Origin: Kribbella capetownensis
GTDB taxonomy: Bacteria; Actinomycetota; Actinomycetes; Propionibacteriales; Kribbellaceae
Direction: 5' to 3'
DNA: 64,000 bases
Assembly: GCF_004331485.1 (NCBI RefSeq)
Contig: NZ_SJKD01000007.1
Span: forward strand, 248,001 to 312,000
Position numbers and translations under genes: made by a program. The notes under the pieces were generated by a model. It was not told where the DNA came from. It did no database searches and worked only from the letters and a program-made list of their open reading frames with translations. Below, piece by piece: positions 1-64,000 of the stretch. Numbering within the stretch: position 1 is the first letter of the stretch; each line of letters begins with the position of its first letter.

Positions 1-309
1 CGCCAGGATCCGCGACTGCTCCAGCGTGCCGAGCAGGTCCGCGGCCAGGCCGGCGCTGTCCGCGGCCTCGATCCAGCCGCGGAATCCGACCGCTGTGGTG
101 ACGACGACGTCGTCCGGCGGGTTCGCGATCACCCGCCGGGTCGCCTCGAGCAGCGCATGGTCGTCGGCGACCGGCACGATCTGCAGCGTCGGCGCGTGCA
201 GCACCTTCGCACCGCGCCGCTCGAACGCCGCGATCAGGTCGTCCGCGCGGCGGTGCGCGGTGACCGCGATCGTGCAGCCACTGAGTGGCCCCGGCCTAGC
301 CGTGCTCAC
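1..309 (-). CDS. Uroporphyrinogen-III synthase (HemD-like), N-terminal part, cut by window start
   Basis: Reading the minus strand from a GTG at 309 gives about 103 residues of a HemD-type fold: a start like STARPGPLSGCTIAVTAHRRA, then AAFERRGAKVLHAPTLQIVP and a VVVTTAVGFRGW segment typical of uroporphyrinogen-III synthases. The enzyme closes hydroxymethylbilane to uroporphyrinogen III, the precursor of siroheme, the cofactor of the nitrite reductase encoded just upstream. The GTG overlaps the nirD stop by 14 bases, so it is the last visible gene of the nitrate operon. In many actinobacteria this protein carries a C-terminal winged-helix response-regulator-like domain; that part lies outside the window. 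Confidence 0.8.
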   Translation of the reverse strand, partial: MSTARPGPLSGCTIAVTAHRRADDLIAAFERRGAKVLHAPTLQIVPVADDHALLEATRRVIANPPDDVVVTTAVGFRGWIEAADSAGLAADLLGTLEQSRILA

Positions 310-637
310 TGAGATTCACCATCACCTGTCCGTCGACGATCTCGACCTCGTACACAGGCAGCGACACCGACGGATCGTCCAGGCATTCGCCGGTGCGCAG
401 GTCGAAGACCTGCTTGAACATCGGCGACGCCACCGTCGGCACCTCGCCTCTGCTCCCCACGATGCCACGCGACATCACGTTCGCCCCACTGAACGGATCC
501 TGGTTGCCCAGAGCAAACACCTCGCCGGCGTGGGTCCGGAACAGCGCGAGCTGCAGCTCCCCGGCCAACGCGGCGACACCACGCTCCGGCAGCAGCACGT
601 CGTACTCACACACCACAAACGCGGTCGTGACGCTCAT
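296..637 (-). CDS. nirD: Nitrite reductase [NAD(P)H] small subunit
   Basis: The 113-residue protein has the Rieske-like NirD fold seen in assimilatory nitrite reductase small subunits: a core FALGNQDPFSGANVMSRGIVG, then PMFKQVFDLRTGECLDDPSVSLPVYEV. It lacks a clear CxH...CxxH Rieske cluster motif, as is usual for NirD. It works with the siroheme large subunit in six-electron reduction of nitrite to ammonium in the cytoplasm. Its ATG (635-637) overlaps the TGA of the large subunit (634-636), so translation is probably coupled. Confidence 0.93.
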   Translation of the reverse strand: MSVTTAFVVCEYDVLLPERGVAALAGELQLALFRTHAGEVFALGNQDPFSGANVMSRGIVGSRGEVPTVASPMFKQVFDLRTGECLDDPSVSLPVYEVEIVDGQVMVNLSEHG

Positions 638-3600
638 CGGCGTACCTCCAATCGGGGACCGGCCAGCAGCACCGGCTCCAGCTGTCCGCGTTCGGCCGGG
701 GTGGCGGGCCGCGGCTGGTTGCGCTCGACCACGTACCGCAGATCGGCGTCCGGCTGGTCCGGCGCGTTCACGAAGGAGACGAACCGGGCCAGCTTGTCGG
801 GGTCGTTGAGCGTCGCCTGCCACTCGTCGACGTACGAGTCGACATGCGCGGCCATCGCAGCGTCCAGGTCGGCGGCGATGCCGAGACTGTCGTTCAGTAC
901 GACGTCGCGGACGTGATCGAGACCGCCCTCGATGTCGTTGATCCACACCGCGGTTCGCTGCAGCCGGTCGCCGGTGCGGATGTAGTACATGAGGAACCGG
1001 TCGATCGCCCGGAAGAGCTCCTCGTCGGCCAGGTCGGACGCGAGCAGTTCCGCGTGCCGTGGCGTCATGCCGCCGTTGCCGCCGACGTACAGGTTCCAGC
1101 CCTTCTCGGTCGCGATCACGCCGACGTCCTTGCCACGCGCCTCGGCACACTCCCGCGCGCACCCCGACACCCCAAGCTTGAGCTTGTGCGGCGACCGCAG
1201 CCCGCGGTACCGCAGCTCCAGCGCGATCGCCATCCCGACAGAGTCCTGTACGCCGTACCTGCACCAGGTGGAGCCGACACACGACTTCACGGTCCGCAGC
1301 GCCTTGCCGTACGCGTGCCCGGACTCGAAGCCGGCGTCGACCAGCCGCTTCCAGATCGCCGGCAACTGCTCGATCCGCGCACCGAACAGGTCGACCCGCT
1401 GGCCACCGGTGATCTTCGTGTACAGGCCGAAGTCGCGGGCCACCTCGCCGATAGTGATCAGACCCTCAGGCGTGATCTCACCGCCGGGGATCCGCGGGAC
1501 GACGGAGTATGTGCCGTCCTTCTGCATATTCGCCATCACGTGGTCGTTGGTGTCCTGCAGCGTCGCCCGCTCGCCGTCGAGAACGTGACCGGCGGGGTCC
1601 AGGCTGGCCAGGATCGACGCGACCACCGGCTTGCAGATGTCGCAACCGCGTCCGGCGCCGTGCCGCTCGACGATCTCGCTGAACGTCCGCAGCCCGGTCA
1701 CCCGGACGACGTCGAACAGCTCGGCGCGGGACAACGCGAAGTGCTCGCAGAGCGCCTTGCTGACCTCGACACCGGCCTTGGTGAGTTCGGAGTTCAGCAG
1801 GTTCTTCACGATCGGCAGGCAGGAACCACAACTGGTCCCAGCCTTCGTCTTGCCGCACACCGACTTGATGTCGGTGCAGCCGTCGTCGCGGACCGAGCAC
1901 CGGATCGCGCCGGCCGACACGTTGTTGCATGAGCACACCGGCGCGTCGTCCGGAAGCTCGAGCTTGACCGGCCCTGCACCCTCGGGCAGCAGGAATGCCG
2001 CCGGGTCCGCCCCGAGTTCACGGCCCACCATCGGGCGGAGTCCGGAGTACGCCGATGCGTCGCCGACCAGGATGCCGCCGAGCAACGTCCGGGCGTCGTC
2101 GGACAGGACGAGCTTCTTGTAGACACCGGCGACTGGGTCTGCGTACACGATGTCCAGCGCACCCTCGGTCGCGCCGAACGCGTCCCCAAAGCTGGCGACG
2201 TCGACACCGAGCAGCTTCAGCTTCGTCGAGGTGTCCGCTCCGGGGAATGTCGCGCCACCGCCGAGCAACCGGTCGGCGACGATCTCCGCCATCGTGTAGC
2301 CGGGAGCAACCAATCCCCAGACCCGGCCCTCGATGCAAGCGACCTCGCCGATCGCCCAGACGCCCGGCACCGACGTCCGGCAGCCTTCGTCGACCACGAC
2401 ACCGCCGCGTTCCCCGATCTCCAGACCGCCCACCCGGCCGAGCTCGTCCCGCGGCCGTACGCCGGTCGCGAACACCACCACGTCGGCCGGCAGATCAGGG
2501 CCGTCGGCAACGGCCATCGCCCGGGCCGCGCCTTGGGACGTCAGCTTCACCCGGTTGCACTGCGTCGACACCAGCACCTCGACGTCAAGTCCTTCGATCA
2601 ACCGGGCGAGGGCAGCGCCGCCGCCCTCGTCGACCTGCAGCGGCATCAGCCGCGGCGCGAACTCGACCACCTTCGTCGCGGCACCCAGCGCCCGCAGCGC
2701 GCCGGCCGCCTCGAGCCCCAGCAGGCCACCGCCGACGACCACACCGCTGACCTGCCGGCCCTCCGACTTCAGCCGCTCGACGTAGACCCGGAGCGCGGCG
2801 ACATCGTCGACGGTCCGGTAGACGAAGCAGCCCTGCGCGTCGTTGTTCTTCACCGGTGGGACGAACGCCGACGACCCAGTGGCCAGCACGAGTTCGTCGT
2901 ACTTGACCTGCTCGCCGCGCGCGGTGGTCACGGTCTTGCCGGTAGTGTCGATCGCGGTGACCTGTACGCCCTTGCGGAGCGTCACCGCTGGGTCGTCCCA
3001 GAGGTCGGGTTCGCCGAGCGAGAGGTCGTGGGGGTCGCGGCCGGAGAAGTAGCTGGTCAGCGCGACCCGGTCGTACGGCAGCCGTGGTTCCTCGGCCAGC
3101 ACGGTGATCCTCCACTGGATCTCGGTGTCGCGCGATCGCAGTGCCTCCACCAGCCGGTGCGCGACCATGCCGCCGCCCACCACAACCACGTGCCGGGCCT
3201 TCTTCAGCTCTGTCATCGTCGCCCTCCTGCTGGGAACTGGTTCGGTCTCGCCGCGCCGGAAGCGGTCGAGCAGTTCGCCGACGGCGCCGGTGCAACTACC
3301 GCACCCGGTCGTCGCCCGCGTCGTGGCGGCGATGCCGGCGACACTGTCGGCACCTCCACGCCAGGCCGCCTCGATCGCGGCCCTGGTGACCCCGTTGCAG
3401 CGGCAGACGGTGGTCACCTTCTTCTGCGGTACGACGGGATCCGCCAGCAGCCCGTCCGCCGCGACCGGCGTCCCGCGGTCCGCCAGCAGCACCAACTCAG
3501 CGGCCACCTCGGGCGCCCCGATCGCCACCGCGGAGCGGACCACGCCGTCGCGCAGCACGGCCCGCACATACCGTTCCCCGTCCTCGAGCCGCACCTCCTC

Positions 3601-4530
3601 GCCGTTCTCGTCTTTGTTGCCTAAGGCAAGTACATCGAGTCCACCGGTGGTCAGCCGCAGTACGTCGTACTCCGGGACACCGGCCGGCTCACTGTTCAGC
3701 TGCCGCGCCAGCGCCTCGGCCTGACCCCACGCGGACGCGACCGTCCCGCTGACCCAGCCATCGACCTCGGCACAGTCCCCGATCGCGTGCACTCGCGGAT
3801 CGTCCGGGCTCGTCAACGTGCGGTCGACAACGATCCCGTCCCGCACCGTCAACCCGTCCGCCAACTCTGTCCGCGCGTGCACCCCACAAGCCACCACCAA
3901 CAAGTCCCCGAACACCTGCCGCCCGCCACGCAGGGTCAGCGCCCGGAAATTCCCATCCCGCGAGGCAACCTGTTCAACCGTTGCGTTGAGCAACACCTCC
4001 ACGCCCAACTCGCGAACCGCCCGCGTGACCCGCCGCCCTGCCGATCCTCGAACCGCCTTGTTCAGCAGCGTTTCGCCGTCATGCATCAGCGTGACCGGCA
4101 CGCCACGTCCACGCAGAGCGCAGGCAGTCTCGACGCCAAGCACACCGCCACCAAGCACAACCACCCGTCGTACTCGACCAGCCGCGCCAACAAGAGCGCG
4201 GGCATCGGCAACGGAACGCAAGGTGTGAGCTCCGGCGGAACCAACAACCTCGGAAGGCACCGCGCCAGTCGCAAACACCAACCGGTCGTACGGCCACTCG
4301 CGTCCGGCGGAATCTGTTACTACGCGGCGGCTACGGTCCACGGCAACCGCTGTGGTGACTGGCTCATCGCCGAGGGAGGGCTCGGGCGCGCGGCCGGCGA
4401 CGTACTCGGTGAGGCGGCTGCGGTTGTACGACGGCTCGTCGCCCAGCACCGTCACGTCGTACGATGCCAACAGCTCTGCCAACCGCCGACCGGCCATCCC
4501 ACCGCCGATGATCACCACGCGCGGGTTCAT
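634..4530 (-). CDS. nirB: Fused nitrate-reductase electron-transfer flavoprotein (NasB-like) and nitrite reductase large subunit (NirB)
   Basis: One uninterrupted frame of 1298 residues. Residues 1-438 are a complete NasB-like unit: FAD site VVIIGGGMAGRRLAE, NAD site VVVLGGGVLGVETA, then a [2Fe-2S] BFD domain with CRC and CGSC. Residue 439 is an internal Met that begins a full NirB (about 860 residues): two Rossmann sites (VVVVGGGMVAHR, GVVVGGGLLGLEAAGAL), BFD motifs (CSCNN, CGSC; later CDIC), and the siroheme/4Fe-4S half-domain with SCVGSTWC and GCARECAEARGKD. The first half should pass electrons to the nitrate reductase, the second reduces nitrite with NAD(P)H. The ATG at 4530 overlaps the stop of the nitrate reductase gene (ATGA). 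An AGGAGG at 3223-3228 sits before internal Met439, so a separate NirB may also be made. A lost stop codon through sequencing error cannot be excluded. Confidence 0.9.
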   Translation of the reverse strand: MNPRVVIIGGGMAGRRLAELLASYDVTVLGDEPSYNRSRLTEYVAGRAPEPSLGDEPVTTAVAVDRSRRVVTDSAGREWPYDRLVFATGAVPSEVVGSAGAHTLRSVADARALVGAAGRVRRVVVLGGGVLGVETACALRGRGVPVTLMHDGETLLNKAVRGSAGRRVTRAVRELGVEVLLNATVEQVASRDGNFRALTLRGGRQVFGDLLVVACGVHARTELADGLTVRDGIVVDRTLTSPDDPRVHAIGDCAEVDGWVSGTVASAWGQAEALARQLNSEPAGVPEYDVLRLTTGGLDVLALGNKDENGEEVRLEDGERYVRAVLRDGVVRSAVAIGAPEVAAELVLLADRGTPVAADGLLADPVVPQKKVTTVCRCNGVTRAAIEAAWRGGADSVAGIAATTRATTGCGSCTGAVGELLDRFRRGETEPVPSRRATMTELKKARHVVVVGGGMVAHRLVEALRSRDTEIQWRITVLAEEPRLPYDRVALTSYFSGRDPHDLSLGEPDLWDDPAVTLRKGVQVTAIDTTGKTVTTARGEQVKYDELVLATGSSAFVPPVKNNDAQGCFVYRTVDDVAALRVYVERLKSEGRQVSGVVVGGGLLGLEAAGALRALGAATKVVEFAPRLMPLQVDEGGGAALARLIEGLDVEVLVSTQCNRVKLTSQGAARAMAVADGPDLPADVVVFATGVRPRDELGRVGGLEIGERGGVVVDEGCRTSVPGVWAIGEVACIEGRVWGLVAPGYTMAEIVADRLLGGGATFPGADTSTKLKLLGVDVASFGDAFGATEGALDIVYADPVAGVYKKLVLSDDARTLLGGILVGDASAYSGLRPMVGRELGADPAAFLLPEGAGPVKLELPDDAPVCSCNNVSAGAIRCSVRDDGCTDIKSVCGKTKAGTSCGSCLPIVKNLLNSELTKAGVEVSKALCEHFALSRAELFDVVRVTGLRTFSEIVERHGAGRGCDICKPVVASILASLDPAGHVLDGERATLQDTNDHVMANMQKDGTYSVVPRIPGGEITPEGLITIGEVARDFGLYTKITGGQRVDLFGARIEQLPAIWKRLVDAGFESGHAYGKALRTVKSCVGSTWCRYGVQDSVGMAIALELRYRGLRSPHKLKLGVSGCARECAEARGKDVGVIATEKGWNLYVGGNGGMTPRHAELLASDLADEELFRAIDRFLMYYIRTGDRLQRTAVWINDIEGGLDHVRDVVLNDSLGIAADLDAAMAAHVDSYVDEWQATLNDPDKLARFVSFVNAPDQPDADLRYVVERNQPRPATPAERGQLEPVLLAGPRLEVRR
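3221..3230 (-). promoter_or_regulatory. Internal ribosome binding site before the NirB half
   Basis: On the minus strand GCAGGAGGGC ends four bases before an ATG (3214-3216), giving near-ideal Shine-Dalgarno spacing. It lies inside the open nasB::nirB frame at the domain junction. This is the expected site for a free-standing NirB start and suggests that the fused frame once was, or still functions as, two genes. Confidence 0.6.
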
Positions 4531-6665
4531 GCGGAGACTCCGGTCACCGGGAGACTCGCGGCGCTCACCTCGACGGCACACGCCTTGAACTCGGGCATTC
4601 GCGACACCGGGTCGAGCGCATCGTTGGTCAGCTCGTTGACCGCCTCCGAACCACCGAAGTGGAACGGCACGAACACGGTGTCCGGACGCACATCCGCCGT
4701 CACCCGCGCCGGCAGCACCATCGACCCACGAGCGGTCCGCAACCGCATCGGCCGCCCGTCCGCGATCCCCAGCTGCGCAGCCACCCGCGGATGGATCTCC
4801 GCGAACACCTCCGGCTCCGCCGCCGCCAACTCCGGCACCCGCCGCGTCTGCGCCCCACTCTGGTAGTGCTGCAAGAGCCGGCCGGTCACGAGATACATCG
4901 GCGCTGCGGCGTGCAGATCATCCGCAACCGGCCGATGATCCACCGCCACCACGTGCGCCCGCCCATCCGGCGTACTGAATCCGTCCGCGAACAACCGCGG
5001 CGTCCCCGGATGCCCCGGAGAAGGAACAGGCCAGAACAACGCCTCCCCCGCGTCGATCCGCTCCCACGTGATCCCCGAGTAGTCAGCCTTCCCACCAGCA
5101 CTCGCCAGCCGCAGTTCCTCGAACACCTCAGCCGGATCAGTCGAGAATGCGGCCCCACACCCCAGCCGCGAAGCCAATCCAGCAAAGACAGCCAGATCGC
5201 TCCGCACCTCACCAGGCGGCGCGATAGCGGCCTGCCGCCGCAGTACCCGCCCCTCGAGGGACGTCATGGTGCCCTCTTCCTCGGCCCACTGCGTCACCGG
5301 GAAGACGACATCCGCCAGCAGCGCGGTCTCGGACGGTACGACGTCCGCCACCACCAGCAAGTCCAATGCAGCAAGGCGTTCCCGCACTGATGCAAGCCGC
5401 GGTGCCGAGACCAGCAGATTGCTCCCGTGCACGAGCAGCGCCCGCGGACCACCCGCCGTACCCAGCGCGTTGATCAGCTCGACCGCGCTCTTGCCCGGAC
5501 CAGGCAGGTCCTCAGGATCCACACCCCACACGCGTGCAACGTGAGCCCGCGCGGCCGGATCGGAGATGCTGCGGTACCCCGGCAACTGGTCCGCCTTCTG
5601 CCCATGCTCCCGACCGCCCTGACCGTTCCCCTGTCCGGTAATGCAGCCGTAGCCACTCCCCAGCCGCCCCGGCAGACCAAGTGCCAACGCAAGGTTGATG
5701 CACGCAGTCACCGTGTCCGTGCCCTTGCTGTGCTGCTCAGCGCCACGCCCGGTCAGAATGAACACTCCGTCGCCGCCGTGCACCGGTGCAGCAGCCGCAA
5801 GCACCCGGGCCGCCCGCCGGATCGTCGCAGCCGGCACGCCCGTCACCCGCTCGGCCCGCTCAGGCCACCAAGCCGCAGTCGAGCGGAACAACCCCTCCGG
5901 GTCGTCCGTCCGCTCACTCAGGTACGCCGTGTCCGCAAGCCCTTCCTGCAGTACGACGTGCGTCAGCGCGAGCACCAACGCCAGATCGGTCCCCGGAGTC
6001 GCCTGCAGATGGATTCCTGCGTCGTCTGCGGTCAGCCCGGCCGTCGCAGTACGACGCGGATCGACCACGAGCAGCCCGCCCGCGTCCCGTGCGCTCTGCA
6101 GATGAGCGACCGCCGGCGGCATCGTCTCGGCGAGGTTGCTGCCGACCAGCAGCACCACACCCGCACCACCGAGGTCGGCCAGCGGGAACGGCAGCCCGCG
6201 ATCGATGCCGAAGGCGCGGTTCGTCGCGGCCGCCGCGGACGACATACAGAACCGTCCGTTGTAGTCGACGTTCGCGGTCCTGAGCGCGACCCGGGCGAAC
6301 TTGCCCAGCGCGTACGCCTTCTCGTTGGTCAGCCCACCACCGCCGAAGACCGCAACGCTGTCAGAGCCGTACGACGCTTGGAGCGACCGGATGCGATCCG
6401 CGACGAAGTCCAGCGCCTCGTCCCAGCTCGCCGCCACCAAGTTCCCCGCGGCGTTCCGCATCAGCGGCGTCGTGAGCCGGTCCGGCACGGTGAGGACCTC
6501 CGGCGCCGTCCAGCCCTTCCGGCACAGCCCGCCGCGGTTGGTCGGGCCGCCCTCAAAGGCTTGAATGGCGCGGGGCTGCACCGACACCTGCACCCGGTCG
6601 ACCGGGTGCAGGGTCGTCGCGCACTGCAGAGCGCAGTACGGGCAGTGAGTCGGAACAGCCGTCAC
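4527..6665 (-). CDS. nasC: Assimilatory nitrate reductase catalytic subunit (molybdopterin oxidoreductase)
   Basis: 712 residues, the size of NasC-type catalytic subunits that lack an own C-terminal BFD domain. The N-terminal 4Fe-4S ligands are C8, C11, C15 and C48 (HCPYCALQC...LCRKGW). C140 in NGRFCMSS is the expected molybdenum ligand. The C-terminus (from about residue 590) is a molybdopterin-dinucleotide-binding domain with the LVTGRLLQHYQSGAQTRR segment. It reduces nitrate to nitrite in the cytoplasm using electrons from the flavoprotein encoded next. The GTG start (6663-6665) overlaps the narK stop as GTGA. A longer upstream extension in the same frame is only antisense to narK's coding phase and was dropped. 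Confidence 0.92.
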   Translation of the reverse strand: MTAVPTHCPYCALQCATTLHPVDRVQVSVQPRAIQAFEGGPTNRGGLCRKGWTAPEVLTVPDRLTTPLMRNAAGNLVAASWDEALDFVADRIRSLQASYGSDSVAVFGGGGLTNEKAYALGKFARVALRTANVDYNGRFCMSSAAAATNRAFGIDRGLPFPLADLGGAGVVLLVGSNLAETMPPAVAHLQSARDAGGLLVVDPRRTATAGLTADDAGIHLQATPGTDLALVLALTHVVLQEGLADTAYLSERTDDPEGLFRSTAAWWPERAERVTGVPAATIRRAARVLAAAAPVHGGDGVFILTGRGAEQHSKGTDTVTACINLALALGLPGRLGSGYGCITGQGNGQGGREHGQKADQLPGYRSISDPAARAHVARVWGVDPEDLPGPGKSAVELINALGTAGGPRALLVHGSNLLVSAPRLASVRERLAALDLLVVADVVPSETALLADVVFPVTQWAEEEGTMTSLEGRVLRRQAAIAPPGEVRSDLAVFAGLASRLGCGAAFSTDPAEVFEELRLASAGGKADYSGITWERIDAGEALFWPVPSPGHPGTPRLFADGFSTPDGRAHVVAVDHRPVADDLHAAAPMYLVTGRLLQHYQSGAQTRRVPELAAAEPEVFAEIHPRVAAQLGIADGRPMRLRTARGSMVLPARVTADVRPDTVFVPFHFGGSEAVNELTNDALDPVSRMPEFKACAVEVSAASLPVTGVSA

Positions 6666-8029
6666 ACGCGCTCCCCACTCAGCGGGCCGCCCTTGCGCAG
6701 GTAGCAGAAGTACGTCACGGCCAGGCAGACCACGTAGAAGCCGCAGAAGACGTACAGCGCGGGAATCAGCGAGCCGAAGTGGCTCGTCGACATCGCGAAG
6801 CCGCGCGGGACCAGGAAGCCGCCGTACGCGCCGACCGCGGAGGCGATGCCGATGCAGGCCGCCGCCTCGCGCCGGGCCCGACCCGGATCGCCCGGTGTGG
6901 TCAGCCGGAACACCGCCGGGATCATCCGGTACGTCGATCCGTTCGCGGCGCCACTGGCGACGAACAGGACCAGGAAGCTGATCAGGAATCCGGCGAAGCT
7001 GCCCGCGTTCAGCGACACGATCGCGGCCAGGATGCCCAGGCCCATCACGACGAACGAACAGACCGTCACCCAGGCGCCGCCGACCAGGTCGGCCAGCTTG
7101 CCGCCGAACGGCCGCGCCACCGAGCCGACCAGCGCGCCGAGGAAGGCGATGCCGGCCCCGGTGACGTCGGGGAACGTGGTCTTGATCAGCAGCGGGAACG
7201 CGGCCGAGAACCCGATGAACGACCCGAAGGTGCCGATGTAGAGGAACGAGATGATCCAGGTGTGCGGTCGCTTCGCCGCCGTCACCGAGGTCCGGAACGA
7301 CGAGGTCGCGACGGACAGGTTCGCCATCACCTTCCACGCCAGTACGGCGGCCAGCACGATCAGCGGGATCCACAGCAGGCCGGCCCGGTTCAGCGACAAC
7401 CCGGCGCCGGCCACGATCACGATCGGCACCACCAGTTGGACCACAGCGACACCGAGGTTGCCGCCGGCCGCGTTGATGCCGAGTGCGAAGCCCTTCTCCT
7501 TCTCCGGGAAGAAGAACGAGATGTTCGTCATGCTGCTCGCGAAGTTGCCGCCGCCGACGCCGGCGGTGGCCGCGACCAGCGCCATCAGCCAGAACGGCGT
7601 GTCCGGCTGGGTCAGGAAGTAGGACAGCCCGGCGGTCGGCACCAGGAGGAGCAGCGCGGAGACGATGGTCCAGTTCCGGCCGCCGAACCGTGGGACCGCG
7701 AACGTGTACGGCAGCCGCAGCGTCGCGCCGACCAGGCTGGGCAGCGCGACCAGCCAGAACAGCTGGTCGGTGCTGTAGGTGAAGCCCGCCTTGGGCATCG
7801 ACACCACGACGATGCTCCACAGCTGCCAGACGGAGAAGCCGAGAAACTCGGCGAAGATCGACGGCCACAGGTTGCGCCGCGCCACCCGGCGGCCGGTCCG
7901 CGCCCAGAACGTGCCGTCCTCGGGATCCCACACATCGATCCAGCGGCCGCGGCGCGGCGCCTCGACCGTTCCGACCGTCCCGGTCCGGTCGCGGTGAGTG
8001 ACGACCTCCGGTCGTGCCTCCAGCGTCAT
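6662..8029 (-). CDS. narK: Nitrate/nitrite transporter, MFS family (NarK)
   Basis: 455 residues with about 12 hydrophobic segments. NarK signatures are present: GVGGGNFASSMTNISFFFPEKEKG and NLGVAVVQLVVP, the nitrate-signature region of the nitrate/nitrite porter family. It should import nitrate and/or export nitrite. First gene of the operon feeding nasC and the nasB::nirB frame. The ATG at 8029 is about 55 bases downstream of a GlnR-like box, consistent with nitrogen control. Confidence 0.92.
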   Translation of the reverse strand: MTLEARPEVVTHRDRTGTVGTVEAPRRGRWIDVWDPEDGTFWARTGRRVARRNLWPSIFAEFLGFSVWQLWSIVVVSMPKAGFTYSTDQLFWLVALPSLVGATLRLPYTFAVPRFGGRNWTIVSALLLLVPTAGLSYFLTQPDTPFWLMALVAATAGVGGGNFASSMTNISFFFPEKEKGFALGINAAGGNLGVAVVQLVVPIVIVAGAGLSLNRAGLLWIPLIVLAAVLAWKVMANLSVATSSFRTSVTAAKRPHTWIISFLYIGTFGSFIGFSAAFPLLIKTTFPDVTGAGIAFLGALVGSVARPFGGKLADLVGGAWVTVCSFVVMGLGILAAIVSLNAGSFAGFLISFLVLFVASGAANGSTYRMIPAVFRLTTPGDPGRARREAAACIGIASAVGAYGGFLVPRGFAMSTSHFGSLIPALYVFCGFYVVCLAVTYFCYLRKGGPLSGERV

Positions 8030-8084
8030 CGTGCGTCTCCGATCATCCGGCCCGACTAGTAGGCCAGGACGCTATGACCGGGGT

Positions 8085-8122
8085 GTTTCCGAGCGGTCAT
8101 CTCGTTGTTACGCCGCAGAAAC
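8085..8122 (-). promoter_or_regulatory. GlnR-like box upstream of the nitrate operon
   Basis: Four pentamers are spaced by exactly six bases: GTTTC-n6-GTCAT-n6-GTTAC-n6-GAAAC (plus-strand reading). The right half GTTAC-n6-GAAAC matches the gTnAC-n6-GaAAC a/b site described for actinobacterial GlnR. The box is 56-93 bases upstream of narK's ATG. GlnR is known to activate nitrate assimilation genes in actinomycetes; binding here is inferred from the pattern. Confidence 0.6.
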
Positions 8123-8188
8123 GGCTCCCGCACACCCCGCGGTGGGTGGTGAGAGAAGACGTTGCCGGGCTGGGTACTGTGCCTACTC

Positions 8189-10390
8189 ATGGGCCGCACC
8201 GACGGCGAGGGGACAGCGGTGGAACACAACGAACAGCAGAGCCCTGACAGCGACAACCGGCCTCGTAAGAGCCGGGGCCGTTGGGCCTGGCGGGCGGCGA
8301 TCGCGGCGGTCCTGATCGGGTGGCTGGTGCTCGGGTCACTCGGCGGTCCGACGGTCGGCAAGCTGAGCGAGGTCCAGGAGAACGACAACGCGAACTTCCT
8401 GCCGAAACAGGCCGAGTCGACCCTGGTCGCGAACGAGTCGGCCAAGTTCGTCGACTCCAAGGCCCTGCCGTACTTCGTCCTGATCGTGCGCGACTCCGGT
8501 ATCACGCCGACGGACCTGGCCAACGCGAAAGCCTTTCTCGCCTCGGTCCCGGCGATGGACCTCGGCGACGGCACGACGATCGGCGACTACCTGGCCGCGC
8601 CGGCCACGACGATCGTCCCGTCGGAGGACAAGAAGGCGCTGCTGCTCACTGTCGAGATCGACGGCGACCGGGCCGACGAAGTGGTCAAGGACGGCGAGAC
8701 CGTGCTGTTCGCGGTCGCCGACACGATGCGCACCGAGATCAAGCAGACTCTGACCCCGACCGGTCTCGATGTCTACGTCACCGGTCCGGGTGGTGTGTTC
8801 GCGGACTTCGTGGTGGCGTTCAGCGGCATCGACGGGATCCTGCTCGGTGTCGCACTCGCGGTCGTCTTCGTCATCCTGCTCATCGTCTATCGCAGCCCGG
8901 TCCTGCCGATCGCCGTCCTGCTCACCGCCGTCTTCGGTCTCGCCCTCGCCGCGCTGGTGGTGTATCCGCTGGCCAAGAGCGACGTACTCGAACTGAACGG
9001 GCAGAGTCAGGGCATCCTGTTCATCCTGGTGGTCGGGGCCGCGACCGACTACTCACTGTTGCTGGTGTCGCGGTACAAGGAAGAGCTGCACGACTACGCC
9101 GGCAAGTACCAGGCGATGCGGATCGCATGGCGGGCCGCCGTCGAGCCGATCGCGGCCAGCGCGGCGACCGTCATCCTCGGTCTGCTCTGCCTCCTGCTCT
9201 CCCAGCTCGGCAGCACGAAGGGTCTCGGCCCGGTCGGCGCGATCGGCATCGCCGGCGCTTTCATCTCCGCGATGACGTTCCTGCCCGCGATCCTGCTCGC
9301 GTTCGGGCGGCGGATCTTCTGGCCGTCGATCCCGCGGCTCGACCACGTGCACGCGCGCGATCAGGTCGGCGGACGCAAGCTCTGGGGCCGAGTCTCTGGA
9401 CTCGTCGGCCGCCACCCGCGCCGGGTCTGGGTCATCACCGCGCTGGCTTTGCTCGGGTGCGCCGCGTTCCTGCCGACGTTCAAGGCAAGCGGTACGTCGC
9501 AGGAGGACCTGTTCCTGAACAAGGTCGAGTCCGTCACCGGCCAGGAGGTGCTCGGCCAGCACTTCGACGCCGGCGCCGGTACGCCGGTCCAGATCCTCAC
9601 ACCGGCAGATCGGGCCGACCAGGTGGTCCAGACCGCGTCGAAGGTGGACGGCGTCGCGACCGCGTCCGCCTCGGTGGCTCCCGGCGTACCGCCGAAGGTC
9701 GTCGACGGGAAGGTGCTGGTCCAGGCCACGCTGAAGGTCCCGGCCGACTCACCGGAGGCGACCAAGGTCGTCGAGCATCTGCGCACCGAGCTGGACACGG
9801 TCAGTCCGGACGTCCTGGTCGGCGGCAGTACGGCGATCAACCTCGACGTACTCGACGCCAGCAAACGCGATCTGCGCGTGATCATCCCGACCATCCTGAC
9901 GGTGATCTTCGTCGTCCTGATGCTGTTGCTGCGCTCGATCGTCGCGGCCGTGCTGCTGGTGGTCGCGAACGTGCTCTCGTTCGGCGCGACCGTCGGGGTG
10001 AGCGCGATCGCGTTCAACCACATCTTCGAATTCCCCGGCGCGGACCCGAGCATCCCGCTCTACGCGTTCGTCTTCCTCGTTGCCCTGGGCATCGACTATT
10101 CGATCTTCCTGATGACCAGAGTGCGGGAGGAATCCCAGGAACAAGGGACCAGACCGGGCATCCTGGTCGGCCTCGCGGTCACCGGCGGCGTGATCACGTC
10201 GGCCGGCGTCGTGCTCGCGGCGACCTTCTCGGCGCTCGCGGTGCTGCCGATCCTGTTCCTGGTCCAGATCGCGTTCATGGTCGCGTTCGGCGTACTGCTG
10301 GACACGACCGTGGTCCGCTCACTGCTGGTGCCCTCGCTGGCCTATGACATCGGCAAGCGGGTCTGGTGGCCGAGCAAGCTCTCGTCCTAG
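8189..10390 (+). CDS. MMPL/RND-family transporter
   Basis: 733 residues with the two-fold MMPL layout: one N-terminal transmembrane helix, an extracytoplasmic loop, a six-helix bundle with GAATDYSLLLVSRYKEEL, a repeat of the same order, and a second bundle with FLVALGIDYSIFLMTRVREE. Such proteins export lipids or drugs using the proton gradient. Two starts are possible: ATG 8189, seven bases after a TACTGT hexamer (leaderless), or GTG 8219 with GAGGGGA upstream. It is divergent from narK. Confidence 0.88.
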   Translation: MGRTDGEGTAVEHNEQQSPDSDNRPRKSRGRWAWRAAIAAVLIGWLVLGSLGGPTVGKLSEVQENDNANFLPKQAESTLVANESAKFVDSKALPYFVLIVRDSGITPTDLANAKAFLASVPAMDLGDGTTIGDYLAAPATTIVPSEDKKALLLTVEIDGDRADEVVKDGETVLFAVADTMRTEIKQTLTPTGLDVYVTGPGGVFADFVVAFSGIDGILLGVALAVVFVILLIVYRSPVLPIAVLLTAVFGLALAALVVYPLAKSDVLELNGQSQGILFILVVGAATDYSLLLVSRYKEELHDYAGKYQAMRIAWRAAVEPIAASAATVILGLLCLLLSQLGSTKGLGPVGAIGIAGAFISAMTFLPAILLAFGRRIFWPSIPRLDHVHARDQVGGRKLWGRVSGLVGRHPRRVWVITALALLGCAAFLPTFKASGTSQEDLFLNKVESVTGQEVLGQHFDAGAGTPVQILTPADRADQVVQTASKVDGVATASASVAPGVPPKVVDGKVLVQATLKVPADSPEATKVVEHLRTELDTVSPDVLVGGSTAINLDVLDASKRDLRVIIPTILTVIFVVLMLLLRSIVAAVLLVVANVLSFGATVGVSAIAFNHIFEFPGADPSIPLYAFVFLVALGIDYSIFLMTRVREESQEQGTRPGILVGLAVTGGVITSAGVVLAATFSALAVLPILFLVQIAFMVAFGVLLDTTVVRSLLVPSLAYDIGKRVWWPSKLSS

Positions 10391-10400
10391 GGTGCGAACC

Positions 10401-10841
10401 ATGGAGACGTTCGAGGGCACGATCGTGGTGAACGACGGCGGCGGCGCCTGGGTGGAAGTGCCGGGCGAGGTGATCGCCGGGCTCGGTGGCGGCGGGCGGA
10501 TCCCAGTGCAGGCGACGTTCGACGGCGTCGCGTACCGCGGCTCGATCGCGTCGATGGGTGGGTGCATGGCGCTCGGCATCCTGAAGAGCATCCGCACCGA
10601 GCTGGGCAAGGGTGCCGGCGATCCGGTCACCGTCACGTTGCAGCCAGACGCGGCCGAGCGGACCGTCGAGGTGCCGGCCGATCTCGCCGCGGCGCTAGAG
10701 GACGCCGGGCTGCGGAAGGCCTTCGACGCGTTGAGCTACAGCCATCGCCGCGAGCACGTGAACGCGATCAACGACGCGAAGAAGCCGGAGACCCGCACCC
10801 GCCGAATCGGCAAGACACTGGAGATGCTCAATCCCTCCTGA
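10401..10841 (+). CDS. DUF1905/YdeI-like (OmpD-associated family) protein
   Basis: 146 residues. The N-terminal half (residues 1-90) resembles DUF1905: an FEGTIVVNDGGGAWVEVP opening and GRIPVQATFDGVAYRGSIASMGG. The C-terminal half resembles the YdeI/OmpD-associated domain (LSYSHRREHVNAINDAKKPETRTRR). The biochemical role is unknown. It starts 10 bases after the MMPL stop, so it is probably co-transcribed. Confidence 0.8.
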   Translation: METFEGTIVVNDGGGAWVEVPGEVIAGLGGGGRIPVQATFDGVAYRGSIASMGGCMALGILKSIRTELGKGAGDPVTVTLQPDAAERTVEVPADLAAALEDAGLRKAFDALSYSHRREHVNAINDAKKPETRTRRIGKTLEMLNPS

Positions 10842-11093
10842 GCGGCGCCAACTCGGTCCGACTGGACACCAAGCGATTTGTCGACAAGCCGTGCGAACAC
10901 CTCCAGTACGCCGGTATGTCCGCAGACCGCCTGGGCTGCGTCGAGGGTGAAGCCACCGGCGGAAGACCTGACGTTCGTCCGGTAGTTGAAGTGAGCTCGA
11001 AGATCCGCTGGGCTGAGCTGCCTGTGTCGGGTCGCTCGTGTCGACAGTATTCGTTAACCTGCGGAACAGGGGGTCGAGGAAGTGAGGAGCCCG
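10842..11093. other. Intergenic leader before the Nramp transporter
   Basis: About 250 bases without a convincing gene. A short minus-strand open frame spans it but has no ribosome site or recognisable motif. Near the end, GTCGACAGTATTCGTTAACC gives a weak promoter-like AT-richer patch about 45 bases before the Nramp ATG, and GAGGAG precedes the start. Confidence 0.4.
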
Positions 11094-12533
11094 ATGGCCG
11101 ACACCAGATCGACTGACCACGGCAGATTCGCACTGCCGACCAAGAACCTGCCCGCGCCGCAGGTGCGTGATCTACCCGAACCACCCAGCCAGACCTGGAA
11201 GATCGTCGGCCCCGGCATGGTCGGCGCCGGTGTCGGCCTGGCGTCCGGTGAGTTCATCCTCTGGCCGTACATCTCCAGTCAGGTCGGCCTGGTGTTCCTC
11301 TGGGGCGCCGTCGTCGGCGTGATCGTCCAGTGGTTCCTGAACATGGAGATCGAGCGGTACACGCTGGCCACTGGTGAGACAGCGTTGACCGGCTTCAACC
11401 GGTACGGCAAGCACTGGGGCCTGTTCTTCGCGATCATGACGTACTTCGCGAACATGTGGCCCGGCTGGGCGACCAGTTCGGCCTCGATGCTGACCTACCT
11501 GTTCGGCGCCGGCGATCCGCGCTGGATCGCGATCGGCATCCTGGTCGTCATCGGCGTGATCCTGACCCTGGCACCGGTCGTCTACGTGATGCTGGAGCGG
11601 CTGATCCTGGTCAAGATCCTCGCCGTCGCGGTGCTGGTGATCCTGGCGCTGGCCTTCGCGATCCGGGCGAAGACCTACCACGCGCTCGGCGACGCGGTCA
11701 CCCACCCGGAGTTCCCGGCCGACCAGCTCGGCTTCGCCCTGATCATGGGTGCGATCGCGTACGCCGGAGCCGGCGGCGGCCAGAACCTGGTGCAGAGCAA
11801 CTGGATCCGGGACAAGGGTTTCGGCATGGGTGTGCACGTGCCGCGGCTGACCTCGCCGATCACCGGCGAGACCGAGGCCGACCCAACCGCGAACGGCTAC
11901 GTGTTCGAGCCCGACGAGGCGAACATGGCCCGCTGGCGGCGCTGGTGGAAGTTCGCCAACATCGAGCAACTCGCAACGTTCGTCGCGATCACTGTGCTCA
12001 CGATCGTGTTCACCTCGATGCTGGCGCACGCGACCCTGTTCGGCGACGAGAACGTCAAGAACAGCATCAGCTTCCTGAAGATCGAGGGCACCACGCTGCA
12101 GTCCCTGGTCGGCGACTGGTTCGGCTACCTGTTCTGGGCGATCGGTGCATTCGCACTGTTCGCGGCCGCGGCCGGCATCGTCGACTACACCTCGCGGCTG
12201 GCCTCGGACATGATCAAGGCCCGCTACCTGCGCGAATCATCGGTCAGCGAATCCAAGCTGTACTTCTGGCTGGTCTGGGGACTGGTTGCCTTCGGCATCA
12301 TCGTGCTGCTGGCCGGCCTGACCCAGCCGCTGGTGCTGCTGGTCATCTCCGCCTGCACCGCGGGCACGATGATGTTCGTGTACTCCGGTCTGCTCTGGTA
12401 CATGAACTCCCGCGCCCTGCCGCAGGCCATCCGGATCAACCTGGTCCGCACGCTGGTGATGGTCTTCGCGTTCCTGGCCTTCGGGTTCCTCGCCGTGTTC
12501 ACCGTCATCGACCAGATCAAGAACAACTTCTGA
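11094..12533 (+). CDS. Nramp family divalent metal transporter-like membrane protein
   Basis: 479 residues, about 11 hydrophobic helices. The Nramp signature region GPGMVGAGVGLASGEFILWPY corresponds to the first conserved helix, and MGAIAYAGAGGGQNLVQSNWIRDKG to a later conserved loop. The first helix has an ASGE segment instead of the DPGN metal-binding motif of true Mn/Fe transporters, so it belongs to a divergent Nramp clade and its substrate is uncertain. ATG 11094 is preferred over GTG 11082 because GAGGAG lies just upstream of it. Confidence 0.8.
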   Translation: MADTRSTDHGRFALPTKNLPAPQVRDLPEPPSQTWKIVGPGMVGAGVGLASGEFILWPYISSQVGLVFLWGAVVGVIVQWFLNMEIERYTLATGETALTGFNRYGKHWGLFFAIMTYFANMWPGWATSSASMLTYLFGAGDPRWIAIGILVVIGVILTLAPVVYVMLERLILVKILAVAVLVILALAFAIRAKTYHALGDAVTHPEFPADQLGFALIMGAIAYAGAGGGQNLVQSNWIRDKGFGMGVHVPRLTSPITGETEADPTANGYVFEPDEANMARWRRWWKFANIEQLATFVAITVLTIVFTSMLAHATLFGDENVKNSISFLKIEGTTLQSLVGDWFGYLFWAIGAFALFAAAAGIVDYTSRLASDMIKARYLRESSVSESKLYFWLVWGLVAFGIIVLLAGLTQPLVLLVISACTAGTMMFVYSGLLWYMNSRALPQAIRINLVRTLVMVFAFLAFGFLAVFTVIDQIKNNF

Positions 12534-12541
12534 CCCTGCGG

Positions 12542-12566
12542 CCCCGGGGTACGCCGTACCCCGGGG
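12542..12566. terminator. Bidirectional hairpin between convergent genes
   Basis: A perfect inverted repeat CCCCGGGGTAC-gcc-GTACCCCGGGG fills the 33-base gap between the Nramp stop and the convergent nucleotidyltransferase stop. There is no T-tract on either side, as is common for actinobacterial terminators. Confidence 0.65.
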
Positions 12567-13358
12567 TCACTTGAAGTCGGTCAGGAACTCGGCAACGACC
12601 CGCTCGGCCTCGGTACGGCGTTCGACCGCGACGCCACTGCTGTCGCGGACCTTGCGGTACAGCTCGACCGACGCCTTCAACGCCCGCAGGCAATCGTCCC
12701 GGTCCGCCGTGGCCACGGTCTCCCGCAACTCCGGCACGAGCTCCGGCGCCAACGTCTCCAACCGCCGTACGCCGGAAGGCTTCGGGGTGCGACCGTGGAC
12801 GGCGAGCGGTGCGATCGCGGCCGAACGCAGCGCCCCCAGGCCTTCGATCGCCTCGAACAACTCGCCCCGCGCGATCTTCACGCCGATGTAGTGGGTCCAC
12901 CCCCAGAACCGGTCCTCGATCCACTGCGGATCCGGCTGCGGCCACTGGGCCGCGCCGGGAGTCGTGTCGAGGGTGTCGTCCCGCTGCCAGAGCACCAAGC
13001 CGTCCTCAACCCGGTGATGGAGGTCGTCGGGCGTGACGAACTTCAGGTCGAGATGCAGCAGCGGCGGTCCGTACAGCGCGATCAGCAGCCGCGGTTCGCC
13101 GACGTGTTCGCCGGTGAAGCTCGTCAGCAGGGTCCCCAACCGCCCGGCGAACGTCCGAGCGTCGGCCAGGCAGGCCGCCTGCCCCTCCGGAGTGCAGACC
13201 AGCACCAGATCCAGATCCGAGTACTCGTCGCTCGTTCCGGTCGCGATCGATCCGCCGGCGACGACGGCCAGCAGCCGCTCGTCGGCCTCGGCCTCGGCGA
13301 CAACAGCCTGCGCGATCTCCCGAAGGTGCGCAGGAACCTGGTCGATGGGTGTGGTCAC
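12567..13358 (-). CDS. Nucleotidyltransferase-domain protein
   Basis: 263 residues. The pol-beta-type nucleotidyltransferase motif is intact: GGSIATGTSDEYSDLDLVLV (GS...DxD), with a later LLHLDLKFV that can supply the third acid. The C-terminal half is helical, as in streptomycin/aminoglycoside adenylyltransferase-like proteins. The substrate cannot be told from sequence; an antibiotic target is only one possibility. It ends at the shared hairpin with the Nramp gene. Confidence 0.75.
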   Translation of the reverse strand: MTTPIDQVPAHLREIAQAVVAEAEADERLLAVVAGGSIATGTSDEYSDLDLVLVCTPEGQAACLADARTFAGRLGTLLTSFTGEHVGEPRLLIALYGPPLLHLDLKFVTPDDLHHRVEDGLVLWQRDDTLDTTPGAAQWPQPDPQWIEDRFWGWTHYIGVKIARGELFEAIEGLGALRSAAIAPLAVHGRTPKPSGVRRLETLAPELVPELRETVATADRDDCLRALKASVELYRKVRDSSGVAVERRTEAERVVAEFLTDFK

Positions 13359-13380
13359 AACTACTCCTTGGGGTGCTTGG

Positions 13381-13728
13381 TCAGTGCGTGAGCATCAGGA
13401 TCAGCCGGACGACGAACGACAGTGCCAGCACCGCGACACAGGCGATCCGCCACGGCGTCGTACTCGGTCGCAGCGGCAGGAACATGCCCAGCAGCAACGG
13501 GATCGACGCGATCGTCATCCAGGTGTACGAGTCGTCCATCACGTCGAGCGTGCGGTGACTGCACTCCAGGTACTCCGTGACGTCCGTCGGGCAACTGGCG
13601 TCCGCTCCGGCGTAGTGGACGATCTCGACCACGGCCAGCACGAGATTCGCGATCACGACCAGGAAGGCCGTTGCCCGCCACACCTGATCCTTCGTCCGTA
13701 CGTCGTCCTGAACCCACACCGGAGTCAC
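13381..13728 (-). CDS. Small membrane protein of unknown function
   Basis: 115 residues beginning at GTG 13728, with three hydrophobic segments (about residues 18-40, 68-85 and 92-113). Between the first two is a short exposed loop with two Cys (ASCPTDVTEYLECS), possibly a disulfide on the outer face. It lies 22 bases upstream of the nucleotidyltransferase gene in the same direction. No family recognised. Confidence 0.6.
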   Translation of the reverse strand: MTPVWVQDDVRTKDQVWRATAFLVVIANLVLAVVEIVHYAGADASCPTDVTEYLECSHRTLDVMDDSYTWMTIASIPLLLGMFLPLRPSTTPWRIACVAVLALSFVVRLILMLTH

Positions 13729-13760
13729 GGTACTGCTTGTCCGGCGCGTTCTCCTGGCAA

Positions 13761-14726
13761 TTACCGGACCACCAGACCGCCCCAGCTCGGCGCGTACGAC
13801 GGTACGACCGACTGGCAGTCGACGATCTGTGGAGCGTCGGCCGCGAAGCCCCAGATCCAGCCCAGGCGGTCGATCCGGCCGTCCTTCAGCGAGAACGAGA
13901 CCGGCTTGCCGACCTTCGCCGGATCGTTCGAGGCGGTCACCACGCCGGTCGCGACTGCCACCGGGCCGCCGGCGACCAGGCAGTTGATCCGGCCCTCGAC
14001 GTCCACTCCCGAGCCGCGTCGATCCGAGAAGTGGAAGTCCCCTTGAACCTCCGTCGGGTTGCCGCCGACCGGGACCCGAGCCGCCAACTGGAACCGCAGC
14101 GTCGAGTCACCGAGCAGCGCAGCGACTGTGGTCCCGGTCTCAGCCGCCTTCACCGCGACTGTCGGGCGAGTCCCCGGCGCCGGCCGTGCGCCGTGCACCT
14201 GGAAGCCGCCTTCGGTCAGCGGGAACGTCGGCGCGGTGCCCTGCAACAGGCTCACCGGAGCGCCGAAGAAGCCCCAGATCCAGCTGATCCGGTCCTGCCG
14301 GCCGCCGTCGTACACGGTCAGCGAGATGTTCTTCCCGACCATCTCCAGCGGCAGGCCCGGGTTGTCGGCCGCGTCGATCACCCCGGTGACCACCGCCACC
14401 TCGTCGACTGCCTTCAGGCTCGTGATCCGGCCGCTGAACTCCGCGAGCAACCGTCCGTCGGGCTTGCGGTGCACGACATGGAACGTGCCGGACGGATGCA
14501 GCGGATCGGTGGCCCGTCCGTCGATCTCGAATCGCACCGGATCCCCGGCGAAGTCTGCGCCCCACTCCGGTCCGAGCGTGCCACCACCCGCGCCCGCCAC
14601 CCGCATGACGCCCGTCGCACCGTCACGGTCGTTGCCAGCAGCAACCGCCGACGGCACGGCACCGGCCGTCACCATCAACACCAGTGCTCCGGCGACCAAC
14701 CGCCGTACGAATCTCCGGCTTCTCAC
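13761..14726 (-). CDS. Secreted protein with two tandem repeats, unknown function
   Basis: 321 residues from GTG 14726, chosen because GAGGAGGGG lies just upstream. An Arg-rich start and a hydrophobic core ending near SAVAAG form a signal peptide. Two homologous segments of about 90 residues follow, each ending in a near-identical motif (DRISWIWGFFGAP and DRLGWIWGFAADAP) after a TGV(I/V)xAxxxP stretch. The layout suggests a duplicated beta-rich extracellular domain. No family was recognised. It lies downstream of the SMP-30 pair on the same strand. Confidence 0.65.
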   Translation of the reverse strand: MRSRRFVRRLVAGALVLMVTAGAVPSAVAAGNDRDGATGVMRVAGAGGGTLGPEWGADFAGDPVRFEIDGRATDPLHPSGTFHVVHRKPDGRLLAEFSGRITSLKAVDEVAVVTGVIDAADNPGLPLEMVGKNISLTVYDGGRQDRISWIWGFFGAPVSLLQGTAPTFPLTEGGFQVHGARPAPGTRPTVAVKAAETGTTVAALLGDSTLRFQLAARVPVGGNPTEVQGDFHFSDRRGSGVDVEGRINCLVAGGPVAVATGVVTASNDPAKVGKPVSFSLKDGRIDRLGWIWGFAADAPQIVDCQSVVPSYAPSWGGLVVR

Positions 14727-14820
14727 GCGAACCCCTCCTCGGTCGGCCCGCCGCGTGCGGGCCACCGAGAAGACGTTTCCATCAAGGCAACGGCAAGGGA
14801 TCCATCCCGAGAACCAACCG

Positions 14821-14840
14821 TCTCCCTCCGCCGAGGGAGA
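14821..14840 (-). terminator. Hairpin at the end of the SMP-30 operon
   Basis: TCTCCCTC-cgcc-GAGGGAGA, a perfect 8-bp stem with a 4-base loop, directly abuts the stop codon of the second SMP-30 gene. No T-tract follows on the minus strand. Confidence 0.45.
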
Positions 14841-15761
14841 TCAGCGCTGGTACGGCTGCGGTGCTCCGTTGACGGTGGTGAAGACCGAGTAGACCGAGGT
14901 CGTCGCGGTCACGAAGAGGCGGTTGCGCTTGGCGCCGCCGAAGGTGAGGTTGGACACCGTCTCGGGGACGAGCAGCTTGCCGAGCAACGTGCCGTCGGGG
15001 TGGTAGACGTGCACACCGTCCGCCGCCGACGCCCAGATGCGGCCCTCGGTGTCGAGGCGGATGCCGTCGAAGATCCCGTTGCCGCACTCGGCGAACAGGT
15101 CGCCACCGGACAGTTTGTCACCCTCAACAGTGAAGACCCGGATCGTCCCCTCCTCCGAATCGGTGATGTAGAGCAACGATTCGTCCAGCGAGAAGACCAG
15201 CCCGTTCGGCCGGTTGAAGTCGTCCGCGACCCGGGTCAGCACGCCGTCGGTCGAGACCCGGTAGACGTGACAGCCGCCAGTCTCGATCTGGCCCTTGTAT
15301 CCCTCGTAGTCGCTGTCGATCCCGTACGCCGGGTCGGTGAACCAGACCGAGCCGTCCCGCTTCACGACGACGTCGTTCGGGCTGTTCAGCCGCTTCCCGT
15401 CGTACTCCGAGGCCAGGACCGTGATCGCGCCGTGGTGTGCGGTCCGGGTGACCCGGCGGTTCCCGTGCTCGCAGCTGACGAGGCGGCCCTCGGTGTCGAG
15501 CGTGTGCCCATTGGTGTTCCCGGCCGGCTGCCGGAACACCGACACCTGGTACGACGTTTCGTCCCAGCGCAGGATGCGGTCGTTCGGGATGTCGCTCCAG
15601 AGCAGGTAGCGGCCGGCCGGCGAGTACACCGGGCCCTCCACCCACCGGCCACCGGTCCACAACCGCTCGAGCAACTTGTCCCCACGGATGCCGGCGAACC
15701 GGTCGTCCAGCGATTCCCAGACGGCCGGGGCGGTTCCGGCCAACGGCTCGAGGATGGTCAT
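14841..15761 (-). CDS. SMP-30/gluconolactonase-family protein (copy 2)
   Basis: 306 residues with the six-bladed beta-propeller features of the SMP-30/gluconolactonase/LRE-like family: EGPVYSPAGRYLLWSDIPN (metal-binding Glu), LNSPNDVVVKRDGSVWFTDPAYG (Asn/Asp ligands), FNRPNGLVFSLDE and DGIRLDTEGRIWASA. Such enzymes hydrolyse sugar lactones. ATG 15761 is chosen over an upstream in-frame start because GGAGAG precedes it. It follows a paralogue with only 41 bases between. Confidence 0.87.
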   Translation of the reverse strand: MTILEPLAGTAPAVWESLDDRFAGIRGDKLLERLWTGGRWVEGPVYSPAGRYLLWSDIPNDRILRWDETSYQVSVFRQPAGNTNGHTLDTEGRLVSCEHGNRRVTRTAHHGAITVLASEYDGKRLNSPNDVVVKRDGSVWFTDPAYGIDSDYEGYKGQIETGGCHVYRVSTDGVLTRVADDFNRPNGLVFSLDESLLYITDSEEGTIRVFTVEGDKLSGGDLFAECGNGIFDGIRLDTEGRIWASAADGVHVYHPDGTLLGKLLVPETVSNLTFGGAKRNRLFVTATTSVYSVFTTVNGAPQPYQR

Positions 15762-15802
15762 CAGCACTCTCCAAGGGCTCGACTGTGCGTCAGCCGGAAA
15801 GC

Positions 15803-16735
15803 CTATTCCCTTGGAGCCGCCCATGGTTGCGGTGCGCCGGATGCGGTCAGCAGCCAGGACCAGACCGCGTTCGTCGCGGTGATGAACAGCCTGTTGCCCT
15901 TCGGTCCGCCGAAGGTCAGGTTGGAGACGACGTCGGGCAGCAGGAGCTTGCCGATCAGCGTTCCGTCGGGGTCGAAGCAGTGCACGCCCTCGTGTGTCGC
16001 GGCCCAGACCCGGCCTGCGTCGTCCAGCCTGATGCCGTCGAACATGCCCGCCTCGCAGGGCGCGAACACCTCGCCGCCGATCAGCTGGTCGCCGTCCACG
16101 TCGAACCGGCGGATGTGCTTGCCCGGGGTGTCGACGACGTACAACTGGGACTCGTCGAGCGAGAACGCCAGCCCGTTCGGCCGGATGAAGTCGTCCGCGA
16201 CCACGGTCAGCGCGCCGTCCGGGGCGATCCGGTACACATGGCAGCCGTCGATCTCCTGCCCGGCCTTGTGTCCCTCGTAGTTCGAGGTGATCCCGTACGG
16301 CGGATCGGTGAACCAGATCGAGCCGTCCCGCCTGACGACCACGTCGTTCGGGCTGTTCAGCCGCCGCCCGTCCAGGTGTGACGCCAGCACCGTCCGCGTC
16401 CCGTCGTACTCGGTCCGGACGACCTGGCGCTCGCCCTGGGAACAGCTGACCAGGCGGCCCTCGCGGTCGATCGTGTTGCCGTTGACGTACCCGGACGGCT
16501 GGCGGAAGACGCTCACGTCACCGGAGACCTCATCCCAGCGCAGCAGCCGGTCGTTGGGGATGTCGCTGAAGATCAGGCAGCGCCAGGCCGGTGAGTACGC
16601 CGGGCCTTCCAGCCAGCGACCGCCGTCGTACAGGCACTCGACGTACTCGTCCCCCGCGATCTTGCCGAACCGCTCGTCGAGCACCTCGAGCTCGGCCCGG
16701 ATCCGGGTCGGTGCGGCGGACAGCGTGATGGTCAT
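15803..16735 (-). CDS. SMP-30/gluconolactonase-family protein (copy 1)
   Basis: 310 residues, clearly paralogous to its downstream neighbour over the whole length (shared PNDRxLRWDE, LNSPNDVVV, RPNGLxFSLDE and VSNLTFGG motifs). Metal-binding residues are in EGPAYSP, NSPNDVV and IFDGIRLDD-like positions, so it looks active. A strong AGGAGGGAC site precedes the ATG. It is transcribed divergently from the Lrp/AsnC gene with a palindrome in the 70-base gap. Confidence 0.88.
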   Translation of the reverse strand: MTITLSAAPTRIRAELEVLDERFGKIAGDEYVECLYDGGRWLEGPAYSPAWRCLIFSDIPNDRLLRWDEVSGDVSVFRQPSGYVNGNTIDREGRLVSCSQGERQVVRTEYDGTRTVLASHLDGRRLNSPNDVVVRRDGSIWFTDPPYGITSNYEGHKAGQEIDGCHVYRIAPDGALTVVADDFIRPNGLAFSLDESQLYVVDTPGKHIRRFDVDGDQLIGGEVFAPCEAGMFDGIRLDDAGRVWAATHEGVHCFDPDGTLIGKLLLPDVVSNLTFGGPKGNRLFITATNAVWSWLLTASGAPQPWAAPRE

Positions 16736-16753
16736 GTCCCTCCTTTGTCGAAT

Positions 16754-16787
16754 CTCATCCTGTTACAGTTCTAGATCACAGGATGAG
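16754..16787. promoter_or_regulatory. Palindromic operator between SMP-30 genes and lrp-type regulator
   Basis: CTCATCCTGT (16754-16763) and its exact reverse complement ACAGGATGAG (16778-16787) are separated by 14 bases, in the centre of the 70-base divergent intergenic region. The position suits an Lrp/AsnC dimer controlling both its own gene and the SMP-30 pair. Confidence 0.65.
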
Positions 16788-16805
16788 GTTTGGTAAAGGG
16801 TGACA

Positions 16806-17255
16806 ATGGCCATAGACGAGACGGACCGCAAGCTGCTCGCCGAACTCCAGCTGGACGCGACCCAGTCGTACGCCGCGCTCGGCCAGGTGGTCGGGATGTC
16901 GGCCGGAGCCACGCACGAGCGGGTCCGGAAGCTGAAGGCGGCCGGCGTGATCCGGCGGACCGCGGTCGAGGTCGACCCGGCCGCCGTCGGGCAGGGCGTA
17001 CTGGCCTTCGTGATGCTGGACGCGGACGCCTGGATGGGCGACGAGCCGACACTCCGCGCGCTGGCGGAGATCCCGGCGGTCCAGGAGGCGCACATCATCG
17101 CCGGCCCGGCGTCGGTCCTGGTGAAGGTGCGGACGGCCACCACCGAGGACCTGCAGACGACCCTGCGCGCCCTGCACAAGGTGGACGGCGTCACCAGCAC
17201 GCAGACCATCGTCGTGCTGGAGTCCTGCTTCGAGCGGCCGCCCGCGGTGATGTGA
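16806..17255 (+). CDS. Lrp/AsnC-family transcriptional regulator
   Basis: 149 residues. N-terminal winged helix (DETDRKLLAELQLDATQSYAALG then GATHERVRKLKAAGVI) and a C-terminal RAM ligand-binding domain (AFVMLDADAW..., HIIAGPASVLVKVRT, VDGVTSTQTIVVLE). ATG 16806 is preferred over GTG 16800 because AAAGGG is well placed. It probably senses a small metabolite linked to the lactonase substrates. Confidence 0.9.
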   Translation: MAIDETDRKLLAELQLDATQSYAALGQVVGMSAGATHERVRKLKAAGVIRRTAVEVDPAAVGQGVLAFVMLDADAWMGDEPTLRALAEIPAVQEAHIIAGPASVLVKVRTATTEDLQTTLRALHKVDGVTSTQTIVVLESCFERPPAVM

Positions 17256-17320
17256 GTAACGCTCCTCCCCGCTGGAGGCCCGCTTGACCCTAGACTCAGG
17301 CTGGCCGAAGGGAGTCAGCT

Positions 17321-19105
17321 GTGTCCGACAGCAAGAAGATCACCAAGGTGCTGATCGCCAACCGTGGCGAGATCGCCGTCCGGGTCGTCCGGGCCGCCGC
17401 CGACGCGGGGCTCGGGAGCGTTGCCCTGTACGCCGACCAGGACCGCGACGCCCTGTTCGTCCGGCTCGCCGACGAGGCGTACGCGCTGGACGGGTCGACA
17501 CCGGCCGACTCCTACCTGAACATCGCCAAGATCCTCGACGTCGCGGCTCGCTCCGGCGCCGACGCCGTCCATCCCGGCTACGGCTTCCTGGCCGAGAACG
17601 CCGACTTCGCGCAGGCCGTTCTGGACGCCGGACTGATCTGGATCGGCCCGCCGCCGTCGGCGATCGACTCCCTCGGCGACAAGGTCAAGGCCCGGCACAT
17701 CGCCGAGAAGGTCGGCGCACCACAGGTCCCCGGTACGCCGGACCCGGTCGCGGATGCTTCCGAGGTGGTGGCGTTCGCGGAGGAGTACGGTCTGCCGATC
17801 GCGATCAAGGCGGCGTACGGCGGTGGCGGTCGGGGGATGAAGGTCGCCCGCAATCTGGAGGAAGTGCCTGAGCTGTTCGAGTCCGCCGTACGTGAGGCAA
17901 CGAGCGCCTTCGGCCGGGGTGAGTGCTTCGTCGAGCGGTACCTGGACAAGCCGAGGCACGTCGAGACCCAGTGCCTGGCCGATGCCCACGGCAACGTTGT
18001 GGTCGTCTCCACCCGGGACTGCTCGCTGCAGCGCCGGTACCAGAAGCTGGTCGAGGAAGCGCCTGCGCCGTTCCTCACCTCATCGCAACTCGAGACGCTG
18101 TACACGTCCTCCAAGGCGATCCTGCGGGAAGCCGGGTACGTCGGCGCCGGCACCTGTGAGTTCCTGGTCGGTCAGGATGGGCTGATCTCGTTCCTCGAGG
18201 TGAACACGCGCCTGCAGGTCGAGCACCCGGTCAGCGAAGAGGTCACCGGCCTCGACCTGGTCCGGGAGATGTTCCGGATCGCTGACGGCGAGGAACTCGG
18301 GTACGACGATCCCGTCGTGTCCGGGCACTCGATCGAGTTCCGGATCAACGCCGAGGACGGCGGTCGCGGCTTCCTGCCCGCACCCGGCACACTGACCCGC
18401 TGGCACGCTCCGTCCGGCCCGGGCATCCGGCTCGACGGCGGCTACGACCAGGGCGAGACCGTGCCGGGCGCGTTCGACTCGCTGGTGGCGAAGCTGATCG
18501 TCACCGGCCGGGATCGCACCCAGGCGCTGCAGCGGTCGCGGCGCGCGCTGCGCGAGTTCGTCGTCGAGGGGATGCCGACGGTCATCCCGTTCCACTCCGC
18601 CGTGGTGTCGGACCCGGCCTTCGTCGGTGACGACGGCTTCAAGGTCCACACCCGCTGGATCGAGACCGAGTACGACAACCAACTCACGCCGTACGACGGA
18701 CCCACCGCCGAGATCCCGGAACCGGCCGAACGCGAGAAGGTGACCGTCGAGGTCGGTGGCAAACGCCTCGAGGTCGTCCTGCCGGCCGGCCTGGGCGCGT
18801 CCGCTGTCTCGGCTGCCGGCGCTGGCACTGGCGGAAAGAAGAAGCCTGCGCGCCGCGCCGGCGGCTCAGGCAAGGCCTCAGCCGCGTCAGGCGACTCGCT
18901 GACCTCTCCGATGCAAGGCACCATCGTCAAGATCGCCGTAGAAGAAGGCGCAACGGTGGCCGAAGGCGACCTCATCGTCGTCCTCGAGGCCATGAAGATG
19001 GAACAACCCCTCAACGCCCACAAGTCCGGCACCATCACCGGCCTCTCAGCCGAGGTAGGCGCTACCGTCACCGCCGGCGCCACCCTCTGCGAAATCAAAG
19101 ACTGA
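17321..19105 (+). CDS. Acetyl-/propionyl-CoA carboxylase alpha chain (biotin carboxylase plus biotin carrier)
   Basis: 594 residues. Biotin carboxylase N-domain ([18 protein letters not shown]), ATP-grasp Gly-rich loop ([12 protein letters not shown]), catalytic region [15 protein letters not shown], and after an Ala/Lys/Gly linker (about 490-520) a C-terminal BCCP domain with the EAMKMEQ biotinylation lysine. It carboxylates its own biotin with ATP and bicarbonate for a separate carboxyltransferase that makes malonyl- or methylmalonyl-CoA. GTG start with AAGGGAG upstream. No beta chain is adjacent. Confidence 0.93.
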
Positions 19106-19200
19106 TCAATCCCACCTGCAAGCCGCCCAGGACCAAGCCGAACCCAAACTCAAAGATGCCATCGCGTCCGCCAGGGCAACCAGCCGCGGCGGCCGCGTCC
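19095..19200 (-). pseudogene. Possible C-terminal remnant of a TetR-family regulator
   Basis: The last 25 codons of a short minus-strand open frame read GIFEFGFGLVLGGLQVGL, resembling the FEFGLDLxLDGLEAL ending found at the C-terminus of many TetR/AcrR regulators. Nothing upstream resembles a helix-turn-helix, so at most a tail is left, overlapping the end of the carboxylase gene. The call is tentative. Confidence 0.25.
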
Positions 19201-19368
19201 GGACAAATGCACCCCGACCTCTCGTAGACGGCCGGGGTCCGGTCGCCGTACCTCAGCTCCTCCTCGGCCGCACAGCTTGGTGCCGCCGACCCCAGCCGTC
19301 GCCCGAGGGCCCACATGTTCAGGCGCTCACTCCACCCGACCTCTGAGCGGGACCACACTTGTCGCAGT

Positions 19369-19431
19369 TGTTGCATTACGCAACATCCACAGGCCTGAGC
19401 AGCTGTGGACGAGATGTACCTGACCTGTGGA
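19369..19431. promoter_or_regulatory. Palindrome cluster upstream of the DUF222/HNH gene
   Basis: A perfect palindrome TGTTGC-attac-GCAACA (19369-19385) is followed by TCCACAG (19386-19392), CTGTGGA (19403-19409) and CTGTGGA again (19425-19431). The last two are 22 bases apart, two helical turns. The rest of the 19106-19503 gap shows no convincing gene apart from the possible TetR tail. An operator for the HNH gene is a reasonable guess. Confidence 0.35.
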
Positions 19432-19503
19432 TGACGAAATACCTTGAAAACAAGGGCTTCTGACGTTCAGAAACTGTCGGAGGCGAGGTTTAGGGTTGGC
19501 GGT

Positions 19504-21714
19504 ATGGAACTTCTGGGCGAGCGACCGGTGTGGTCGATGAGTGGCGCGGAGAGACTCGCCACCCTCGACGCGCTGGAGGCCGAGCTCGCCCGCCTGCAGA
19601 CGAACCGTCTCCAGCTGATCGCCGGCCTGGAAGAAATCGGCTACGCACAGGGGATCGGCGCCCACGACACCGTCCAACTGCTGGCCTTCCGCTACCGGAT
19701 CGATCGCCCTGAAGCCAGGCGCGACGTACGCCTGGCCCTAGCCCTGTCCAAGTACGCCGAAGTAGGGGCCGCCCTCCCCGCAACCAACCACTCCGTCGAT
19801 GCCGACCAGCCCGGCGATCCAACTCGGCTGGACGCCCCAACTCAGGCAGACGAGCCGGGCCTGCGCGACGACGAGACTGACGACCGGGACAGGGTGACTG
19901 ATGTGTACCTGCGTACCGCCCGGGCCGAGGCGATCGTGTCCGCACTCGAGCGAGTCCCGAGCACCGTCCCCGCAGAGGACGTCACCGTCGCCGAGCAGCA
20001 ACTCGTCAACCTCGCCCGCCACCTGGCTCCCGGCGAACTCCGCAAAGCCGGCCAGCGAATCCGCGACATCCTCGACACCGACGGCCCCGAGCCGGACGAA
20101 CGAAAGGCCTACGACCGCGAGAGCCTGAGCCTGTTCACCGCCCCCAACGGAGTCAAGTTCCGCGGATATCTAGCCAACGAGAACGCCGAACTCCTCAGAT
20201 CCCTCATCCACGCCGGCGCCCGCCCGAACCGCACCATCGACGGCCAACTCGACCCCCGCCCCCGCGACAAACGCCAAGCCGACGCTCTGACCACCACCCT
20301 CAGCATCGCAGCCACCGCCTACGACACCACCCCCACCCACCCCCGCAAGCCCTCCACCACACCAACCACCAACGCCGCCCAAAGCGTCGACACACCAGCC
20401 ACCAAGACCAACTCGCGCGCCCACACAACACCTGCTGGCAAAGACACAACCGGCGAAGCGGGCCTTGACGCCAACCCCGGCAACGCAACAGGCTCCGATC
20501 CCAACCCAGCCGACGCCGCAGCAGATCCTGACCACAACCCAGGCAACGGCGCGGCAGGTGCTGACGGTACGTCGGGCGATCGGGCGGCGGGTGCTGTTCC
20601 TGGGTTTGGTGCGAAGGCGACGATCACGGTCACGATCGACCTGCAGGATCTGACATCCGCTGCCGCGGATGCGACCGGCGACCTGGTCTACGGCGATGGT
20701 CTGTCCGCCGCCGCGATCCGGCGACTCGCCTGCGACGCGAAGATCATCCCGCTCGTACTAGGTTCCAACTCCGAACCACTCGACGTAGGCCGCGCCGAAC
20801 GCCTCGTCAACAGAGCAATGCGCCGCGCCCTGAACGCCCGCGACAAAGGCTGCGTGGTCTGCGGAGCCCCACCGATCCAATGCGACGCCCACCACGTCCG
20901 CTCCTGGATCGACGGCGGCCCCACCGCGGTCTCGAACCTGGCACTCCTCTGCCGCCGCCACCACATCGACCTCCACGCAGGCGACTGGAGCATCACGATC
21001 ACGAACGGCGTAGTTCACGTCTCCCGCCCCACCTGGGCCGACCCGCCCCCACGCCCCACAACCAGACCACCCCACCAACCCATCGCCCACACCCCACCGC
21101 ACTCGCATGCCCGCACCCCGCTTGTTCCACCCGCCCACGGCACACCGGGCTCGCCCGCCGACACCGAATCGGTCGTATCCGGCGCACCCGCCGACACCGA
21201 ATCGGTCGTATCCGGCGCACCCGCCGACACCGAATCGGTCGTATCCGGCGCACCCGCCGACACCGAATCGGTCCCTTCCGGCTCGCCACCCGCGCCGGCC
21301 CCTCCATCTCGCACGCCCCAATCATCCGCCGCGAGCAGCCCGCTCCAACTCGTGCCCGAGACTCCAACTCCACCGGCCTTTCGCGGAGCTCCAATCGCTC
21401 CACTCGAGCCCGAGACTCCAGCCTCGCCGACGGCGGTGAGTACCACGAGCGCCCGCAGATCCCCAGATCGCATGGCGCCCGGAATCGGGCTCCTCTATCG
21501 ACTGCTCCGCGCCGAGAGCGAGAACGCCGGAGGTACGACGCTGTCATCGCTCCGAGAGGCCGCAAGCCTCGCCATCTGGGGCGAACCCACGCAACCCGAT
21601 CAGCCCGCGACCCCAGACAAACTCTCCCCCGACGATCAACCATCCGCTCTCCCCGACGACCACCCGTTCGACCCATGGCACCAGCCCACGCTCACCTCTA
21701 AACACGCGCCGTAG
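19504..21714 (+). CDS. DUF222/13E12-family protein with HNH endonuclease domain
   Basis: 736 residues. The N-terminal DUF222 region (about 1-260) includes LATLDALEAELARLQ and LARHLAPGELRKAGQRIRD. A long Thr/Pro/Asn/Asp-rich linker (about 285-370) follows. The HNH nuclease motif is at about 445-490: CVVCGAPPIQCDAHHVRSW...NLALLCRRHHIDLH with both Cys pairs and the catalytic HH. The C-terminal 230 residues are Pro-rich and hold four PADTESVVSGA repeats. Such proteins belong to a multicopy actinobacterial family (REP13E12-type) of unclear role. The linker and tail vary strongly in composition from the conserved domains. Confidence 0.88.
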   Translation: MELLGERPVWSMSGAERLATLDALEAELARLQTNRLQLIAGLEEIGYAQGIGAHDTVQLLAFRYRIDRPEARRDVRLALALSKYAEVGAALPATNHSVDADQPGDPTRLDAPTQADEPGLRDDETDDRDRVTDVYLRTARAEAIVSALERVPSTVPAEDVTVAEQQLVNLARHLAPGELRKAGQRIRDILDTDGPEPDERKAYDRESLSLFTAPNGVKFRGYLANENAELLRSLIHAGARPNRTIDGQLDPRPRDKRQADALTTTLSIAATAYDTTPTHPRKPSTTPTTNAAQSVDTPATKTNSRAHTTPAGKDTTGEAGLDANPGNATGSDPNPADAAADPDHNPGNGAAGADGTSGDRAAGAVPGFGAKATITVTIDLQDLTSAAADATGDLVYGDGLSAAAIRRLACDAKIIPLVLGSNSEPLDVGRAERLVNRAMRRALNARDKGCVVCGAPPIQCDAHHVRSWIDGGPTAVSNLALLCRRHHIDLHAGDWSITITNGVVHVSRPTWADPPPRPTTRPPHQPIAHTPPHSHARTPLVPPAHGTPGSPADTESVVSGAPADTESVVSGAPADTESVVSGAPADTESVPSGSPPAPAPPSRTPQSSAASSPLQLVPETPTPPAFRGAPIAPLEPETPASPTAVSTTSARRSPDRMAPGIGLLYRLLRAESENAGGTTLSSLREAASLAIWGEPTQPDQPATPDKLSPDDQPSALPDDHPFDPWHQPTLTSKHAP
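21154..21285 (+). repeat. Four 33-bp direct repeats inside the HNH gene
   Basis: A 33-base unit (starting ccgccgacaccgaatcggtc) occurs four times head to tail at about 21154, 21187, 21220 and 21253; only the last departs at its end. Each unit encodes PADTESVVSGA in frame, extending the disordered C-terminal tail. Near-identity at DNA level points to recent slippage or unequal exchange. Confidence 0.85.
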
Positions 21715-21888
21715 TCACTCCGGACGATCGCCGACCACGGCCTCACGTCCCTCTGCGCAATGTTCCACAAACGATCGGCCGTGGCCTGGCGCGGGCTTAA
21801 GGCCGCGACACCTGCGGCGGGGCGGGACCGCCGCGGACGGCACGGGCCCAGGCCCGCGGCGCCCTTGGCCTGGTCGGCCGCACCCGCG

Positions 21889-22140
21889 CCACCACTTGAG
21901 TGCTTCGACAGCCACGACCGGCCGCCCACTCACCCGAACCACCACTTGACCGATTCGACAGCCCCATCCGGCAGGCCGCCCGCTCAACCGACCCACCACC
22001 TCGCCTCTTCGATACCCGGCCGCACGCCTTGCCCACCCCACCCACCACCTGGCCGCTTCGACAGCCGCGGCTGGCCGTCTGTCCCCCCGAGCGACCGTCT
22101 GACCGCTTCGAGAGCCGGGGCTGGCGATCGGTTCACCCAG
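21889..22140. repeat. Degenerate ~50-bp tandem repeat array, non-coding
   Basis: A unit containing ACCACYTGRCCGCTTCGACAGCC recurs at about 21891, 21941, 21995, 22044 and 22094, a period of 49-54 bases, five copies with substitutions. It occupies most of the gap between the HNH gene and the NUDIX gene. An open frame runs through it on the plus strand, but it has no ribosome site and its composition follows the repeat. From 21715 to 21888 nothing recognisable was seen. Confidence 0.6.
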
Positions 22141-22627
22141 GCGCGCTGATGTTGATGGGGGATGCGGGGAAGCCGTTGTGTAGGAGGATTGTCAGGTGTG
22201 TGCCTAGGTCGGGCGGGAAGACTGGATCGGTGGTCGACACCAGGTCCTCGGCGGTCCACCAGTGGAAGCCGGTGAGGTAGGTCTGCTCTTCGGCGGTCAA
22301 GGCGTACGGCGACGGGGTGAAGTGCTCGGTTCGGGCGACGAACCAGCGCTCGTCCGTGTCGGTCTGCTTTCCTCGCCAGGAGTACGGATGCCGACGGTGC
22401 CAGACCTCTGGCCCGATCTCCACCTCGCGCAGGCCTGTCTCTTCCAGGATCTCCCGACGACCTGCGGCGATGGCGTCCTCACCGTCTTCGATGCCACCGC
22501 CCACTGGGTACCAGATCGGTTCCGACCCCGCCGATTCACGACCGCGCAGGAGGAGCAGACGGTCCGACTGGTCGAGGAGGAGGATCTTGACCGTCCGCCG
22601 AAGCGGCACGCCGTTCGTCGACGGCAT
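22133..22627 (-). CDS. NUDIX hydrolase
   Basis: 164 residues from ATG 22627. The NUDIX box is complete: GGIEDGEDAIAAGRREILEETGL (G-x5-E-x7-REILEETG). The N-terminus RTVKILLLDQSDRLLLLRGRE is the usual first strand pair. It should hydrolyse a nucleoside diphosphate linked to another group; the substrate is unknown. Its ATG shares one base with the stop of a 40-codon upstream frame. Confidence 0.9.
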   Translation of the reverse strand: MPSTNGVPLRRTVKILLLDQSDRLLLLRGRESAGSEPIWYPVGGGIEDGEDAIAAGRREILEETGLREVEIGPEVWHRRHPYSWRGKQTDTDERWFVARTEHFTPSPYALTAEEQTYLTGFHWWTAEDLVSTTDPVFPPDLGTHLTILLHNGFPASPINISAPG

Positions 22628-22749
22628 CAGAGTTGGTTGACGTCGGAGCCGTCCGGAAGCAGCCACGGGACCGGGCTCGGACGCCCCTCGAACTCGATCA
22701 GCACCCAGACGTCCCGGTTGGTCGAGCGGGCCTCGATGAGATAAGTCAT
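22627..22749 (-). CDS. 40-residue small protein translationally coupled to the NUDIX gene
   Basis: An ATG at 22749 opens a 40-codon frame (MTYLIEARSTNRDVWVLIEF ... LLPDGSDVNQL) whose TGA overlaps the NUDIX ATG as TGATG. The sequence is rich in aromatic and aliphatic residues and looks like a folded mini-protein rather than random coding. No Shine-Dalgarno is visible, but a TACACT hexamer ends eight bases upstream, suggesting a leaderless message. Function unknown. Confidence 0.55.
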   Translation of the reverse strand: MTYLIEARSTNRDVWVLIEFEGRPSPVPWLLPDGSDVNQL

Positions 22750-22891
22750 GGGCAAGTGTAGGTACAGCGGCCCTGAACGGAGTCCTTGTAGGTCAGGTTG
22801 TACTGTCGGCTGGTGTTTCGGGGGATTGACACACAGTTCTCAGGTTGACGCTGTAGGTTCCCTGCAGACATCTCGGTGAGGAGGGTTCTGC

Positions 22892-23770
22892 ATGTCCAAG
22901 AAGACTCATCAGCAGCAGCTTGCGGCGCGGAAGGCGAAGCGGCAGGCCGAACGGGCGGCTGAGCACGCACGGCAGCGACGGAACCTGGCGATCACGATCA
23001 CCGCGATCGTGGCGGTCGTCGTGGTCGTGGTCGGGGTCTTCGTGGTGATCGGGACCGGGAACGACGGGGACACACCCACGGCAGGGGCGTCCACGGCGCC
23101 GACCGAGCTGCCGGCGTCGGCGGGGCCGGACAACAAGCCCAAGAGCATTCCGACCGCGCTCGCGGCGGCGCCGAAGCGGGCGACTCCGCTGCCGGCGGAG
23201 GTCAGCTGCACGTACAAGAAGGGCGCCGAGCCGGCCAGCAAGAAGGTGAATCCGCCGGCCGACGGGAAGGTCAGGGCGTCGGGTACGTCGAACGTCAGCC
23301 TGAACACCTCGATCGGCGATCTGCAGGTGAAGCTGGACAGCTCGCTGGCGCCGTGCACGGTGAAGAACTTCCTCAGCCTGGTCGGGCAGAAGTACTTCGA
23401 CGGGACGAAGTGTCACCGGCTCACGGTCGGCGAAGGGCTGCAGGTGCTGCAGTGTGGCGACCCGACCGGGAGCGGGGGCGGTGGGCCGGGGTACAGCTTC
23501 GCGGATGAGGTGTTCCCGACGTTGAAGTACGGCCGCGGCATGCTGGCGATGGCGAACTCGGGACCGAACACGAACGGGAGCCAGTTCTTCATCGTGTACG
23601 GCGATGCGTCCGGGCTGGGGCCGCAGTACACGGCCTTCGGGACCATCGACGAGCCAAGCCTGAAACTGATCGACAAGGTCGCGCAGGCAGGCGTCGCTCC
23701 CCAGCAGAGCCCGACCGACGGCACCCCCATCACCCCAGTAGAAATCAAAACAGCAACCTCAGCTGCCTGA
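22892..23770 (+). CDS. Membrane-anchored cyclophilin-type peptidyl-prolyl cis-trans isomerase
   Basis: 292 residues. A basic N-terminal stretch and one transmembrane helix (about 31-54), a Thr/Ala/Pro linker, then a cyclophilin domain (about 130-285) with TVKNFLSLVGQKYFDGTKCHRL, GPGYSFADE, GMLAMANSGPNTNGSQFFI and YTAFGTI. FHR at the active site is replaced by CHR (KCHRL), a common variant in actinobacterial homologues. It should fold exported proteins on the outer membrane face. GAGGAGGG precedes the ATG, and a strong hairpin follows. Confidence 0.9.
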   Translation: MSKKTHQQQLAARKAKRQAERAAEHARQRRNLAITITAIVAVVVVVVGVFVVIGTGNDGDTPTAGASTAPTELPASAGPDNKPKSIPTALAAAPKRATPLPAEVSCTYKKGAEPASKKVNPPADGKVRASGTSNVSLNTSIGDLQVKLDSSLAPCTVKNFLSLVGQKYFDGTKCHRLTVGEGLQVLQCGDPTGSGGGGPGYSFADEVFPTLKYGRGMLAMANSGPNTNGSQFFIVYGDASGLGPQYTAFGTIDEPSLKLIDKVAQAGVAPQQSPTDGTPITPVEIKTATSAA

Positions 23771-23780
23771 TCAAAAGCAA

Positions 23781-23817
23781 ACCGCGCCGCCTGTCCCTCC
23801 GGGACAGGCGGCGCGGT
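23781..23817 (+). terminator. Terminator of the cyclophilin gene
   Basis: ACCGCGCCGCCTGTCC-ctcc-GGGACAGGCGGCGCGGT is a perfect 16-bp stem with a short loop, ten bases after the stop codon, preceded by an A-rich stretch and followed by GTATTTG. Confidence 0.85.
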
Positions 23818-23854
23818 GTATTTGAGGGCAACACCAGATGGTGGTCGGGCGGAG

Positions 23855-23895
23855 CCGGGTGGGTGGTGGGGCGGGGTGCTCCACTCACCACCCGG
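23855..23895 (-). terminator. Imperfect hairpin downstream of GH76
   Basis: On the minus strand CCGGGTGGTG pairs with CACCACCCACCCGG across a 17-base loop, starting at the GH76 stop codon. The stem is GC-rich with a small bulge. It would end the GH76 transcript and faces the cyclophilin terminator. Confidence 0.4.
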
Positions 23896-23898
23896 AGG

Positions 23899-25053
23899 TC
23901 AGGCGAGGAGGTTGTACTTTGAGCGGGGCCAGGAGAGTAGGGCTTGGATTTGGGTTATGCCTGCTTGTTCGAGCAGCTGCACGGGGCCTTCGGCGAAGTG
24001 GTAGAGGTTGGTGGCGGGGTCCCGGGCTTCGGTCCAGGCGCGATCGGCGTACGACTGCATGGTCTTCTTGTAGCGGTGGTCGGGGGCGACCGAGTCGAGG
24101 ATCAGCAGGTTCTTGAAGTAGATCGAGTTGAAGCGCGTCGGCTGCTTCCACAGCCGGTCCTCAGCGCCGTAGAAGGCGAGTGACGCGTTCGCGACCGACT
24201 TCGCGTCGCGGAGGTACTGTCCGTCACCCGTTGCCTTGAACAACAACACGCCGGCGCCGAGCATGACGCCCTGGTTGTAGCTCCACTGGGTCTTCTCGAC
24301 CGTGCCGGCCAGGTCGATGTGGTCCCAGTACAGGCCGTTCGGCGCCAGCATGCAGGTCTGCGCCCACTCGTACATCCGTTTCGCCCAGGTCAGGTACGAC
24401 TTGTCCCGGGTGAGCAGGTACAGATGCGCACCGAGCTCAGCGCCCGGCCCGTTCGACACCGTGTTGCGGTCCTGGCTCCACGGCGCCTGGGTCCAGTACA
24501 CCCCTCCGGCACACGGATGCGACGGATCGGTGTCCCAGCCGTGCACGACCAGCGCGAAGATCTCTCGCGCGCGCGCCAGCGCCGCGCGGTCCCCGGTCCG
24601 CTTGTAGTGCTGGACGAGGTTCAGCCCGATCCACTCGTTGTCGTCGTAGAACTTGTCACCACCCTGGCCGAGCGGCGGCCGCACGTACGAGTCGTAGCCC
24701 TTCGGCGTCGTCCCGGCGTTCCAGTACGGCTCGTACGCCGCGATCCGCCGATCGGCCTCCTCGGACGCCTTCCGGCCCGCGCCCGGCACGCCGGCGAGGT
24801 TCTCGGCCGCGATCGCCGCCTGCGAGTACGGCCAGACGTAGGAGTACGGGTTGGTCTGCGTGTTCGGGTACTCCTCGAGCAGGAGCCCTTGCTGCCCTGC
24901 GTCGAAGTACTTGTTCAGTGCCTCGTACGACGCCTTGGCGCGGGAGGCCGGACCGGTCACGGCGTCAGCCGCCGTGAGGTGAAGTGATCCGAGGACAGCG
25001 ACCGCGAGCACACCCGCCGCGATCCGACTTGATATACCAAACTTCCTGGGCAT
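23899..25053 (-). CDS. Secreted glycoside hydrolase family 76 protein (alpha-1,6-mannanase type)
   Basis: 384 residues. Signal peptide (residues 1-31, ending TAADAV). An (alpha/alpha)6 fold is indicated by WPYSQAAIAAENLAG, YDDNEWIGLNLVQHY (the adjacent Asp pair is the GH76 nucleophile/acid-base position), GGVYWTQAPWSQDRN, SNGPGAELGAHLYLLT and WSYNQGVMLGAG. GH76 enzymes cut alpha-1,6-mannan backbones such as those in fungal walls or actinobacterial lipomannan. A LacI-type operator lies just upstream of the AGGAGGAG site. Confidence 0.87.
   Translation of the reverse strand: MPRKFGISSRIAAGVLAVAVLGSLHLTAADAVTGPASRAKASYEALNKYFDAGQQGLLLEEYPNTQTNPYSYVWPYSQAAIAAENLAGVPGAGRKASEEADRRIAAYEPYWNAGTTPKGYDSYVRPPLGQGGDKFYDDNEWIGLNLVQHYKRTGDRAALARAREIFALVVHGWDTDPSHPCAGGVYWTQAPWSQDRNTVSNGPGAELGAHLYLLTRDKSYLTWAKRMYEWAQTCMLAPNGLYWDHIDLAGTVEKTQWSYNQGVMLGAGVLLFKATGDGQYLRDAKSVANASLAFYGAEDRLWKQPTRFNSIYFKNLLILDSVAPDHRYKKTMQSYADRAWTEARDPATNLYHFAEGPVQLLEQAGITQIQALLSWPRSKYNLLA
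25029..25040. promoter_or_regulatory. TTGATATACCAA motif, left member of an inverted pair
   Basis: A 12-base AT-rich site inside codons 5-8 of the GH76 gene. Its exact reverse complement occurs at 25160-25171, so the two bracket the GH76 promoter about 131 bases apart. AT-rich 12-mers are rare in this DNA. Confidence 0.35.
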
Positions 25054-25081
25054 CGACCTGCTCCTCCTGGGCGGTGGCGGT

Positions 25082-25095
25082 TGACATCGATGTCA
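25082..25095. promoter_or_regulatory. LacI-family operator upstream of GH76
   Basis: TGACATCGATGTCA is a perfect 14-bp palindrome that fits the LacI-family operator consensus TGnnAnCGnTnnCA at every fixed position. It lies 29-42 bases upstream of the GH76 ATG, suited to repression by a sugar-responsive LacI-type regulator encoded elsewhere. Confidence 0.6.
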
Positions 25096-25130
25096 CGTTC
25101 TAACCGGCGGACCGACACCCCGTCAATGCC

Positions 25131-26351
25131 TCAGCGATCCAGCGTCATGGACGGATCGGTTGGTATATCAAGAGGATCGACCGGGAACGCGATCCAGCCG
25201 GACCGCAGATGCAGCCGGATCCGGAACTGGTCGGCGGTCAACGCCCGCTTTCCCTTCGACCCGACGGCCTCCACGGTGACCGCCCGCCCACCGGACGGCC
25301 CGACGCCGGTCCGCTTCACCACCCGCAGACTCTGGATCGTCCCGACAGCGAAGGCCGCCTCGATCTCCGCCGCCGTCCGCGTCACCGTCCAGGTCACGTT
25401 CGGATTCCCGTTGCCCGGGTACGCGTCCCAGCCGTCCGCCTTCATCACCTGGTACGGAATCGGGCCGGCCGCCGTCGCTCCGCCGTTCGACGACGAGAAC
25501 TCCGCGATGATCGGCTTCCCCTTGTACCACCGCACCTGCCCGACGGTCGCGGCGATCGCGGTGTTCGTCGACGACTTCTCCGAGTCGTACCCGCCGTACA
25601 CCTGGCAGGCCGTCGTGTCACACAGGTCGTACGCCTTCCGCGTCGCCCGGCTCCGATGGAAGACGGAGTAGGTGCGTGCGGCAATGGCCTGCGCCTGCAG
25701 TGCGGCCGGCTTCCAGCTGGACACGGCCTCCCGCGGTACGACGCCGCGCAGGTAGTACTCGAGTGACACGACGTTCACCGTGTCCAGATGCACTCCGGAC
25801 ACGTCGACCGCCCGCAGCGCACCGCGATACCGCCGTACGGCACCACTCGGCAGGATCAGCCCTATCACCGGTGCACCCTCGAACTGGGTGATACCTGTGA
25901 ACGTCTTCCACAGCGTCCATGTGCGCGTCTTGCTGTTGAACGAGCTCACCTTGGTGCCGTGGTCGCCGTACGGATCGATCGACCACTGGTTCCGGGTCGA
26001 TGCCCTGGGCAACTCGTAGACCTTGCGGGTGATGAGGTCGCGGACCTTCAGGTGGTTGACCACACCGACCCGGATGCCGTCGGTGGTGTCCGCGGTCACT
26101 CGGACCCGGATGCTGCCGGTCGCCTTGCCCGTGGTCGTTCCCGGGTAGTAGAAGTCGAGGATCTGCTTGACCGACTTCCCCGCGATCGCGGCGCCCTGAG
26201 CGCCGTACTGCGACATCCCCCGGCCGTGGCCGAAGCCGCGACCGCTGATGGTGGTGTCCGCGGCCGCGGTCGGGTCGATCTCCCGCGCCTGCGCGGTCGC
26301 GCTGATCAAGGTGGAGGACAAGACGATCGCGGCGACCGCGCGCTTGTTCAT
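25131..26351 (-). CDS. Secreted SpoIID/LytB-domain protein
   Basis: 406 residues. Signal peptide (1-22). SpoIID features: GRGFGHGRGMSQYGAQGAA near the N-terminus, then the LEYYLRGVVPREAVSSWKPAALQAQAIAARTY block and CDTTACQVYGG. SpoIID/LytB proteins are lytic transglycosylases that trim stem-less glycan strands, classically at sporulation or division. The ATG overlaps the amidase stop (ATGA), so the two wall enzymes are made together. Confidence 0.88.
   Translation of the reverse strand: MNKRAVAAIVLSSTLISATAQAREIDPTAAADTTISGRGFGHGRGMSQYGAQGAAIAGKSVKQILDFYYPGTTTGKATGSIRVRVTADTTDGIRVGVVNHLKVRDLITRKVYELPRASTRNQWSIDPYGDHGTKVSSFNSKTRTWTLWKTFTGITQFEGAPVIGLILPSGAVRRYRGALRAVDVSGVHLDTVNVVSLEYYLRGVVPREAVSSWKPAALQAQAIAARTYSVFHRSRATRKAYDLCDTTACQVYGGYDSEKSSTNTAIAATVGQVRWYKGKPIIAEFSSSNGGATAAGPIPYQVMKADGWDAYPGNGNPNVTWTVTRTAAEIEAAFAVGTIQSLRVVKRTGVGPSGGRAVTVEAVGSKGKRALTADQFRIRLHLRSGWIAFPVDPLDIPTDPSMTLDR
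25160..25171. promoter_or_regulatory. TTGGTATATCAA motif, right member of an inverted pair
   Basis: Exact reverse complement of 25029-25040, located in the last codons of the SpoIID gene. The similarity continues outward (a following G and a GGATC at 2-3 bases). It may be a distal operator for the GH76 promoter. Confidence 0.35.
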
Positions 26352-27733
26352 GGTGAGCTCCTGTACTGGACGGTGATCGTGCGCCGGCTCTGGTTGTAGT
26401 TCAGCCAGCCGTGCTGGTACCGCTGCCGCGAGCCGCCTGTCATCTTGTAGACCTCGGTGGTCGGCAGCCCGAGCCGCGACCGCTCGGCGCCGAGACTGCG
26501 GTACCGCGAGCGGAACATGCCGACCGTCGAATGGGGGCCAGTGGCAACGGAGTAGAAGATGTCGCGATGGGCGAAGTACGTCGCCCAGCCCGTCCGGGTC
26601 CGGTGCTCACCCCAGAACGGCGGGCCGACCGCACGCAGGCCGAGCTTCAGCGCGAACCGGTAGATGGGCGTCGCGACACTGCCACCCATCAGTACGTCGA
26701 CCCGGTGCCTCAGCCACGGCAACTGCTTGTACAGCTGGGCGCCCGGGCACGCCGTCGCCTTCGTGTCGCGGTGCCCGGAGATGCTGAGCAGCTTGGTGCC
26801 GCCGAGCACCACCGTCGACTTCGGCGACCGGTAGTAGGCGTCGAACTTCCACGCGATCACGCGCGCCGTCTTCTCCAGCATCGCCTGCGTCGGCCCGGCC
26901 TTCTCGAAGTTGCCGATCAGCGCGATACCGAACGAGTTCGTGTTGAACGAGCCGGTGTGCGCACCGAGGACGGGCAACTGCGCACCGCCGTACCGGCCCT
27001 CGAAGACGCGGCCGAAGCGGTCGACGAGGAAGTTGTAGCCGACGTCGCACCAGCCGCGGCTCTTCACGTGGTACGCGTACATCCCGCGCACCATCGCGGC
27101 GACCTGCGTACGGCTGTAGTCGTTGCGATCCGCGGTGTGGTGAACGAACGCGGCCATCACGGTCTGCGTGTACTTCGGCCGCGCGCACGCCGCCCCGTTG
27201 TGACTACGCAACCGCTCGTCGGCACCCCACTGCTTGCGGCTCGCCATCGCCGGCATCGGGTACGGCGTACCACTCGCACTCGCCTGCGCATCGGGTGGTT
27301 CAAAAGAATCACCGGCCAATACACCCGGCTGAATCAGCACCACTTTTGCATCGGCGACCGATGTACCGTCGCTGGTCAATGCACTCGCCTGCACCCCGGT
27401 CGCATTACTGACCCACAACGGTTCGGTACCGGATCGCTCAATTCCTTCAGGAACCGATGGATCTGGACCGTGTTCATCTTCGACGGTCAGCGACTCCCAG
27501 TCGCTCCACTGACCGTTCTGCTGAACGCGGACCTTCGCCTGCACCGCCTGCACTCCAACAGGCCACGTGATACCGACCATTGCGAACGGTTTCGTCTCAA
27601 CAGCAACAGAAGGTCCGTCGAGTGACAGTTCCTGGTACGACGGCTCGATCTCAGCGGCCTGGTGCTGCAGGGTGGGTAGGACCAATGAGACAACGGTGAC
27701 ACCGAGCGGGAGCAGTCGGGAGAACGTGCTCAT
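26348..27733 (-). CDS. Secreted N-acetylmuramoyl-L-alanine amidase / PGRP-domain protein
   Basis: 461 residues from ATG 27733. Hydrophobic signal (about 8-28). A beta-rich segment (40-150) precedes the amidase_2/PGRP domain (about 160-345): AFVHHTADRNDY, GWCDVGYNFLVDRFGRVFEGRYGG, HTGSFNTNSFGIALIGNFE and SGHRDTKATACPG, giving the two His, Cys zinc ligands and the Tyr. The C-terminal 100 residues resemble LGFP-type repeats used for wall association. It should cleave the lactyl-amide bond of peptidoglycan. It leads the operon with SpoIID and lies upstream of GH76. Confidence 0.88.
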   Translation of the reverse strand: MSTFSRLLPLGVTVVSLVLPTLQHQAAEIEPSYQELSLDGPSVAVETKPFAMVGITWPVGVQAVQAKVRVQQNGQWSDWESLTVEDEHGPDPSVPEGIERSGTEPLWVSNATGVQASALTSDGTSVADAKVVLIQPGVLAGDSFEPPDAQASASGTPYPMPAMASRKQWGADERLRSHNGAACARPKYTQTVMAAFVHHTADRNDYSRTQVAAMVRGMYAYHVKSRGWCDVGYNFLVDRFGRVFEGRYGGAQLPVLGAHTGSFNTNSFGIALIGNFEKAGPTQAMLEKTARVIAWKFDAYYRSPKSTVVLGGTKLLSISGHRDTKATACPGAQLYKQLPWLRHRVDVLMGGSVATPIYRFALKLGLRAVGPPFWGEHRTRTGWATYFAHRDIFYSVATGPHSTVGMFRSRYRSLGAERSRLGLPTTEVYKMTGGSRQRYQHGWLNYNQSRRTITVQYRSSP

Positions 27734-27793
27734 GGGCCAGCCTTCCGGCGCAGGTACGACGGTCGCTGGGCGGCGCTCATCGATTATGCGCGC

Positions 27794-27833
27794 TGCGTGA
27801 CCGCTTTCCCGGTATTGCGTGACCCTGCGTGGC
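27794..27833. promoter_or_regulatory. TGCGTGACC direct repeats between divergent genes
   Basis: TGCGTGACC occurs at 27794-27802 and 27816-27824 (22 bases apart, two helical turns) and in degenerate form TGCGTGGC at 27826-27833. They lie between the amidase start (27733) and the next gene (27910), suited to a regulator binding one face of the helix. Confidence 0.35.
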
Positions 27834-27909
27834 GGCACGGTTTTGACGGATTGGATAGGCTCGGCGTAAAGCCGTCGAGGCTTGATCCCTACGTTTGAAG
27901 AGGCCCGGC

Positions 27910-28749
27910 ATGGAACTCATCCTGATCATCGCGGTGGTGGTGATCGCGGTGCTGGCATATCGCTCGTACCGTCGGACCCAGCTGCAGAACAAGCAGCAGC
28001 ACGAGATCACCGCCGCCGAACTGGAATCGGTGAAGCGGACCGCCGACGAGGACATCACCCGGTTCGGCGAGGAGCTGCAAGACCTCGACCTGGACATGGT
28101 GGGCAAGGATCTCGGCGACGGCGCCCGGCAGGACTACCAGCGCGCGCTGGACTCCTACGAGTCGGCCAAGCAGGCGGTCGGCCAGGTCACCGAGGCGGAT
28201 CAGATCAAGCACGTGATCGAGATCCTCGAGGACGGCCGGTACGCGGCCGCCTGTGTGCGCGCCCGAGTGAAGGGCGAGCCGCTGCCGCAGCGCCGCCCGT
28301 CCTGCTTCTTCAACCCGCAGCACGGTCCGTCCGTGGTGGACGTGACCTGGGCGCCGCCAGGCGGTGCGCCGCGTGAGGTGCCGGCCTGCGCGGCCGACGC
28401 CGAGCGGGTCCGCGCCGGCGCAGAACCCGACGTCCGCAAGGTCATGGTCGGCCCGCAGCGGGTGCCGTACTGGGAGGCCGGCCCGGCCTACTCGCCGTAC
28501 GCGCAGGGCATGTTCGGCGCGCTGGGCGGTGTGATGACCGGCATGTTCCTCGGCACGATGCTCGGCGGCATGTTCGCCGGCGGCGGCTACGGGGACTACG
28601 CAGCCGGGTACGACGCCGGGATGGCCGACGGTGGTGACGGCGGCGGCGATGGTGGCGGTGACGGCGGCGGCGACTTCAACATGGGCGACGGCGGCGGCGA
28701 CTCCGGCGGCTGGGACTTCGGCGGCGGAGACTTCGGCGGCGACTTCTGA
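27910..28749 (+). CDS. Membrane-anchored protein with Gly/Asp-rich tail, unknown function
   Basis: 279 residues from ATG 27910 (GAAGAGG upstream). One N-terminal transmembrane helix (3-17), a charged, probably coiled-coil segment (about 20-110), a Cys-containing middle domain (PSCFFNPQHGPS..., VPACAADAERVR), a hydrophobic Gly/Met stretch (GVMTGMFLGTMLGGMFAGGG) and a tail of repeated GGGD units. The middle part suggests a structured domain shared by actinobacterial paralogues, but I do not recognise the family. Confidence 0.75.
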   Translation: MELILIIAVVVIAVLAYRSYRRTQLQNKQQHEITAAELESVKRTADEDITRFGEELQDLDLDMVGKDLGDGARQDYQRALDSYESAKQAVGQVTEADQIKHVIEILEDGRYAAACVRARVKGEPLPQRRPSCFFNPQHGPSVVDVTWAPPGGAPREVPACAADAERVRAGAEPDVRKVMVGPQRVPYWEAGPAYSPYAQGMFGALGGVMTGMFLGTMLGGMFAGGGYGDYAAGYDAGMADGGDGGGDGGGDGGGDFNMGDGGGDSGGWDFGGGDFGGDF

Positions 28750-28765
28750 CCGACCGCTCTACAAG

Positions 28766-28799
28766 GCCACCCGCGGACACCTGTCCGCGGGTGGCTTTT
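28766..28799 (+). terminator. Rho-independent terminator
   Basis: GCCACCCGCGGAC-acct-GTCCGCGGGTGGC followed by TTTT, a perfect 13-bp stem 17 bases after the stop codon: a textbook intrinsic terminator. Confidence 0.92.
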
Positions 28800-28916
28800 G
28801 TTGCTAGCAGCAACTGGCAGACACACGACTTGGCGGGTACAGGCCAGCGGGGACGTCTTGCCCGCGTGTCCTGCCGGTGGTGAGGATCACGGCGACGAAC
28901 CATCTGGGGAGGATCC

Positions 28917-31900
28917 GTGAGGCGACACCTTCGGCGTACCGTGATCGGCGTACTGGCGGCGGGGCTGCTCGCCACGTCGGGGGTGAGTGCGCGAGCAGAA
29001 GAACGACCGGACAAGGTCGAGCCGGCGCTGGCGGCGCAGCTCGATGCGGGCCAGTCAGGCTTCTGGGTGCGCTTCGCCCGGCAGCCCGAGCTGAAGTCCG
29101 TGGCACGGATCACCGACTGGAAGGCGCGCGGCGAGGCCGTCGTCTCCGCTCTGCGCACCAAGGCGGACAGCGATCAGTCCAAGGCGGTCCGGCTACTGCG
29201 TGCCGCGAAGGCGGACTACGTCTCGCTCTACATCGACAACTCGATCTACGTCCGGAACGGCAGCCGTGAGCTCGCGGCGAAGCTCGAGACAGACCCGGAC
29301 GTCGTGTCCCTGCAGGCTCCCAAGACGTACGCGTTGCCGAAGCTGTCGACGACACCGAAGGCCAACGCCACCGCAGGTCTCGAGTGGGGCGTCTCGGCCG
29401 TCCACGCCGACCAGGTCTGGAGCCGGTACGGCGCCACCGGTCAGGGCATCGTGGTCGGGAGCATCGACTCCGGTGCGCAGTACGACCATCCGGCGCTGGA
29501 GCAGCAGTACCGCGGCACCAACGCCGACGGCACATTCAGCCACGACTACAACTGGTACGACCCGGGCCGGGTCTGTCCGACCGAGGCGCCGTGCGACAAC
29601 GTCGGGCACGGCAGCCACACGATCGGCACGATGGTCGGCGACGATCACGCCGGCCACCAGATCGGCGTCGCCCCCGGCGCCCGCTGGATCTCGGCGAAGG
29701 GCTGCGAGACCCCCGACGGCTGCACCGATGTGTCGCTGGCGCTGAGCGCACAGTGGATGCTGGCGCCGACCAAGCTGGACGGGTCGGACCCGGACCCGTC
29801 GAAGCGGCCGAACGTCATCAACAACTCGTGGTCCGGGTCGCCGAACGACCCGTGGTACCAGGACTGGGTCCGGCAGTGGGTTGCCGCCGGCATCTTCACG
29901 ACCTTTGCCGCTGGCAACAACGGACCTGTTTGCGCGACCGCGTCCTCGCCGGGTGACTATGCCGAGTCGTACGCCGTCGGTGCCGTCGACGAGCACGGTG
30001 CCGTGGCGAGCTTCTCCTCGCGCGGCAACCCGGCGTCCGGCACCATCAAGCCCGACATCGTCGCACCCGGTCAGATGATCCTGTCCAGCGTTCCCAACAA
30101 CCGGTTCGGCTACTCCAGCGGTACGTCGATGGCCGCACCACACCTCAGCGGCGCTGTCGCACTGCTGCTGTCGGCCGCTCCGTCGCTGATCGGCGACGTA
30201 CAAGCGACTCGGGCGATCCTGGACCGGTCCGCGCACGATCACGACGACACCAGTTGCGGCGGTACACCGGCCGACAACAACGTCTACGGCGAAGGCATGC
30301 TCGACGTCTACGAAGCCGTCAGCGACGCACCCCGCGCCAACGCGGGTCTGCTCACCGGAACCGTCACCGACGGCACCGGCGCACCGCTGCCCGGTGCCAG
30401 GCTCAGCACCCCCGACAGCAACGTCGTGACGACCGGCGCCGATGGGATGTACCAGCTGTACCTCGACGCAGGTGACCACGACGTGACCGTGCAGTCGTTC
30501 GGCTACGCCACGCAGACCTTCCACGTGCAGATCGGGGCGCAGACCACCACGACGAAGGACCTCCAGCTCAGTACGACGCCACGCTCGACGCTGAGCGGGC
30601 TCGTCCGCGACGGTTCCGGTCACGGCTGGCCGCTCTACGCCAAACTGACGATCGACGGCGTACCAGGTCAGTGGTACACCGATCCCCGCACCGGCCGGTA
30701 CACGATCGACATGCCGGTGGGGACCACCCACAAACTGGTCGTCCAGCCCGTGTACGGCGGCTACACCACCACGAGCCTCGACGTCCTCCTGACCGACGAC
30801 CTGGTCAAGGACGTCGCCGTTGAGATCGACACGAAGACCTGCACGGCACCGGGGTATGACGCCCAATGCCAGAAGGTGCGTGGCGGACTGGTGCAGGGCG
30901 TCGTCAAGGACGCGAACACCAACCAGCCGGTCAACGGCGCGACCATCACCCGCGCCGGCCAGTCGGCGACCACGGTCACCACAGCGGACGACCCCGCGCT
31001 GTCGGACGGGTTCTACTGGTTGTTCGCACCGGCCGGCACCGAGAAGGCTGCCGCGGCGATGCATGGGTATCAGCAGCAGAAGAAGGCCGTCACAGTCCAG
31101 ACCGACTGGGTGCGGCCACTGAACTTCGCACTGAAGGCCGGTCGCCTCACAGTCGCGGAGTCGGGCGTCGATGCCACGCTCAGGCTCGGCAAGTCAACGC
31201 ACAAGACACTCACCATCACCAACGACGGCACGGCGCCTGCGACGTACTCGATCGCGGACACCCAGCGCGGCTTCGAGCTGCAGCAGTCGCTCAAGGCCGC
31301 CGGAATCACGCCAGTACGCCGTACTCCGGCGCAGCCCCAGCCTGGACGCATCACGACTGGTGCCACTCAAGCAGCCGCTGCTCAGCCGGCCGCCGAATGG
31401 TGGCTTCCCGTGGCGAATTACCCCGTGCCGGTGAAGGACAACGCGGCAGCGGCGCATGACGGTCTGCTCTACTCGTTCGGCGGCGCACTGGCCGACGGCA
31501 CGCCCACTCCGGTGTCGTTCGTGTACGACCCGCCGCAGCTGCAGTGGCGCCGGCTGGCTGACATGCCGGAGGCGCGGCAGAAGCCGGCCGCCGGGTTCGT
31601 GGACGGCAAGTTCTACGTGGTCAGCGGCTGGGGCCCGTCAGGTGCACCGGCGCCGAAGACGCTGATCTACGACCCGGCCGCGAACCGCTGGAGCTCAGGC
31701 GCCGCGAATCCCAAGCCTTGGGGTGCCGCAGGTTCGGCGGTTGTCGATGGCAAGGTCTACTCGGTCGGCGGGTGCGTCGACGAGTGTCAGGCGGCCACCA
31801 CCGACGTGATGGCGTACGACGTGGCGCACAACAGGTTCGACGCGGTGGCGCCGTACCCGGAGCCGATCTCATGGGCGTCCTGTGGTGGCATGGAGGGCAA

Positions 31901-32753
31901 GCTGTACTGCGCCGGCGGTCTGGGCTCGGACGGCTCCCCGCGGCCGCAGAGCACCTCGCACAGCTACGTCTACGATCCGGCCACGAACAGTTGGGCACGG
32001 GTCGCAGACATCCCGCTGGATCTGTGGGCGAGCAGCTACGCCGTCGCCAACGGGCAGCTGGCCGTCACCGGCGGCGCGGCGATGGACTCGACCGTGCTGA
32101 CCAACGAGGGCTTCGTCTACGACCCGGGCACCGACCGGTGGACCGGACTGCCGAACTCGGCCAACGGCATCTACCGGGGCGCGGCGGCGTGTGGCCTGTA
32201 CCGGGTCGGTGGTCTGCAGGACGCCCGCGCCGTCCCGTACACCGAACAGCTCCCCGGCTACGGCACCTGCGACGACGCGGGGACCGACGCACCCTGGCTG
32301 TCCGAGTCGGTCACCACCGCCACGCTGGCCCCGAAGGCGAGCGTGACCATCACGCTGACGATGGACTCCGGGGCGCTGTCCCAGCCGGGCGTCTACCGAT
32401 CCGCGGTATCGGTCCGAGAGAACACGCCGTACGCCGCACCGTCGGTCGACGTCACGCTGACCGCGCAGGCGCCGGCCAGTTGGGCTCGCCTCTCAGGCAC
32501 CGTGATCGGCCGGACCTGTGACGGCGACACGGTTCCGCTGGCCGGTGCGACCGTTGCGATCGACCGCCGGGCCAGCTCATGGACCCTCGCCACCGCGAAC
32601 GACGACGGCTACGCTCTCTGGCTGCCAGGCGGCGGCCCCAAGGCCCGGGTGGTGGTCGCCGCCCCCGACTACCGACCGGCCTCGGTCGACGTGGCCCTCC
32701 GCCAGGGGTCCGACACTCGTCTGCCCTTCACCTTGGAGCCGCTGTTCTGCTGA
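28917..32753 (+). CDS. Secreted subtilisin-family (S8) protease with carboxypeptidase-regulatory-like and kelch repeats
   Basis: 1278 residues. Signal peptide (1-26), an inhibitor-I9-like propeptide (about 30-130), then the peptidase domain with D184 (GSIDSGAQYDHP), H231 (NVGHGSHTIGT), oxyanion Asn in FAAGNNGP and S404 (SSGTSMAAPH). Two or more CarboxypepD_reg/CnaB-like beta modules follow (GTVTDGTGAPLPGARL; GLVRDGSGHGWPL; GVVKDANTNQPVNGA), then five or so kelch-like blades (about 830-1090: YSFGGALADG, FYVVSGWGPSG, YSVGGCVDEC, YCAGGLGSDG), and a last beta module. GTG start with GGGAGGA. A large extracellular protease, probably binding a surface or polymer through the propeller. Confidence 0.93.
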   Translation: MRRHLRRTVIGVLAAGLLATSGVSARAEERPDKVEPALAAQLDAGQSGFWVRFARQPELKSVARITDWKARGEAVVSALRTKADSDQSKAVRLLRAAKADYVSLYIDNSIYVRNGSRELAAKLETDPDVVSLQAPKTYALPKLSTTPKANATAGLEWGVSAVHADQVWSRYGATGQGIVVGSIDSGAQYDHPALEQQYRGTNADGTFSHDYNWYDPGRVCPTEAPCDNVGHGSHTIGTMVGDDHAGHQIGVAPGARWISAKGCETPDGCTDVSLALSAQWMLAPTKLDGSDPDPSKRPNVINNSWSGSPNDPWYQDWVRQWVAAGIFTTFAAGNNGPVCATASSPGDYAESYAVGAVDEHGAVASFSSRGNPASGTIKPDIVAPGQMILSSVPNNRFGYSSGTSMAAPHLSGAVALLLSAAPSLIGDVQATRAILDRSAHDHDDTSCGGTPADNNVYGEGMLDVYEAVSDAPRANAGLLTGTVTDGTGAPLPGARLSTPDSNVVTTGADGMYQLYLDAGDHDVTVQSFGYATQTFHVQIGAQTTTTKDLQLSTTPRSTLSGLVRDGSGHGWPLYAKLTIDGVPGQWYTDPRTGRYTIDMPVGTTHKLVVQPVYGGYTTTSLDVLLTDDLVKDVAVEIDTKTCTAPGYDAQCQKVRGGLVQGVVKDANTNQPVNGATITRAGQSATTVTTADDPALSDGFYWLFAPAGTEKAAAAMHGYQQQKKAVTVQTDWVRPLNFALKAGRLTVAESGVDATLRLGKSTHKTLTITNDGTAPATYSIADTQRGFELQQSLKAAGITPVRRTPAQPQPGRITTGATQAAAAQPAAEWWLPVANYPVPVKDNAAAAHDGLLYSFGGALADGTPTPVSFVYDPPQLQWRRLADMPEARQKPAAGFVDGKFYVVSGWGPSGAPAPKTLIYDPAANRWSSGAANPKPWGAAGSAVVDGKVYSVGGCVDECQAATTDVMAYDVAHNRFDAVAPYPEPISWASCGGMEGKLYCAGGLGSDGSPRPQSTSHSYVYDPATNSWARVADIPLDLWASSYAVANGQLAVTGGAAMDSTVLTNEGFVYDPGTDRWTGLPNSANGIYRGAAACGLYRVGGLQDARAVPYTEQLPGYGTCDDAGTDAPWLSESVTTATLAPKASVTITLTMDSGALSQPGVYRSAVSVRENTPYAAPSVDVTLTAQAPASWARLSGTVIGRTCDGDTVPLAGATVAIDRRASSWTLATANDDGYALWLPGGGPKARVVVAAPDYRPASVDVALRQGSDTRLPFTLEPLFC

Positions 32754-32756
32754 CAG

Positions 32757-34148
32757 TCAGCTGCGCAGGTGGAGGCGGCGGGCGGCTTCGGCGATCGAGC
32801 CGGTGATGGAGGGGTAGACGGTGAACGACTGGGCGACCTGATCGACGGTGAGGCGGGTGCCGACGGCCAGTGAGATCGGGTGGATGAGCTCACTGGCCCG
32901 TGGGGCAACGACAACGCCGCCGACCACGATGCCGGTGTTCGGCAGGCAGAACAGCTTCACGAAGCCGTCCCTGACACCCTGCATCTTGGCCCGGGCGTTG
33001 TCGGCCAGCGGTACCTTCACGGCCATCGCCGTACTGCCGCCGGCGTCGACGACCGCCTGGGTCAGGCCGACCGTGGCGATCTCGGGCGCGGTGAAGACGT
33101 TCGACGACACGGTCGACTTGTCCAGCGGGGAGACCGCGTCGCCAAGCGCGTGCGACATGGCGATGCGGCCCTGCATCGCAGCGACCGAGGCCAGCATCAG
33201 TACGCCGGTGCAGTCGCCGGCCGCGTAGACGCCGCGTGCCGTGGTCCGGGAGACCCGGTCGACCGTGACGAAGCCGCCGTCGCCGAGCGACACGCCCGAC
33301 TCGACCAGTCCCATGTCGTTGGTGTTCGGCAGCGATCCGACCGCGAGCAGCGCGTGCGAACCCTCCACCGTCCGGCCGTCGGTCAGTGTCACCACGACCC
33401 CGTCGCCCTGGCGCCTGACCGACTCGGCCCGGGACTTGCCCAGCACGGTCAGCCCGCGCCGCTTGAACACGTCCTCCAGTACGGCGGCCGCGTCGGCGTC
33501 CTCACCGGGGAGCACCCGGTCCCGCGACGACACCAGGACGACGTCGCTGCCGAGGGCGTCGTACCCGCTGGCGAACTCCGCCCCGGTCACACCGGAGCCG
33601 ACCACGATCAGCCGCTCCGGCAGTTCCTCGAGCTCGTAGACCTGCTCCCAGGTCAGGATCCGCTCGCCGTCCGGTTCCGAGCCCTTGAGGATGCGCGGCC
33701 TTGCACCAGTGGCGATCAGGACGACATCCGCGTCCAGCCGCTCGTTGCCGACGACCACGGTCTCGGGGCCGTCCAGCCGGCCGCGGCCCTTGATCACCCG
33801 CACCTTGTCGCGCTCCAGCCGGCGCTCGATCCCCTGGCCCTGGGCCGTCGCCAGCGCCTTCACGCGCTGGTTGACGACGGACAGATCGACCCGCACGGAG
33901 TTCGCCGGGTCTGCATTGTCACTGGCACCGTCGCCTGTAACTCTGACGCCCAGCTCGCCGGCCTCCTCCACCTCGGTCATCACCTCGGCGGTGGCGATCA
34001 GGGTCTTGCTCGGGACAGCGTCGGTGAGCACGCCGGAACCGCCGATCCCGCCGGAATCGACAACCGTCACCTCCGCCCCGAGCTGGGCAGCCGCACTGGC
34101 CGCTTCGTACCCGCCGGGACCGCCTCCGATGATCACAACTCGCGCCAC
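32757..34148 (-). CDS. NAD(P)H-quinone dehydrogenase of the LpdA type (flavoprotein lacking the disulfide)
   Basis: 463 residues. FAD site RVVIIGGGPGGYEAASAAAQLG, NAD site IVVGSGVTGAEFASGYDALG, second FAD motif GVYAAGDCTGVLMLASVAAMQG and a C-terminal dimerisation domain. In lipoamide dehydrogenases the segment after the FAD site carries CxxxxC; here GGIGGSGVLTDAVPSKTL has no cysteine, as in mycobacterial LpdA, which reduces quinones rather than lipoamide. GTG 34148 starts the protein right at the FAD motif. It is divergent from the next gene with only 31 bases between. Confidence 0.88.
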   Translation of the reverse strand: MARVVIIGGGPGGYEAASAAAQLGAEVTVVDSGGIGGSGVLTDAVPSKTLIATAEVMTEVEEAGELGVRVTGDGASDNADPANSVRVDLSVVNQRVKALATAQGQGIERRLERDKVRVIKGRGRLDGPETVVVGNERLDADVVLIATGARPRILKGSEPDGERILTWEQVYELEELPERLIVVGSGVTGAEFASGYDALGSDVVLVSSRDRVLPGEDADAAAVLEDVFKRRGLTVLGKSRAESVRRQGDGVVVTLTDGRTVEGSHALLAVGSLPNTNDMGLVESGVSLGDGGFVTVDRVSRTTARGVYAAGDCTGVLMLASVAAMQGRIAMSHALGDAVSPLDKSTVSSNVFTAPEIATVGLTQAVVDAGGSTAMAVKVPLADNARAKMQGVRDGFVKLFCLPNTGIVVGGVVVAPRASELIHPISLAVGTRLTVDQVAQSFTVYPSITGSIAEAARRLHLRS

Positions 34149-34165
34149 GGGAGGCCATTGTTCCG

Positions 34166-34171
34166 TATCCT
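34166..34171 (+). promoter_or_regulatory. -10 element of a leaderless promoter
   Basis: TATCCT lies eight bases before the GTG start at 34180 and no Shine-Dalgarno is present, the arrangement of leaderless actinobacterial genes. The gap to the divergent LpdA gene is 31 bases, so the two promoters must overlap. Confidence 0.45.
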
Positions 34172-34179
34172 GTGTCGTC

Positions 34180-34641
34180 GTGACCCTGTACGCCGCGTTT
34201 GCGTCGAATCTGGACCCGAACTTGATGGCCGAGCGGTGCCCGTACTCGCCCCTGCGTGGGACCGGCTGGATCACCGGCTGGCGCCTTACCTTCGGCGGCG
34301 AGGAGCTGGGCTGGGAGGGTGCCATGGCCACTGTCGTCGAGGACCCGGCCGACTCGGCCAACCAGGTCTTCGTGGCGCTGTACGACATCCATCCCAAGGA
34401 CGTCGAGCGGCTGGACGAGTGGGAGGCGATCGACCAGGGCATCTACCGCAAGATCCAGGTCCGGGTGCAGACCCTGGACGGCGAGCAGCTGGCCTGGATG
34501 TACGTCCTGAACGCCTACGAGGGCGGCCTGCCGTCCGCCCGCTACCTGGGCATCCTCGCCGAGGCGGCCGAGGCCGCGGGCGCCCCGGACGACTACGTCG
34601 CCGACCTCCGCGCGCGGCCGTGCCAGTCGTCCGGCCACTAA
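34180..34641 (+). CDS. Gamma-glutamylcyclotransferase-like (AIG2/GGCT) protein
   Basis: 153 residues. YAAFASNLDPNLMAERCP is the (Y/F)G(S/T)N-type substrate loop in its bacterial variant, with the following GxxxGWRLTF, VFVALYDIHPKDVERLDEWE (catalytic Glu region) and YVLNAYEG. Such proteins release 5-oxoproline from gamma-glutamyl compounds. It is followed by the phosphomutase gene after 24 bases, probably in one transcript. Confidence 0.8.
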   Translation: MTLYAAFASNLDPNLMAERCPYSPLRGTGWITGWRLTFGGEELGWEGAMATVVEDPADSANQVFVALYDIHPKDVERLDEWEAIDQGIYRKIQVRVQTLDGEQLAWMYVLNAYEGGLPSARYLGILAEAAEAAGAPDDYVADLRARPCQSSGH

Positions 34642-34665
34642 GCGCCGTACGCCGGTTATCGTGCG

Positions 34666-36321
34666 GTGGTGACCGTCAACGATGACCTCAGGGCAGCCGC
34701 CGAAGCCTGGCTGAGCGAAGATCCCGACCCCGACACGCGCGCCGAGCTGCGGCAACTGCTGGCAGACGGCTCCGACGAGGCCGGCGACGAGCTGGCCGAC
34801 CGCTTCGCCGGCACTCTCGAGTTCGGTACGGCGGGGCTCCGCGGCGCCGTCGCCGCCGGACCGAACCGGATGAACCGGGTCGTCGTGATCCGCGCCGCCG
34901 CCGGCCTCTGCGCCTATCTGAAGGACAAGGGCCACACCGACGGCCCGGTCCTGATCGGGTACGACGCCCGCCACAAGTCGGATGTGTTCGCACAGGACAC
35001 AGCCGCTGTGGTCAGGGGTGCAGGTCTGGACGCGGTCCTGCTGGACCAGCACACCCCGACGCCGGTGATTGCCTTCGGAATCAAGCATCTCCAGGCCGTG
35101 GCCGGTGTCGTCGTCACCGCCTCGCACAACCCGCCGCAGGACAACGGGTACAAGGTCTACCTGGGTGACGGCTCGCAGATCGTGCCGCCCGCGGACGCGG
35201 AGATCGCGGCGGCCATCGCAGCGGTCGGCCATCTGGACTCGGTACCGCGCGGAGACGACTGGCAGACCATCGGTGACGAGCTCCTGAACGCCTACCTGGA
35301 CCGCATCGCCCAGCTGGTACCGGCCGACGCACCCCGGCACCTCAAGGTCGCTTACACGCCACTCCACGGTGTCGGACGGACCCTGGCCGAGGACGCGATC
35401 GCCCGCGCCGGGTTCGCCGCACCGGCGGTGGTGGCGGCGCAGGCGGATCCGGATCCGGACTTCCCGACCGTCTCGTTCCCGAATCCAGAGGAGCCGGGCG
35501 CGATCGACGCGGCGCTGGAGCTGGCTCGGTCCGTGGACGCCGACATCGCGGTGGCCAACGATCCCGATGCCGACCGGTGTGCGGTCGCCGTACCCGATCC
35601 GGCGGCCGACGGCGGCTGGCGGATGCTGCGTGGGGACGAGCTCGGCGCCCTGCTCGGGGAGTTCCTGCTGTCGCCGCGGCCCGCTGGGGTCGCCGCGTGC
35701 TCGATCGTCTCGTCGTCGCTGCTCGGCAAGATCGCCGCGTCGTACGGCGTCCGCTACGTCGAGACGCTGACCGGGTTCAAGTGGATCGGGCGGGTCCCGG
35801 AGCTGGTGTTCGGCTACGAGGAGGCGCTCGGGTACTGCGTGGATCCGGCCGCCGTGAAGGACAAGGACGGTATCTCGACGCTGGTCCGGGTCCTGCAGAT
35901 GGCCGCCGCGGCGAAGGCCGAGGGGCGCACTCTGCTGGATCTGCTGGACGATCTGGCGCTCAAGTACGGCCTGCACGCCACGGATCAGCTGTCCGTCCGG
36001 GTCGAGGACCTGTCGCTGATCGGTGCCGCGATGGAACGGCTGCGGGCCACACCGCCCACGTCGCTGGGCGAGTACACGGTCGAGCGGATCGACGACCTGA
36101 GCCAGGGCTCCGAGACGCTCCCGCCGACCGACGGTCTTCGCTACACACTGTCCGAGGGGGCTCGGGTGGTGGTGCGGCCGTCGGGCACGGAGCCGAAGCT
36201 GAAGTGCTACCTGGAAGTGGTCGTGCCGGTGGCGGACTCGGATGTCTCGAGCGCCCGGGGCCAGGCAGCGAAGAACCTGTCCGGCATCAAGCAGGCGCTC
36301 TCCACGGCACTGGGGCTGTAG
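34666..36321 (+). CDS. Phospho-sugar mutase (phosphoglucomutase/phosphopentomutase-like)
   Basis: 551 residues with the alpha-D-phosphohexomutase layout: GTAGLRGAVAAGPNRMN, catalytic serine loop GVVVTASHNPPQDNGYKVY, metal loop NDPDADRCAVAV, sugar loop FGYEEALGYC and phosphate loop VVRPSGTEPKLKCYLEV. This PmmB-like class can act on glucose-1-P and on (deoxy)ribose-1-P. The nearby deoC makes the latter role attractive. Two GTG codons (34666, 34669) are both possible starts. Confidence 0.9.
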   Translation: MVTVNDDLRAAAEAWLSEDPDPDTRAELRQLLADGSDEAGDELADRFAGTLEFGTAGLRGAVAAGPNRMNRVVVIRAAAGLCAYLKDKGHTDGPVLIGYDARHKSDVFAQDTAAVVRGAGLDAVLLDQHTPTPVIAFGIKHLQAVAGVVVTASHNPPQDNGYKVYLGDGSQIVPPADAEIAAAIAAVGHLDSVPRGDDWQTIGDELLNAYLDRIAQLVPADAPRHLKVAYTPLHGVGRTLAEDAIARAGFAAPAVVAAQADPDPDFPTVSFPNPEEPGAIDAALELARSVDADIAVANDPDADRCAVAVPDPAADGGWRMLRGDELGALLGEFLLSPRPAGVAACSIVSSSLLGKIAASYGVRYVETLTGFKWIGRVPELVFGYEEALGYCVDPAAVKDKDGISTLVRVLQMAAAAKAEGRTLLDLLDDLALKYGLHATDQLSVRVEDLSLIGAAMERLRATPPTSLGEYTVERIDDLSQGSETLPPTDGLRYTLSEGARVVVRPSGTEPKLKCYLEVVVPVADSDVSSARGQAAKNLSGIKQALSTALGL

Positions 36322-36332
36322 ACGCGTGAGTG

Positions 36333-36365
36333 GTCAGCCGCTGGAGCGGAGCTTCAGCGGCTGAC
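36333..36365. terminator. Bidirectional hairpin after the phosphomutase
   Basis: GTCAGCCGCTG and CAGCGGCTGAC form an 11-bp perfect stem around an 11-base loop, 12 bases after the phosphomutase stop and 32 before the convergent gene's stop. Confidence 0.65.
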
Positions 36366-36397
36366 GTCGGACCGGAACACCTGGCGGGTGGCTCCGG

Positions 36398-36847
36398 TCA
36401 GCGGGCGGCGGCCGCGGCGTCGGCCTCTTCGGCGCGCAGCGAGCTCTGCAGCGACGAGTGCAGGATCCGCAGCGTGCTGGTCGACTGCATCAGCGCGTCG
36501 CGCTCGTCCGGGTTCCGGTTGGCGAGGTTGGCGATCTCGTTGATGCTCGCCTCGATCCGGGCGATCCGGTCGGCGACCGAACCCTCCTGGCTACTGGCCT
36601 TGCGGATCGCGTCGGACGTGACCGTCCAGACGTCCTCCTTGTCGTTGGTCCGCCGGGACATGTCGACCATCTGGCTCAGGGCGGCCAGGTCGTGGTCGAT
36701 CTGCGTCCGCTCCACCGGCACGGTGATCCCGGCGGTCGCCTGGCGCAGCCGGGTGACATGACCGGACAGCTCCGACCAGGTGCTCCTGCCGCTCTTGATC
36801 TTGTCCAGCACCTTGGCGTACTCGGTGTTGAACTCGTCGTAGTTCAC
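36398..36847 (-). CDS. Hypothetical helical protein
   Basis: 149 residues from GTG 36847 (AAGGACA upstream). The sequence is almost entirely charged, helical and heptad-like (e.g. EYAKVLDKIKSGRSTWSELSGHV; EGSVADRIARIEASINEIANLANR) with an Ala-rich end. No signal peptide and no known domain; a small helical-bundle scaffold or coiled coil is likely. It lies alone between two hairpins with a palindrome in its promoter region. Confidence 0.65.
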   Translation of the reverse strand: MNYDEFNTEYAKVLDKIKSGRSTWSELSGHVTRLRQATAGITVPVERTQIDHDLAALSQMVDMSRRTNDKEDVWTVTSDAIRKASSQEGSVADRIARIEASINEIANLANRNPDERDALMQSTSTLRILHSSLQSSLRAEEADAAAAAR

Positions 36848-36917
36848 TGTCCTTGACTCCTGCCGTGAGACTGCTCGACCAGAACTGTAAGGCGTGCGGA
36901 CCCGAAACAAGTAACCA

Positions 36918-36934
36918 CACGATCGCAGATCGTG
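36918..36934. promoter_or_regulatory. 17-bp palindrome upstream of the helical protein gene
   Basis: CACGATC-gca-GATCGTG is a perfect inverted repeat about 70 bases upstream of the GTG at 36847. A TACAGT hexamer about 45 bases before the start could serve as -10. It may be an operator. Confidence 0.35.
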
Positions 36935-36955
36935 CACGTCTCGGCAAAATGCAAC

Positions 36956-36989
36956 AGCCGCCCGGTACGGCAACGCGCACCGGGCGGCT
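36956..36989 (-). terminator. Terminator of the secreted esterase gene
   Basis: AGCCGCCCGGT and ACCGGGCGGCT form an 11-bp perfect stem with a 12-base loop. On the minus strand it follows the esterase stop by about 60 bases and is succeeded by TGTTGCATTTTGC. Confidence 0.65.
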
Positions 36990-37052
36990 GAGTTACGTGC
37001 TATGGCGCATTTGAGTCAGGCTACTGCGCCGGAGGTCGCATTCCAGGTCTTG

Positions 37053-37913
37053 TCAACGGGCGAGTTTCTGGCCGAGGAAGCGCAACTGCTCGGGCAGCAT
37101 CCGCCGCCAGTAGCCACCGGTGTGGGCCCCGGCCTGCCGGCCGCCGGCCGCGTGCAGCTCGCGGCGCAGCGCCCCGGCCGCGTCCGCGAACGGATCGTCC
37201 CGGCCACAATCGATGCGCACGGCAACATTCTCGAGCGGCCGGCCGAAGACCTGGTACCGCTCGAAATCGCCGGCCCCGTCGAACGCGCCGGCGGCCACGT
37301 TGTCGTCGTACCGGCGCCACAACGCGGGGCTCATCGCACCGATCGCGACCGCCGATCGTCCGCCCCACAACAAAGCGCCGTACCCACCCATGGACCAGCC
37401 GAGTACGCCGACCCGCTCGGTGCGCAGGCCGCGTTTCGCCAGCAGGGGCAGGAATTCCGCGGACAGCATCCGCAGTGGATCGTCGCCGGTGGCGCGCGGA
37501 TGCCAGTAGCTGTCCGGTCCCCCGTCGACAGTCGCCACCGCGAACGGCGGCGTACCGGACTGCACTGCAGCGGTCAGGTAGCGGTCCATCCCGAGGTCGC
37601 CGATCGCGGACGTGTGATCCCCACCGCGCCCATGCAGCGCCAGTACGACGGGCAGCTCCGCGGACGAGTCGTGCGGGCGGATGATGCTGTAGCCGACCGT
37701 CGTACGCCGGGCAGCGGACTCGAACGTCCCAGACTCCACCGGACCAGGCCGCACATCGGGAACGACGCCGTCCGGGCCGCTCAGCCCGAGTACGTCGTGG
37801 ATCTTCGAGCGGCCCGGGATCGCACCGGACTCGAGGCCCGCGACCGCGGCGACGCCGGCGATCGTGGCGGCGGCGCCGGTGCGCAGCAGGAGGCGGCGTG
37901 ACAGCAACGGCAT
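37053..37913 (-). CDS. Secreted alpha/beta hydrolase (esterase/antigen-85-like fold)
   Basis: 286 residues. The N-terminus SRRLLLRTGAAATIAG has a twin-arginine-like signal. The hydrolase core shows LPVVLALHGRGGDHTS (oxyanion), GVLGWSMGGYGAL (GxSxG nucleophile) and RIDCGRDDPF (Asp), with a His expected near AHTGGYW. Related to esterase D/putative tributyrin esterases. It ends 15 bases after a PH-domain gene with the same direction. Confidence 0.85.
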   Translation of the reverse strand: MPLLSRRLLLRTGAAATIAGVAAVAGLESGAIPGRSKIHDVLGLSGPDGVVPDVRPGPVESGTFESAARRTTVGYSIIRPHDSSAELPVVLALHGRGGDHTSAIGDLGMDRYLTAAVQSGTPPFAVATVDGGPDSYWHPRATGDDPLRMLSAEFLPLLAKRGLRTERVGVLGWSMGGYGALLWGGRSAVAIGAMSPALWRRYDDNVAAGAFDGAGDFERYQVFGRPLENVAVRIDCGRDDPFADAAGALRRELHAAGGRQAGAHTGGYWRRMLPEQLRFLGQKLAR

Positions 37914-37927
37914 AGGAACGTCGGTGG

Positions 37928-38488
37928 TCAGCGGAAGAAGGCGGCCACGATGGCGACAGCTGCGAGCACACCGACGATGGTCAGCTCCGGCCGGGCCCAG
38001 CTGGTCACCACCTCGCCGTTCGACTGTTCGGAGTACTGCGTCATGTGGGTCTCGATCCGGCCGACCACGAAGTCGGCGCGGGAGATCGAACTGTCGGACG
38101 ACAGCTTGCGCCCGCCGACCCGCTGCTTCCTGAGATCACGCATGACGAGTTGGACGCCGGGAGCACGGAACCGGTTGTCGGCAGTGTGCACGCGCAGGAT
38201 GTCGGTGACATCGACACCGGTCACCCTCGCCCACGGGATCAGATGGTCGCGCAGGTGGTTACGCAGCAGCAGGTGCTCGGGGCTGAGGGTGACCGACGGC
38301 CGGATCAGACCGACGTACGCCAGCACGATCAGGATGCCGATCAGGCTGCCGACCAGCACGCCGGTGGCGGTCCGCCACTCCAGCACGATGTCGAGCAGGC
38401 CGACCGCGCCGATCACGATCACGATGACCCCGGTGATCCGGTTCGACGCGGACAGGTACTGCTCGCTCTCGGAGGACTTCGACTTCAC
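37928..38488 (-). CDS. Membrane protein with bacterial PH-like domain
   Basis: 186 residues from GTG 38488. Two transmembrane helices (about 17-38 and 43-64) followed by a PH-like beta domain (about 65-130: VTLSPEHLLLRNHLRDHLIPWARVTGVDV) and a C-terminal helix (165-185). The architecture matches short actinobacterial PH-domain membrane proteins of unknown role. It probably shares a transcript with the esterase. Confidence 0.75.
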   Translation of the reverse strand: MKSKSSESEQYLSASNRITGVIVIVIGAVGLLDIVLEWRTATGVLVGSLIGILIVLAYVGLIRPSVTLSPEHLLLRNHLRDHLIPWARVTGVDVTDILRVHTADNRFRAPGVQLVMRDLRKQRVGGRKLSSDSSISRADFVVGRIETHMTQYSEQSNGEVVTSWARPELTIVGVLAAVAIVAAFFR

Positions 38489-38558
38489 CCGGACAAACTA
38501 ACCGGCGACCGGTAGCAGGCATAGGACCAGTACGTCCGCTGACGGTCACGATCCGCAC

Positions 38559-38564
38559 TAGACT
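38559..38564 (+). promoter_or_regulatory. -10 element of a leaderless deoC promoter
   Basis: TAGACT lies six bases before the GTG start of deoC at 38571. There is no useful Shine-Dalgarno (GAG directly abuts the start), so transcription probably begins at the start codon. Confidence 0.5.
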
Positions 38565-38570
38565 GCCGAG

Positions 38571-39527
38571 GTGACCACACTCGACAGCGGCGTCGACTCC
38601 CTGGCCGACGTGACCTCGTCCGAGGACCGGCTGCGCCGGTTCCTGCTCGGCCTGCCGGGCGTCGACCAGGTCGGCGCCGAGGCCCGGGCCGCCACCCTGA
38701 GCACGCGGTCGATCAAGACCACCGCCAAAGCGTATGCGCTGGACCTGGCCATCCGGATGATCGACCTGACCACGCTGGAGGGCCAGGACACCCCTGGCAA
38801 GGTGCGGGCGCTGTGCGCGAAGGCGATGCGGCCGGACCCGGCCGACTCGACCGCTCCGCAGGTCGCCGCTGTCTGTGTCTACCCGGACCTGGTGGCCACG
38901 GCGAAGCACGAGCTGCGCGGCTCCGACGTCAAGGTGGCGAGTGTCGCGACCGCCTTCCCCAGTGGGCGTTCCAGCCTGGCGGTCAAGGTCCAGGACACCA
39001 AGGACGCGGTCGCGGCCGGCGCCGACCAGGTCGACATGGTGATCGACCGTGGCGCCTTCCTGTCCGGGCGGTACGGCCTGGTCTTCGACGAGATCGCCGC
39101 GATCCGTGAGGCGGCCGGCGACGCGCATCTGAAGGTCATCCTGGAGACCGGTGAGCTGGTCACCTACGACAACGTCCGGCGCGCGTCCTGGCTGGCGATG
39201 CTGGCCGGTGCGGACTTCATCAAGACCTCCACCGGGAAGGTGTCCCCCGCGGCGACTCTGCCGGTGACGCTGGTGATGCTGGAGGCGGTCCGCGACTACC
39301 ACGAGTCCACCGGCCTGCACATCGGCGTCAAGCCTGCCGGCGGCATCCGGACCGCGAAGGACGCGATCAAGTACCTGGTCATGGTCAACGAGACCGCCGG
39401 ACCGGACTGGCTGGACCCGGAGTTGTTCCGCTTCGGGGCGTCCAGCCTGCTGAACGACCTGCTGATGCAACGCACCAAGCTGGCCACCGGGCACTACCCC
39501 GGACCCGACTACTTCACGCTGGACTGA
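38571..39527 (+). CDS. deoC: Deoxyribose-phosphate aldolase
   Basis: 318 residues. DeoC class I aldolase motifs: TTAKAYALDLAIRMIDLTTLEG, VAAVCVYPDLV, GADQVDMVIDRGAFLSG, GADFIKTSTGK (Schiff-base Lys) and GVKPAGGIRTAKDA. It splits 2-deoxyribose 5-phosphate into acetaldehyde and glyceraldehyde 3-phosphate. The next gene, an aldehyde dehydrogenase three bases downstream, would oxidise the acetaldehyde. Confidence 0.93.
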   Translation: MTTLDSGVDSLADVTSSEDRLRRFLLGLPGVDQVGAEARAATLSTRSIKTTAKAYALDLAIRMIDLTTLEGQDTPGKVRALCAKAMRPDPADSTAPQVAAVCVYPDLVATAKHELRGSDVKVASVATAFPSGRSSLAVKVQDTKDAVAAGADQVDMVIDRGAFLSGRYGLVFDEIAAIREAAGDAHLKVILETGELVTYDNVRRASWLAMLAGADFIKTSTGKVSPAATLPVTLVMLEAVRDYHESTGLHIGVKPAGGIRTAKDAIKYLVMVNETAGPDWLDPELFRFGASSLLNDLLMQRTKLATGHYPGPDYFTLD

Positions 39528-39530
39528 GGC

Positions 39531-40967
39531 ATGAGCAGATTCGAGTACGCACCGGCCCCGGAGTCCCGGGCCATCGTCGACATCAAGTCGTCGTACGGGC
39601 TGTTCGTCAACGGCCAGTTCGTCGAGGCGACGGACGGCAAGCCGTTCAAGACCGTCAGCCCGTCGTCGGAGGAGGTGCTCGCGGAGATCAGCGAGGCCGG
39701 TCCGGCGGACGTCGACAAGGCGGTCAAGGCGGCCCGGAAGGCGTTCGAGAAGGTCTGGGGCCCGATGTCCGGACGGGACCGGGCGAAGTACCTGTTCCGG
39801 ATCGCCCGGCTGATCCAGGAGCGCTCCCGCGAGCTGGCCGTGCTGGAGTCCCTGGACAACGGCAAGCCGATCCGCGAGTCGCGTGACGTCGACATCCCGC
39901 TGGTGGCCGCGCACTTCTTCTACTACGCGGGCTGGGCCGACAAGCTCGAGTACGCCGGCGTCGGCGAGGACCCGCAGCCGTGGGGTGTCGCCGGTCAGGT
40001 GATCCCGTGGAACTTCCCGATGCTGATGCTGGCGTGGAAGATCGCGCCGGCCCTGGCCGCGGGCAACACCGTCATCCTCAAGCCGGCCGAGACCACGCCG
40101 CTGACCGCACTCGCGTTCGCGGAGATCTGCCAGCAGGCCGACCTGCCGCCGGGCGTGGTGAACATCGTCACCGGTGCCGGCCGGACCGGTCAGACCCTGG
40201 TCGAGCACCCGGACGTCGACAAGGTCGCGTTCACGGGGTCGACCGAGGTCGGCCGCGCGATCGCCAAGTCGGTCGCCGGCTCGGACAAGGCGGTCACGCT
40301 GGAGCTCGGTGGCAAGGCGGCGAACATCGTCTTCGAGGACGCGCCGATCGACCAGACCATCGAGGGCATCGTCAACGGCATCTTCTTCAACCAGGGGCAC
40401 GTCTGCTGCGCCGGTTCGCGGCTGCTGGTCCAGGAGAGCGTGTACGACGAGGTGCTGGCGCGACTCAAGCGCCGGATGGGCACACTGCGCGTCGGTGACC
40501 CGCTGGACAAGAACACCGACATCGGCGCGATCAACTCCGCGGCCCAGCTGGCCAGGATCCGCGAGCTGTCCCAGATCGGCGAGGACGAGGGCGCCGAGCG
40601 CTGGTCGCCGGAGTGCGAGCTGCCGGCCGAGGGGTACTGGTTCCCGCCGACCGTCTTCACCGGCGTGTCCCAGGCGCACCGGATCGCCCGCGAGGAGATC
40701 TTCGGGCCGGTGTTGTCGGTGCTGACGTTCCGCACCCCGGCCGAGGCCGTCGAGAAGGCGAACAACACCCCGTTCGGGCTGTCCGCCGGGATCTGGACCG
40801 ACAAGGGCTCCCGGATCCTCTGGATGGCCAACCAGCTGCGCGCCGGCGTGGTCTGGGCCAACACGTTCAACCGCTTCGACCCGACCTCGCCGTTCGGCGG
40901 CTACAAGGAGTCGGGCTACGGCCGCGAGGGCGGCCGCCACGGTCTGGAGGCCTACCTTGCCCACTAA
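39531..40967 (+). CDS. Aldehyde dehydrogenase, full length
   Basis: 478 residues, the normal ALDH length. NAD-binding segment QVIPWNFPMLMLAWKIAPALAAG and ILKPAETTPLTAL, TGSTEVG, catalytic Glu in VTLELGGKAANIV, catalytic Cys in GHVCCAGSRLLVQ and C-terminal EEIFGPVLSVLTF and NNTPFGLSAGIWT. Located three bases after deoC, so acetaldehyde is a likely substrate. It ends inside the start of a shortened paralogue. Confidence 0.93.
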   Translation: MSRFEYAPAPESRAIVDIKSSYGLFVNGQFVEATDGKPFKTVSPSSEEVLAEISEAGPADVDKAVKAARKAFEKVWGPMSGRDRAKYLFRIARLIQERSRELAVLESLDNGKPIRESRDVDIPLVAAHFFYYAGWADKLEYAGVGEDPQPWGVAGQVIPWNFPMLMLAWKIAPALAAGNTVILKPAETTPLTALAFAEICQQADLPPGVVNIVTGAGRTGQTLVEHPDVDKVAFTGSTEVGRAIAKSVAGSDKAVTLELGGKAANIVFEDAPIDQTIEGIVNGIFFNQGHVCCAGSRLLVQESVYDEVLARLKRRMGTLRVGDPLDKNTDIGAINSAAQLARIRELSQIGEDEGAERWSPECELPAEGYWFPPTVFTGVSQAHRIAREEIFGPVLSVLTFRTPAEAVEKANNTPFGLSAGIWTDKGSRILWMANQLRAGVVWANTFNRFDPTSPFGGYKESGYGREGGRHGLEAYLAH

Positions 40968-41847
40968 GGCTGCGTCCGATAAGCCTGGCACCCGTCTGGA
41001 AGTGCGCAAGACGTACAAGCTCTACATCGGCGGCGCCTTCCCCCGCAGCGAATCCGGCCGGTCGTACGTGGTGAACAATGCCAAGGGCAAGTTCCTGGCG
41101 AACGCCTCGCAGGCCTCCCGCAAGGACGCCCGGGACGCGGTCGTCGCGGCCCGCAAGGCGTTCGGTGGCTGGTCCGGCCGGACGGCGTACAACCGCGGGC
41201 AGGTGCTCTACCGGATCGCCGAGGTGATGGAGGGCCGGCACGAGCAGTTCAGCTCAGAGGTCGCGCTGTCGGAAGGCTTGTCGATCAGCAAGGCTCGCGC
41301 GGTCGTGGACGCCTCGATCGACCGCTGGGTCTGGTACGCCGGCTGGGCCGACAAGCTCGCCCAGGTGGTCGGCTCGAGCAACCCGGTGGCCGGTCCGTAC
41401 TTCGACTTCTCGTTGCCCGAGGCAACCGGCGTGGTCGCGGTGCTGGCGCCGCAGGATTCCAGTCTGCTCGGCCTGACGAGTGTGATCGCGCCTGCGATCG
41501 TCTCCGGCAACACCGTGGTCGCGGTGTCGTCGTACGAGCGTCCGCTGCCGGCTGTGACACTGGGCGAGGTGATGGCGACGTCCGACGTACCGGGCGGCGT
41601 GGTCAACATCCTCACCGGGTCCGCCTCCGAGGTCGGCCCGTGGCTGGCGTCGCACCTGGACGTGAACGCGATCGACCTGTGCGGCATCGAGGACCCGGAC
41701 GAGGCCCGCGACCTGGAGGCGGCGTCGGCCGAGAACCTCAAGCGGGTCCGGCGTCCGGCCGAGGAAGACTGGACCGAGTCCCCCGGGCTGTCGCGACTCA
41801 CGCAGTACCTGGAACTGAAGACCGTCTGGCACCCGATCGGACTGTGA
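40957..41847 (+). CDS. Half-length aldehyde dehydrogenase homologue without catalytic domain
   Basis: 296 residues from TTG 40957, which has GGAGG six bases upstream and overlaps the previous stop. It follows the ALDH pattern for its first 200 residues (YIGGAFPRSESGRSY, AFGGWSGRTAYNRGQVLYRIAE, GVVAVLAPQDSSLLGLTSVIAPAIVSGN, PGGVVNILTG) but has no catalytic Cys, no ELGGK and no EEIFGP segment. The terminal 90 residues diverge. It is intact, in frame and translationally embedded in the operon, so it is probably a partner or regulator rather than a dead gene. Confidence 0.85.
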   Translation: MPTKAASDKPGTRLEVRKTYKLYIGGAFPRSESGRSYVVNNAKGKFLANASQASRKDARDAVVAARKAFGGWSGRTAYNRGQVLYRIAEVMEGRHEQFSSEVALSEGLSISKARAVVDASIDRWVWYAGWADKLAQVVGSSNPVAGPYFDFSLPEATGVVAVLAPQDSSLLGLTSVIAPAIVSGNTVVAVSSYERPLPAVTLGEVMATSDVPGGVVNILTGSASEVGPWLASHLDVNAIDLCGIEDPDEARDLEAASAENLKRVRRPAEEDWTESPGLSRLTQYLELKTVWHPIGL

Positions 41848-42860
41848 TGCTGACCGCCGGCGACAAGGTCGCGATCGTCTCGCCGTCACGAGGACTACCG
41901 GAGATCTTCCCTGGTCCCTACGAGCTCGGCCTGCGGCGATTGCGCGACGACTTCAAGCTGATTCCGGTCGAGTACCCGACCACGCGGGTCCTCAGGGCCA
42001 CCCCGCAGGAGCGGGCCGCCGATCTGCACGCGGCCTGGTCGGATCCGTCGATCCGCGCGGTGATTGCGACCATCGGCGGCGACGACCAGCTGACCGTGCT
42101 GAAGCACCTCGATCCCCTGGTGTTCCAGGCGGACCCGAAGCCGTTCTTCGGGTACAGCGACAACACGAACCTGCTCAACTTCCTGTATTCGTTGGGGTTG
42201 CCGGCCTTCCACGGCGGCAGTGTGATGGTGCAGCTCGGCCGCGGCGGTGCCATGCACCCGGACACGGAGCGCTCGCTGCGTGCCGCCCTCTTCGTCCCGG
42301 GCGAGTTCGAGCTGACCCCGGCCGAGGCCTGGACGGATCACGACCACGACTGGAGCGTTCCCGCCAATCTGGAGACCGAGCCACCGCTCTTCCCCGGCAC
42401 CGGCTGGACCTGGCAGGGCTCGCAGGCCGTCAGCGGGCGGTTGTGGGGCGGCTGCCTCGAGATCCTCGACTGGCAGCTGGCCGTCAACCACTGGATGCTG
42501 CCCACGGACTCGTACGACGGCATTCTCTTCCTGGAGACCAGTGAGGAGATGCCGAGCTCCGAGACCGTCTACCGGATCCTTCGCAACTTCGGCGAACGCG
42601 GTCTGCTCCAGCGGTTCGACGCCGTCCTCTGGGGCCGCCCGAAGTCCTGGTCGCTCGAGAACCACCTCACGCCGGCGGAATCCGTCGCCTACGTCACCGG
42701 GCAGTACCTCGCGGTCGATCGCGCGCTGATGGAGTACAACCCGTCCGCGGTCGTGGTCAAGGGCCTCGACATCGGGCACACCGACCCGGCGCAGATCCTC
42801 CCGTACGGCGGCCAGGCGCGGGTCGACCCGGTCAACCAGCGAGTCACCGTCACCTACTAG
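41847..42860 (+). CDS. S66-family peptidase (LD-carboxypeptidase/MccF-like)
   Basis: 337 residues. N-terminal domain with GDKVAIVSPS, IRAVIATIGGDDQLTVLKHL and the nucleophile-type FFGYSDNTNLLNFLY; C-terminal domain with GRLWGGCLEILDWQL, LFLETSEE and the His region KGLDIGHTDP. This family includes LD-carboxypeptidases and MccF proteins that cleave microcin-C-like peptides; the GYSDNT serine favours the MccF branch. Its ATG overlaps the previous stop as TGATG. Confidence 0.87.
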   Translation: MLTAGDKVAIVSPSRGLPEIFPGPYELGLRRLRDDFKLIPVEYPTTRVLRATPQERAADLHAAWSDPSIRAVIATIGGDDQLTVLKHLDPLVFQADPKPFFGYSDNTNLLNFLYSLGLPAFHGGSVMVQLGRGGAMHPDTERSLRAALFVPGEFELTPAEAWTDHDHDWSVPANLETEPPLFPGTGWTWQGSQAVSGRLWGGCLEILDWQLAVNHWMLPTDSYDGILFLETSEEMPSSETVYRILRNFGERGLLQRFDAVLWGRPKSWSLENHLTPAESVAYVTGQYLAVDRALMEYNPSAVVVKGLDIGHTDPAQILPYGGQARVDPVNQRVTVTY

Positions 42861-43474
42861 CGCACCTCCGTGCGCGTCAGCGCCGGGTTGGGGTCGGGGT
42901 AGCAGGCAACAGGGGCTGTGATCGAGATGAACTTCCACTTGATCTTGGCCTGCAGGGTCAGGCCGGGGTCGTCGTAGCTCGTGCCCTTGAGCTTGGTCTC
43001 GATGACCGAGCCGGCGCTGCCGGCCTGCAGCCGGACCGCGAGGGCCGGCAACTGGTAGTTCGCCCCGCCTGAGATCGGGCCTGGGACCTTGACGACAGCG
43101 ACGCGGCCGTCGAGCTGGACGGTCGGCGTCGAGTTCAGCCCGGACCCGCCGCTGAGCCGGGAACTGACGTACGACGAGTTGGCCGGGATCGGCACGCGCA
43201 GGGACAGATCACGCACCTCCTGGAGCTTGAAGCCTTTGACCTCACCCGGCAGCGAGCCGGGCTTGAGGTCGACAGTGATGGCGAAGCGAGTGTTCGGCCG
43301 GACCGTCGCCGGCGCCTTCGCGTCGACGCCCTGCCGCAACGACAGCAGATGCCGGCCGAACTTGGTGTCCGCCCGGCAGGCATAGCTGGCAGTCGGCGCC
43401 ACCTCGGCGCCAGTGGCGACCAGCAACGGAAGTACGGCGACACCGAAGACCAGCAAACTGCGGTGAGTAGCCAC
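42857..43474 (-). CDS. Secreted protein of unknown function (DUF6801/dehydratase-like)
   Basis: 205 residues with a signal peptide (1-25) and two Cys (YACRADTKFG near the N-terminus, VACYPDPN near the C-terminus) that could form a disulfide. The middle is beta-rich (TVDLKPGSLPGEVKGFKLQEVRDLSLRVPIP). It resembles short secreted proteins of mycobacteria and streptomycetes with no known activity. Its 3' end overlaps that of the S66 gene by four bases, convergently. Confidence 0.7.
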   Translation of the reverse strand: MATHRSLLVFGVAVLPLLVATGAEVAPTASYACRADTKFGRHLLSLRQGVDAKAPATVRPNTRFAITVDLKPGSLPGEVKGFKLQEVRDLSLRVPIPANSSYVSSRLSGGSGLNSTPTVQLDGRVAVVKVPGPISGGANYQLPALAVRLQAGSAGSVIETKLKGTSYDDPGLTLQAKIKWKFISITAPVACYPDPNPALTRTEVR

Positions 43475-43518
43475 ACAACTACTCTAAGCAGTCAGAGCCT
43501 CTGACCGGACCCGTCGTC

Positions 43519-44544
43519 TCACTGACCGAACAGGAACCAGCCGCCCACTCCGGCCAGCACGAACACCACCGGCAGTGAGAGCAGGAACCACGCCCGGTTG
43601 CGACGACGGCGTCGCCGTACCGGCGGATCGGTCGCGACCGTCGTCGGCAGGGTGTCGTCGCCGGCGATACGGGTCCGCTCCATCGCCCGGATCGGCGCCT
43701 CCTGCTCGAGCCGGTACGCCTCCGCCTCCAGTCGCTCGGCGAGTGCGTCGGCACGCTCCCAGCGATCGGTGACCCGGTACGCCAGCGCACGCCCCAGGAC
43801 GTCGTCGAGTTGGCCCACAGCGTCGTGCAGCAGCGATTGCAGGCTCGGCGGCGGCAGATCCGGATCGCGGTTGACCACCTCGCCGATCGAGGACGAAGAG
43901 AACGGCGGATGCCCGGTGATCAGTGCGTAGGTCACCGCACCGACCGCGTAGATGTCCGCCCGCTCGTCGAACCCGCCGTCCCCACGCCCTTGCTCCGGCG
44001 CCATGTACGACGGCGTACCGACGGCCTGGGTCAGCCCGGATGCCTCTGCCGCGCGCTTGGCCAGGCCGAGGTCGGCCAGCACGATGCGGTGCGTTCCACC
44101 GCCACCGGATTCGCCACTCTGGTTAGGCCGGAGCAGGAGGTTCGCCGGCGTGACATCGCGATGGACGACACCCTCGTTGTGCAGCGCGGCGACTGCGCGG
44201 GCCAGGTCAGCGCCCCACCACAAGGCATCGACAACCTCCAGCGGCCCGTGCCGCAGTACGTCGCCCAGTGAGCCACCGCCGACGTAGTCCATCACGAAGT
44301 ACGGGCGTCCGTCCGGGAGCCGGCCGAGGTCGAAGACCCGGACCACCCGGTCGCTGGCGATCCGCCGCATCAGCCGTGCCTCGGACAGGAACCGCTCGCG
44401 TACGTCGGCCCGCGACGCCCAGTTGTCGGCGAGGACCTTGACGGCCACATCCACGTCGAGGTCGTCGTCGTACCCACGCCAGACGGTCGCGAACGCGCCC
44501 GCACCGATCTTGTCCTGCAGCCGGTACCTGCCGATGACATCCAT
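43519..44544 (-). CDS. Membrane-anchored Ser/Thr protein kinase
   Basis: 341 residues. Kinase domain (1-270): GAGAFATVWRGYD glycine loop, VAVKVL lysine, HRDVTPANLLL catalytic loop, DLGLAKR metal loop and APEQGRG. The usual catalytic-loop Lys (HRDxKxxN) is Thr here and DFG reads DLG, both found in actinobacterial kinases. A juxtamembrane Arg cluster precedes one transmembrane helix (about 315-335), with only two residues outside, so it has no sensor domain. Head-to-head with a sigma-factor gene. Confidence 0.87.
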   Translation of the reverse strand: MDVIGRYRLQDKIGAGAFATVWRGYDDDLDVDVAVKVLADNWASRADVRERFLSEARLMRRIASDRVVRVFDLGRLPDGRPYFVMDYVGGGSLGDVLRHGPLEVVDALWWGADLARAVAALHNEGVVHRDVTPANLLLRPNQSGESGGGGTHRIVLADLGLAKRAAEASGLTQAVGTPSYMAPEQGRGDGGFDERADIYAVGAVTYALITGHPPFSSSSIGEVVNRDPDLPPPSLQSLLHDAVGQLDDVLGRALAYRVTDRWERADALAERLEAEAYRLEQEAPIRAMERTRIAGDDTLPTTVATDPPVRRRRRRNRAWFLLSLPVVFVLAGVGGWFLFGQ

Positions 44545-44599
44545 CCCGGCTATTGTCGTGCACGGCTGCGTTGTCCGGCCAACACCACCCTGGGGGAGC

Positions 44600-45139
44600 A
44601 TGAACGAGGATCTGGAACAACTCGCTGCGCGCGCCGCGGCCGGGGACCAGAGCGTGCTCCCGACCATCCTGGTGGCGATCCGCCCGCAGGTGGAGCGGCG
44701 GGTGGCCAAGTTCCTGCCGTACCACGAGGACGCCGAGGAGGCGGCCCAGGACACCTTGCTCCAGGTGGCCAACAAGATCCACACCTTCAAGGGCACCGGC
44801 AGCTTCGCCGGCTGGGTCACCGTCGTGGCCACCAACCAGGCCCGGCAGACCTACCGGTCGCTCAAGCGGCGCTCGGTCGAGCAGTCCGCCGAGGTCATGC
44901 CCGAGTCGGCCGATCCGCGCACCACCTCGGTGATCGCCGGCTCCCGGCTGGATCTGCTGGAAGCCCTCGAGTCCCTCGAGTCCAGCCACCCGCAACTCGT
45001 CCAGCCGCTGGTACTGCGCGACCTGGGCTCTTTGACGTACGCCGAGATCGCCGACGAACTCGACGTACCGCTGGGCACTGTCAAGGCCCGGATCCACCAA
45101 GCACGTAAGGCCGTCGCGGAGCACCTCACCGTCCGCTGA
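44600..45139 (+). CDS. RNA polymerase sigma factor, ECF-like
   Basis: 179 residues. Region 2 (about 25-95: RRVAKFLPYHEDAEEAAQDTLLQVANKIHTFKGTGSFAGWV) and region 4 (about 120-175: LRDLGSLTYAEIADELDVPLGTVKARIHQARKAV) flank a short linker, as in ECF sigma factors. GGGGGAG precedes the ATG. No anti-sigma gene follows; the neighbour upstream is the divergent kinase, which could control it. Confidence 0.88.
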   Translation: MNEDLEQLAARAAAGDQSVLPTILVAIRPQVERRVAKFLPYHEDAEEAAQDTLLQVANKIHTFKGTGSFAGWVTVVATNQARQTYRSLKRRSVEQSAEVMPESADPRTTSVIAGSRLDLLEALESLESSHPQLVQPLVLRDLGSLTYAEIADELDVPLGTVKARIHQARKAVAEHLTVR

Positions 45140-46427
45140 CCAGCCAGCCCTGCAGGATCTTCGTCGCCTCGGTCCGCACTGCTGAGGGCAGTCCTGCGAT
45201 CGTCGCGTTGTGGTTGCCCGCCAGGACCGTGAACCAGTGCGAGTCGCGCGTGCCCGGACCGGGCTCGAACTTCTCGGCGCTCCATGGGTCGTTCTCCCCG
45301 TAAATGAAGAGCATCCGGGTGGCTGAGGTCTTCACCCAACGGTCGATGTCGGCCATGGCGGCAGCGTCGTGTCTGGGCTCGATGCCGTCCGGGACCGAAG
45401 CCGGGGCAGCACCGGCCTCCCGATAGTGCAGCAAACCTTTGAGCCACGTCGTACCCGTAGCGACGTCGGGCCAGTTGAGCTGGGCGGTCGCCTGGTAGTA
45501 GTACGCGAGGTACGGCGCTGTGCCGGCGTCCGAGTAGGACGACCAGTCGGCGATCTGGCCGATGAAGTCGAACAGTTGCCGGTCGGTGGCCGTGCGGCCC
45601 GGAACCAGCAGGCAGTTTCCCTGGGTGCGGTACTGCCAGAACTTGAACGGTGTGTCGAGCACCGCGGCCTCGAAGGCGCGATCCGCCGAGCCGAAGGTCT
45701 GGTCGTACTTCAAGCCCAGCTTGACGAGCAGCGGCAGCAACGTCGCCCGGCGGTACAACGCGTTGCGTTGAACGGTCCGCAGGGCTTCGTTGCACTGCGC
45801 ATCGGTGCCTGCGTGCTGGATGAAGTCGACGTACGAGTCCTGATCGTTGACCGTGTCCTGCGGCGCCACATAGGCGACGGTCGCGTCCACGTCCGCCGGG
45901 TAGAAACGACGGTGGTAGACCGAGGTCATCCCACCCTTGCTCGCGCCGGTCGACACCCACTTGCCGCCGTACAAGGCTTTGAAGGCCTGCACGATCCGGT
46001 GGTGATCGGTCGCCGCCTGCCAGATGTCGAGCTTGGTCCAGTCCTTGGTCGCAGGGGTCGATTGGCCGAAGTACCGCTCCTCGACGTCCAACTGGTTGCC
46101 GTCGACGAGGCGGGTCGGCTCAGCCGTGAACACCCCGGCGATCCCGGCGTACCCGGTCGTGTGCAGGACGGTGGGCCGGTCGAATCCCTTGTGCCACAAG
46201 GTGATCCGCTGCTCGAACTGCTCCCCCTCGGGATGATGCTGGTCCACCGGCTGGCGGAACCACAGCACGAAGAACGGTGTGCCGTTGATCAGTTGCCCGC
46301 TCTCGATCCGCATCCCGGCGATCGCCTCCAGGCGCGCCCGCACCGCCGCGACCGGATCCGCGGCGGTCGCGGGCGTGCCGAGACCGGCGAGGGTGGCGAG
46401 CACGAGGAGAAACCTGACGAGGCGCAT
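45126..46427 (-). CDS. Secreted S37-family tripeptidyl aminopeptidase-like protein
   Basis: 433 residues. Signal peptide (1-22). S37 features: PFFVLWFRQPVDQHHP, ERYFGQSTPATKDW, WVSTGASKGGMTSVYHRRFYPADVDATVAYVAP (nucleophile Ser in GASKGG), FIYGENDPWS (Asp) and LAGNHNATI (His). These Streptomyces-type enzymes release tripeptides outside the cell. Its end overlaps the sigma-factor end by 14 bases, convergently. Confidence 0.9.
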   Translation of the reverse strand: MRLVRFLLVLATLAGLGTPATAADPVAAVRARLEAIAGMRIESGQLINGTPFFVLWFRQPVDQHHPEGEQFEQRITLWHKGFDRPTVLHTTGYAGIAGVFTAEPTRLVDGNQLDVEERYFGQSTPATKDWTKLDIWQAATDHHRIVQAFKALYGGKWVSTGASKGGMTSVYHRRFYPADVDATVAYVAPQDTVNDQDSYVDFIQHAGTDAQCNEALRTVQRNALYRRATLLPLLVKLGLKYDQTFGSADRAFEAAVLDTPFKFWQYRTQGNCLLVPGRTATDRQLFDFIGQIADWSSYSDAGTAPYLAYYYQATAQLNWPDVATGTTWLKGLLHYREAGAAPASVPDGIEPRHDAAAMADIDRWVKTSATRMLFIYGENDPWSAEKFEPGPGTRDSHWFTVLAGNHNATIAGLPSAVRTEATKILQGWLVSGR

Positions 46428-46454
46428 TCGGTGACTCCTCGGGCTCGGGCCAAC

Positions 46455-46472
46455 ACTCTGCGTAGTCAGAGT
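46455..46472. promoter_or_regulatory. Short inverted repeat between the aminopeptidase genes
   Basis: ACTCTG-cgtagt-CAGAGT lies 28-45 bases upstream of the S37 gene and 29 bases after the aminopeptidase N stop. It could be an operator or a weak attenuator hairpin. Confidence 0.3.
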
Positions 46473-46500
46473 ACGCCGGGATCCCGCGCGGCCGAAAGGG

Positions 46501-48942
46501 TCAGCCGAAGGTACGCCGGACCGCGAGCGCTCGGCGCAGGTCGTCCAGGAAGTTGGCCGTCTGCCGCCGCACCGAAGACACCACGTTGTCGTCGGCGATC
46601 AACCGCTCGGCCGGCTCGACCAGGCTCTCGTCGATCGCGAACCGCGGCGCGATCCGGCGCGCGGTCAGTCCGATCACCATCCCGGCCCGGATGGCATCCG
46701 TGCCTGCGATGTCGGTGAAATAGCGCTGGACGTACGGCGCCGTGACCTCGGCCTGACCCGGATGCCAGAAACCGTCGGCCAGGGCGAGCAGTTCCTTCAC
46801 GCCGATCGCCGGGTCCGTCATGATCCGCGTCCAGGCCGACTCCTTGCCGGCGGGCAGCGCGGCCCGGCAGCGGGCGGCCTGGTTGACGCCCTCGGTCGAC
46901 GTGTCACGCGCCAGCTCGGCGTCGATCTCCGCGGCGCCGAACCCGTCCAGCTGGACGAGCCGCAGCACCAGGTCCCAGCGGAGATCCTGGTCGAGCTCCA
47001 GGCCGGCCGGAGTCGCGACGCCGTCCAGCCAGGACTTCAGCAGCTCGGCGTCGTCGGTGGTCGCGACGAAGCCGCGCACAGTCGCGAGCTGCAGGCTGCT
47101 GCCTGGCTCGACTGTTCCGAGCTTCGCGCCCAGGGCATCCGCGACGGGACCGCGCCAATCGTCGTACGGGAGGTAGACGCCGAGCACGTGCTCGGCCAGC
47201 CAGCGCACCAGCGAGCCGACGGCGATGTCGCTGTCCTCGTCCTTGATCGCGGTGACGAACAGGTCGAGTGCCTGCCGGGGATCGAGCTCGGCGTCGGCGG
47301 TGGCGTCGCGGATCGAGTTCCAGATCACCGCGCGAGTGGTACCGTCGGCGATCTTCGGCAGGACCGCCGGCAGGTTGGCCAGACTCCTCGCATCGAGGCG
47401 GATCTTCGCCCAGGTGTCGTCGTTCGCGTCCGGCACGATCACGGCGTACTCGTTGCTCAGTGCAACTTCCATGCTGTCCTGGTCGAGCATCACGTCCACG
47501 ATCGTGGCCGCGCCACTGGCGTCGTACCCACCGACACTCAGCTTGTGCGGGCGGCGCGAACCGTCCGGGCTCTTGCGGTGCAGGACGACGCCGTCGGTGG
47601 TGCGCTCGATCGAGATGGTGTCCAGGCCGGACGTCCGCAGCCACTGGTCCGACCAGTTGGCCAGGTCCTGTGCGCCGGCCTCGGTCAGCTTCGCGATGAA
47701 CTCGGCCAGGTCGGCGTTGCCGTACTCATGCGCGTCAAGGTGCGCGTTGACACCCTTCAGGAACACGTCGTCGCCGAGGTACTTCGCCAGTTGTTTGAGC
47801 ACCGCGGCGCCCTTGGCGTACGAGATCCCGTCGAAGTCGTCGAGCGACTCCCGGGCGTCCTTCAGGCTGTCCGGCGCGACCGGGTGGGTCGAGCTGCTCT
47901 GGTCCGTGCGCAGGCCCCACCACTTGCGGACGAAGGCGAAGTCGGTCCAGTTGCCGCCGTGGCTGGTCGCGTCCTCCGCAACCCGGTGCGCCATGTACTC
48001 CGCGAACGACTCGTTCAGCCACATGTCGTTCCACCACTGCATGGTGACCAGGTCGCCGAACCACATGTGCGCCATCTCGTGGTCGACGATCCGGGCCCGG
48101 GTGCTGCGTTCCGCCTCAGTCACCGGGCCGCGGAAGACCAGGTGGTCGGCGAACGTCACGCAGCCCGGGTTCTCCATCGCGCCGAGGTTGAAGTCCGGCA
48201 CGAACGCCTGCCAGTACTCACCGAACGGGTACCGCTGCCGGAACATCCGGTGGTACTCGTCGAACGCCTCGCCGGTGGTCCGGAACAGGTCCTCGGCCTC
48301 CCGGTCCAGGTGCTCCTTCAGCGACTGCCGGCAGGCCAGCCCGAGCGGGATCCCGTCGTGCTCGCTGCGGATCAGGTGGTACGGCCCGGCGAGGATCGTG
48401 ACGAAGTACGTCGACAGCGGCTTCGTCTCGGCCAGCCGCCACTCTCCCGGACCGACCTGCGTCGCCGCACCGTTGCCCAGGACAACCCAGTCCTCGGGAC
48501 ATTTCACAGTGATCGTGTACGGCGCCTTGAGATCCGGCTGGTCGAAGCACGGGAAGTACCGTGGCGCCGACTCGAGCGACGACATGCCGTAGGTGTAGAC
48601 CTTGCCGTCGGCGGCGTCGACGCTGCGCTGCAGGCCCTCGCCGTCCGCGGAGTACTTCAGCTCGGCCGTCACCACGAGCTCGTTCTCGTCCTGCAGATCC
48701 GTCAGCGGCAAGCGCCCCTCGGCCAGCAGGCCGACGTCCAGTGCCGTGCCGTTCAGCTCCACCGCGAGCAATCGCTCGGGCTTCACGTCGACCCAGCTCG
48801 TGCCGATCCCAGCCGCGAACTGGATCCGGCTGGTCGTCACGAAGGTGTCGCCGGGTCCGGTCAGGTCGAACTCGACCCGATACGACCGCACGGCAAGGTC
48901 TGTCGCCCGTTGGCGGGCCTCTTCCACTGTCAAAGCGCGCAT
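46501..48942 (-). CDS. pepN: Aminopeptidase N (M1 family)
   Basis: 813 residues. The N-terminal beta domain (1-200) precedes the exopeptidase loop GAMENPG, zinc site HEMAHMWFGD ... NESFAEY, and a Tyr in the following domain (DGISYAKGAAVLKQLAKYLG). The C-terminal half (about 430-813) is an ERAP1-like helical domain. A cytoplasmic zinc enzyme that removes N-terminal residues from peptides. No signal peptide. Confidence 0.95.
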   Translation of the reverse strand: MRALTVEEARQRATDLAVRSYRVEFDLTGPGDTFVTTSRIQFAAGIGTSWVDVKPERLLAVELNGTALDVGLLAEGRLPLTDLQDENELVVTAELKYSADGEGLQRSVDAADGKVYTYGMSSLESAPRYFPCFDQPDLKAPYTITVKCPEDWVVLGNGAATQVGPGEWRLAETKPLSTYFVTILAGPYHLIRSEHDGIPLGLACRQSLKEHLDREAEDLFRTTGEAFDEYHRMFRQRYPFGEYWQAFVPDFNLGAMENPGCVTFADHLVFRGPVTEAERSTRARIVDHEMAHMWFGDLVTMQWWNDMWLNESFAEYMAHRVAEDATSHGGNWTDFAFVRKWWGLRTDQSSSTHPVAPDSLKDARESLDDFDGISYAKGAAVLKQLAKYLGDDVFLKGVNAHLDAHEYGNADLAEFIAKLTEAGAQDLANWSDQWLRTSGLDTISIERTTDGVVLHRKSPDGSRRPHKLSVGGYDASGAATIVDVMLDQDSMEVALSNEYAVIVPDANDDTWAKIRLDARSLANLPAVLPKIADGTTRAVIWNSIRDATADAELDPRQALDLFVTAIKDEDSDIAVGSLVRWLAEHVLGVYLPYDDWRGPVADALGAKLGTVEPGSSLQLATVRGFVATTDDAELLKSWLDGVATPAGLELDQDLRWDLVLRLVQLDGFGAAEIDAELARDTSTEGVNQAARCRAALPAGKESAWTRIMTDPAIGVKELLALADGFWHPGQAEVTAPYVQRYFTDIAGTDAIRAGMVIGLTARRIAPRFAIDESLVEPAERLIADDNVVSSVRRQTANFLDDLRRALAVRRTFG

Positions 48943-48967
48943 GTGTGCACGCTATCCGAGAGCCGTT

Positions 48968-49453
48968 CTACGGACCCGTCAGTTTCTCCCGCACGAGCTT
49001 GGCCCGGCCCCGATCCCGCTCGTCGAGCGCCTGGTCGCCGGCCATCGTCTGGAGGACACGAAGCAGCCGCTCGGCCTTCGCATCAGCTGGTACGGCGGCC
49101 GCGGCGAGGAGCGCGGTCGCGCGGACGTCGGCGTCCGTGGTGTCTTCGAGGATCGTCGCGATCAGGTCGGCGTCGTCGGCCTCGGCCAAGCTGGTCAGGA
49201 CGTTGAGCGCACTCAGGTGGTCGAAGGCTGCACGCAGTTCCTCATCGGCTTCCATGGGCGGCGCGGACAGGACGTTGCGCGCGACCTGACGGACGTCTTG
49301 GGCGAGCGGCTCGAGCGGATTCCCACCGCTCAACCGCGTGTAGGAGGCGGCCACCTGGTACATGTTCAGGGCTCTGCAGACTGTGGCGATGTTGTCGCTG
49401 TGCAGCAGCGCGCTGAACGCCTGCAGAGGGATACCAACCTCGTCCGTGCTCAT
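48968..49453 (-). CDS. Hypothetical helical protein
   Basis: 161 residues from ATG 49453. All-helical, HEAT-like pattern (AEADDADLIATILEDTTDADVRATALLAAAAV...). An Asp-rich stretch (EADDADLI) could bind a partner. The upstream in-frame extension seems to be out of codon style. No family recognised. It lies 25 bases upstream of pepN on the same strand. Confidence 0.6.
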   Translation of the reverse strand: MSTDEVGIPLQAFSALLHSDNIATVCRALNMYQVAASYTRLSGGNPLEPLAQDVRQVARNVLSAPPMEADEELRAAFDHLSALNVLTSLAEADDADLIATILEDTTDADVRATALLAAAAVPADAKAERLLRVLQTMAGDQALDERDRGRAKLVREKLTGP

Positions 49454-49529
49454 CCACGTCCTCGCTTCGCTCCGGGCGCGGATGAGACACAACAGGCGCT
49501 GTGCTTGATGATGAACTCACTGCGTTCGT

Positions 49530-50411
49530 TCATGCCTGCACGCTAGCGGCCGCGTGCAGGTGGGTGGCCAGGAGGTGGGCGGAGCCGGGTGCGTCCGCGG
49601 CGTAGCAGAGCAGGTGCTGGCGGGTTGACCAGGAGTCCTGCAGCGGACAGATCTCGACGGCTGGGTTCGTGTCGACGGCCCGGCGAGGAACGATCGCGAG
49701 CCCGGCGCCGGCGGTGGCGAGCGTGATCAGGGTGTGCAGGGTCGGGACGAGAGTGCGGAAGCGCGGCGCCGGCGCGTGCGGACCGAGTCGGTCATCCATC
49801 CACTGAGTCAGCGGCGAACGCCGGTCCAGACCGACCAGCGGGTGCTCGGCGACTTCGGCGTACGCGATCGAGGCACGGCCGGAGAGGACGCCGCCGGCCT
49901 GGCCGATCACCACCAGAGAGTCGTCCGCGAGTGGCTCGGTGCGGAGCGGGGTGGGTTCGTCGTCCAGGATCACGCCGAGATCGGCCTCACCGGCGGCCAG
50001 CAAGCGCACGCTGCGGGTCGTACGGCGTTCGCTGACGTTGACGTCGTACTCGGGATGGTCGCGCAGGAAGGTGGCGAGCGCGGCGGGGACGAGTTGATGC
50101 ATCGCGGAACCGCCGGCGACCAGGCGGATCGGGGCCGATCCGGAGACGGCGTACGACGCGACCGCGTTGTCCAGGCGGGTGGTCTCGGCCAGGACCTCGC
50201 GGGCGTGCCGGGCGAGTGTCGCGCCCGCCGGGGTGAGCCGGACACCGCGGCGCTCGCGGATGAGCAGCGGTACGCCGGCCTGCGATTCGAGGGCTCTGAC
50301 CCGTGCGCTGGCCGAAGGCAGACTCAGGTGCATCAGTCGGGCTCCACCCGTGATCGAGCCTTCCGCTGCGACGTGCGTGAACAGTCGGAGGTCGTCCAAG
50401 TCGTACCGCAT
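49530..50411 (-). CDS. LysR-family transcriptional regulator
   Basis: 293 residues. N-terminal helix-turn-helix LRLFTHVAAEGSITGGARLMHLSLPSASARVRALESQAGVPLLIRERRGVRLTPAGATL and a two-lobed effector domain with a conserved RLVAGGSAMHQLVPAAL start. Divergent from the TauE gene, which it probably controls. Confidence 0.92.
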   Translation of the reverse strand: MRYDLDDLRLFTHVAAEGSITGGARLMHLSLPSASARVRALESQAGVPLLIRERRGVRLTPAGATLARHAREVLAETTRLDNAVASYAVSGSAPIRLVAGGSAMHQLVPAALATFLRDHPEYDVNVSERRTTRSVRLLAAGEADLGVILDDEPTPLRTEPLADDSLVVIGQAGGVLSGRASIAYAEVAEHPLVGLDRRSPLTQWMDDRLGPHAPAPRFRTLVPTLHTLITLATAGAGLAIVPRRAVDTNPAVEICPLQDSWSTRQHLLCYAADAPGSAHLLATHLHAAASVQA

Positions 50412-50427
50412 GACACCAGCCTACGTC

Positions 50428-50442
50428 TCAGCCTGAGGCTGA
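50428..50442. promoter_or_regulatory. Palindrome between the LysR and TauE genes
   Basis: TCAGCC-tga-GGCTGA is a perfect inverted repeat 17 bases upstream of the LysR start codon, in the 88-base divergent region. Its size and position suit autoregulation by the LysR protein. Confidence 0.55.
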
Positions 50443-50499
50443 CTACGGGGATCACGCATTGTGGAGTGCCCGCCGAGCCGTGATCCTCGAAGGGTGCTG

Positions 50500-51237
50500 A
50501 TGATTCTCCTGGCCGGTGTCGCCGCCGGCGCGTTGAACGCCCTCGGCGGTGGTGGGAGCTTCGTGGCACTCTCCGCACTGGTCGCCACCGGCATGCCGCC
50601 GGTCACCGCGAACGCGACGACGACCGTCGCGTTGCTGCCCGGGAGCGCGAGCAGCGCCTGGGTCTACCGGCGGGACCTGGAGGCCTTCGCGCGGCCGTCC
50701 ACGCTCGGGCTGACGCTGGCCAGCGTGCTCGGCGGGGCTGTTGGCGCCGGGTTGTTGCTACTGCTGCCGTCGGAGTCGTTCGATGCGGCGGTGCCGTGGC
50801 TGCTGGCCTTCGCGACCGTGGTGCTTGCGTTCGGCCGACGCCTCACCCGGGCGCTTCGTCTAGGCGCGCCGGGACCGGCCGCGATCCTGGCGGGCCAGTT
50901 CCTGCTGTCGATCTACGGCGGGTACTTCGGTGGCGCGGTCGGGCTGATGATGCTGGCGTTCTGGACCGCCACGACGACGCTCGACCCGGCTCGCGGAAAC
51001 CCCCTGCGCGTCATCCAGGTCGCGGCCGTCTACCTCACCGCGACCGTCATCTTCCTCTTCGCCGCCGACGTCCTCGACCAGCCGCTGCGTCTGGTGGCCC
51101 TGCTGATCGGTGCCATCACCGGTGGGTACGGCGGCGCGCACCTGGTCCGGCGACTGCCCGCATCGTTGCTCAAGGCCCTCGTTCTCACGACCGCGGTGGC
51201 GATGACCGCGTTGTTCTTCGTGCGAGCGGCCCGATGA
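50500..51237 (+). CDS. TauE/SafE-family anion/sulfite exporter
   Basis: 245 residues with about seven hydrophobic helices. TauE/SafE signature LNALGGGGSFVALSALVATGMPPVTANATTTVALLPGS and a second IYGGYFGGAVGLMMLAFW. The family moves sulfite, sulfoacetate or related anions across the membrane. ATG 50500 with GAAGGG is chosen over GTG 50461. Divergent LysR partner. Confidence 0.88.
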   Translation: MILLAGVAAGALNALGGGGSFVALSALVATGMPPVTANATTTVALLPGSASSAWVYRRDLEAFARPSTLGLTLASVLGGAVGAGLLLLLPSESFDAAVPWLLAFATVVLAFGRRLTRALRLGAPGPAAILAGQFLLSIYGGYFGGAVGLMMLAFWTATTTLDPARGNPLRVIQVAAVYLTATVIFLFAADVLDQPLRLVALLIGAITGGYGGAHLVRRLPASLLKALVLTTAVAMTALFFVRAAR

Positions 51238-51497
51238 ACCGGGCGCAGCTCGCGATGGCCTGCCAGGCGTGCGAAGTGGCCGATCTCGCCCGCTCGGCGG
51301 TCACTCTGACAAGCCCGGCAGAGGCTCGCGCTCAGGCTGAACTCGTGGTGGCGGCAGCTCAACGACTCTTGGCGGCCGCGTCCCGGTTGGCTGAGCCGGC
51401 GTCGTACCCTCCGGCCGACGCACTCCAGCTGTTCGCGTACGAGCATCCGGAGGAGGCCGCCGCGGACGTGGCGGACTGGCTGCGCTCCTCGGGCTGA
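51234..51497 (+). CDS. Small protein coupled to the TauE gene
   Basis: 87 residues whose ATG overlaps the TauE stop (ATGA). It is helical and Ala-rich (AELVVAAAQRLLAAASRLAEPASYPPADALQLF) with one CQACE pair of cysteines near the N-terminus and no membrane segment. Function unknown; coupling suggests it accompanies the transporter. Confidence 0.55.
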   Translation: MNRAQLAMACQACEVADLARSAVTLTSPAEARAQAELVVAAAQRLLAAASRLAEPASYPPADALQLFAYEHPEEAAADVADWLRSSG

Positions 51498-51498
51498 G

Positions 51499-51993
51499 CT
51501 ACCTCGTGCCCGGTTCGCGCCCGAGCTGGTCTGCCCGCCTTTGCTGGTCGCGCTCGCGGCCGAGGTAGAGACCCGTCGCCGTCGACACGCTCGTGAGCAG
51601 CCACACCGCGACTCCCGCATCGTCGGCCACACCAATGATCGGCAGCAACTCGGGAAGGATGTCGATCGGCGAGATCAGATACACCAACGCCAGCACCCAC
51701 AAGGCCATCCGGCTCTTGGGCAAGTCGGCGTACGCCCCTGACCGCGCCGCCCGCAACAACCGCGGCAACGCAGCCGCCCGCTCGAACACATTCCCCACCG
51801 GCTCCGGCTCCCCCCGAGCCGCCCGCCGCCTCTTCAGCGCCCGGCGCCGTACCACTCCCAGCGCGGCCACCACCGCGCCGATAAGCACCAGGCCGACCCC
51901 AACCCCGACCGCGGACACCCCAACCACGTCGCCATCCCGAAAAACCACCGTGGCCAGCCCGATCAGCCCGAGGAGCCCGCCGAAATACACCAT
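51499..51993 (-). CDS. DUF1232/YkvA-family membrane protein
   Basis: 164 residues. Two N-terminal helices (3-17, 25-48), a basic loop, and the DUF1232 core MALWVLALVYLISPIDILPELLPIIGVADDAGV. Its role is not known. Convergent to the small TauE-linked gene with one base between stop codons. Confidence 0.8.
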   Translation of the reverse strand: MVYFGGLLGLIGLATVVFRDGDVVGVSAVGVGVGLVLIGAVVAALGVVRRRALKRRRAARGEPEPVGNVFERAAALPRLLRAARSGAYADLPKSRMALWVLALVYLISPIDILPELLPIIGVADDAGVAVWLLTSVSTATGLYLGRERDQQRRADQLGREPGTR

Positions 51994-52102
51994 CTACCCA
52001 GGCTAGACGACGAGGGGGACCGCCAGGCCATCACAACCGTGGCGCCGCCGCGGCTTCACGCTTGGCGGCTGCCGGCCGGCGCCCTTGTGATGGGCTGGCG
52101 GT

Positions 52103-52990
52103 TCAGTCCACCAGGTCTTCGACGATTGTGGTCATGCGGTCTACGGGGATGGCGAAGCCGATGCCGATGTTGCCGGAGCGGCCGGCGCCGAGAGTGGCTA
52201 TGGCGGTGTTGACGCCGACGACCTGGCCGGCGGCGTTGACGAGCGGGCCACCGGAGTTGCCGGGGTTGATGGCGGCGTCGGTCTGGATCGCCGACTGGCG
52301 GTTGCCGTTGTCGCCGAAGCGGGCCTGCCGGTCGACCGCGCTGACGATGCCCGCGGTCACCGTTCCTTCCAGGCCGAGCGGTGAACCGACGGCGAGCACC
52401 GGGTCGCCGACCCGCAGTTGTGCAGACCGGCCGAGCGTGAGCGCGCGCAGTCCCTCGGCATCGGCGGTCGAGACCTGGAGTACGGCGAGGTCGTTGTCCG
52501 CGTCGGAACCGATGACGTCGGCGTCGACCCGGCGGCCGTTCGACAGGACCAGGGATACATCGCTCGCTCCTTCCACCACATGCGCATTGGTGACCACGTG
52601 CCCCTGCTGGTCGATCGCGAACCCGGACCCGGTCGCCCGCCCGGCACGGACCGACACCACCCCAGGCAACACACTCGCCGCCGCGGCCGAGATCGACCCC
52701 TGCGCAGCTGCAGGTGGAGCCGCCGCCTGCGGCAGGTCGACAGCCGCCGGGTCCCGAGTGCCGGTCACCGCCCCGGCCAGCCCGCCCGCCACGATCGACA
52801 TCGCAACGGTCGCAACCACGATCCCGGCGCGGCGTCCGGACCTAGGAGTAGAAGGATGGGCCGTCACCCCGGCCGGAGGTGCCGCCGCCTGGGCGGAGGC
52901 CGAGGTGACGGGGAAGATGGGCGGCGTGGCGGGTGGGGGGCCGAGGTAGTAGTGGGGGCCTCGGAAGGGGTGGCCTAGGTGTGGGGGCAT
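52103..52990 (-). CDS. HtrA/DegP-like trypsin-family serine protease without PDZ domain
   Basis: 295 residues. Cytoplasmic Pro-rich N-terminus (1-52), a transmembrane helix (about 55-77), then a chymotrypsin-fold S1C domain with His in VTNAHVVEG, Asp in DADNDLAVL and Ser in [11 protein letters not shown]. It stops right after the fold, with no PDZ, unlike most HtrA proteins of 350+ residues. Same strand and nine bases downstream of the VWA gene, so it probably belongs to that operon. Confidence 0.88.
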
Positions 52991-52999
52991 GGTGGCTCC

Positions 53000-53938
53000 T
53001 CAGGGGAGGCGGGAGAACCAGAGGAGGGATGCCAGGGCGGCCAGGAGGGCCGCGGCCAGGGCGATTCCCGCCACCAGGTTGGTGATCTCGCGGGGTTCGG
53101 TGGTCCAGCCGATCGACGACTGGAGGTCGGAGTACACGTCGCGCAACTGCTCATCGCTCTCGGCGGCGTAGAACGACCCGCTCGTCGCATCAGCGAGCCC
53201 CTGCAACGACTCCGTGTCAGCAGGGACCGGGATGTCGCGCCCTTCAAGGTTCACAGTGCCCTCAGGCGTGCCGTACGCGATCGTCGACACCGGTACGCCG
53301 GCCTGCGCCGCAGCATCAGCCGCCTCTTCGATCGGCCGCCCAGCGGTGTTCCCGCCATCGGACAGCAGCACGATCCGGCTCGGCGGCGGGTCATCCGGGT
53401 CGATCGTTCGTACCGCCTGCAGGCTGGTCCGCACTGCCTCCCCGATCGCCGTACTGTCGCTCAACTCCAGACCGTTGATCGCATCAACGGTCGCCTTGTG
53501 GTTCGTACTCGGCGTCGCCACCACAGTCGCGGTCCGAGCAAACGACACCAGCCCGACGTTGAACTTCTCCGGCAGGTCCTGCACAAACTGCACCGCCGCC
53601 TGCTGAGCCACCTCGAACCGGTTAGGCGCGACATCAGTGGCCGCCATCGAGTTGGACACGTCCATCGCGACCAGCACCGTGGCCCGCTCCCGCGGCACCC
53701 GTACGTCGGCCACCGGACGCGCGATCGCGATCGTCAGCACAGTCAACGCAGCCAGGAATGCCACTGCCGGTGCATGCCGGCGCCAACCGGGCCGCACGGG
53801 CGCGACCTTCTCCAGCATCGGCAGCGTGGCGAACCGGACGGCGTACTTGCTGCGGCGGCGCTGGGCGATCAGGTAGGCGGCGATCAGGGCCGCCACCAGC
53901 ACCAGCAGCCAGAGCCACAGCGGTTGCTCGAATCTCAT
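53000..53938 (-). CDS. VWA-domain membrane protein
   Basis: 312 residues. Two N-terminal helices (5-25, 57-75) flank a cytoplasmic loop; the VWA domain (about 88-270) has the MIDAS DVSNSMAATD, a second TP/T and DGGNTAG; a last helix (287-308) follows. This is the BatA-like partner in MoxR-DUF58-VWA clusters. Its ATG overlaps the DUF58 stop (ATGA). Confidence 0.9.
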   Translation of the reverse strand: MRFEQPLWLWLLVLVAALIAAYLIAQRRRSKYAVRFATLPMLEKVAPVRPGWRRHAPAVAFLAALTVLTIAIARPVADVRVPRERATVLVAMDVSNSMAATDVAPNRFEVAQQAAVQFVQDLPEKFNVGLVSFARTATVVATPSTNHKATVDAINGLELSDSTAIGEAVRTSLQAVRTIDPDDPPPSRIVLLSDGGNTAGRPIEEAADAAAQAGVPVSTIAYGTPEGTVNLEGRDIPVPADTESLQGLADATSGSFYAAESDEQLRDVYSDLQSSIGWTTEPREITNLVAGIALAAALLAALASLLWFSRLP

Positions 53939-54873
53939 CGGATACCGGTCCTCCCGGTCGGATGCCGCCGGATACTCGACCGGCGACGGGCGGTGGCGAA
54001 GGCGGCGACGTCACGGACCCAGTCGGTGTCGGTCCGCAGTACGAGGTGTGCGGCGCCGGCCGCCCGAATCGCCTGGGTGGTCTGAGTGCGGTGGGCGGTC
54101 ATCGCATCGGCGTAGCGCCGGCGCAGTTTGCGGTTGCCGGTCTGGACTTCGCGCCGCCGGCCGGTCTCCGGATCGACCAGGGTGAGCAGTCCGACCTCGG
54201 GCAGTTCGAGCTCGCGCGGATCCAGTACCTCGACGGCGATCACCTCGTGCCGAGCCGACAGCCGCCGCAGCGGATCCGCCCAGCCGTCGTCGTGGAAGTC
54301 GGACACGACCACCCGCAGCCCAGGTCGAGGATGCTCGCGGTTCAGCCGGGTGATCGCGCGACCGAGATCGGTCCGTGGGAACTCCCCAGGCGTTGCTCTA
54401 GGCAACGACAGCAGCGATCGCAACGACCGGCGAAGCTGAACCGAACCGGCCGCCGCAGGGAGCCGGCCTATGTCGTTGCCGATCGCAACACGAACGCCGA
54501 GCCGGTTGCCGGGGCGGTCGGCCAGCAGCCCGACCGCCCCGACGATGGCGATCGCGAGGTCCCGCTTCTCGCTGAGCGCCGTACCGAAGTCCATGCTGGC
54601 CGACGCGTCCAGCAGTGCCCAGGTCTCCAGCTCACGTTCGGCCAGCGGCGCCCGGACGTGTGGTTCCAGCGATCGCGCGGTGACGTTCCAGTCCATCCGG
54701 CGTACGTCGTCCTGACCGGCTTGGTACGGCCTGGCCTCGTTGGGTTCGCTGCCGGGACCGCTGCGCAGACCGGTGATGTCGCCGTGCAGGAACCCTTCCA
54801 GCTTCCGCTTCACCGTCAGCTCCAGCGCCCGCAGCGCCCGCTCCCGCCCGGCGAGCAGATCAAGGCCGGACAT
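53935..54873 (-). CDS. DUF58-domain protein
   Basis: 312 residues. The DUF58 signature is present: GSEPNEARPYQAGQDDVRRMDWNVTARS and the following ERELETWALLDASASMDFG, a degenerate VWA-like (DxSxS) fold. It has no transmembrane helices. Its ATG shares one base with the MoxR stop. DUF58 and VWA proteins are standard neighbours of MoxR ATPases. Confidence 0.9.
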   Translation of the reverse strand: MSGLDLLAGRERALRALELTVKRKLEGFLHGDITGLRSGPGSEPNEARPYQAGQDDVRRMDWNVTARSLEPHVRAPLAERELETWALLDASASMDFGTALSEKRDLAIAIVGAVGLLADRPGNRLGVRVAIGNDIGRLPAAAGSVQLRRSLRSLLSLPRATPGEFPRTDLGRAITRLNREHPRPGLRVVVSDFHDDGWADPLRRLSARHEVIAVEVLDPRELELPEVGLLTLVDPETGRRREVQTGNRKLRRRYADAMTAHRTQTTQAIRAAGAAHLVLRTDTDWVRDVAAFATARRRSSIRRHPTGRTGIR

Positions 54874-55850
54874 CAGGCCGCCGCGTCATCGGCCGGCACC
54901 ACGTGCGGCTGCTCGATGGTGTGCAGGATGCGCGACACGACCGCCCGCGGGTCCACCCCGTCGGCAAGGGCGTCGAAGGTGAGCACCAGCCGATGCGCCA
55001 TCACGTCAAGCGCGACGTCGTACACATCGGCCGGCAGGACGTAGTCCCGCCCACGCAGCAACGCCAGCGCCCGACCGGCCGCGACCAGACCGAGCGTGGC
55101 CCGCGGGCTCGCCCCGAACTCCAGTACGCCGCCCAGGTCGTGGATCCCGTACTGCGCAGGCGCCCGCGTCGCATGCACCAGGCGTACGACGTACTCCGCC
55201 ACGGCGTTGTGGACGAACACGTCTTGAGTTGCCTCCTGCAACTGTGCGACCTGCTCCGGGCTGAGCACCGCGGTGGCGTGCGGCCGGTGCGCACTCATCC
55301 GCTGCAGGATGGTGAGTTCCTCGAGCGGGCTCGGGTAGTCCACCGTGATCTTCAGCAGGAACCGGTCTCGCTGGGCCTCGGGCAGTGCGTAGACGCCGTC
55401 GGACTCGATCGGGTTCTGGGTGGCGAGGACCAGGAATGGTTCGGGCAGCCGGTAGCTGGTGCCGCCGATGCTGACCTGCTGCTCGGCCATCGCCTCCAGC
55501 AAGGCAGACTGCACCTTGGCCGGCGCACGGTTGATCTCGTCGGCGAGCACGAGGTTGGCGAACACCGGGCCGAGCTCGGTGTCGAAGCCCTCGGTCGACG
55601 GCCGCCAGATCCGCGTGCCCATGATGTCGCCGGGCACCAGATCCGGGGTGAACTGCAGCCGGGCGAACCGGCCGCCGATCACCTCCGCCAGCGTCCGCAC
55701 CGCCAGCGTCTTCGCGACGCCCGGGACACCTTCCAGCAGGCAGTGCCCGCGGGCGAGCAACCCGACCAGCATCCGCTCGACCAGGTGGTCCTGCCCGACG
55801 ACCACCTTCTTCACTTCGAACAGTGCGTGCTCGAGAACAGCCGTCGTCAT
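54873..55850 (-). CDS. MoxR-family AAA+ ATPase
   Basis: 325 residues. Walker A GVPGVAKT, Walker B LADEINRAP, sensor 1 ATQNPIESDG and arginine finger region PEAQRDRFLL; C-terminal lid domain with GASPRATLGL. MoxR proteins act as chaperone-like motors with VWA partners. It overlaps the small secreted gene upstream by four bases. Confidence 0.94.
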   Translation of the reverse strand: MTTAVLEHALFEVKKVVVGQDHLVERMLVGLLARGHCLLEGVPGVAKTLAVRTLAEVIGGRFARLQFTPDLVPGDIMGTRIWRPSTEGFDTELGPVFANLVLADEINRAPAKVQSALLEAMAEQQVSIGGTSYRLPEPFLVLATQNPIESDGVYALPEAQRDRFLLKITVDYPSPLEELTILQRMSAHRPHATAVLSPEQVAQLQEATQDVFVHNAVAEYVVRLVHATRAPAQYGIHDLGGVLEFGASPRATLGLVAAGRALALLRGRDYVLPADVYDVALDVMAHRLVLTFDALADGVDPRAVVSRILHTIEQPHVVPADDAAA

Positions 55851-56101
55851 GCGTTCCCAGCCGGGTTCTGCCCAGACTCCGAGGGCTGCTGCTCCTGCCC
55901 CTGACCGCCGCCGTTCTTCTCCGGGCAGTCCTCCCGCGTCCCGTTCTGCTGCGGCGACGGGGTGGTGGCGCCGTCCTCGACGGTCACATACCCCTGTTCA
56001 GGTGCAGGGTCGTTGCCGGCCGCGTACGCGATCCCGCCGACACCGAGTGCCGCCACGGCGACCGCCGTACCGAGGATGAGCCGTTTGCCAGGGATGTTCA
56101 T
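55847..56101 (-). CDS. Small secreted protein at the head of the MoxR operon
   Basis: 84 residues with a signal peptide (1-27, ending AYAAG) and a short low-complexity tail rich in Gly, Gln, Asn and Pro, with one Cys (REDCPEKNGG). AAGGAG precedes the ATG. It faces the two-component system across the 11-bp-phased repeats. It may be a sensor accessory or periplasmic signal, but no family is recognised. Confidence 0.65.
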   Translation of the reverse strand: MNIPGKRLILGTAVAVAALGVGGIAYAAGNDPAPEQGYVTVEDGATTPSPQQNGTREDCPEKNGGGQGQEQQPSESGQNPAGNA

Positions 56102-56144
56102 GGAAACTCCTTCGCTCGATTGGCGTCCAGACCATCAAAGGAGT

Positions 56145-56188
56145 GCGAAAACGGCAGGAAAGGCGAGCGAAAGTCCGCCGAAAGAGCA
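56145..56188. promoter_or_regulatory. Four direct repeats with exact 11-bp phasing between MoxR operon and two-component genes
   Basis: Units at 56145 (GCGAAAACGGC), 56156 (AGGAAAGGCGA), 56167 (GCGAAAGTCCG) and 56178 (CCGAAAGAGCA) share a GAAA(A/G) core every 11 bases. OmpR-type regulators bind such phased direct repeats. The last ends just before the expected -35 position (56191-56196) of a promoter whose -10 is TACCTT (56214-56219), six bases before the regulator's GTG. Confidence 0.6.
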
Positions 56189-56225
56189 GGGCGGACGATA
56201 CGGGTGATCCGGATACCTTGGTTGC

Positions 56226-56918
56226 GTGCGACTACTGGTGGTGGAGGACGAGGAAGGCCTGGTCAGCGCGCTGCGCTCCGGACTCGGCCGGGCCGGCTAT
56301 GCCGTCGACACGGCACTGACCGGTGCCGAAGCGACAGAGAAGCTCGCGACCACGGCGTACGACCTGGCGATCCTGGACATCACGCTGCCGGACACCAGCG
56401 GTCTCGACCTGTGCCACGCCGTACGCCGGGGTGACATCGAGGTGGCGTCCGGCCGGGAACTGCGGGTGCTCATGCTGACCGCGCGCGCCTCGCTGGCGGA
56501 CCGGGTCCGCGGGCTCGACGAAGGCGCGGACGACTACCTGACCAAGCCGTTCGCCCTGGTCGAGCTGCTCGCGCGGATCCGCGCGCTGCTGCGCCGCGAC
56601 GTCACCAACGGCAGCACCCAGCTGCACGTCGGCGATCTGGTGCTGGACTCCTCCCGCCATCTCGCCACCCGCTCCGGCCGCGAACTCCCACTGACGTTGA
56701 AGGAGTTCGGCGTACTGCGGTATCTGATGTCGCGACCCGGGCACGTGGTCTCGGCCGAAGAACTGCTCGAGCACGTCTGGGACGAGAACGCGGACCCGTT
56801 CACGCAGAGCGTCCGGGTGACGGTCGGAACGCTGCGCCGCAAGCTCACCCAGGACGGCGAGGAACCCGTACTGGAAACGGTGATCGGCCGGGGCTACCGG
56901 CTGCGAGGTGACGCATGA
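56226..56918 (+). CDS. OmpR/PhoB-family response regulator
   Basis: 230 residues. Receiver domain (1-115) with the acidic pair VVEDEE, phospho-acceptor Asp in LAILDITLP, conserved Thr in MLTARAS and Lys in LTKPFA. Winged-helix DNA-binding domain (about 130-228) with LTLKEFGVLRYLMSRPGHVVS and ETVIGRGYRL. GTG start, probably leaderless. It partners the kinase, whose ATG overlaps its stop. Confidence 0.94.
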   Translation: MRLLVVEDEEGLVSALRSGLGRAGYAVDTALTGAEATEKLATTAYDLAILDITLPDTSGLDLCHAVRRGDIEVASGRELRVLMLTARASLADRVRGLDEGADDYLTKPFALVELLARIRALLRRDVTNGSTQLHVGDLVLDSSRHLATRSGRELPLTLKEFGVLRYLMSRPGHVVSAEELLEHVWDENADPFTQSVRVTVGTLRRKLTQDGEEPVLETVIGRGYRLRGDA

Positions 56919-58186
56919 AGATCCCCCGCCCGGCCTGGACCCAGACGATCCGCTTCCGGCTGACGCTGACGTACTCCGCCGTACTGATCGCGCTCTCCGC
57001 ACTGTTGCTCGGCGGCGTCTACCTGACGCTGTCGCGGATCCTGGATCCGAAGCCGCTGGACCAGATCCAGGTCAACAAGGTCTACAAAGATGCCGAAGGC
57101 AACCTCAAACTCAAGCAGGGCCAGGTGATCCAGGCCGCCGAGATCTCCAGCGTCGAGTCGGCCGTGAACTACCAGACCCTGCAGACGTTGCGGAACTACT
57201 CGGCCGCGGGCATGGGCGTGCTGTTCCTGGTCAGCCTCGGCACCGGCTGGTGGCTGTCCGGCCGGGCGCTACGGCCGGTACGGCGGATCACCACGACCGC
57301 ACAGGAAATCTCGGCGACCGACCTGTCCCGCCGGATCGCGCTGGGCGGACCACACGACGAGCTGCGGAACCTGTCCGACACCGTCGACGACATGCTCGGC
57401 CGGCTGGAGTCGGCGTTCGTGGCGCAACGGCAACTGGTCGACGACGCGTCGCATGAGCTGCGCAATCCGCTCGCAGTGATCCAGGCGAACGTGGATGCGG
57501 TCCTCGCGCACGACGACACGCCACCGGAGGACCGGGCCCAGGCGACCGCGATCGTGAGCCGCGCGATCCAGCGGATGACTCGCCTGGTCGAGGACCTGCT
57601 CGCCTCGGCCCGCCGGTCCTCGCCCGCGTTCGTCGACGCGGACGTCGATCTCGCCGCGATCGCGGGCGAGGCGGCCGAGGAGTACGAACTGCTCGCGGCC
57701 GACCGCGAGCTTCACGTCGTACGCCGGTTGTCGCCCGGCCCGACCGCTGCCGGGGACGCGTCGGCGTTGCGGCGCGCGGTCGACAACCTGCTCTCGAACG
57801 CGGTCCGGCTGGCGCGCGGTGGCAGTGAACTCGTGCTCGCGGTGGGCAGCCGCAACGGCTGGGCCTGGATCGCCGTCCGCGACGAGGGTCCGGGGATCGC
57901 GGCGGACGACGCCGATCGCGTCTTCGACCGCTTCTTCCGCGGCGGCCAGCGGCAGCCGCCGGCGACCATTCCCTCGACCGGTCAACGCCGGGCCGGCCTC
58001 GGCCTGGCCATCGTCCGCCAGATCGCCGAGTCCCACGGTGGCACTGTCGCACTGCACTCCGAACTCGGCATCGGCAGCACATTCATCATCTGGCTGCCCG
58101 AACGATCCCTGACCAACAGCACCCGCCGTACCCCGGCCCCACCCGACGAGGACCCTCTCGGTCCCCGACCGGGCTCAGGCCAGTAG
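56915..58186 (+). CDS. Sensor histidine kinase
   Basis: 423 residues. Two transmembrane helices (about 18-40 and 94-114) enclosing a small extracytoplasmic loop (about 50 residues), HAMP (115-165, RALRPVRRITTTAQEIS), HisKA with DDASHELRNPLAVIQ, and HATPase_c with DNLLSNAVRLA, DEGPGIA and GLGLAIVRQIAESHGG. Typical MprB/EnvZ-like architecture, with an unusually long Pro/Arg-rich tail (about 400-423). Confidence 0.94.
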   Translation: MKIPRPAWTQTIRFRLTLTYSAVLIALSALLLGGVYLTLSRILDPKPLDQIQVNKVYKDAEGNLKLKQGQVIQAAEISSVESAVNYQTLQTLRNYSAAGMGVLFLVSLGTGWWLSGRALRPVRRITTTAQEISATDLSRRIALGGPHDELRNLSDTVDDMLGRLESAFVAQRQLVDDASHELRNPLAVIQANVDAVLAHDDTPPEDRAQATAIVSRAIQRMTRLVEDLLASARRSSPAFVDADVDLAAIAGEAAEEYELLAADRELHVVRRLSPGPTAAGDASALRRAVDNLLSNAVRLARGGSELVLAVGSRNGWAWIAVRDEGPGIAADDADRVFDRFFRGGQRQPPATIPSTGQRRAGLGLAIVRQIAESHGGTVALHSELGIGSTFIIWLPERSLTNSTRRTPAPPDEDPLGPRPGSGQ

Positions 58187-58963
58187 AGCGTGGTGCAGCG
58201 CGTCCGCGTGAGCGGTGAACCAGTGGTTGGTGCGCTGAGTGAGGGCTGCTTCGCCGGTGGTCCAGCGTTGATGGAACCAGGGGTGGCCGGCTTCGGCGCC
58301 GCGGCGGACGTAGTCCATGCACCAGACGTGATTGTCGGCGGCCGCCTCGACCAGGCGCAGCCGGTCGGCTTCGGACAGACCGTAGCTGTCGGCAAAGCGG
58401 CGGAAACGGGCGAACGTCCGGCCGCGGCGGGCGTCGTGGATGTCGGCGGCCGGCCGCAGCGGGCCCCACAGCCGGATCGCGGTGGCGACGTCCCACAGCA
58501 CCGAGCCCGGACCGGCGAGATCGAAGTCGATCAGCGCGACCGCGATCCCGTCCCGGAACACGATGTTGTCCAGGTTCGGGTCGTTGTGGCTGACGATGTC
58601 CTCGACGTACGCCGGGGGCACCGGCTCGGACCAGCTGAAGTCGTCGGGCCGGAAGCCGGCGACCGCCTGGTGATACTCGCGCAGCAACGCGGCGACGCTG
58701 TCCAGCGCGGCATCGGTCATCGACCAGGCCGGGTACGGCGGCGTCACCGTCTCACCGGGCAGGTACGACAACACCTCCCGCCCCTGCCCGTCGATCCCGA
58801 GGATCGTCGGCGCACCCTCGAACCCGACGTCCTCCAGGTGCCGGAGCAGCGCATGGATCGCCTCACTGTTTCCGCGCAGCGGACGGCGTACGGTATCGCG
58901 GACACGCACCACCAGTCCGCGGTTGGCGGTACCACCGAGCAGCGGGGTCTCGACCTCGACCAT
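58175..58963 (-). CDS. Aminoglycoside phosphotransferase (APH)-family protein
   Basis: 262 residues from ATG 58963. Kinase-like APH fold: EDIVSHNDPNLDNIVF (catalytic Brenner motif HxDxxxxN) and ALIDFDLAGPGSVLWDVATAI (metal-binding Asp). It starts five bases after the SorC regulator stop. A small-molecule kinase; antibiotic inactivation is not implied. Its end overlaps the histidine kinase by 12 bases convergently. Confidence 0.82.
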   Translation of the reverse strand: MVEVETPLLGGTANRGLVVRVRDTVRRPLRGNSEAIHALLRHLEDVGFEGAPTILGIDGQGREVLSYLPGETVTPPYPAWSMTDAALDSVAALLREYHQAVAGFRPDDFSWSEPVPPAYVEDIVSHNDPNLDNIVFRDGIAVALIDFDLAGPGSVLWDVATAIRLWGPLRPAADIHDARRGRTFARFRRFADSYGLSEADRLRLVEAAADNHVWCMDYVRRGAEAGHPWFHQRWTTGEAALTQRTNHWFTAHADALHHALLA

Positions 58964-58967
58964 CAGG

Positions 58968-59921
58968 TCAGGTTGTCTCGTCCAGCAGGGCTCTCGCAAG
59001 TGGAGTGTGTGTGACCAGGCCGTTCACGAGCCCGCTGCGGACCGCGGCGCGCACCGCGCCGACCTTGGCCAGGCCGTACGGGATCGCGATCACCTCGTCG
59101 ATCGCGTCCATCTGCTCGGCGTTGATCGCGATCACCCGATCGGTCACTCGGCTCTGCACCGGTACGCCGTCCGTGTCGACGAACACCCCGGAGATGTCGG
59201 CGACCACACCGCGCCGGAGCAGCTGATCACATGCCTTCTCGTCCATCGCGTCGTACAGCGTGGACTGGTCGGCGGCCCAGGAGCCGAGCCCGACCACGGC
59301 CTTCGTGACCGAGTCGAAGTGGCTGATCGCCTCCGCGACCTCCGGCTGCTGCCGCAACGCCCGCGCGGTCGCGGCGTCCGGCACCACCAGCGGTGCATAG
59401 AAGAGGTACGCCGCTCCGCCGGACAACCGAGCCGTATGCCGGACCAGCTCCACCGAGTTCGCCTCGACATCCGGACGGGTCAGCGCGCCGGTCAGCTGGA
59501 CGACGGGGACGGGTGCGAGTGAGGTCAGCTGCTCGGTCATCGCGGTGACCGCCCGGGCCCACGCGAGACCCAGCACGTCCTCCCCGGTGACGATCTCGGA
59601 CAGCAGGTCCGCGGCGGCCTTGCCGAGCTGGAGTCGCAGCGCGGCCGGGTCCTCCTCGGGCGTGTCCACGACGATCGCGCGGCGCAGGCCCAGGGACTCC
59701 TGCAGGCGAGCGGACAGATCGAGGTCGATGGCGCCCGGATGGCTGATCTCGATCCGCACCAGGCCGCTGCTGCGCGCCTGGTCGAGCAGCCTCGCCACCT
59801 TGAAGCGGCTCAGCCGGAACTCGTCGGCGATCTCCACCTTGGACCGGCCGTCGACGTAGTACCGCCGCGCGATCGACGCGGTCAGCACCAGTTGTGCCGG
59901 TCCCCCCGCCATGGGCTCCAT
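58968..59921 (-). CDS. SorC/DeoR-type sugar-responsive transcriptional regulator
   Basis: 317 residues. N-terminal helix-turn-helix (ASIARRYYVDGRSKVEIADEFRLSRFKVARLLDQARSSGLV) and a C-terminal sugar-phosphate-binding domain (GLRRAIVV..., GLAWARAVTAM, VVQLTGALTRPDVE, DISGVFVDTDG, AIPYGLAKVGAVRAA). Divergent from the polyol ABC operon with two near-identical operators in between; it is most likely its repressor. Confidence 0.92.
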   Translation of the reverse strand: MEPMAGGPAQLVLTASIARRYYVDGRSKVEIADEFRLSRFKVARLLDQARSSGLVRIEISHPGAIDLDLSARLQESLGLRRAIVVDTPEEDPAALRLQLGKAAADLLSEIVTGEDVLGLAWARAVTAMTEQLTSLAPVPVVQLTGALTRPDVEANSVELVRHTARLSGGAAYLFYAPLVVPDAATARALRQQPEVAEAISHFDSVTKAVVGLGSWAADQSTLYDAMDEKACDQLLRRGVVADISGVFVDTDGVPVQSRVTDRVIAINAEQMDAIDEVIAIPYGLAKVGAVRAAVRSGLVNGLVTHTPLARALLDETT

Positions 59922-59931
59922 GATGCCTCCC

Positions 59932-59943
59932 GCTCATATGAGC
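59932..59943. promoter_or_regulatory. SorC-type operator 1
   Basis: GCTCATATGAGC, a perfect 12-bp palindrome 11 bases upstream of the regulator's ATG, so it can block the regulator's own promoter. Confidence 0.6.
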
Positions 59944-59971
59944 ATGACTGCGCACTAGTGTTGCACAGACT

Positions 59972-60002
59972 CTTGACAGGTCAAGCACGTTCCCGGTTCA
60001 CT
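59972..60002 (+). promoter_or_regulatory. Candidate promoter of the polyol operon
   Basis: TTGACA (59973-59978), an 18-base spacer and TTCACT (59997-60002) give a sigma-70-like promoter. The -35 sits inside another short palindrome, CTTGAC-ag-GTCAAG. Operators lie on both sides. Confidence 0.4.
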
Positions 60003-60022
60003 CGTCCTGTGAGCAGAGGCTT

Positions 60023-60034
60023 GCTCAAATGAGC
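60023..60034. promoter_or_regulatory. SorC-type operator 2
   Basis: GCTCAAATGAGC, one base different from operator 1, with centres 91 bases apart. It is downstream of the candidate -10 and upstream of the binding-protein start. Confidence 0.6.
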
Positions 60035-60114
60035 GGACAGGCAAAGACCCACAACCAAAAACCACAGCACCGCCTCGCTTCGCTCGGCGGGGGTGTGGGG
60101 TGAAGGAGCGGCTC

Positions 60115-61473
60115 GTGCCCGGACGAAGGCTCATGACTGTCGGGGTCGCACTCCTGCTGAGTGCGGTCAGCGGCTGCGCCGGCTGGGGCGGCGGCGCCGG
60201 TGGCGGCGGGACCGACAGCATCAACGTGCTGATGGTGAACAACCCGCAGATGGTCGACCTGCAGCAACTCACGGCCGACAACTTCACCAAGGAGACCGGC
60301 ATCAAGGTGAACTTCACCGTGCTGCCGGAGAACGACGTCCGGGACAAGATCAGCCAGGAGTTCTCCAGCCAGGCCGGTCAGTACGACGTGGCGTCGCTGA
60401 GCAACTTCGAGATCCCGATCTACGCCAAGAGCAAGTGGATCGCGCCGCTGTCGGACTACATCGCCAAGGACCCGTCGTTCGACCAGGACGACGTACTGAA
60501 GCCGATGACACTGTCGCTGTCGGCCGACGACGGCAAGGTGTACGGCGAACCGTTCTACGGCGAGTCGTCGTTCCTGATGTACCGCAAGGACGTGCTGGCC
60601 GCCAAGGGCGTCACGATGCCGGCCAAGCCGACCTGGCAGCAGGTCGCGGACATCGCGGCCAAGGTCGACAACGCCCAGCCGGGGATGCGCGGCATCTGCC
60701 TGCGCGGCCAGCCGGGCTGGGGCCAGATCTTCGCACCGCTCACCACCGTGGTGAACACCTTCGGCGGCACCTGGTTCACCCAGGACTGGCAGGCCCAGGT
60801 GAACTCGCCGGAGTTCACCGAGGCGACCAAGTTCTACGTCGACCTGGTCCGCGCGCACGGTGAACTCGGCGCACCGCAGGCCGGCTTCACCGAGTGCCTG
60901 AACAACCTGATCCAGGGCAACGTCGCGATGTGGTACGACGCGACGTCCGCGGCCGGATCACTGGAGGCGCCGAACTCGCCGGTCAAGGGCAAGATCGGCT
61001 ACGTGCCGGCGCCGGTCGTGAAGACCGACAGCTCGGGCTGGCTGTACGCGTGGTCGTGGAGCATCCAGGAAGCCAGCAAGAAGAAGGACAACGCCTGGAA
61101 GTTCATCTCCTGGGCCTCCGGCAAGGACTACGAGACGCTGGTCGGCGAGAAGCTCGGCTGGTCCCGCGTCCCGGCCGGCAAGCGGGCCTCGACGTACGAC
61201 AACCCGTCGTACCTGAAGGAGGCCGCGGCGTTCGCGACGCCGACCAAGGAAGCGATCGAGACCGCCGACCCGCGCAACCCGGGCACCCAGCCGCGGCCGG
61301 CGATCGGGATCCAGTTCGTCGACATCCCGGAGTTCCCGGACCTCGGCACGCAGGTCAGCCAGGACGTGAGCTCGGCGATCGCCGGGCGGATGAGTGTGGA
61401 CGAAGCGCTGAAACGCGGGCAGGAGCTCGCCGACGACGTCGCGGAGCGGTACCGCTCCCGCGCAGCGAAGTGA
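60115..61473 (+). CDS. ABC transporter sugar/polyol-binding lipoprotein
   Basis: 452 residues from GTG 60115 (GAAGGAGC upstream; an earlier in-frame GTG at 60100 is possible). Signal with a lipobox-type SGC followed by AGW, so it is probably lipid-anchored. An extracellular solute-binding protein family 1 fold: DNFTKETGIKVNFTVLPEND, FSSQAGQYDVASLSNFEIPIYAKSKWIAPLSDY and DNAWKFISWASGKDYE. It delivers a polyol such as mannitol or sorbitol; this substrate is inferred from the dehydrogenase downstream. Confidence 0.9.
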   Translation: MPGRRLMTVGVALLLSAVSGCAGWGGGAGGGGTDSINVLMVNNPQMVDLQQLTADNFTKETGIKVNFTVLPENDVRDKISQEFSSQAGQYDVASLSNFEIPIYAKSKWIAPLSDYIAKDPSFDQDDVLKPMTLSLSADDGKVYGEPFYGESSFLMYRKDVLAAKGVTMPAKPTWQQVADIAAKVDNAQPGMRGICLRGQPGWGQIFAPLTTVVNTFGGTWFTQDWQAQVNSPEFTEATKFYVDLVRAHGELGAPQAGFTECLNNLIQGNVAMWYDATSAAGSLEAPNSPVKGKIGYVPAPVVKTDSSGWLYAWSWSIQEASKKKDNAWKFISWASGKDYETLVGEKLGWSRVPAGKRASTYDNPSYLKEAAAFATPTKEAIETADPRNPGTQPRPAIGIQFVDIPEFPDLGTQVSQDVSSAIAGRMSVDEALKRGQELADDVAERYRSRAAK

Positions 61474-61485
61474 GGAGTGGCTGTC

Positions 61486-62448
61486 ATGTCTGTGGACGCG
61501 AAGCCTGACACCAAGACCCAGTCCAGCCGCCACGCGCCGCCGCCGGGATCCGAGGGCGCGATGATGCGCAGGGCCGGCGACTGGGCCCGGCGTGCACCGC
61601 TGATGCCGGCGCTGGTGTTCATGATCATCGTGACCCAGCTACCGTTCGTGGTCACCATCATCGTGTCCTTCATGGACTGGAACGCCTACTACCCCGACGA
61701 GCGCGGGTTCGCCGGCATCGACAACTTCCGCCGGGTGCTGACCGACTCGAACACCCGGCACGCGATCTGGGTGACGGTCATGCTCACGGCCGGCGTCGTC
61801 CTGCTCAGCCTGGTCCTCGGGCTGCTGATCGCGCTGCTGCTGGACCGGAAGTTCCGCGGCCGGGGTGCGGTCCGGACGATGATGATCACGCCGTTCCTGG
61901 TCGTACCGGTGGCCGCCGCGCTGCTGTGGAAGCACGCGCTCTACAACCCGACGTACGGCCTGTTCAACGGCGTGCTGAAGTGGATCTTCGGTGACAACGC
62001 GCCGCAACCGGACTGGATCAGCAACCAGCCGCTGTGGTCGATCATCTTCGCGCTGGTCTGGCAGTGGACGCCGTTCATGATGCTGATCCTGCTGGCCGGC
62101 CTGCAGAGCCGTCCGCTCGATGTGATCGAGGCGGCCGGGATCGACGGCGCGAACCAGTGGGAGATCTTCCGCTACATGACGCTGCCGCACCTGCGGCAGT
62201 ACCTGGAACTGTCCGCGTTGCTCGGCTCGATCTACGTCGTCCAGAACTTCGACGCCGTCTTCACCATCACCTCGGGCGGCCTGGGGACGGCGAACCTGCC
62301 GTACACGATCTACCAGACCTTCTACACCGCGCACGACTACGGCCGGGCCTCGGCCGCAGGCGTGATCGTGGTGATCGGCACGATCATCATCGCGACCCTC
62401 GCGCTGCGGTCGGTGTCCACGCTGTTCCGAGAGGAGACCGGACGATGA
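61486..62448 (+). CDS. ABC transporter permease 1 (polyol type)
   Basis: 320 residues, six transmembrane helices. The binding-protein-dependent transport EAA-type loop is EAAGIDGANQWEIFRYMTLPHL. N-terminal 35 residues are charged and cytoplasmic. ATG 61486 after a GAGGAG. Its stop overlaps the second permease start (ATGA). No ATPase gene is in the visible operon; a shared MsiK-type ATPase is likely. Confidence 0.92.
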   Translation: MSVDAKPDTKTQSSRHAPPPGSEGAMMRRAGDWARRAPLMPALVFMIIVTQLPFVVTIIVSFMDWNAYYPDERGFAGIDNFRRVLTDSNTRHAIWVTVMLTAGVVLLSLVLGLLIALLLDRKFRGRGAVRTMMITPFLVVPVAAALLWKHALYNPTYGLFNGVLKWIFGDNAPQPDWISNQPLWSIIFALVWQWTPFMMLILLAGLQSRPLDVIEAAGIDGANQWEIFRYMTLPHLRQYLELSALLGSIYVVQNFDAVFTITSGGLGTANLPYTIYQTFYTAHDYGRASAAGVIVVIGTIIIATLALRSVSTLFREETGR

Positions 62449-63290
62449 GTGGGCAAGTGACGATCGTGACTGGCCGGAAGAACCGGGGCGGCGGATTCGT
62501 CCTGAGCGGGGTGGCCTGGATCGTCGGCATCCTGTTCGTGCTGCCGGTGCTGTGGATGCTGCTGACGTCGTTCCACTCCGAGGAGGATGCGGCGAAGAAC
62601 CCGCCGGACATCGCCGCGCCGCTCACGCTGGACGGCTACCGGGCGTTCTTCGACACCGGCCCGTGGCCGTCGATCGCGAACTCGCTGACCGCGAGCATCC
62701 TGTCCACCGCGCTGGTCATTCTGCTCGCGTTCCCGGCGGCGTACGCGCTGTCGATCCGGCCGGTGAAGAAGTGGACCGACGTGATGTTCTTCTTCCTGTC
62801 CACCAAGATGCTGCCGGTGGTGGCCGGCCTGCTGCCGATCTACCTGTTCGCGCAGTCGGTCGGGTTCCTGGACAATATCTGGCTGCTGATCATCCTCTAC
62901 ACCTCGATGAACCTGCCGATCGCGGTCTGGATGCTGCGCAGCTTCCTGTCCGAGGTGCCGGTGGAGATCCTCGAGGCGGCCTCGGTCGACGGTGCGTCGC
63001 TGAGCCGGACGCTGCGGTCGGTGGTCGCGCCGGTGGTGACGCCGGGGATCGCGTCGGTGGCGCTGATCTGCTTCATCTTCAGCTGGAACGAGTTGCTCTT
63101 TGCCCGAGTGCTGACCGGCACAGTGGCGCAGACGGCTCCGGTGTTCTTGACTGGGTTCGTGACCAGCCAAGGATTGTTCCTCGCCAAAGTCTGTGCCGCG
63201 TCCATCGTGGTGTCGTTGCCGGTGCTGATCGCCGGGTTCGCCGCCCAGGACAAGCTCGTCCAGGGTCTGTCGCTGGGGGCGGTCAAGTGA
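62445..63290 (+). CDS. ABC transporter permease 2 (polyol type)
   Basis: 281 residues, six transmembrane helices. The conserved cytoplasmic loop is EAASVDGASLSRTLRSVVAPVVTPG. Preceded and followed by 4-base overlaps. Together with permease 1 it forms the membrane channel of a carbohydrate-type importer. Confidence 0.92.
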   Translation: MSGQVTIVTGRKNRGGGFVLSGVAWIVGILFVLPVLWMLLTSFHSEEDAAKNPPDIAAPLTLDGYRAFFDTGPWPSIANSLTASILSTALVILLAFPAAYALSIRPVKKWTDVMFFFLSTKMLPVVAGLLPIYLFAQSVGFLDNIWLLIILYTSMNLPIAVWMLRSFLSEVPVEILEAASVDGASLSRTLRSVVAPVVTPGIASVALICFIFSWNELLFARVLTGTVAQTAPVFLTGFVTSQGLFLAKVCAASIVVSLPVLIAGFAAQDKLVQGLSLGAVK

Positions 63291-64000
63291 CGGCACTGAC
63301 CACCGGCGCGTTGGATGTTCTGGGCAACGACGTCGCCACACCGGGCTACGACCGTACGGCGATCAAGCCGGGCATCGTGCACTTCGGCGTCGGCGGCTTC
63401 CACCGGGCCCACCAGGCGATGTACCTGGACCGGCTGATGAACGACGGGAAGGCCCTGGACTGGGGCATCGTCGGCGTCGGCGTCCTCCCCCAGGACAGGA
63501 GGATGTACGACGTCCTGTCCGCGCAGGACCACCTGTACACGTTGGTGATCAAGCACCCGGACGGGACGCTCGAGCCGCGGGTGATCGGGTCGATCGTCGG
63601 CTACCTGTTCGCGCCGGACGACCCGTCCGCCGTACTGGACCGGCTCGTCGATCCGGCGACGCGGATCGTGTCGCTGACGATCACCGAGGGCGGCTACAAC
63701 GTGAACCAGGTGACCGGTGAACTGGACACCTCCGACCCCGCGCTGGCCGCGGACCTGGAGCCGGGTGCGACGCCGGGGAGCGTGTTCGGGTTCATCGTCG
63801 AGGCGCTGGCGCGCCGGCGGGCGGCCGGGGTGCCGCCGTTCACGGTGATGTCGTGCGACAACATCCCGGGCAACGGTCACGTCGCCCGGAAGATGCTCGC
63901 CTCCTTCGCTCGGCTGAAGGATCCGGAGATCGCGGAGTTCCTCGAGACCGAGGTGCGGTTCCCGAACTGCATGGTCGACCGGATCACGCCGGTGACCACG
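63287..64000 (+). CDS. Mannitol-dehydrogenase-family oxidoreductase, N-terminal part, cut by window end
   Basis: 238 codons from GTG 63287, overlapping the permease stop (GTGA). IVHFGVGGFHRAHQAMYLDRLM is the mannitol dehydrogenase NAD-binding start, with VGVGVLPQDRRMYDVL and the VSLTITEGGYNVN and VMSCDNIPGNG motifs. It should oxidise mannitol, arabitol or a related polyol to the ketose. The rest of the gene lies beyond 64000. Confidence 0.93.
   Translation, partial: MTALTTGALDVLGNDVATPGYDRTAIKPGIVHFGVGGFHRAHQAMYLDRLMNDGKALDWGIVGVGVLPQDRRMYDVLSAQDHLYTLVIKHPDGTLEPRVIGSIVGYLFAPDDPSAVLDRLVDPATRIVSLTITEGGYNVNQVTGELDTSDPALAADLEPGATPGSVFGFIVEALARRRAAGVPPFTVMSCDNIPGNGHVARKMLASFARLKDPEIAEFLETEVRFPNCMVDRITPVTT

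What the first reader, a model, noticed from the sequence alone, without database searches (positions are those of the whole stretch)
634..4530. nasB-type flavoprotein and nirB in one open frame with an internal ribosome site
The electron-transfer flavoprotein of nitrate reductase and the nitrite reductase large subunit are usually separate genes. Here no stop separates them over 1298 codons, and both halves are complete. AGGAGG lies before Met439 at the junction. The frame could yield a fused protein, a free NirB, or both, which would tether nitrate and nitrite reduction.
Basis: partly seen in the sequence, partly recalled or inferred. Interest (0 to 1): 0.6.

Follow-up and report, generated by a model that had tools for sequence, protein, structure and literature searches.

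The report
Fused nitrate-nitrite reductase gene, two starts
In the soil bacterium Kribbella, two enzymes for using nitrate are encoded as one long protein, yet the gene keeps a second start signal in its middle, so it probably makes both the joined protein and the second enzyme alone.

Summary
On the minus strand, 4530-634, one stop-free frame of 1298 codons encodes a NasB-type flavoprotein (aa 1-438) and a complete NirB (aa 439-1298), with AGGAGG 6 bases before Met439. It is no sequencing error: 36 of 38 genomes of the genus (Kribbella) carry the frame. Among inspected non-Kribbella loci, 0 of 20, 0 of 57 and 0 of 20 are fused. Met439 is ATG in 36 of 36; AGGAGG is exact in 32 (AGAAGG in 3, AGGAAG in 1). 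The two arginine codons under it are AGG in 68 of 71 cases, against 90 of 2960 at 83 other arginine columns. This points to selection on both the fusion and the internal start. Two species lost nasA plus the NasB half, kept NirB, and have a self-contained nitrate reductase-like protein elsewhere, so NasB goes with NasA and NirB can work alone. In one species NasA, a NasB remnant lacking its flavin motifs, and NirB form one 1865-aa frame, which suggests NirB's own flavin might power nitrate reduction. Dual products and electron routing are inferred, not shown.

The parts
634..4530 (-). fused nasB::nirB open reading frame, 1298 aa
   Evidence: same frame in 36 of 38 genomes of the genus
3412..4530 (-). 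NasB flavoprotein part, aa 1-373 (Pyr_redox; FAD and NAD motifs)
   Evidence: AlphaFold model of aa 1-438 mean pLDDT 87.3, pTM 0.83, best Foldseek matches BphA4-type ferredoxin reductases
3265..3411 (-). BFD-like [2Fe-2S] domain of NasB, aa 374-422
   Evidence: PF04324; cysteine pattern present in 36 of 36 fused loci
3217..3264 (-). in-frame linker aa 423-438, predicted disordered at 433-438
   Evidence: pN/pS 0.213 over aa 423-433; indels are whole codons; pLDDT below 50 at 433-438
3223..3228 (-). internal Shine-Dalgarno-like AGGAGG (codons AGG AGG, Arg435-Arg436)
3214..3216 (-). internal start codon ATG (Met439), start of NirB
   Evidence: ATG in 36 of 36 fused loci
634..3216 (-). NirB, nitrite reductase large subunit, 860 aa
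   Evidence: TIGR02374, 1035.7 bits for the stand-alone half; NIR_SIR domains
296..637 (-). nirD, nitrite reductase small subunit, ATGA overlap with the end of nirB
   Evidence: TIGR02378 98.4 bits, cut-off 74.65; junction sequence
4527..6665 (-). nasA, assimilatory nitrate reductase catalytic subunit, ATGA overlap with the nasB start (GTG start at 6665 inferred; searched as 4527-6656)
   Evidence: PF00384, PF01568, PF04879; NF047855 737 bits, below its cut-off of 1100; junction
6662..8029 (-). narK-type nitrate/nitrite transporter, GTGA overlap with nasA
   Evidence: MFS_1; NF011608 and TIGR00886, both below their cut-offs; junction
1..309 (-). start of a uroporphyrinogen-III synthase plus winged-helix protein (NnaR-like; identity recalled from its sequence, no family search made), overlaps the end of nirD; runs off the window
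   Evidence: L148 2180-3310, 376 aa

Best explanation
This is a genus-specific fusion gene of the Kribbella nitrate assimilation operon narK-nasA-nasB::nirB-nirD. Ribosomes that start at the nasB ATG (4530) read through to the nirB stop and make a 1298-aa NADH:nitrate-reductase flavoprotein joined to nitrite reductase. Ribosomes that start at the conserved internal AGGAGG-ATG (Met439) make free 860-aa NirB. The NasB half passes NADH electrons through FAD and its BFD [2Fe-2S] domain to NasA. The NirB half reduces nitrite, with NirD. Joining them places the donor for nitrate reduction beside nitrite reductase, while internal initiation supplies extra NirB. Shown: the frame, its conservation, conservation of the internal start at codon level, and NirB retained where nasA and nasB are lost. 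Inferred: that both proteins are made, their ratio, and the electron route.
For: Stop-free fusion in 36 of 38 genus genomes. The NirB tree needs 3 changes of state, read as one gain and two losses. Met439 is ATG in 36 of 36, with AGGAGG in 32, AGAAGG in 3 and AGGAAG in 1. The two junction Arg columns are 35/35 AGG and 33 AGG + 3 AGA; the other 83 Arg columns are 90 AGG of 2960 codons. They show 0 and 1 codon changes on the tree against a mean of 7.4 over the 85 columns. The linker upstream of the SD has pN/pS 0.213, near the BFD and NirB at 0.149 and below the NasB flavin part at 0.377. The mRNA near the junction is less folded than at 144 sampled other in-frame ATGs (mfe -21.2 vs -31.0). The matching CCTCCTT is in the genome's own 16S end. 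In L044 and L045 nasA and nasB are gone, nirB starts at the end of narK and nirD follows. NasA orthologues (80-100% identity) occur in exactly the 36 genomes with the fusion.
Against: No expression data. In one genome the SD-ATG motif is no more than chance. A gapped duplex-energy score does not single the site out: 298 of 494 other in-frame ATGs score at least as well as the weakest junction, and a conserved ATG 16 codons downstream has a mean of -12.0 against -10.1. Four of 36 species have a weakened SD. Low synonymous divergence around the junction is only in the lowest 4-9% of windows, and amino-acid divergence there is average for the ORF. pN/pS is higher at the SD codons (434-438, 0.364) and just after Met439 (439-446, 0.546) than in the linker. 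The AGG columns are among 6 of 85 with at most one change.
Confidence: 0.72

Rival explanations
1. Only the fused protein is made. The AGGAGG is a relic of the once separate nirB gene, or acts as a pause site that lets the NasB half fold before NirB is made.
For: The fused frame is present in all 36 genomes that keep NasB or its remnant. SD-like sites inside genes need not initiate. 4 of 36 species have a weaker site.
Against: A relic should drift. The two AGG codons hardly did, although AGG is 90 of 2960 Arg codons at the other 83 columns. The ATG is invariant at a usual spacing, which a pause site would not need.
Confidence: 0.18
2. The two halves act separately in the cell. The fused protein is cut, or little of it is made, and the fusion is neutral.
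For: NirB is retained without NasB in two species. Inspected relatives outside the genus use separate genes.
Against: The open frame is kept in 36 species with only whole-codon indels near the junction, and the linker has low pN/pS.
Confidence: 0.1
3. Sequencing or assembly artefact, or pseudogene.
For: None found.
Against: 36 genomes of different species, nine of them listed with one contig. NirB scores far above cut-off, and the NasB half models well.
Confidence: 0.005

Closest known systems
Separate nasB (NADH:nitrate reductase flavoprotein) and nirB genes of other Actinomycetia (Aeromicrobium, Janibacter, Isoptericola, Mumia and others)
   Same: Same domains; where nasB was found it usually lies just upstream of nirB
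   Different: A stop and a separate start divide them in the inspected loci; the Kribbella NasB half is shorter (427-458 aa in 15 measured, against about 471-660 aa in 32 unfused)
Paracoccus denitrificans NasB/NasG/NasC (NasB there is a NirB-type nitrite reductase)
   [quoted passage not shown] PMC4724949, passages)
   Different: No NasB-type flavoprotein and no covalent fusion is described in the passages seen
Bradyrhizobium japonicum Flp, a stand-alone Nas flavoprotein
   Same: FAD/NAD(P)H flavoprotein serving nitrate reductase: growth with nitrate, but not nitrite, requires flp (PMC4724949, passages)
   Different: Separate gene beside nasC; the nitrite reductase there is NirA, not NirB
NirBD fusion of fungi and some alphaproteobacteria
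   Same: NirB enlarged by fusion to a partner of the same pathway (PMC4013037, passages)
   Different: The partner there is NirD at the C-terminus; here it is NasB at the N-terminus and NirD stays separate
NasA-flavodoxin-CysJ-type self-contained nitrate reductases ('Nas/CysJ' of PMC4013037, passages)
   Same: Electron donor and reductase in one chain; such proteins of 1379 and 1301 aa are in G017 and G030
   Different: That fusion joins nitrate reductase to its donor; the window's fusion joins the donor of nitrate reductase to nitrite reductase
Bacterial genes with in-frame internal starts (N-terminal proteoforms)
   Same: One frame, two start sites (PMC11005335, search listing with the start of its abstract only)
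   Different: Here the second start marks the boundary of a whole enzyme, kept across a genus

Membership tests
NirB (nitrite reductase large subunit, TIGR02374) | score above the curated cut-off; NIR_SIR and NIR_SIR_ferr domains | tested here: met
   1035.7 bits against 578.35 for aa 439-1298; PF01077 and PF03460
NasB-type nitrate reductase electron-transfer flavoprotein | Pyr_redox domain plus BFD [2Fe-2S] next to nasA | tested here: met
   no curated NCBIfam model specific for this subunit is among the 25 families shown of 46
NasB-type nitrate reductase electron-transfer flavoprotein | transfers NADH electrons to NasA | not testable with these tools
   supported only by joint presence and joint loss with nasA
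gene with an in-frame internal start | conserved ribosome site and start codon inside a longer frame | tested here: met
gene with an in-frame internal start | both proteins detected | not testable with these tools
   no expression data
NirBD fusion | NirD domain fused to the NirB C-terminus | tested here: not met
   nirD is a separate 113-aa gene at 296-637
self-contained Nas/CysJ nitrate reductase | molybdopterin domain plus flavodoxin and FNR in one chain | tested here: not met
   window NasA has only molybdopterin domains; proteins of this type are in G017 and G030 instead

The most novel reading that the evidence does not exclude
The fusion makes the NasB BFD iron-sulphur domain a covalent wire between NirB's own NADH-flavin site and nitrate reductase. 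One NADH site can then drive both reductions and the NasB flavin part becomes dispensable. Kribbella sp. VKM Ac-2568 (G014) would be the end state: NasA, BFD and NirB in one 1865-aa chain, an all-in-one nitrate-to-ammonia reductase. G028 would be a half-way state.
Probability: 0.22. Interest if true: 0.75.

Novelty: new variant of a known kind. Interest (0 to 1): 0.55.

Why it matters
Gene fusions and internal starts are each known, but a fusion that nearly a whole genus keeps together with the old start site is a natural case of selection for two products from one gene. Species that lost the NasB half, or only its flavin part, are ready-made tests of what each half does. It bears on how nitrite, the toxic intermediate, is passed on. 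The gene also breaks the one-gene, one-subunit assumption behind annotation of nitrate assimilation. My searches of the open-access library showed no description of this fusion; that library lacks most subscription journals, and most hits were seen only as listings.

Tried and rejected
Duplex energy with gaps as an SD score: not discriminating; the exact-core count was used beside it. Synonymous-divergence windows: weak signal only. Faster evolution of the NasB half as a sign of decay: rejected, because NasB also evolves faster than NirB in unfused genera (divergence ratio, group medians 1.4-2.9, against 3.1 in Kribbella; at most 30 pairs a group). AlphaFold of aa 1-959 to see domain contacts: mean pLDDT 61.5, pTM 0.37, uninformative. 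Promoter or terminator at the junction: none found by a sigma-70-type consensus scan, which says little for actinobacteria.

Possible fusions outside the genus were chased twice. 20 loci chosen for long open frames or for in-frame neighbours with a stop: 0 fused. In some searches some non-Kribbella rows matched from about aa 373-440 with no stop, which could have meant a BFD-NirB fusion. I fetched 20 more loci, most of them such rows: 0 fused. nasB was found in 16 of the 20, in another frame in 15 and ended by a stop in 1; in 4 no nasB was found in the stretch fetched. The in-frame peptide above nirB is not a BFD domain there. (family) searched the same 38 genomes as and adds nothing. L146 was fetched and not examined. 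Two scripts stopped with errors: one search was rerun corrected; one search printed the regional pN/pS values quoted here before it stopped, and its window scan was redone.

Full report
What is there. The minus-strand frame 4530-634 reads 1298 codons without a stop. The first half is a pyridine-nucleotide flavoprotein with a C-terminal BFD [2Fe-2S] domain (374-422). Residues 439-1298 are a complete NirB. An AlphaFold model of aa 1-438 has mean pLDDT 87.3 and matches BphA4-type ferredoxin reductases. The junction reads CCC AGC AGG AGG GCG ACG ATG ACA GAG. The neighbours are narK, nasA and nirD. Three of the four junctions of narK-nasA-nasB-nirB-nirD are 4-base stop-start overlaps, GTGA or ATGA. 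Only nasB/nirB has a start site without a stop. Downstream of nirD begins a protein that I recognise from its sequence as a uroporphyrinogen-III synthase with a winged helix, the NnaR type (recalled, no family search).

Not an artefact. All 38 held genomes of the genus, the window's own included, have NirB. In a named collection 21 of 78 loci carry the fusion: 20 are titled Kribbella and one Streptomyces; the nearest is K. pittospori at 96%. In 36 of the 38 genomes the nasB and nirB parts lie in one frame with no stop. G017 and G030 have NirB alone. On a NirB tree these two nest in different branches inside the fused species, which needs 3 changes, read as one gain and two losses (short search, 13 of 41 inner branches open; supports 94 and 82 for their nearest groupings, 98 for the branch that parts them).

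Outside the genus. Of 20 loci picked for long open frames or in-frame neighbours, 0 are fused. Of 57 non-Kribbella loci among the 78, 0 are fused; nasB was found in 41 and not found in 16. Of 20 further loci, most picked because their match ran above Met439 or their frame was long, 0 are fused. These sets overlap in part. Searches of 391 genomes of the order, 394 of the class and 396 of the phylum, which overlap each other, listed no stop-free full-length match outside the genus. The order and class listings were cut, best scores first.

The internal start. ATG stands at the Met439 position in 36 of 36. AGGAGG is exact in 32, AGAAGG in L031, L034 and L040, AGGAAG in L041. Of 85 columns that are at least 90% arginine, the two under the SD are the most AGG-rich: 35/35 AGG, and 33 AGG with 3 AGA. 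The remaining 83 columns hold 90 AGG among 2960 codons. On the tree the two show 0 and 1 codon changes; the mean over the 85 columns is 7.4, and 6 of 85 have at most one. Of other in-frame ATGs in the same ORFs, 4 of 494 have a core of at least 5 nt. The genome's 16S end contains the matching CCTCCTT. The mRNA there is less folded than around 144 sampled other ATGs. Against this: the motif alone is not beyond chance in one window, a gapped energy score does not discriminate, and low synonymous divergence is only at the 4-9% level.

The linker. Between the BFD and the SD, pN/pS is 0.213 over 11 codons, against 0.149 for the BFD, 0.149 for NirB and 0.377 for the NasB flavin part; it is 0.364 at the SD codons and 0.546 just after Met439 (L043 left out). 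Amino-acid divergence before Met439 is average for the ORF. The indels seen near the junction are whole codons (L036, L042). So the linker behaves as ordinary translated, constrained sequence, not as an untranslated tail; with so few codons this is moderate evidence.

Natural experiments. (a) NasA orthologues (80-100% identity) are in exactly the 36 fused genomes; G017 and G030 have only 36-38% matches elsewhere. Those matches are single proteins of 1379 and 1301 aa with molybdopterin, flavodoxin, FAD and NAD domains. In both genomes nirB now begins at the end of narK, and nirD follows. So NasB goes with NasA, and NirB can do without NasB. The NasB remnant lacks the FAD and NAD motifs searched for but keeps BFD, linker, AGGAGG and ATG. 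(c) In G028 (L040) NasB lacks the YNRxRLTEY loop and the GD motif has become GA; residues of that loop and the GD pair are invariant in a 35-sequence NasB alignment that does not include G028. Of the other 34, 33 keep every motif tested and L030 reads AIG in place of ATG. The BFD pattern is present in 36 of 36.

Mechanism. Most likely the gene yields the fused donor-nitrite reductase and, from Met439, extra NirB. The electron route NADH, FAD, BFD, NasA is inferred from domains and joint loss; in Bradyrhizobium a stand-alone flavoprotein is needed for growth on nitrate but not nitrite (PMC4724949, passages). In Paracoccus the nitrate reductase is fed from a NirB-type enzyme (PMC5424462 and PMC4724949, passages only). 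So NirB's flavin feeding NasA through the BFD is plausible, and cases (b) and (c) would follow from it. They may also be plain decay: two of 36 species, no activity data.

Novelty. NirBD and Nas/CysJ fusions are known (PMC4013037, passages). I found no report of NasB-NirB in the open-access library. New variant of a known kind.

Noticed in passing
L043 4998-10595 (-) (G014; Kribbella sp. VKM Ac-2568): NasA, a NasB remnant without flavin motifs and NirB in one 1865-aa frame; the internal AGGAGG-ATG is kept.
   Followed up: partly
L044 7995-10568 (+), L045 about 8010-10562 (+) (G017, G030): nasA and nasB lost, apparently twice; nirB now starts at or next to the narK stop and nirD follows.
   Followed up: yes
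L144 1173-5312 (-), L145 5221-9126 (+): Self-contained nitrate reductase-like proteins (molybdopterin + flavodoxin + FNR), 1379 and 1301 aa, in the two species that lost nasA; 38-39% matches, not inspected, also in G003, G008 and G024, which keep nasA.
   Followed up: partly
L040 (G028): NasB half with a deleted FAD-domain loop and GD changed to GA, while the BFD pattern and NirB are intact.
   Followed up: partly
window 1-309 (-), L148 2180-3310 (-): Uroporphyrinogen-III synthase plus winged-helix protein overlapping the nirD end, NnaR-like by recall.
   Followed up: no
L077 (NZ_JAAGLV010000022.1): A record titled Streptomyces sp. SID13031 carries the Kribbella fusion with the same contig coordinates as the genus genome G027's locus size and identity suggest, so it is probably misnamed.
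   Followed up: no
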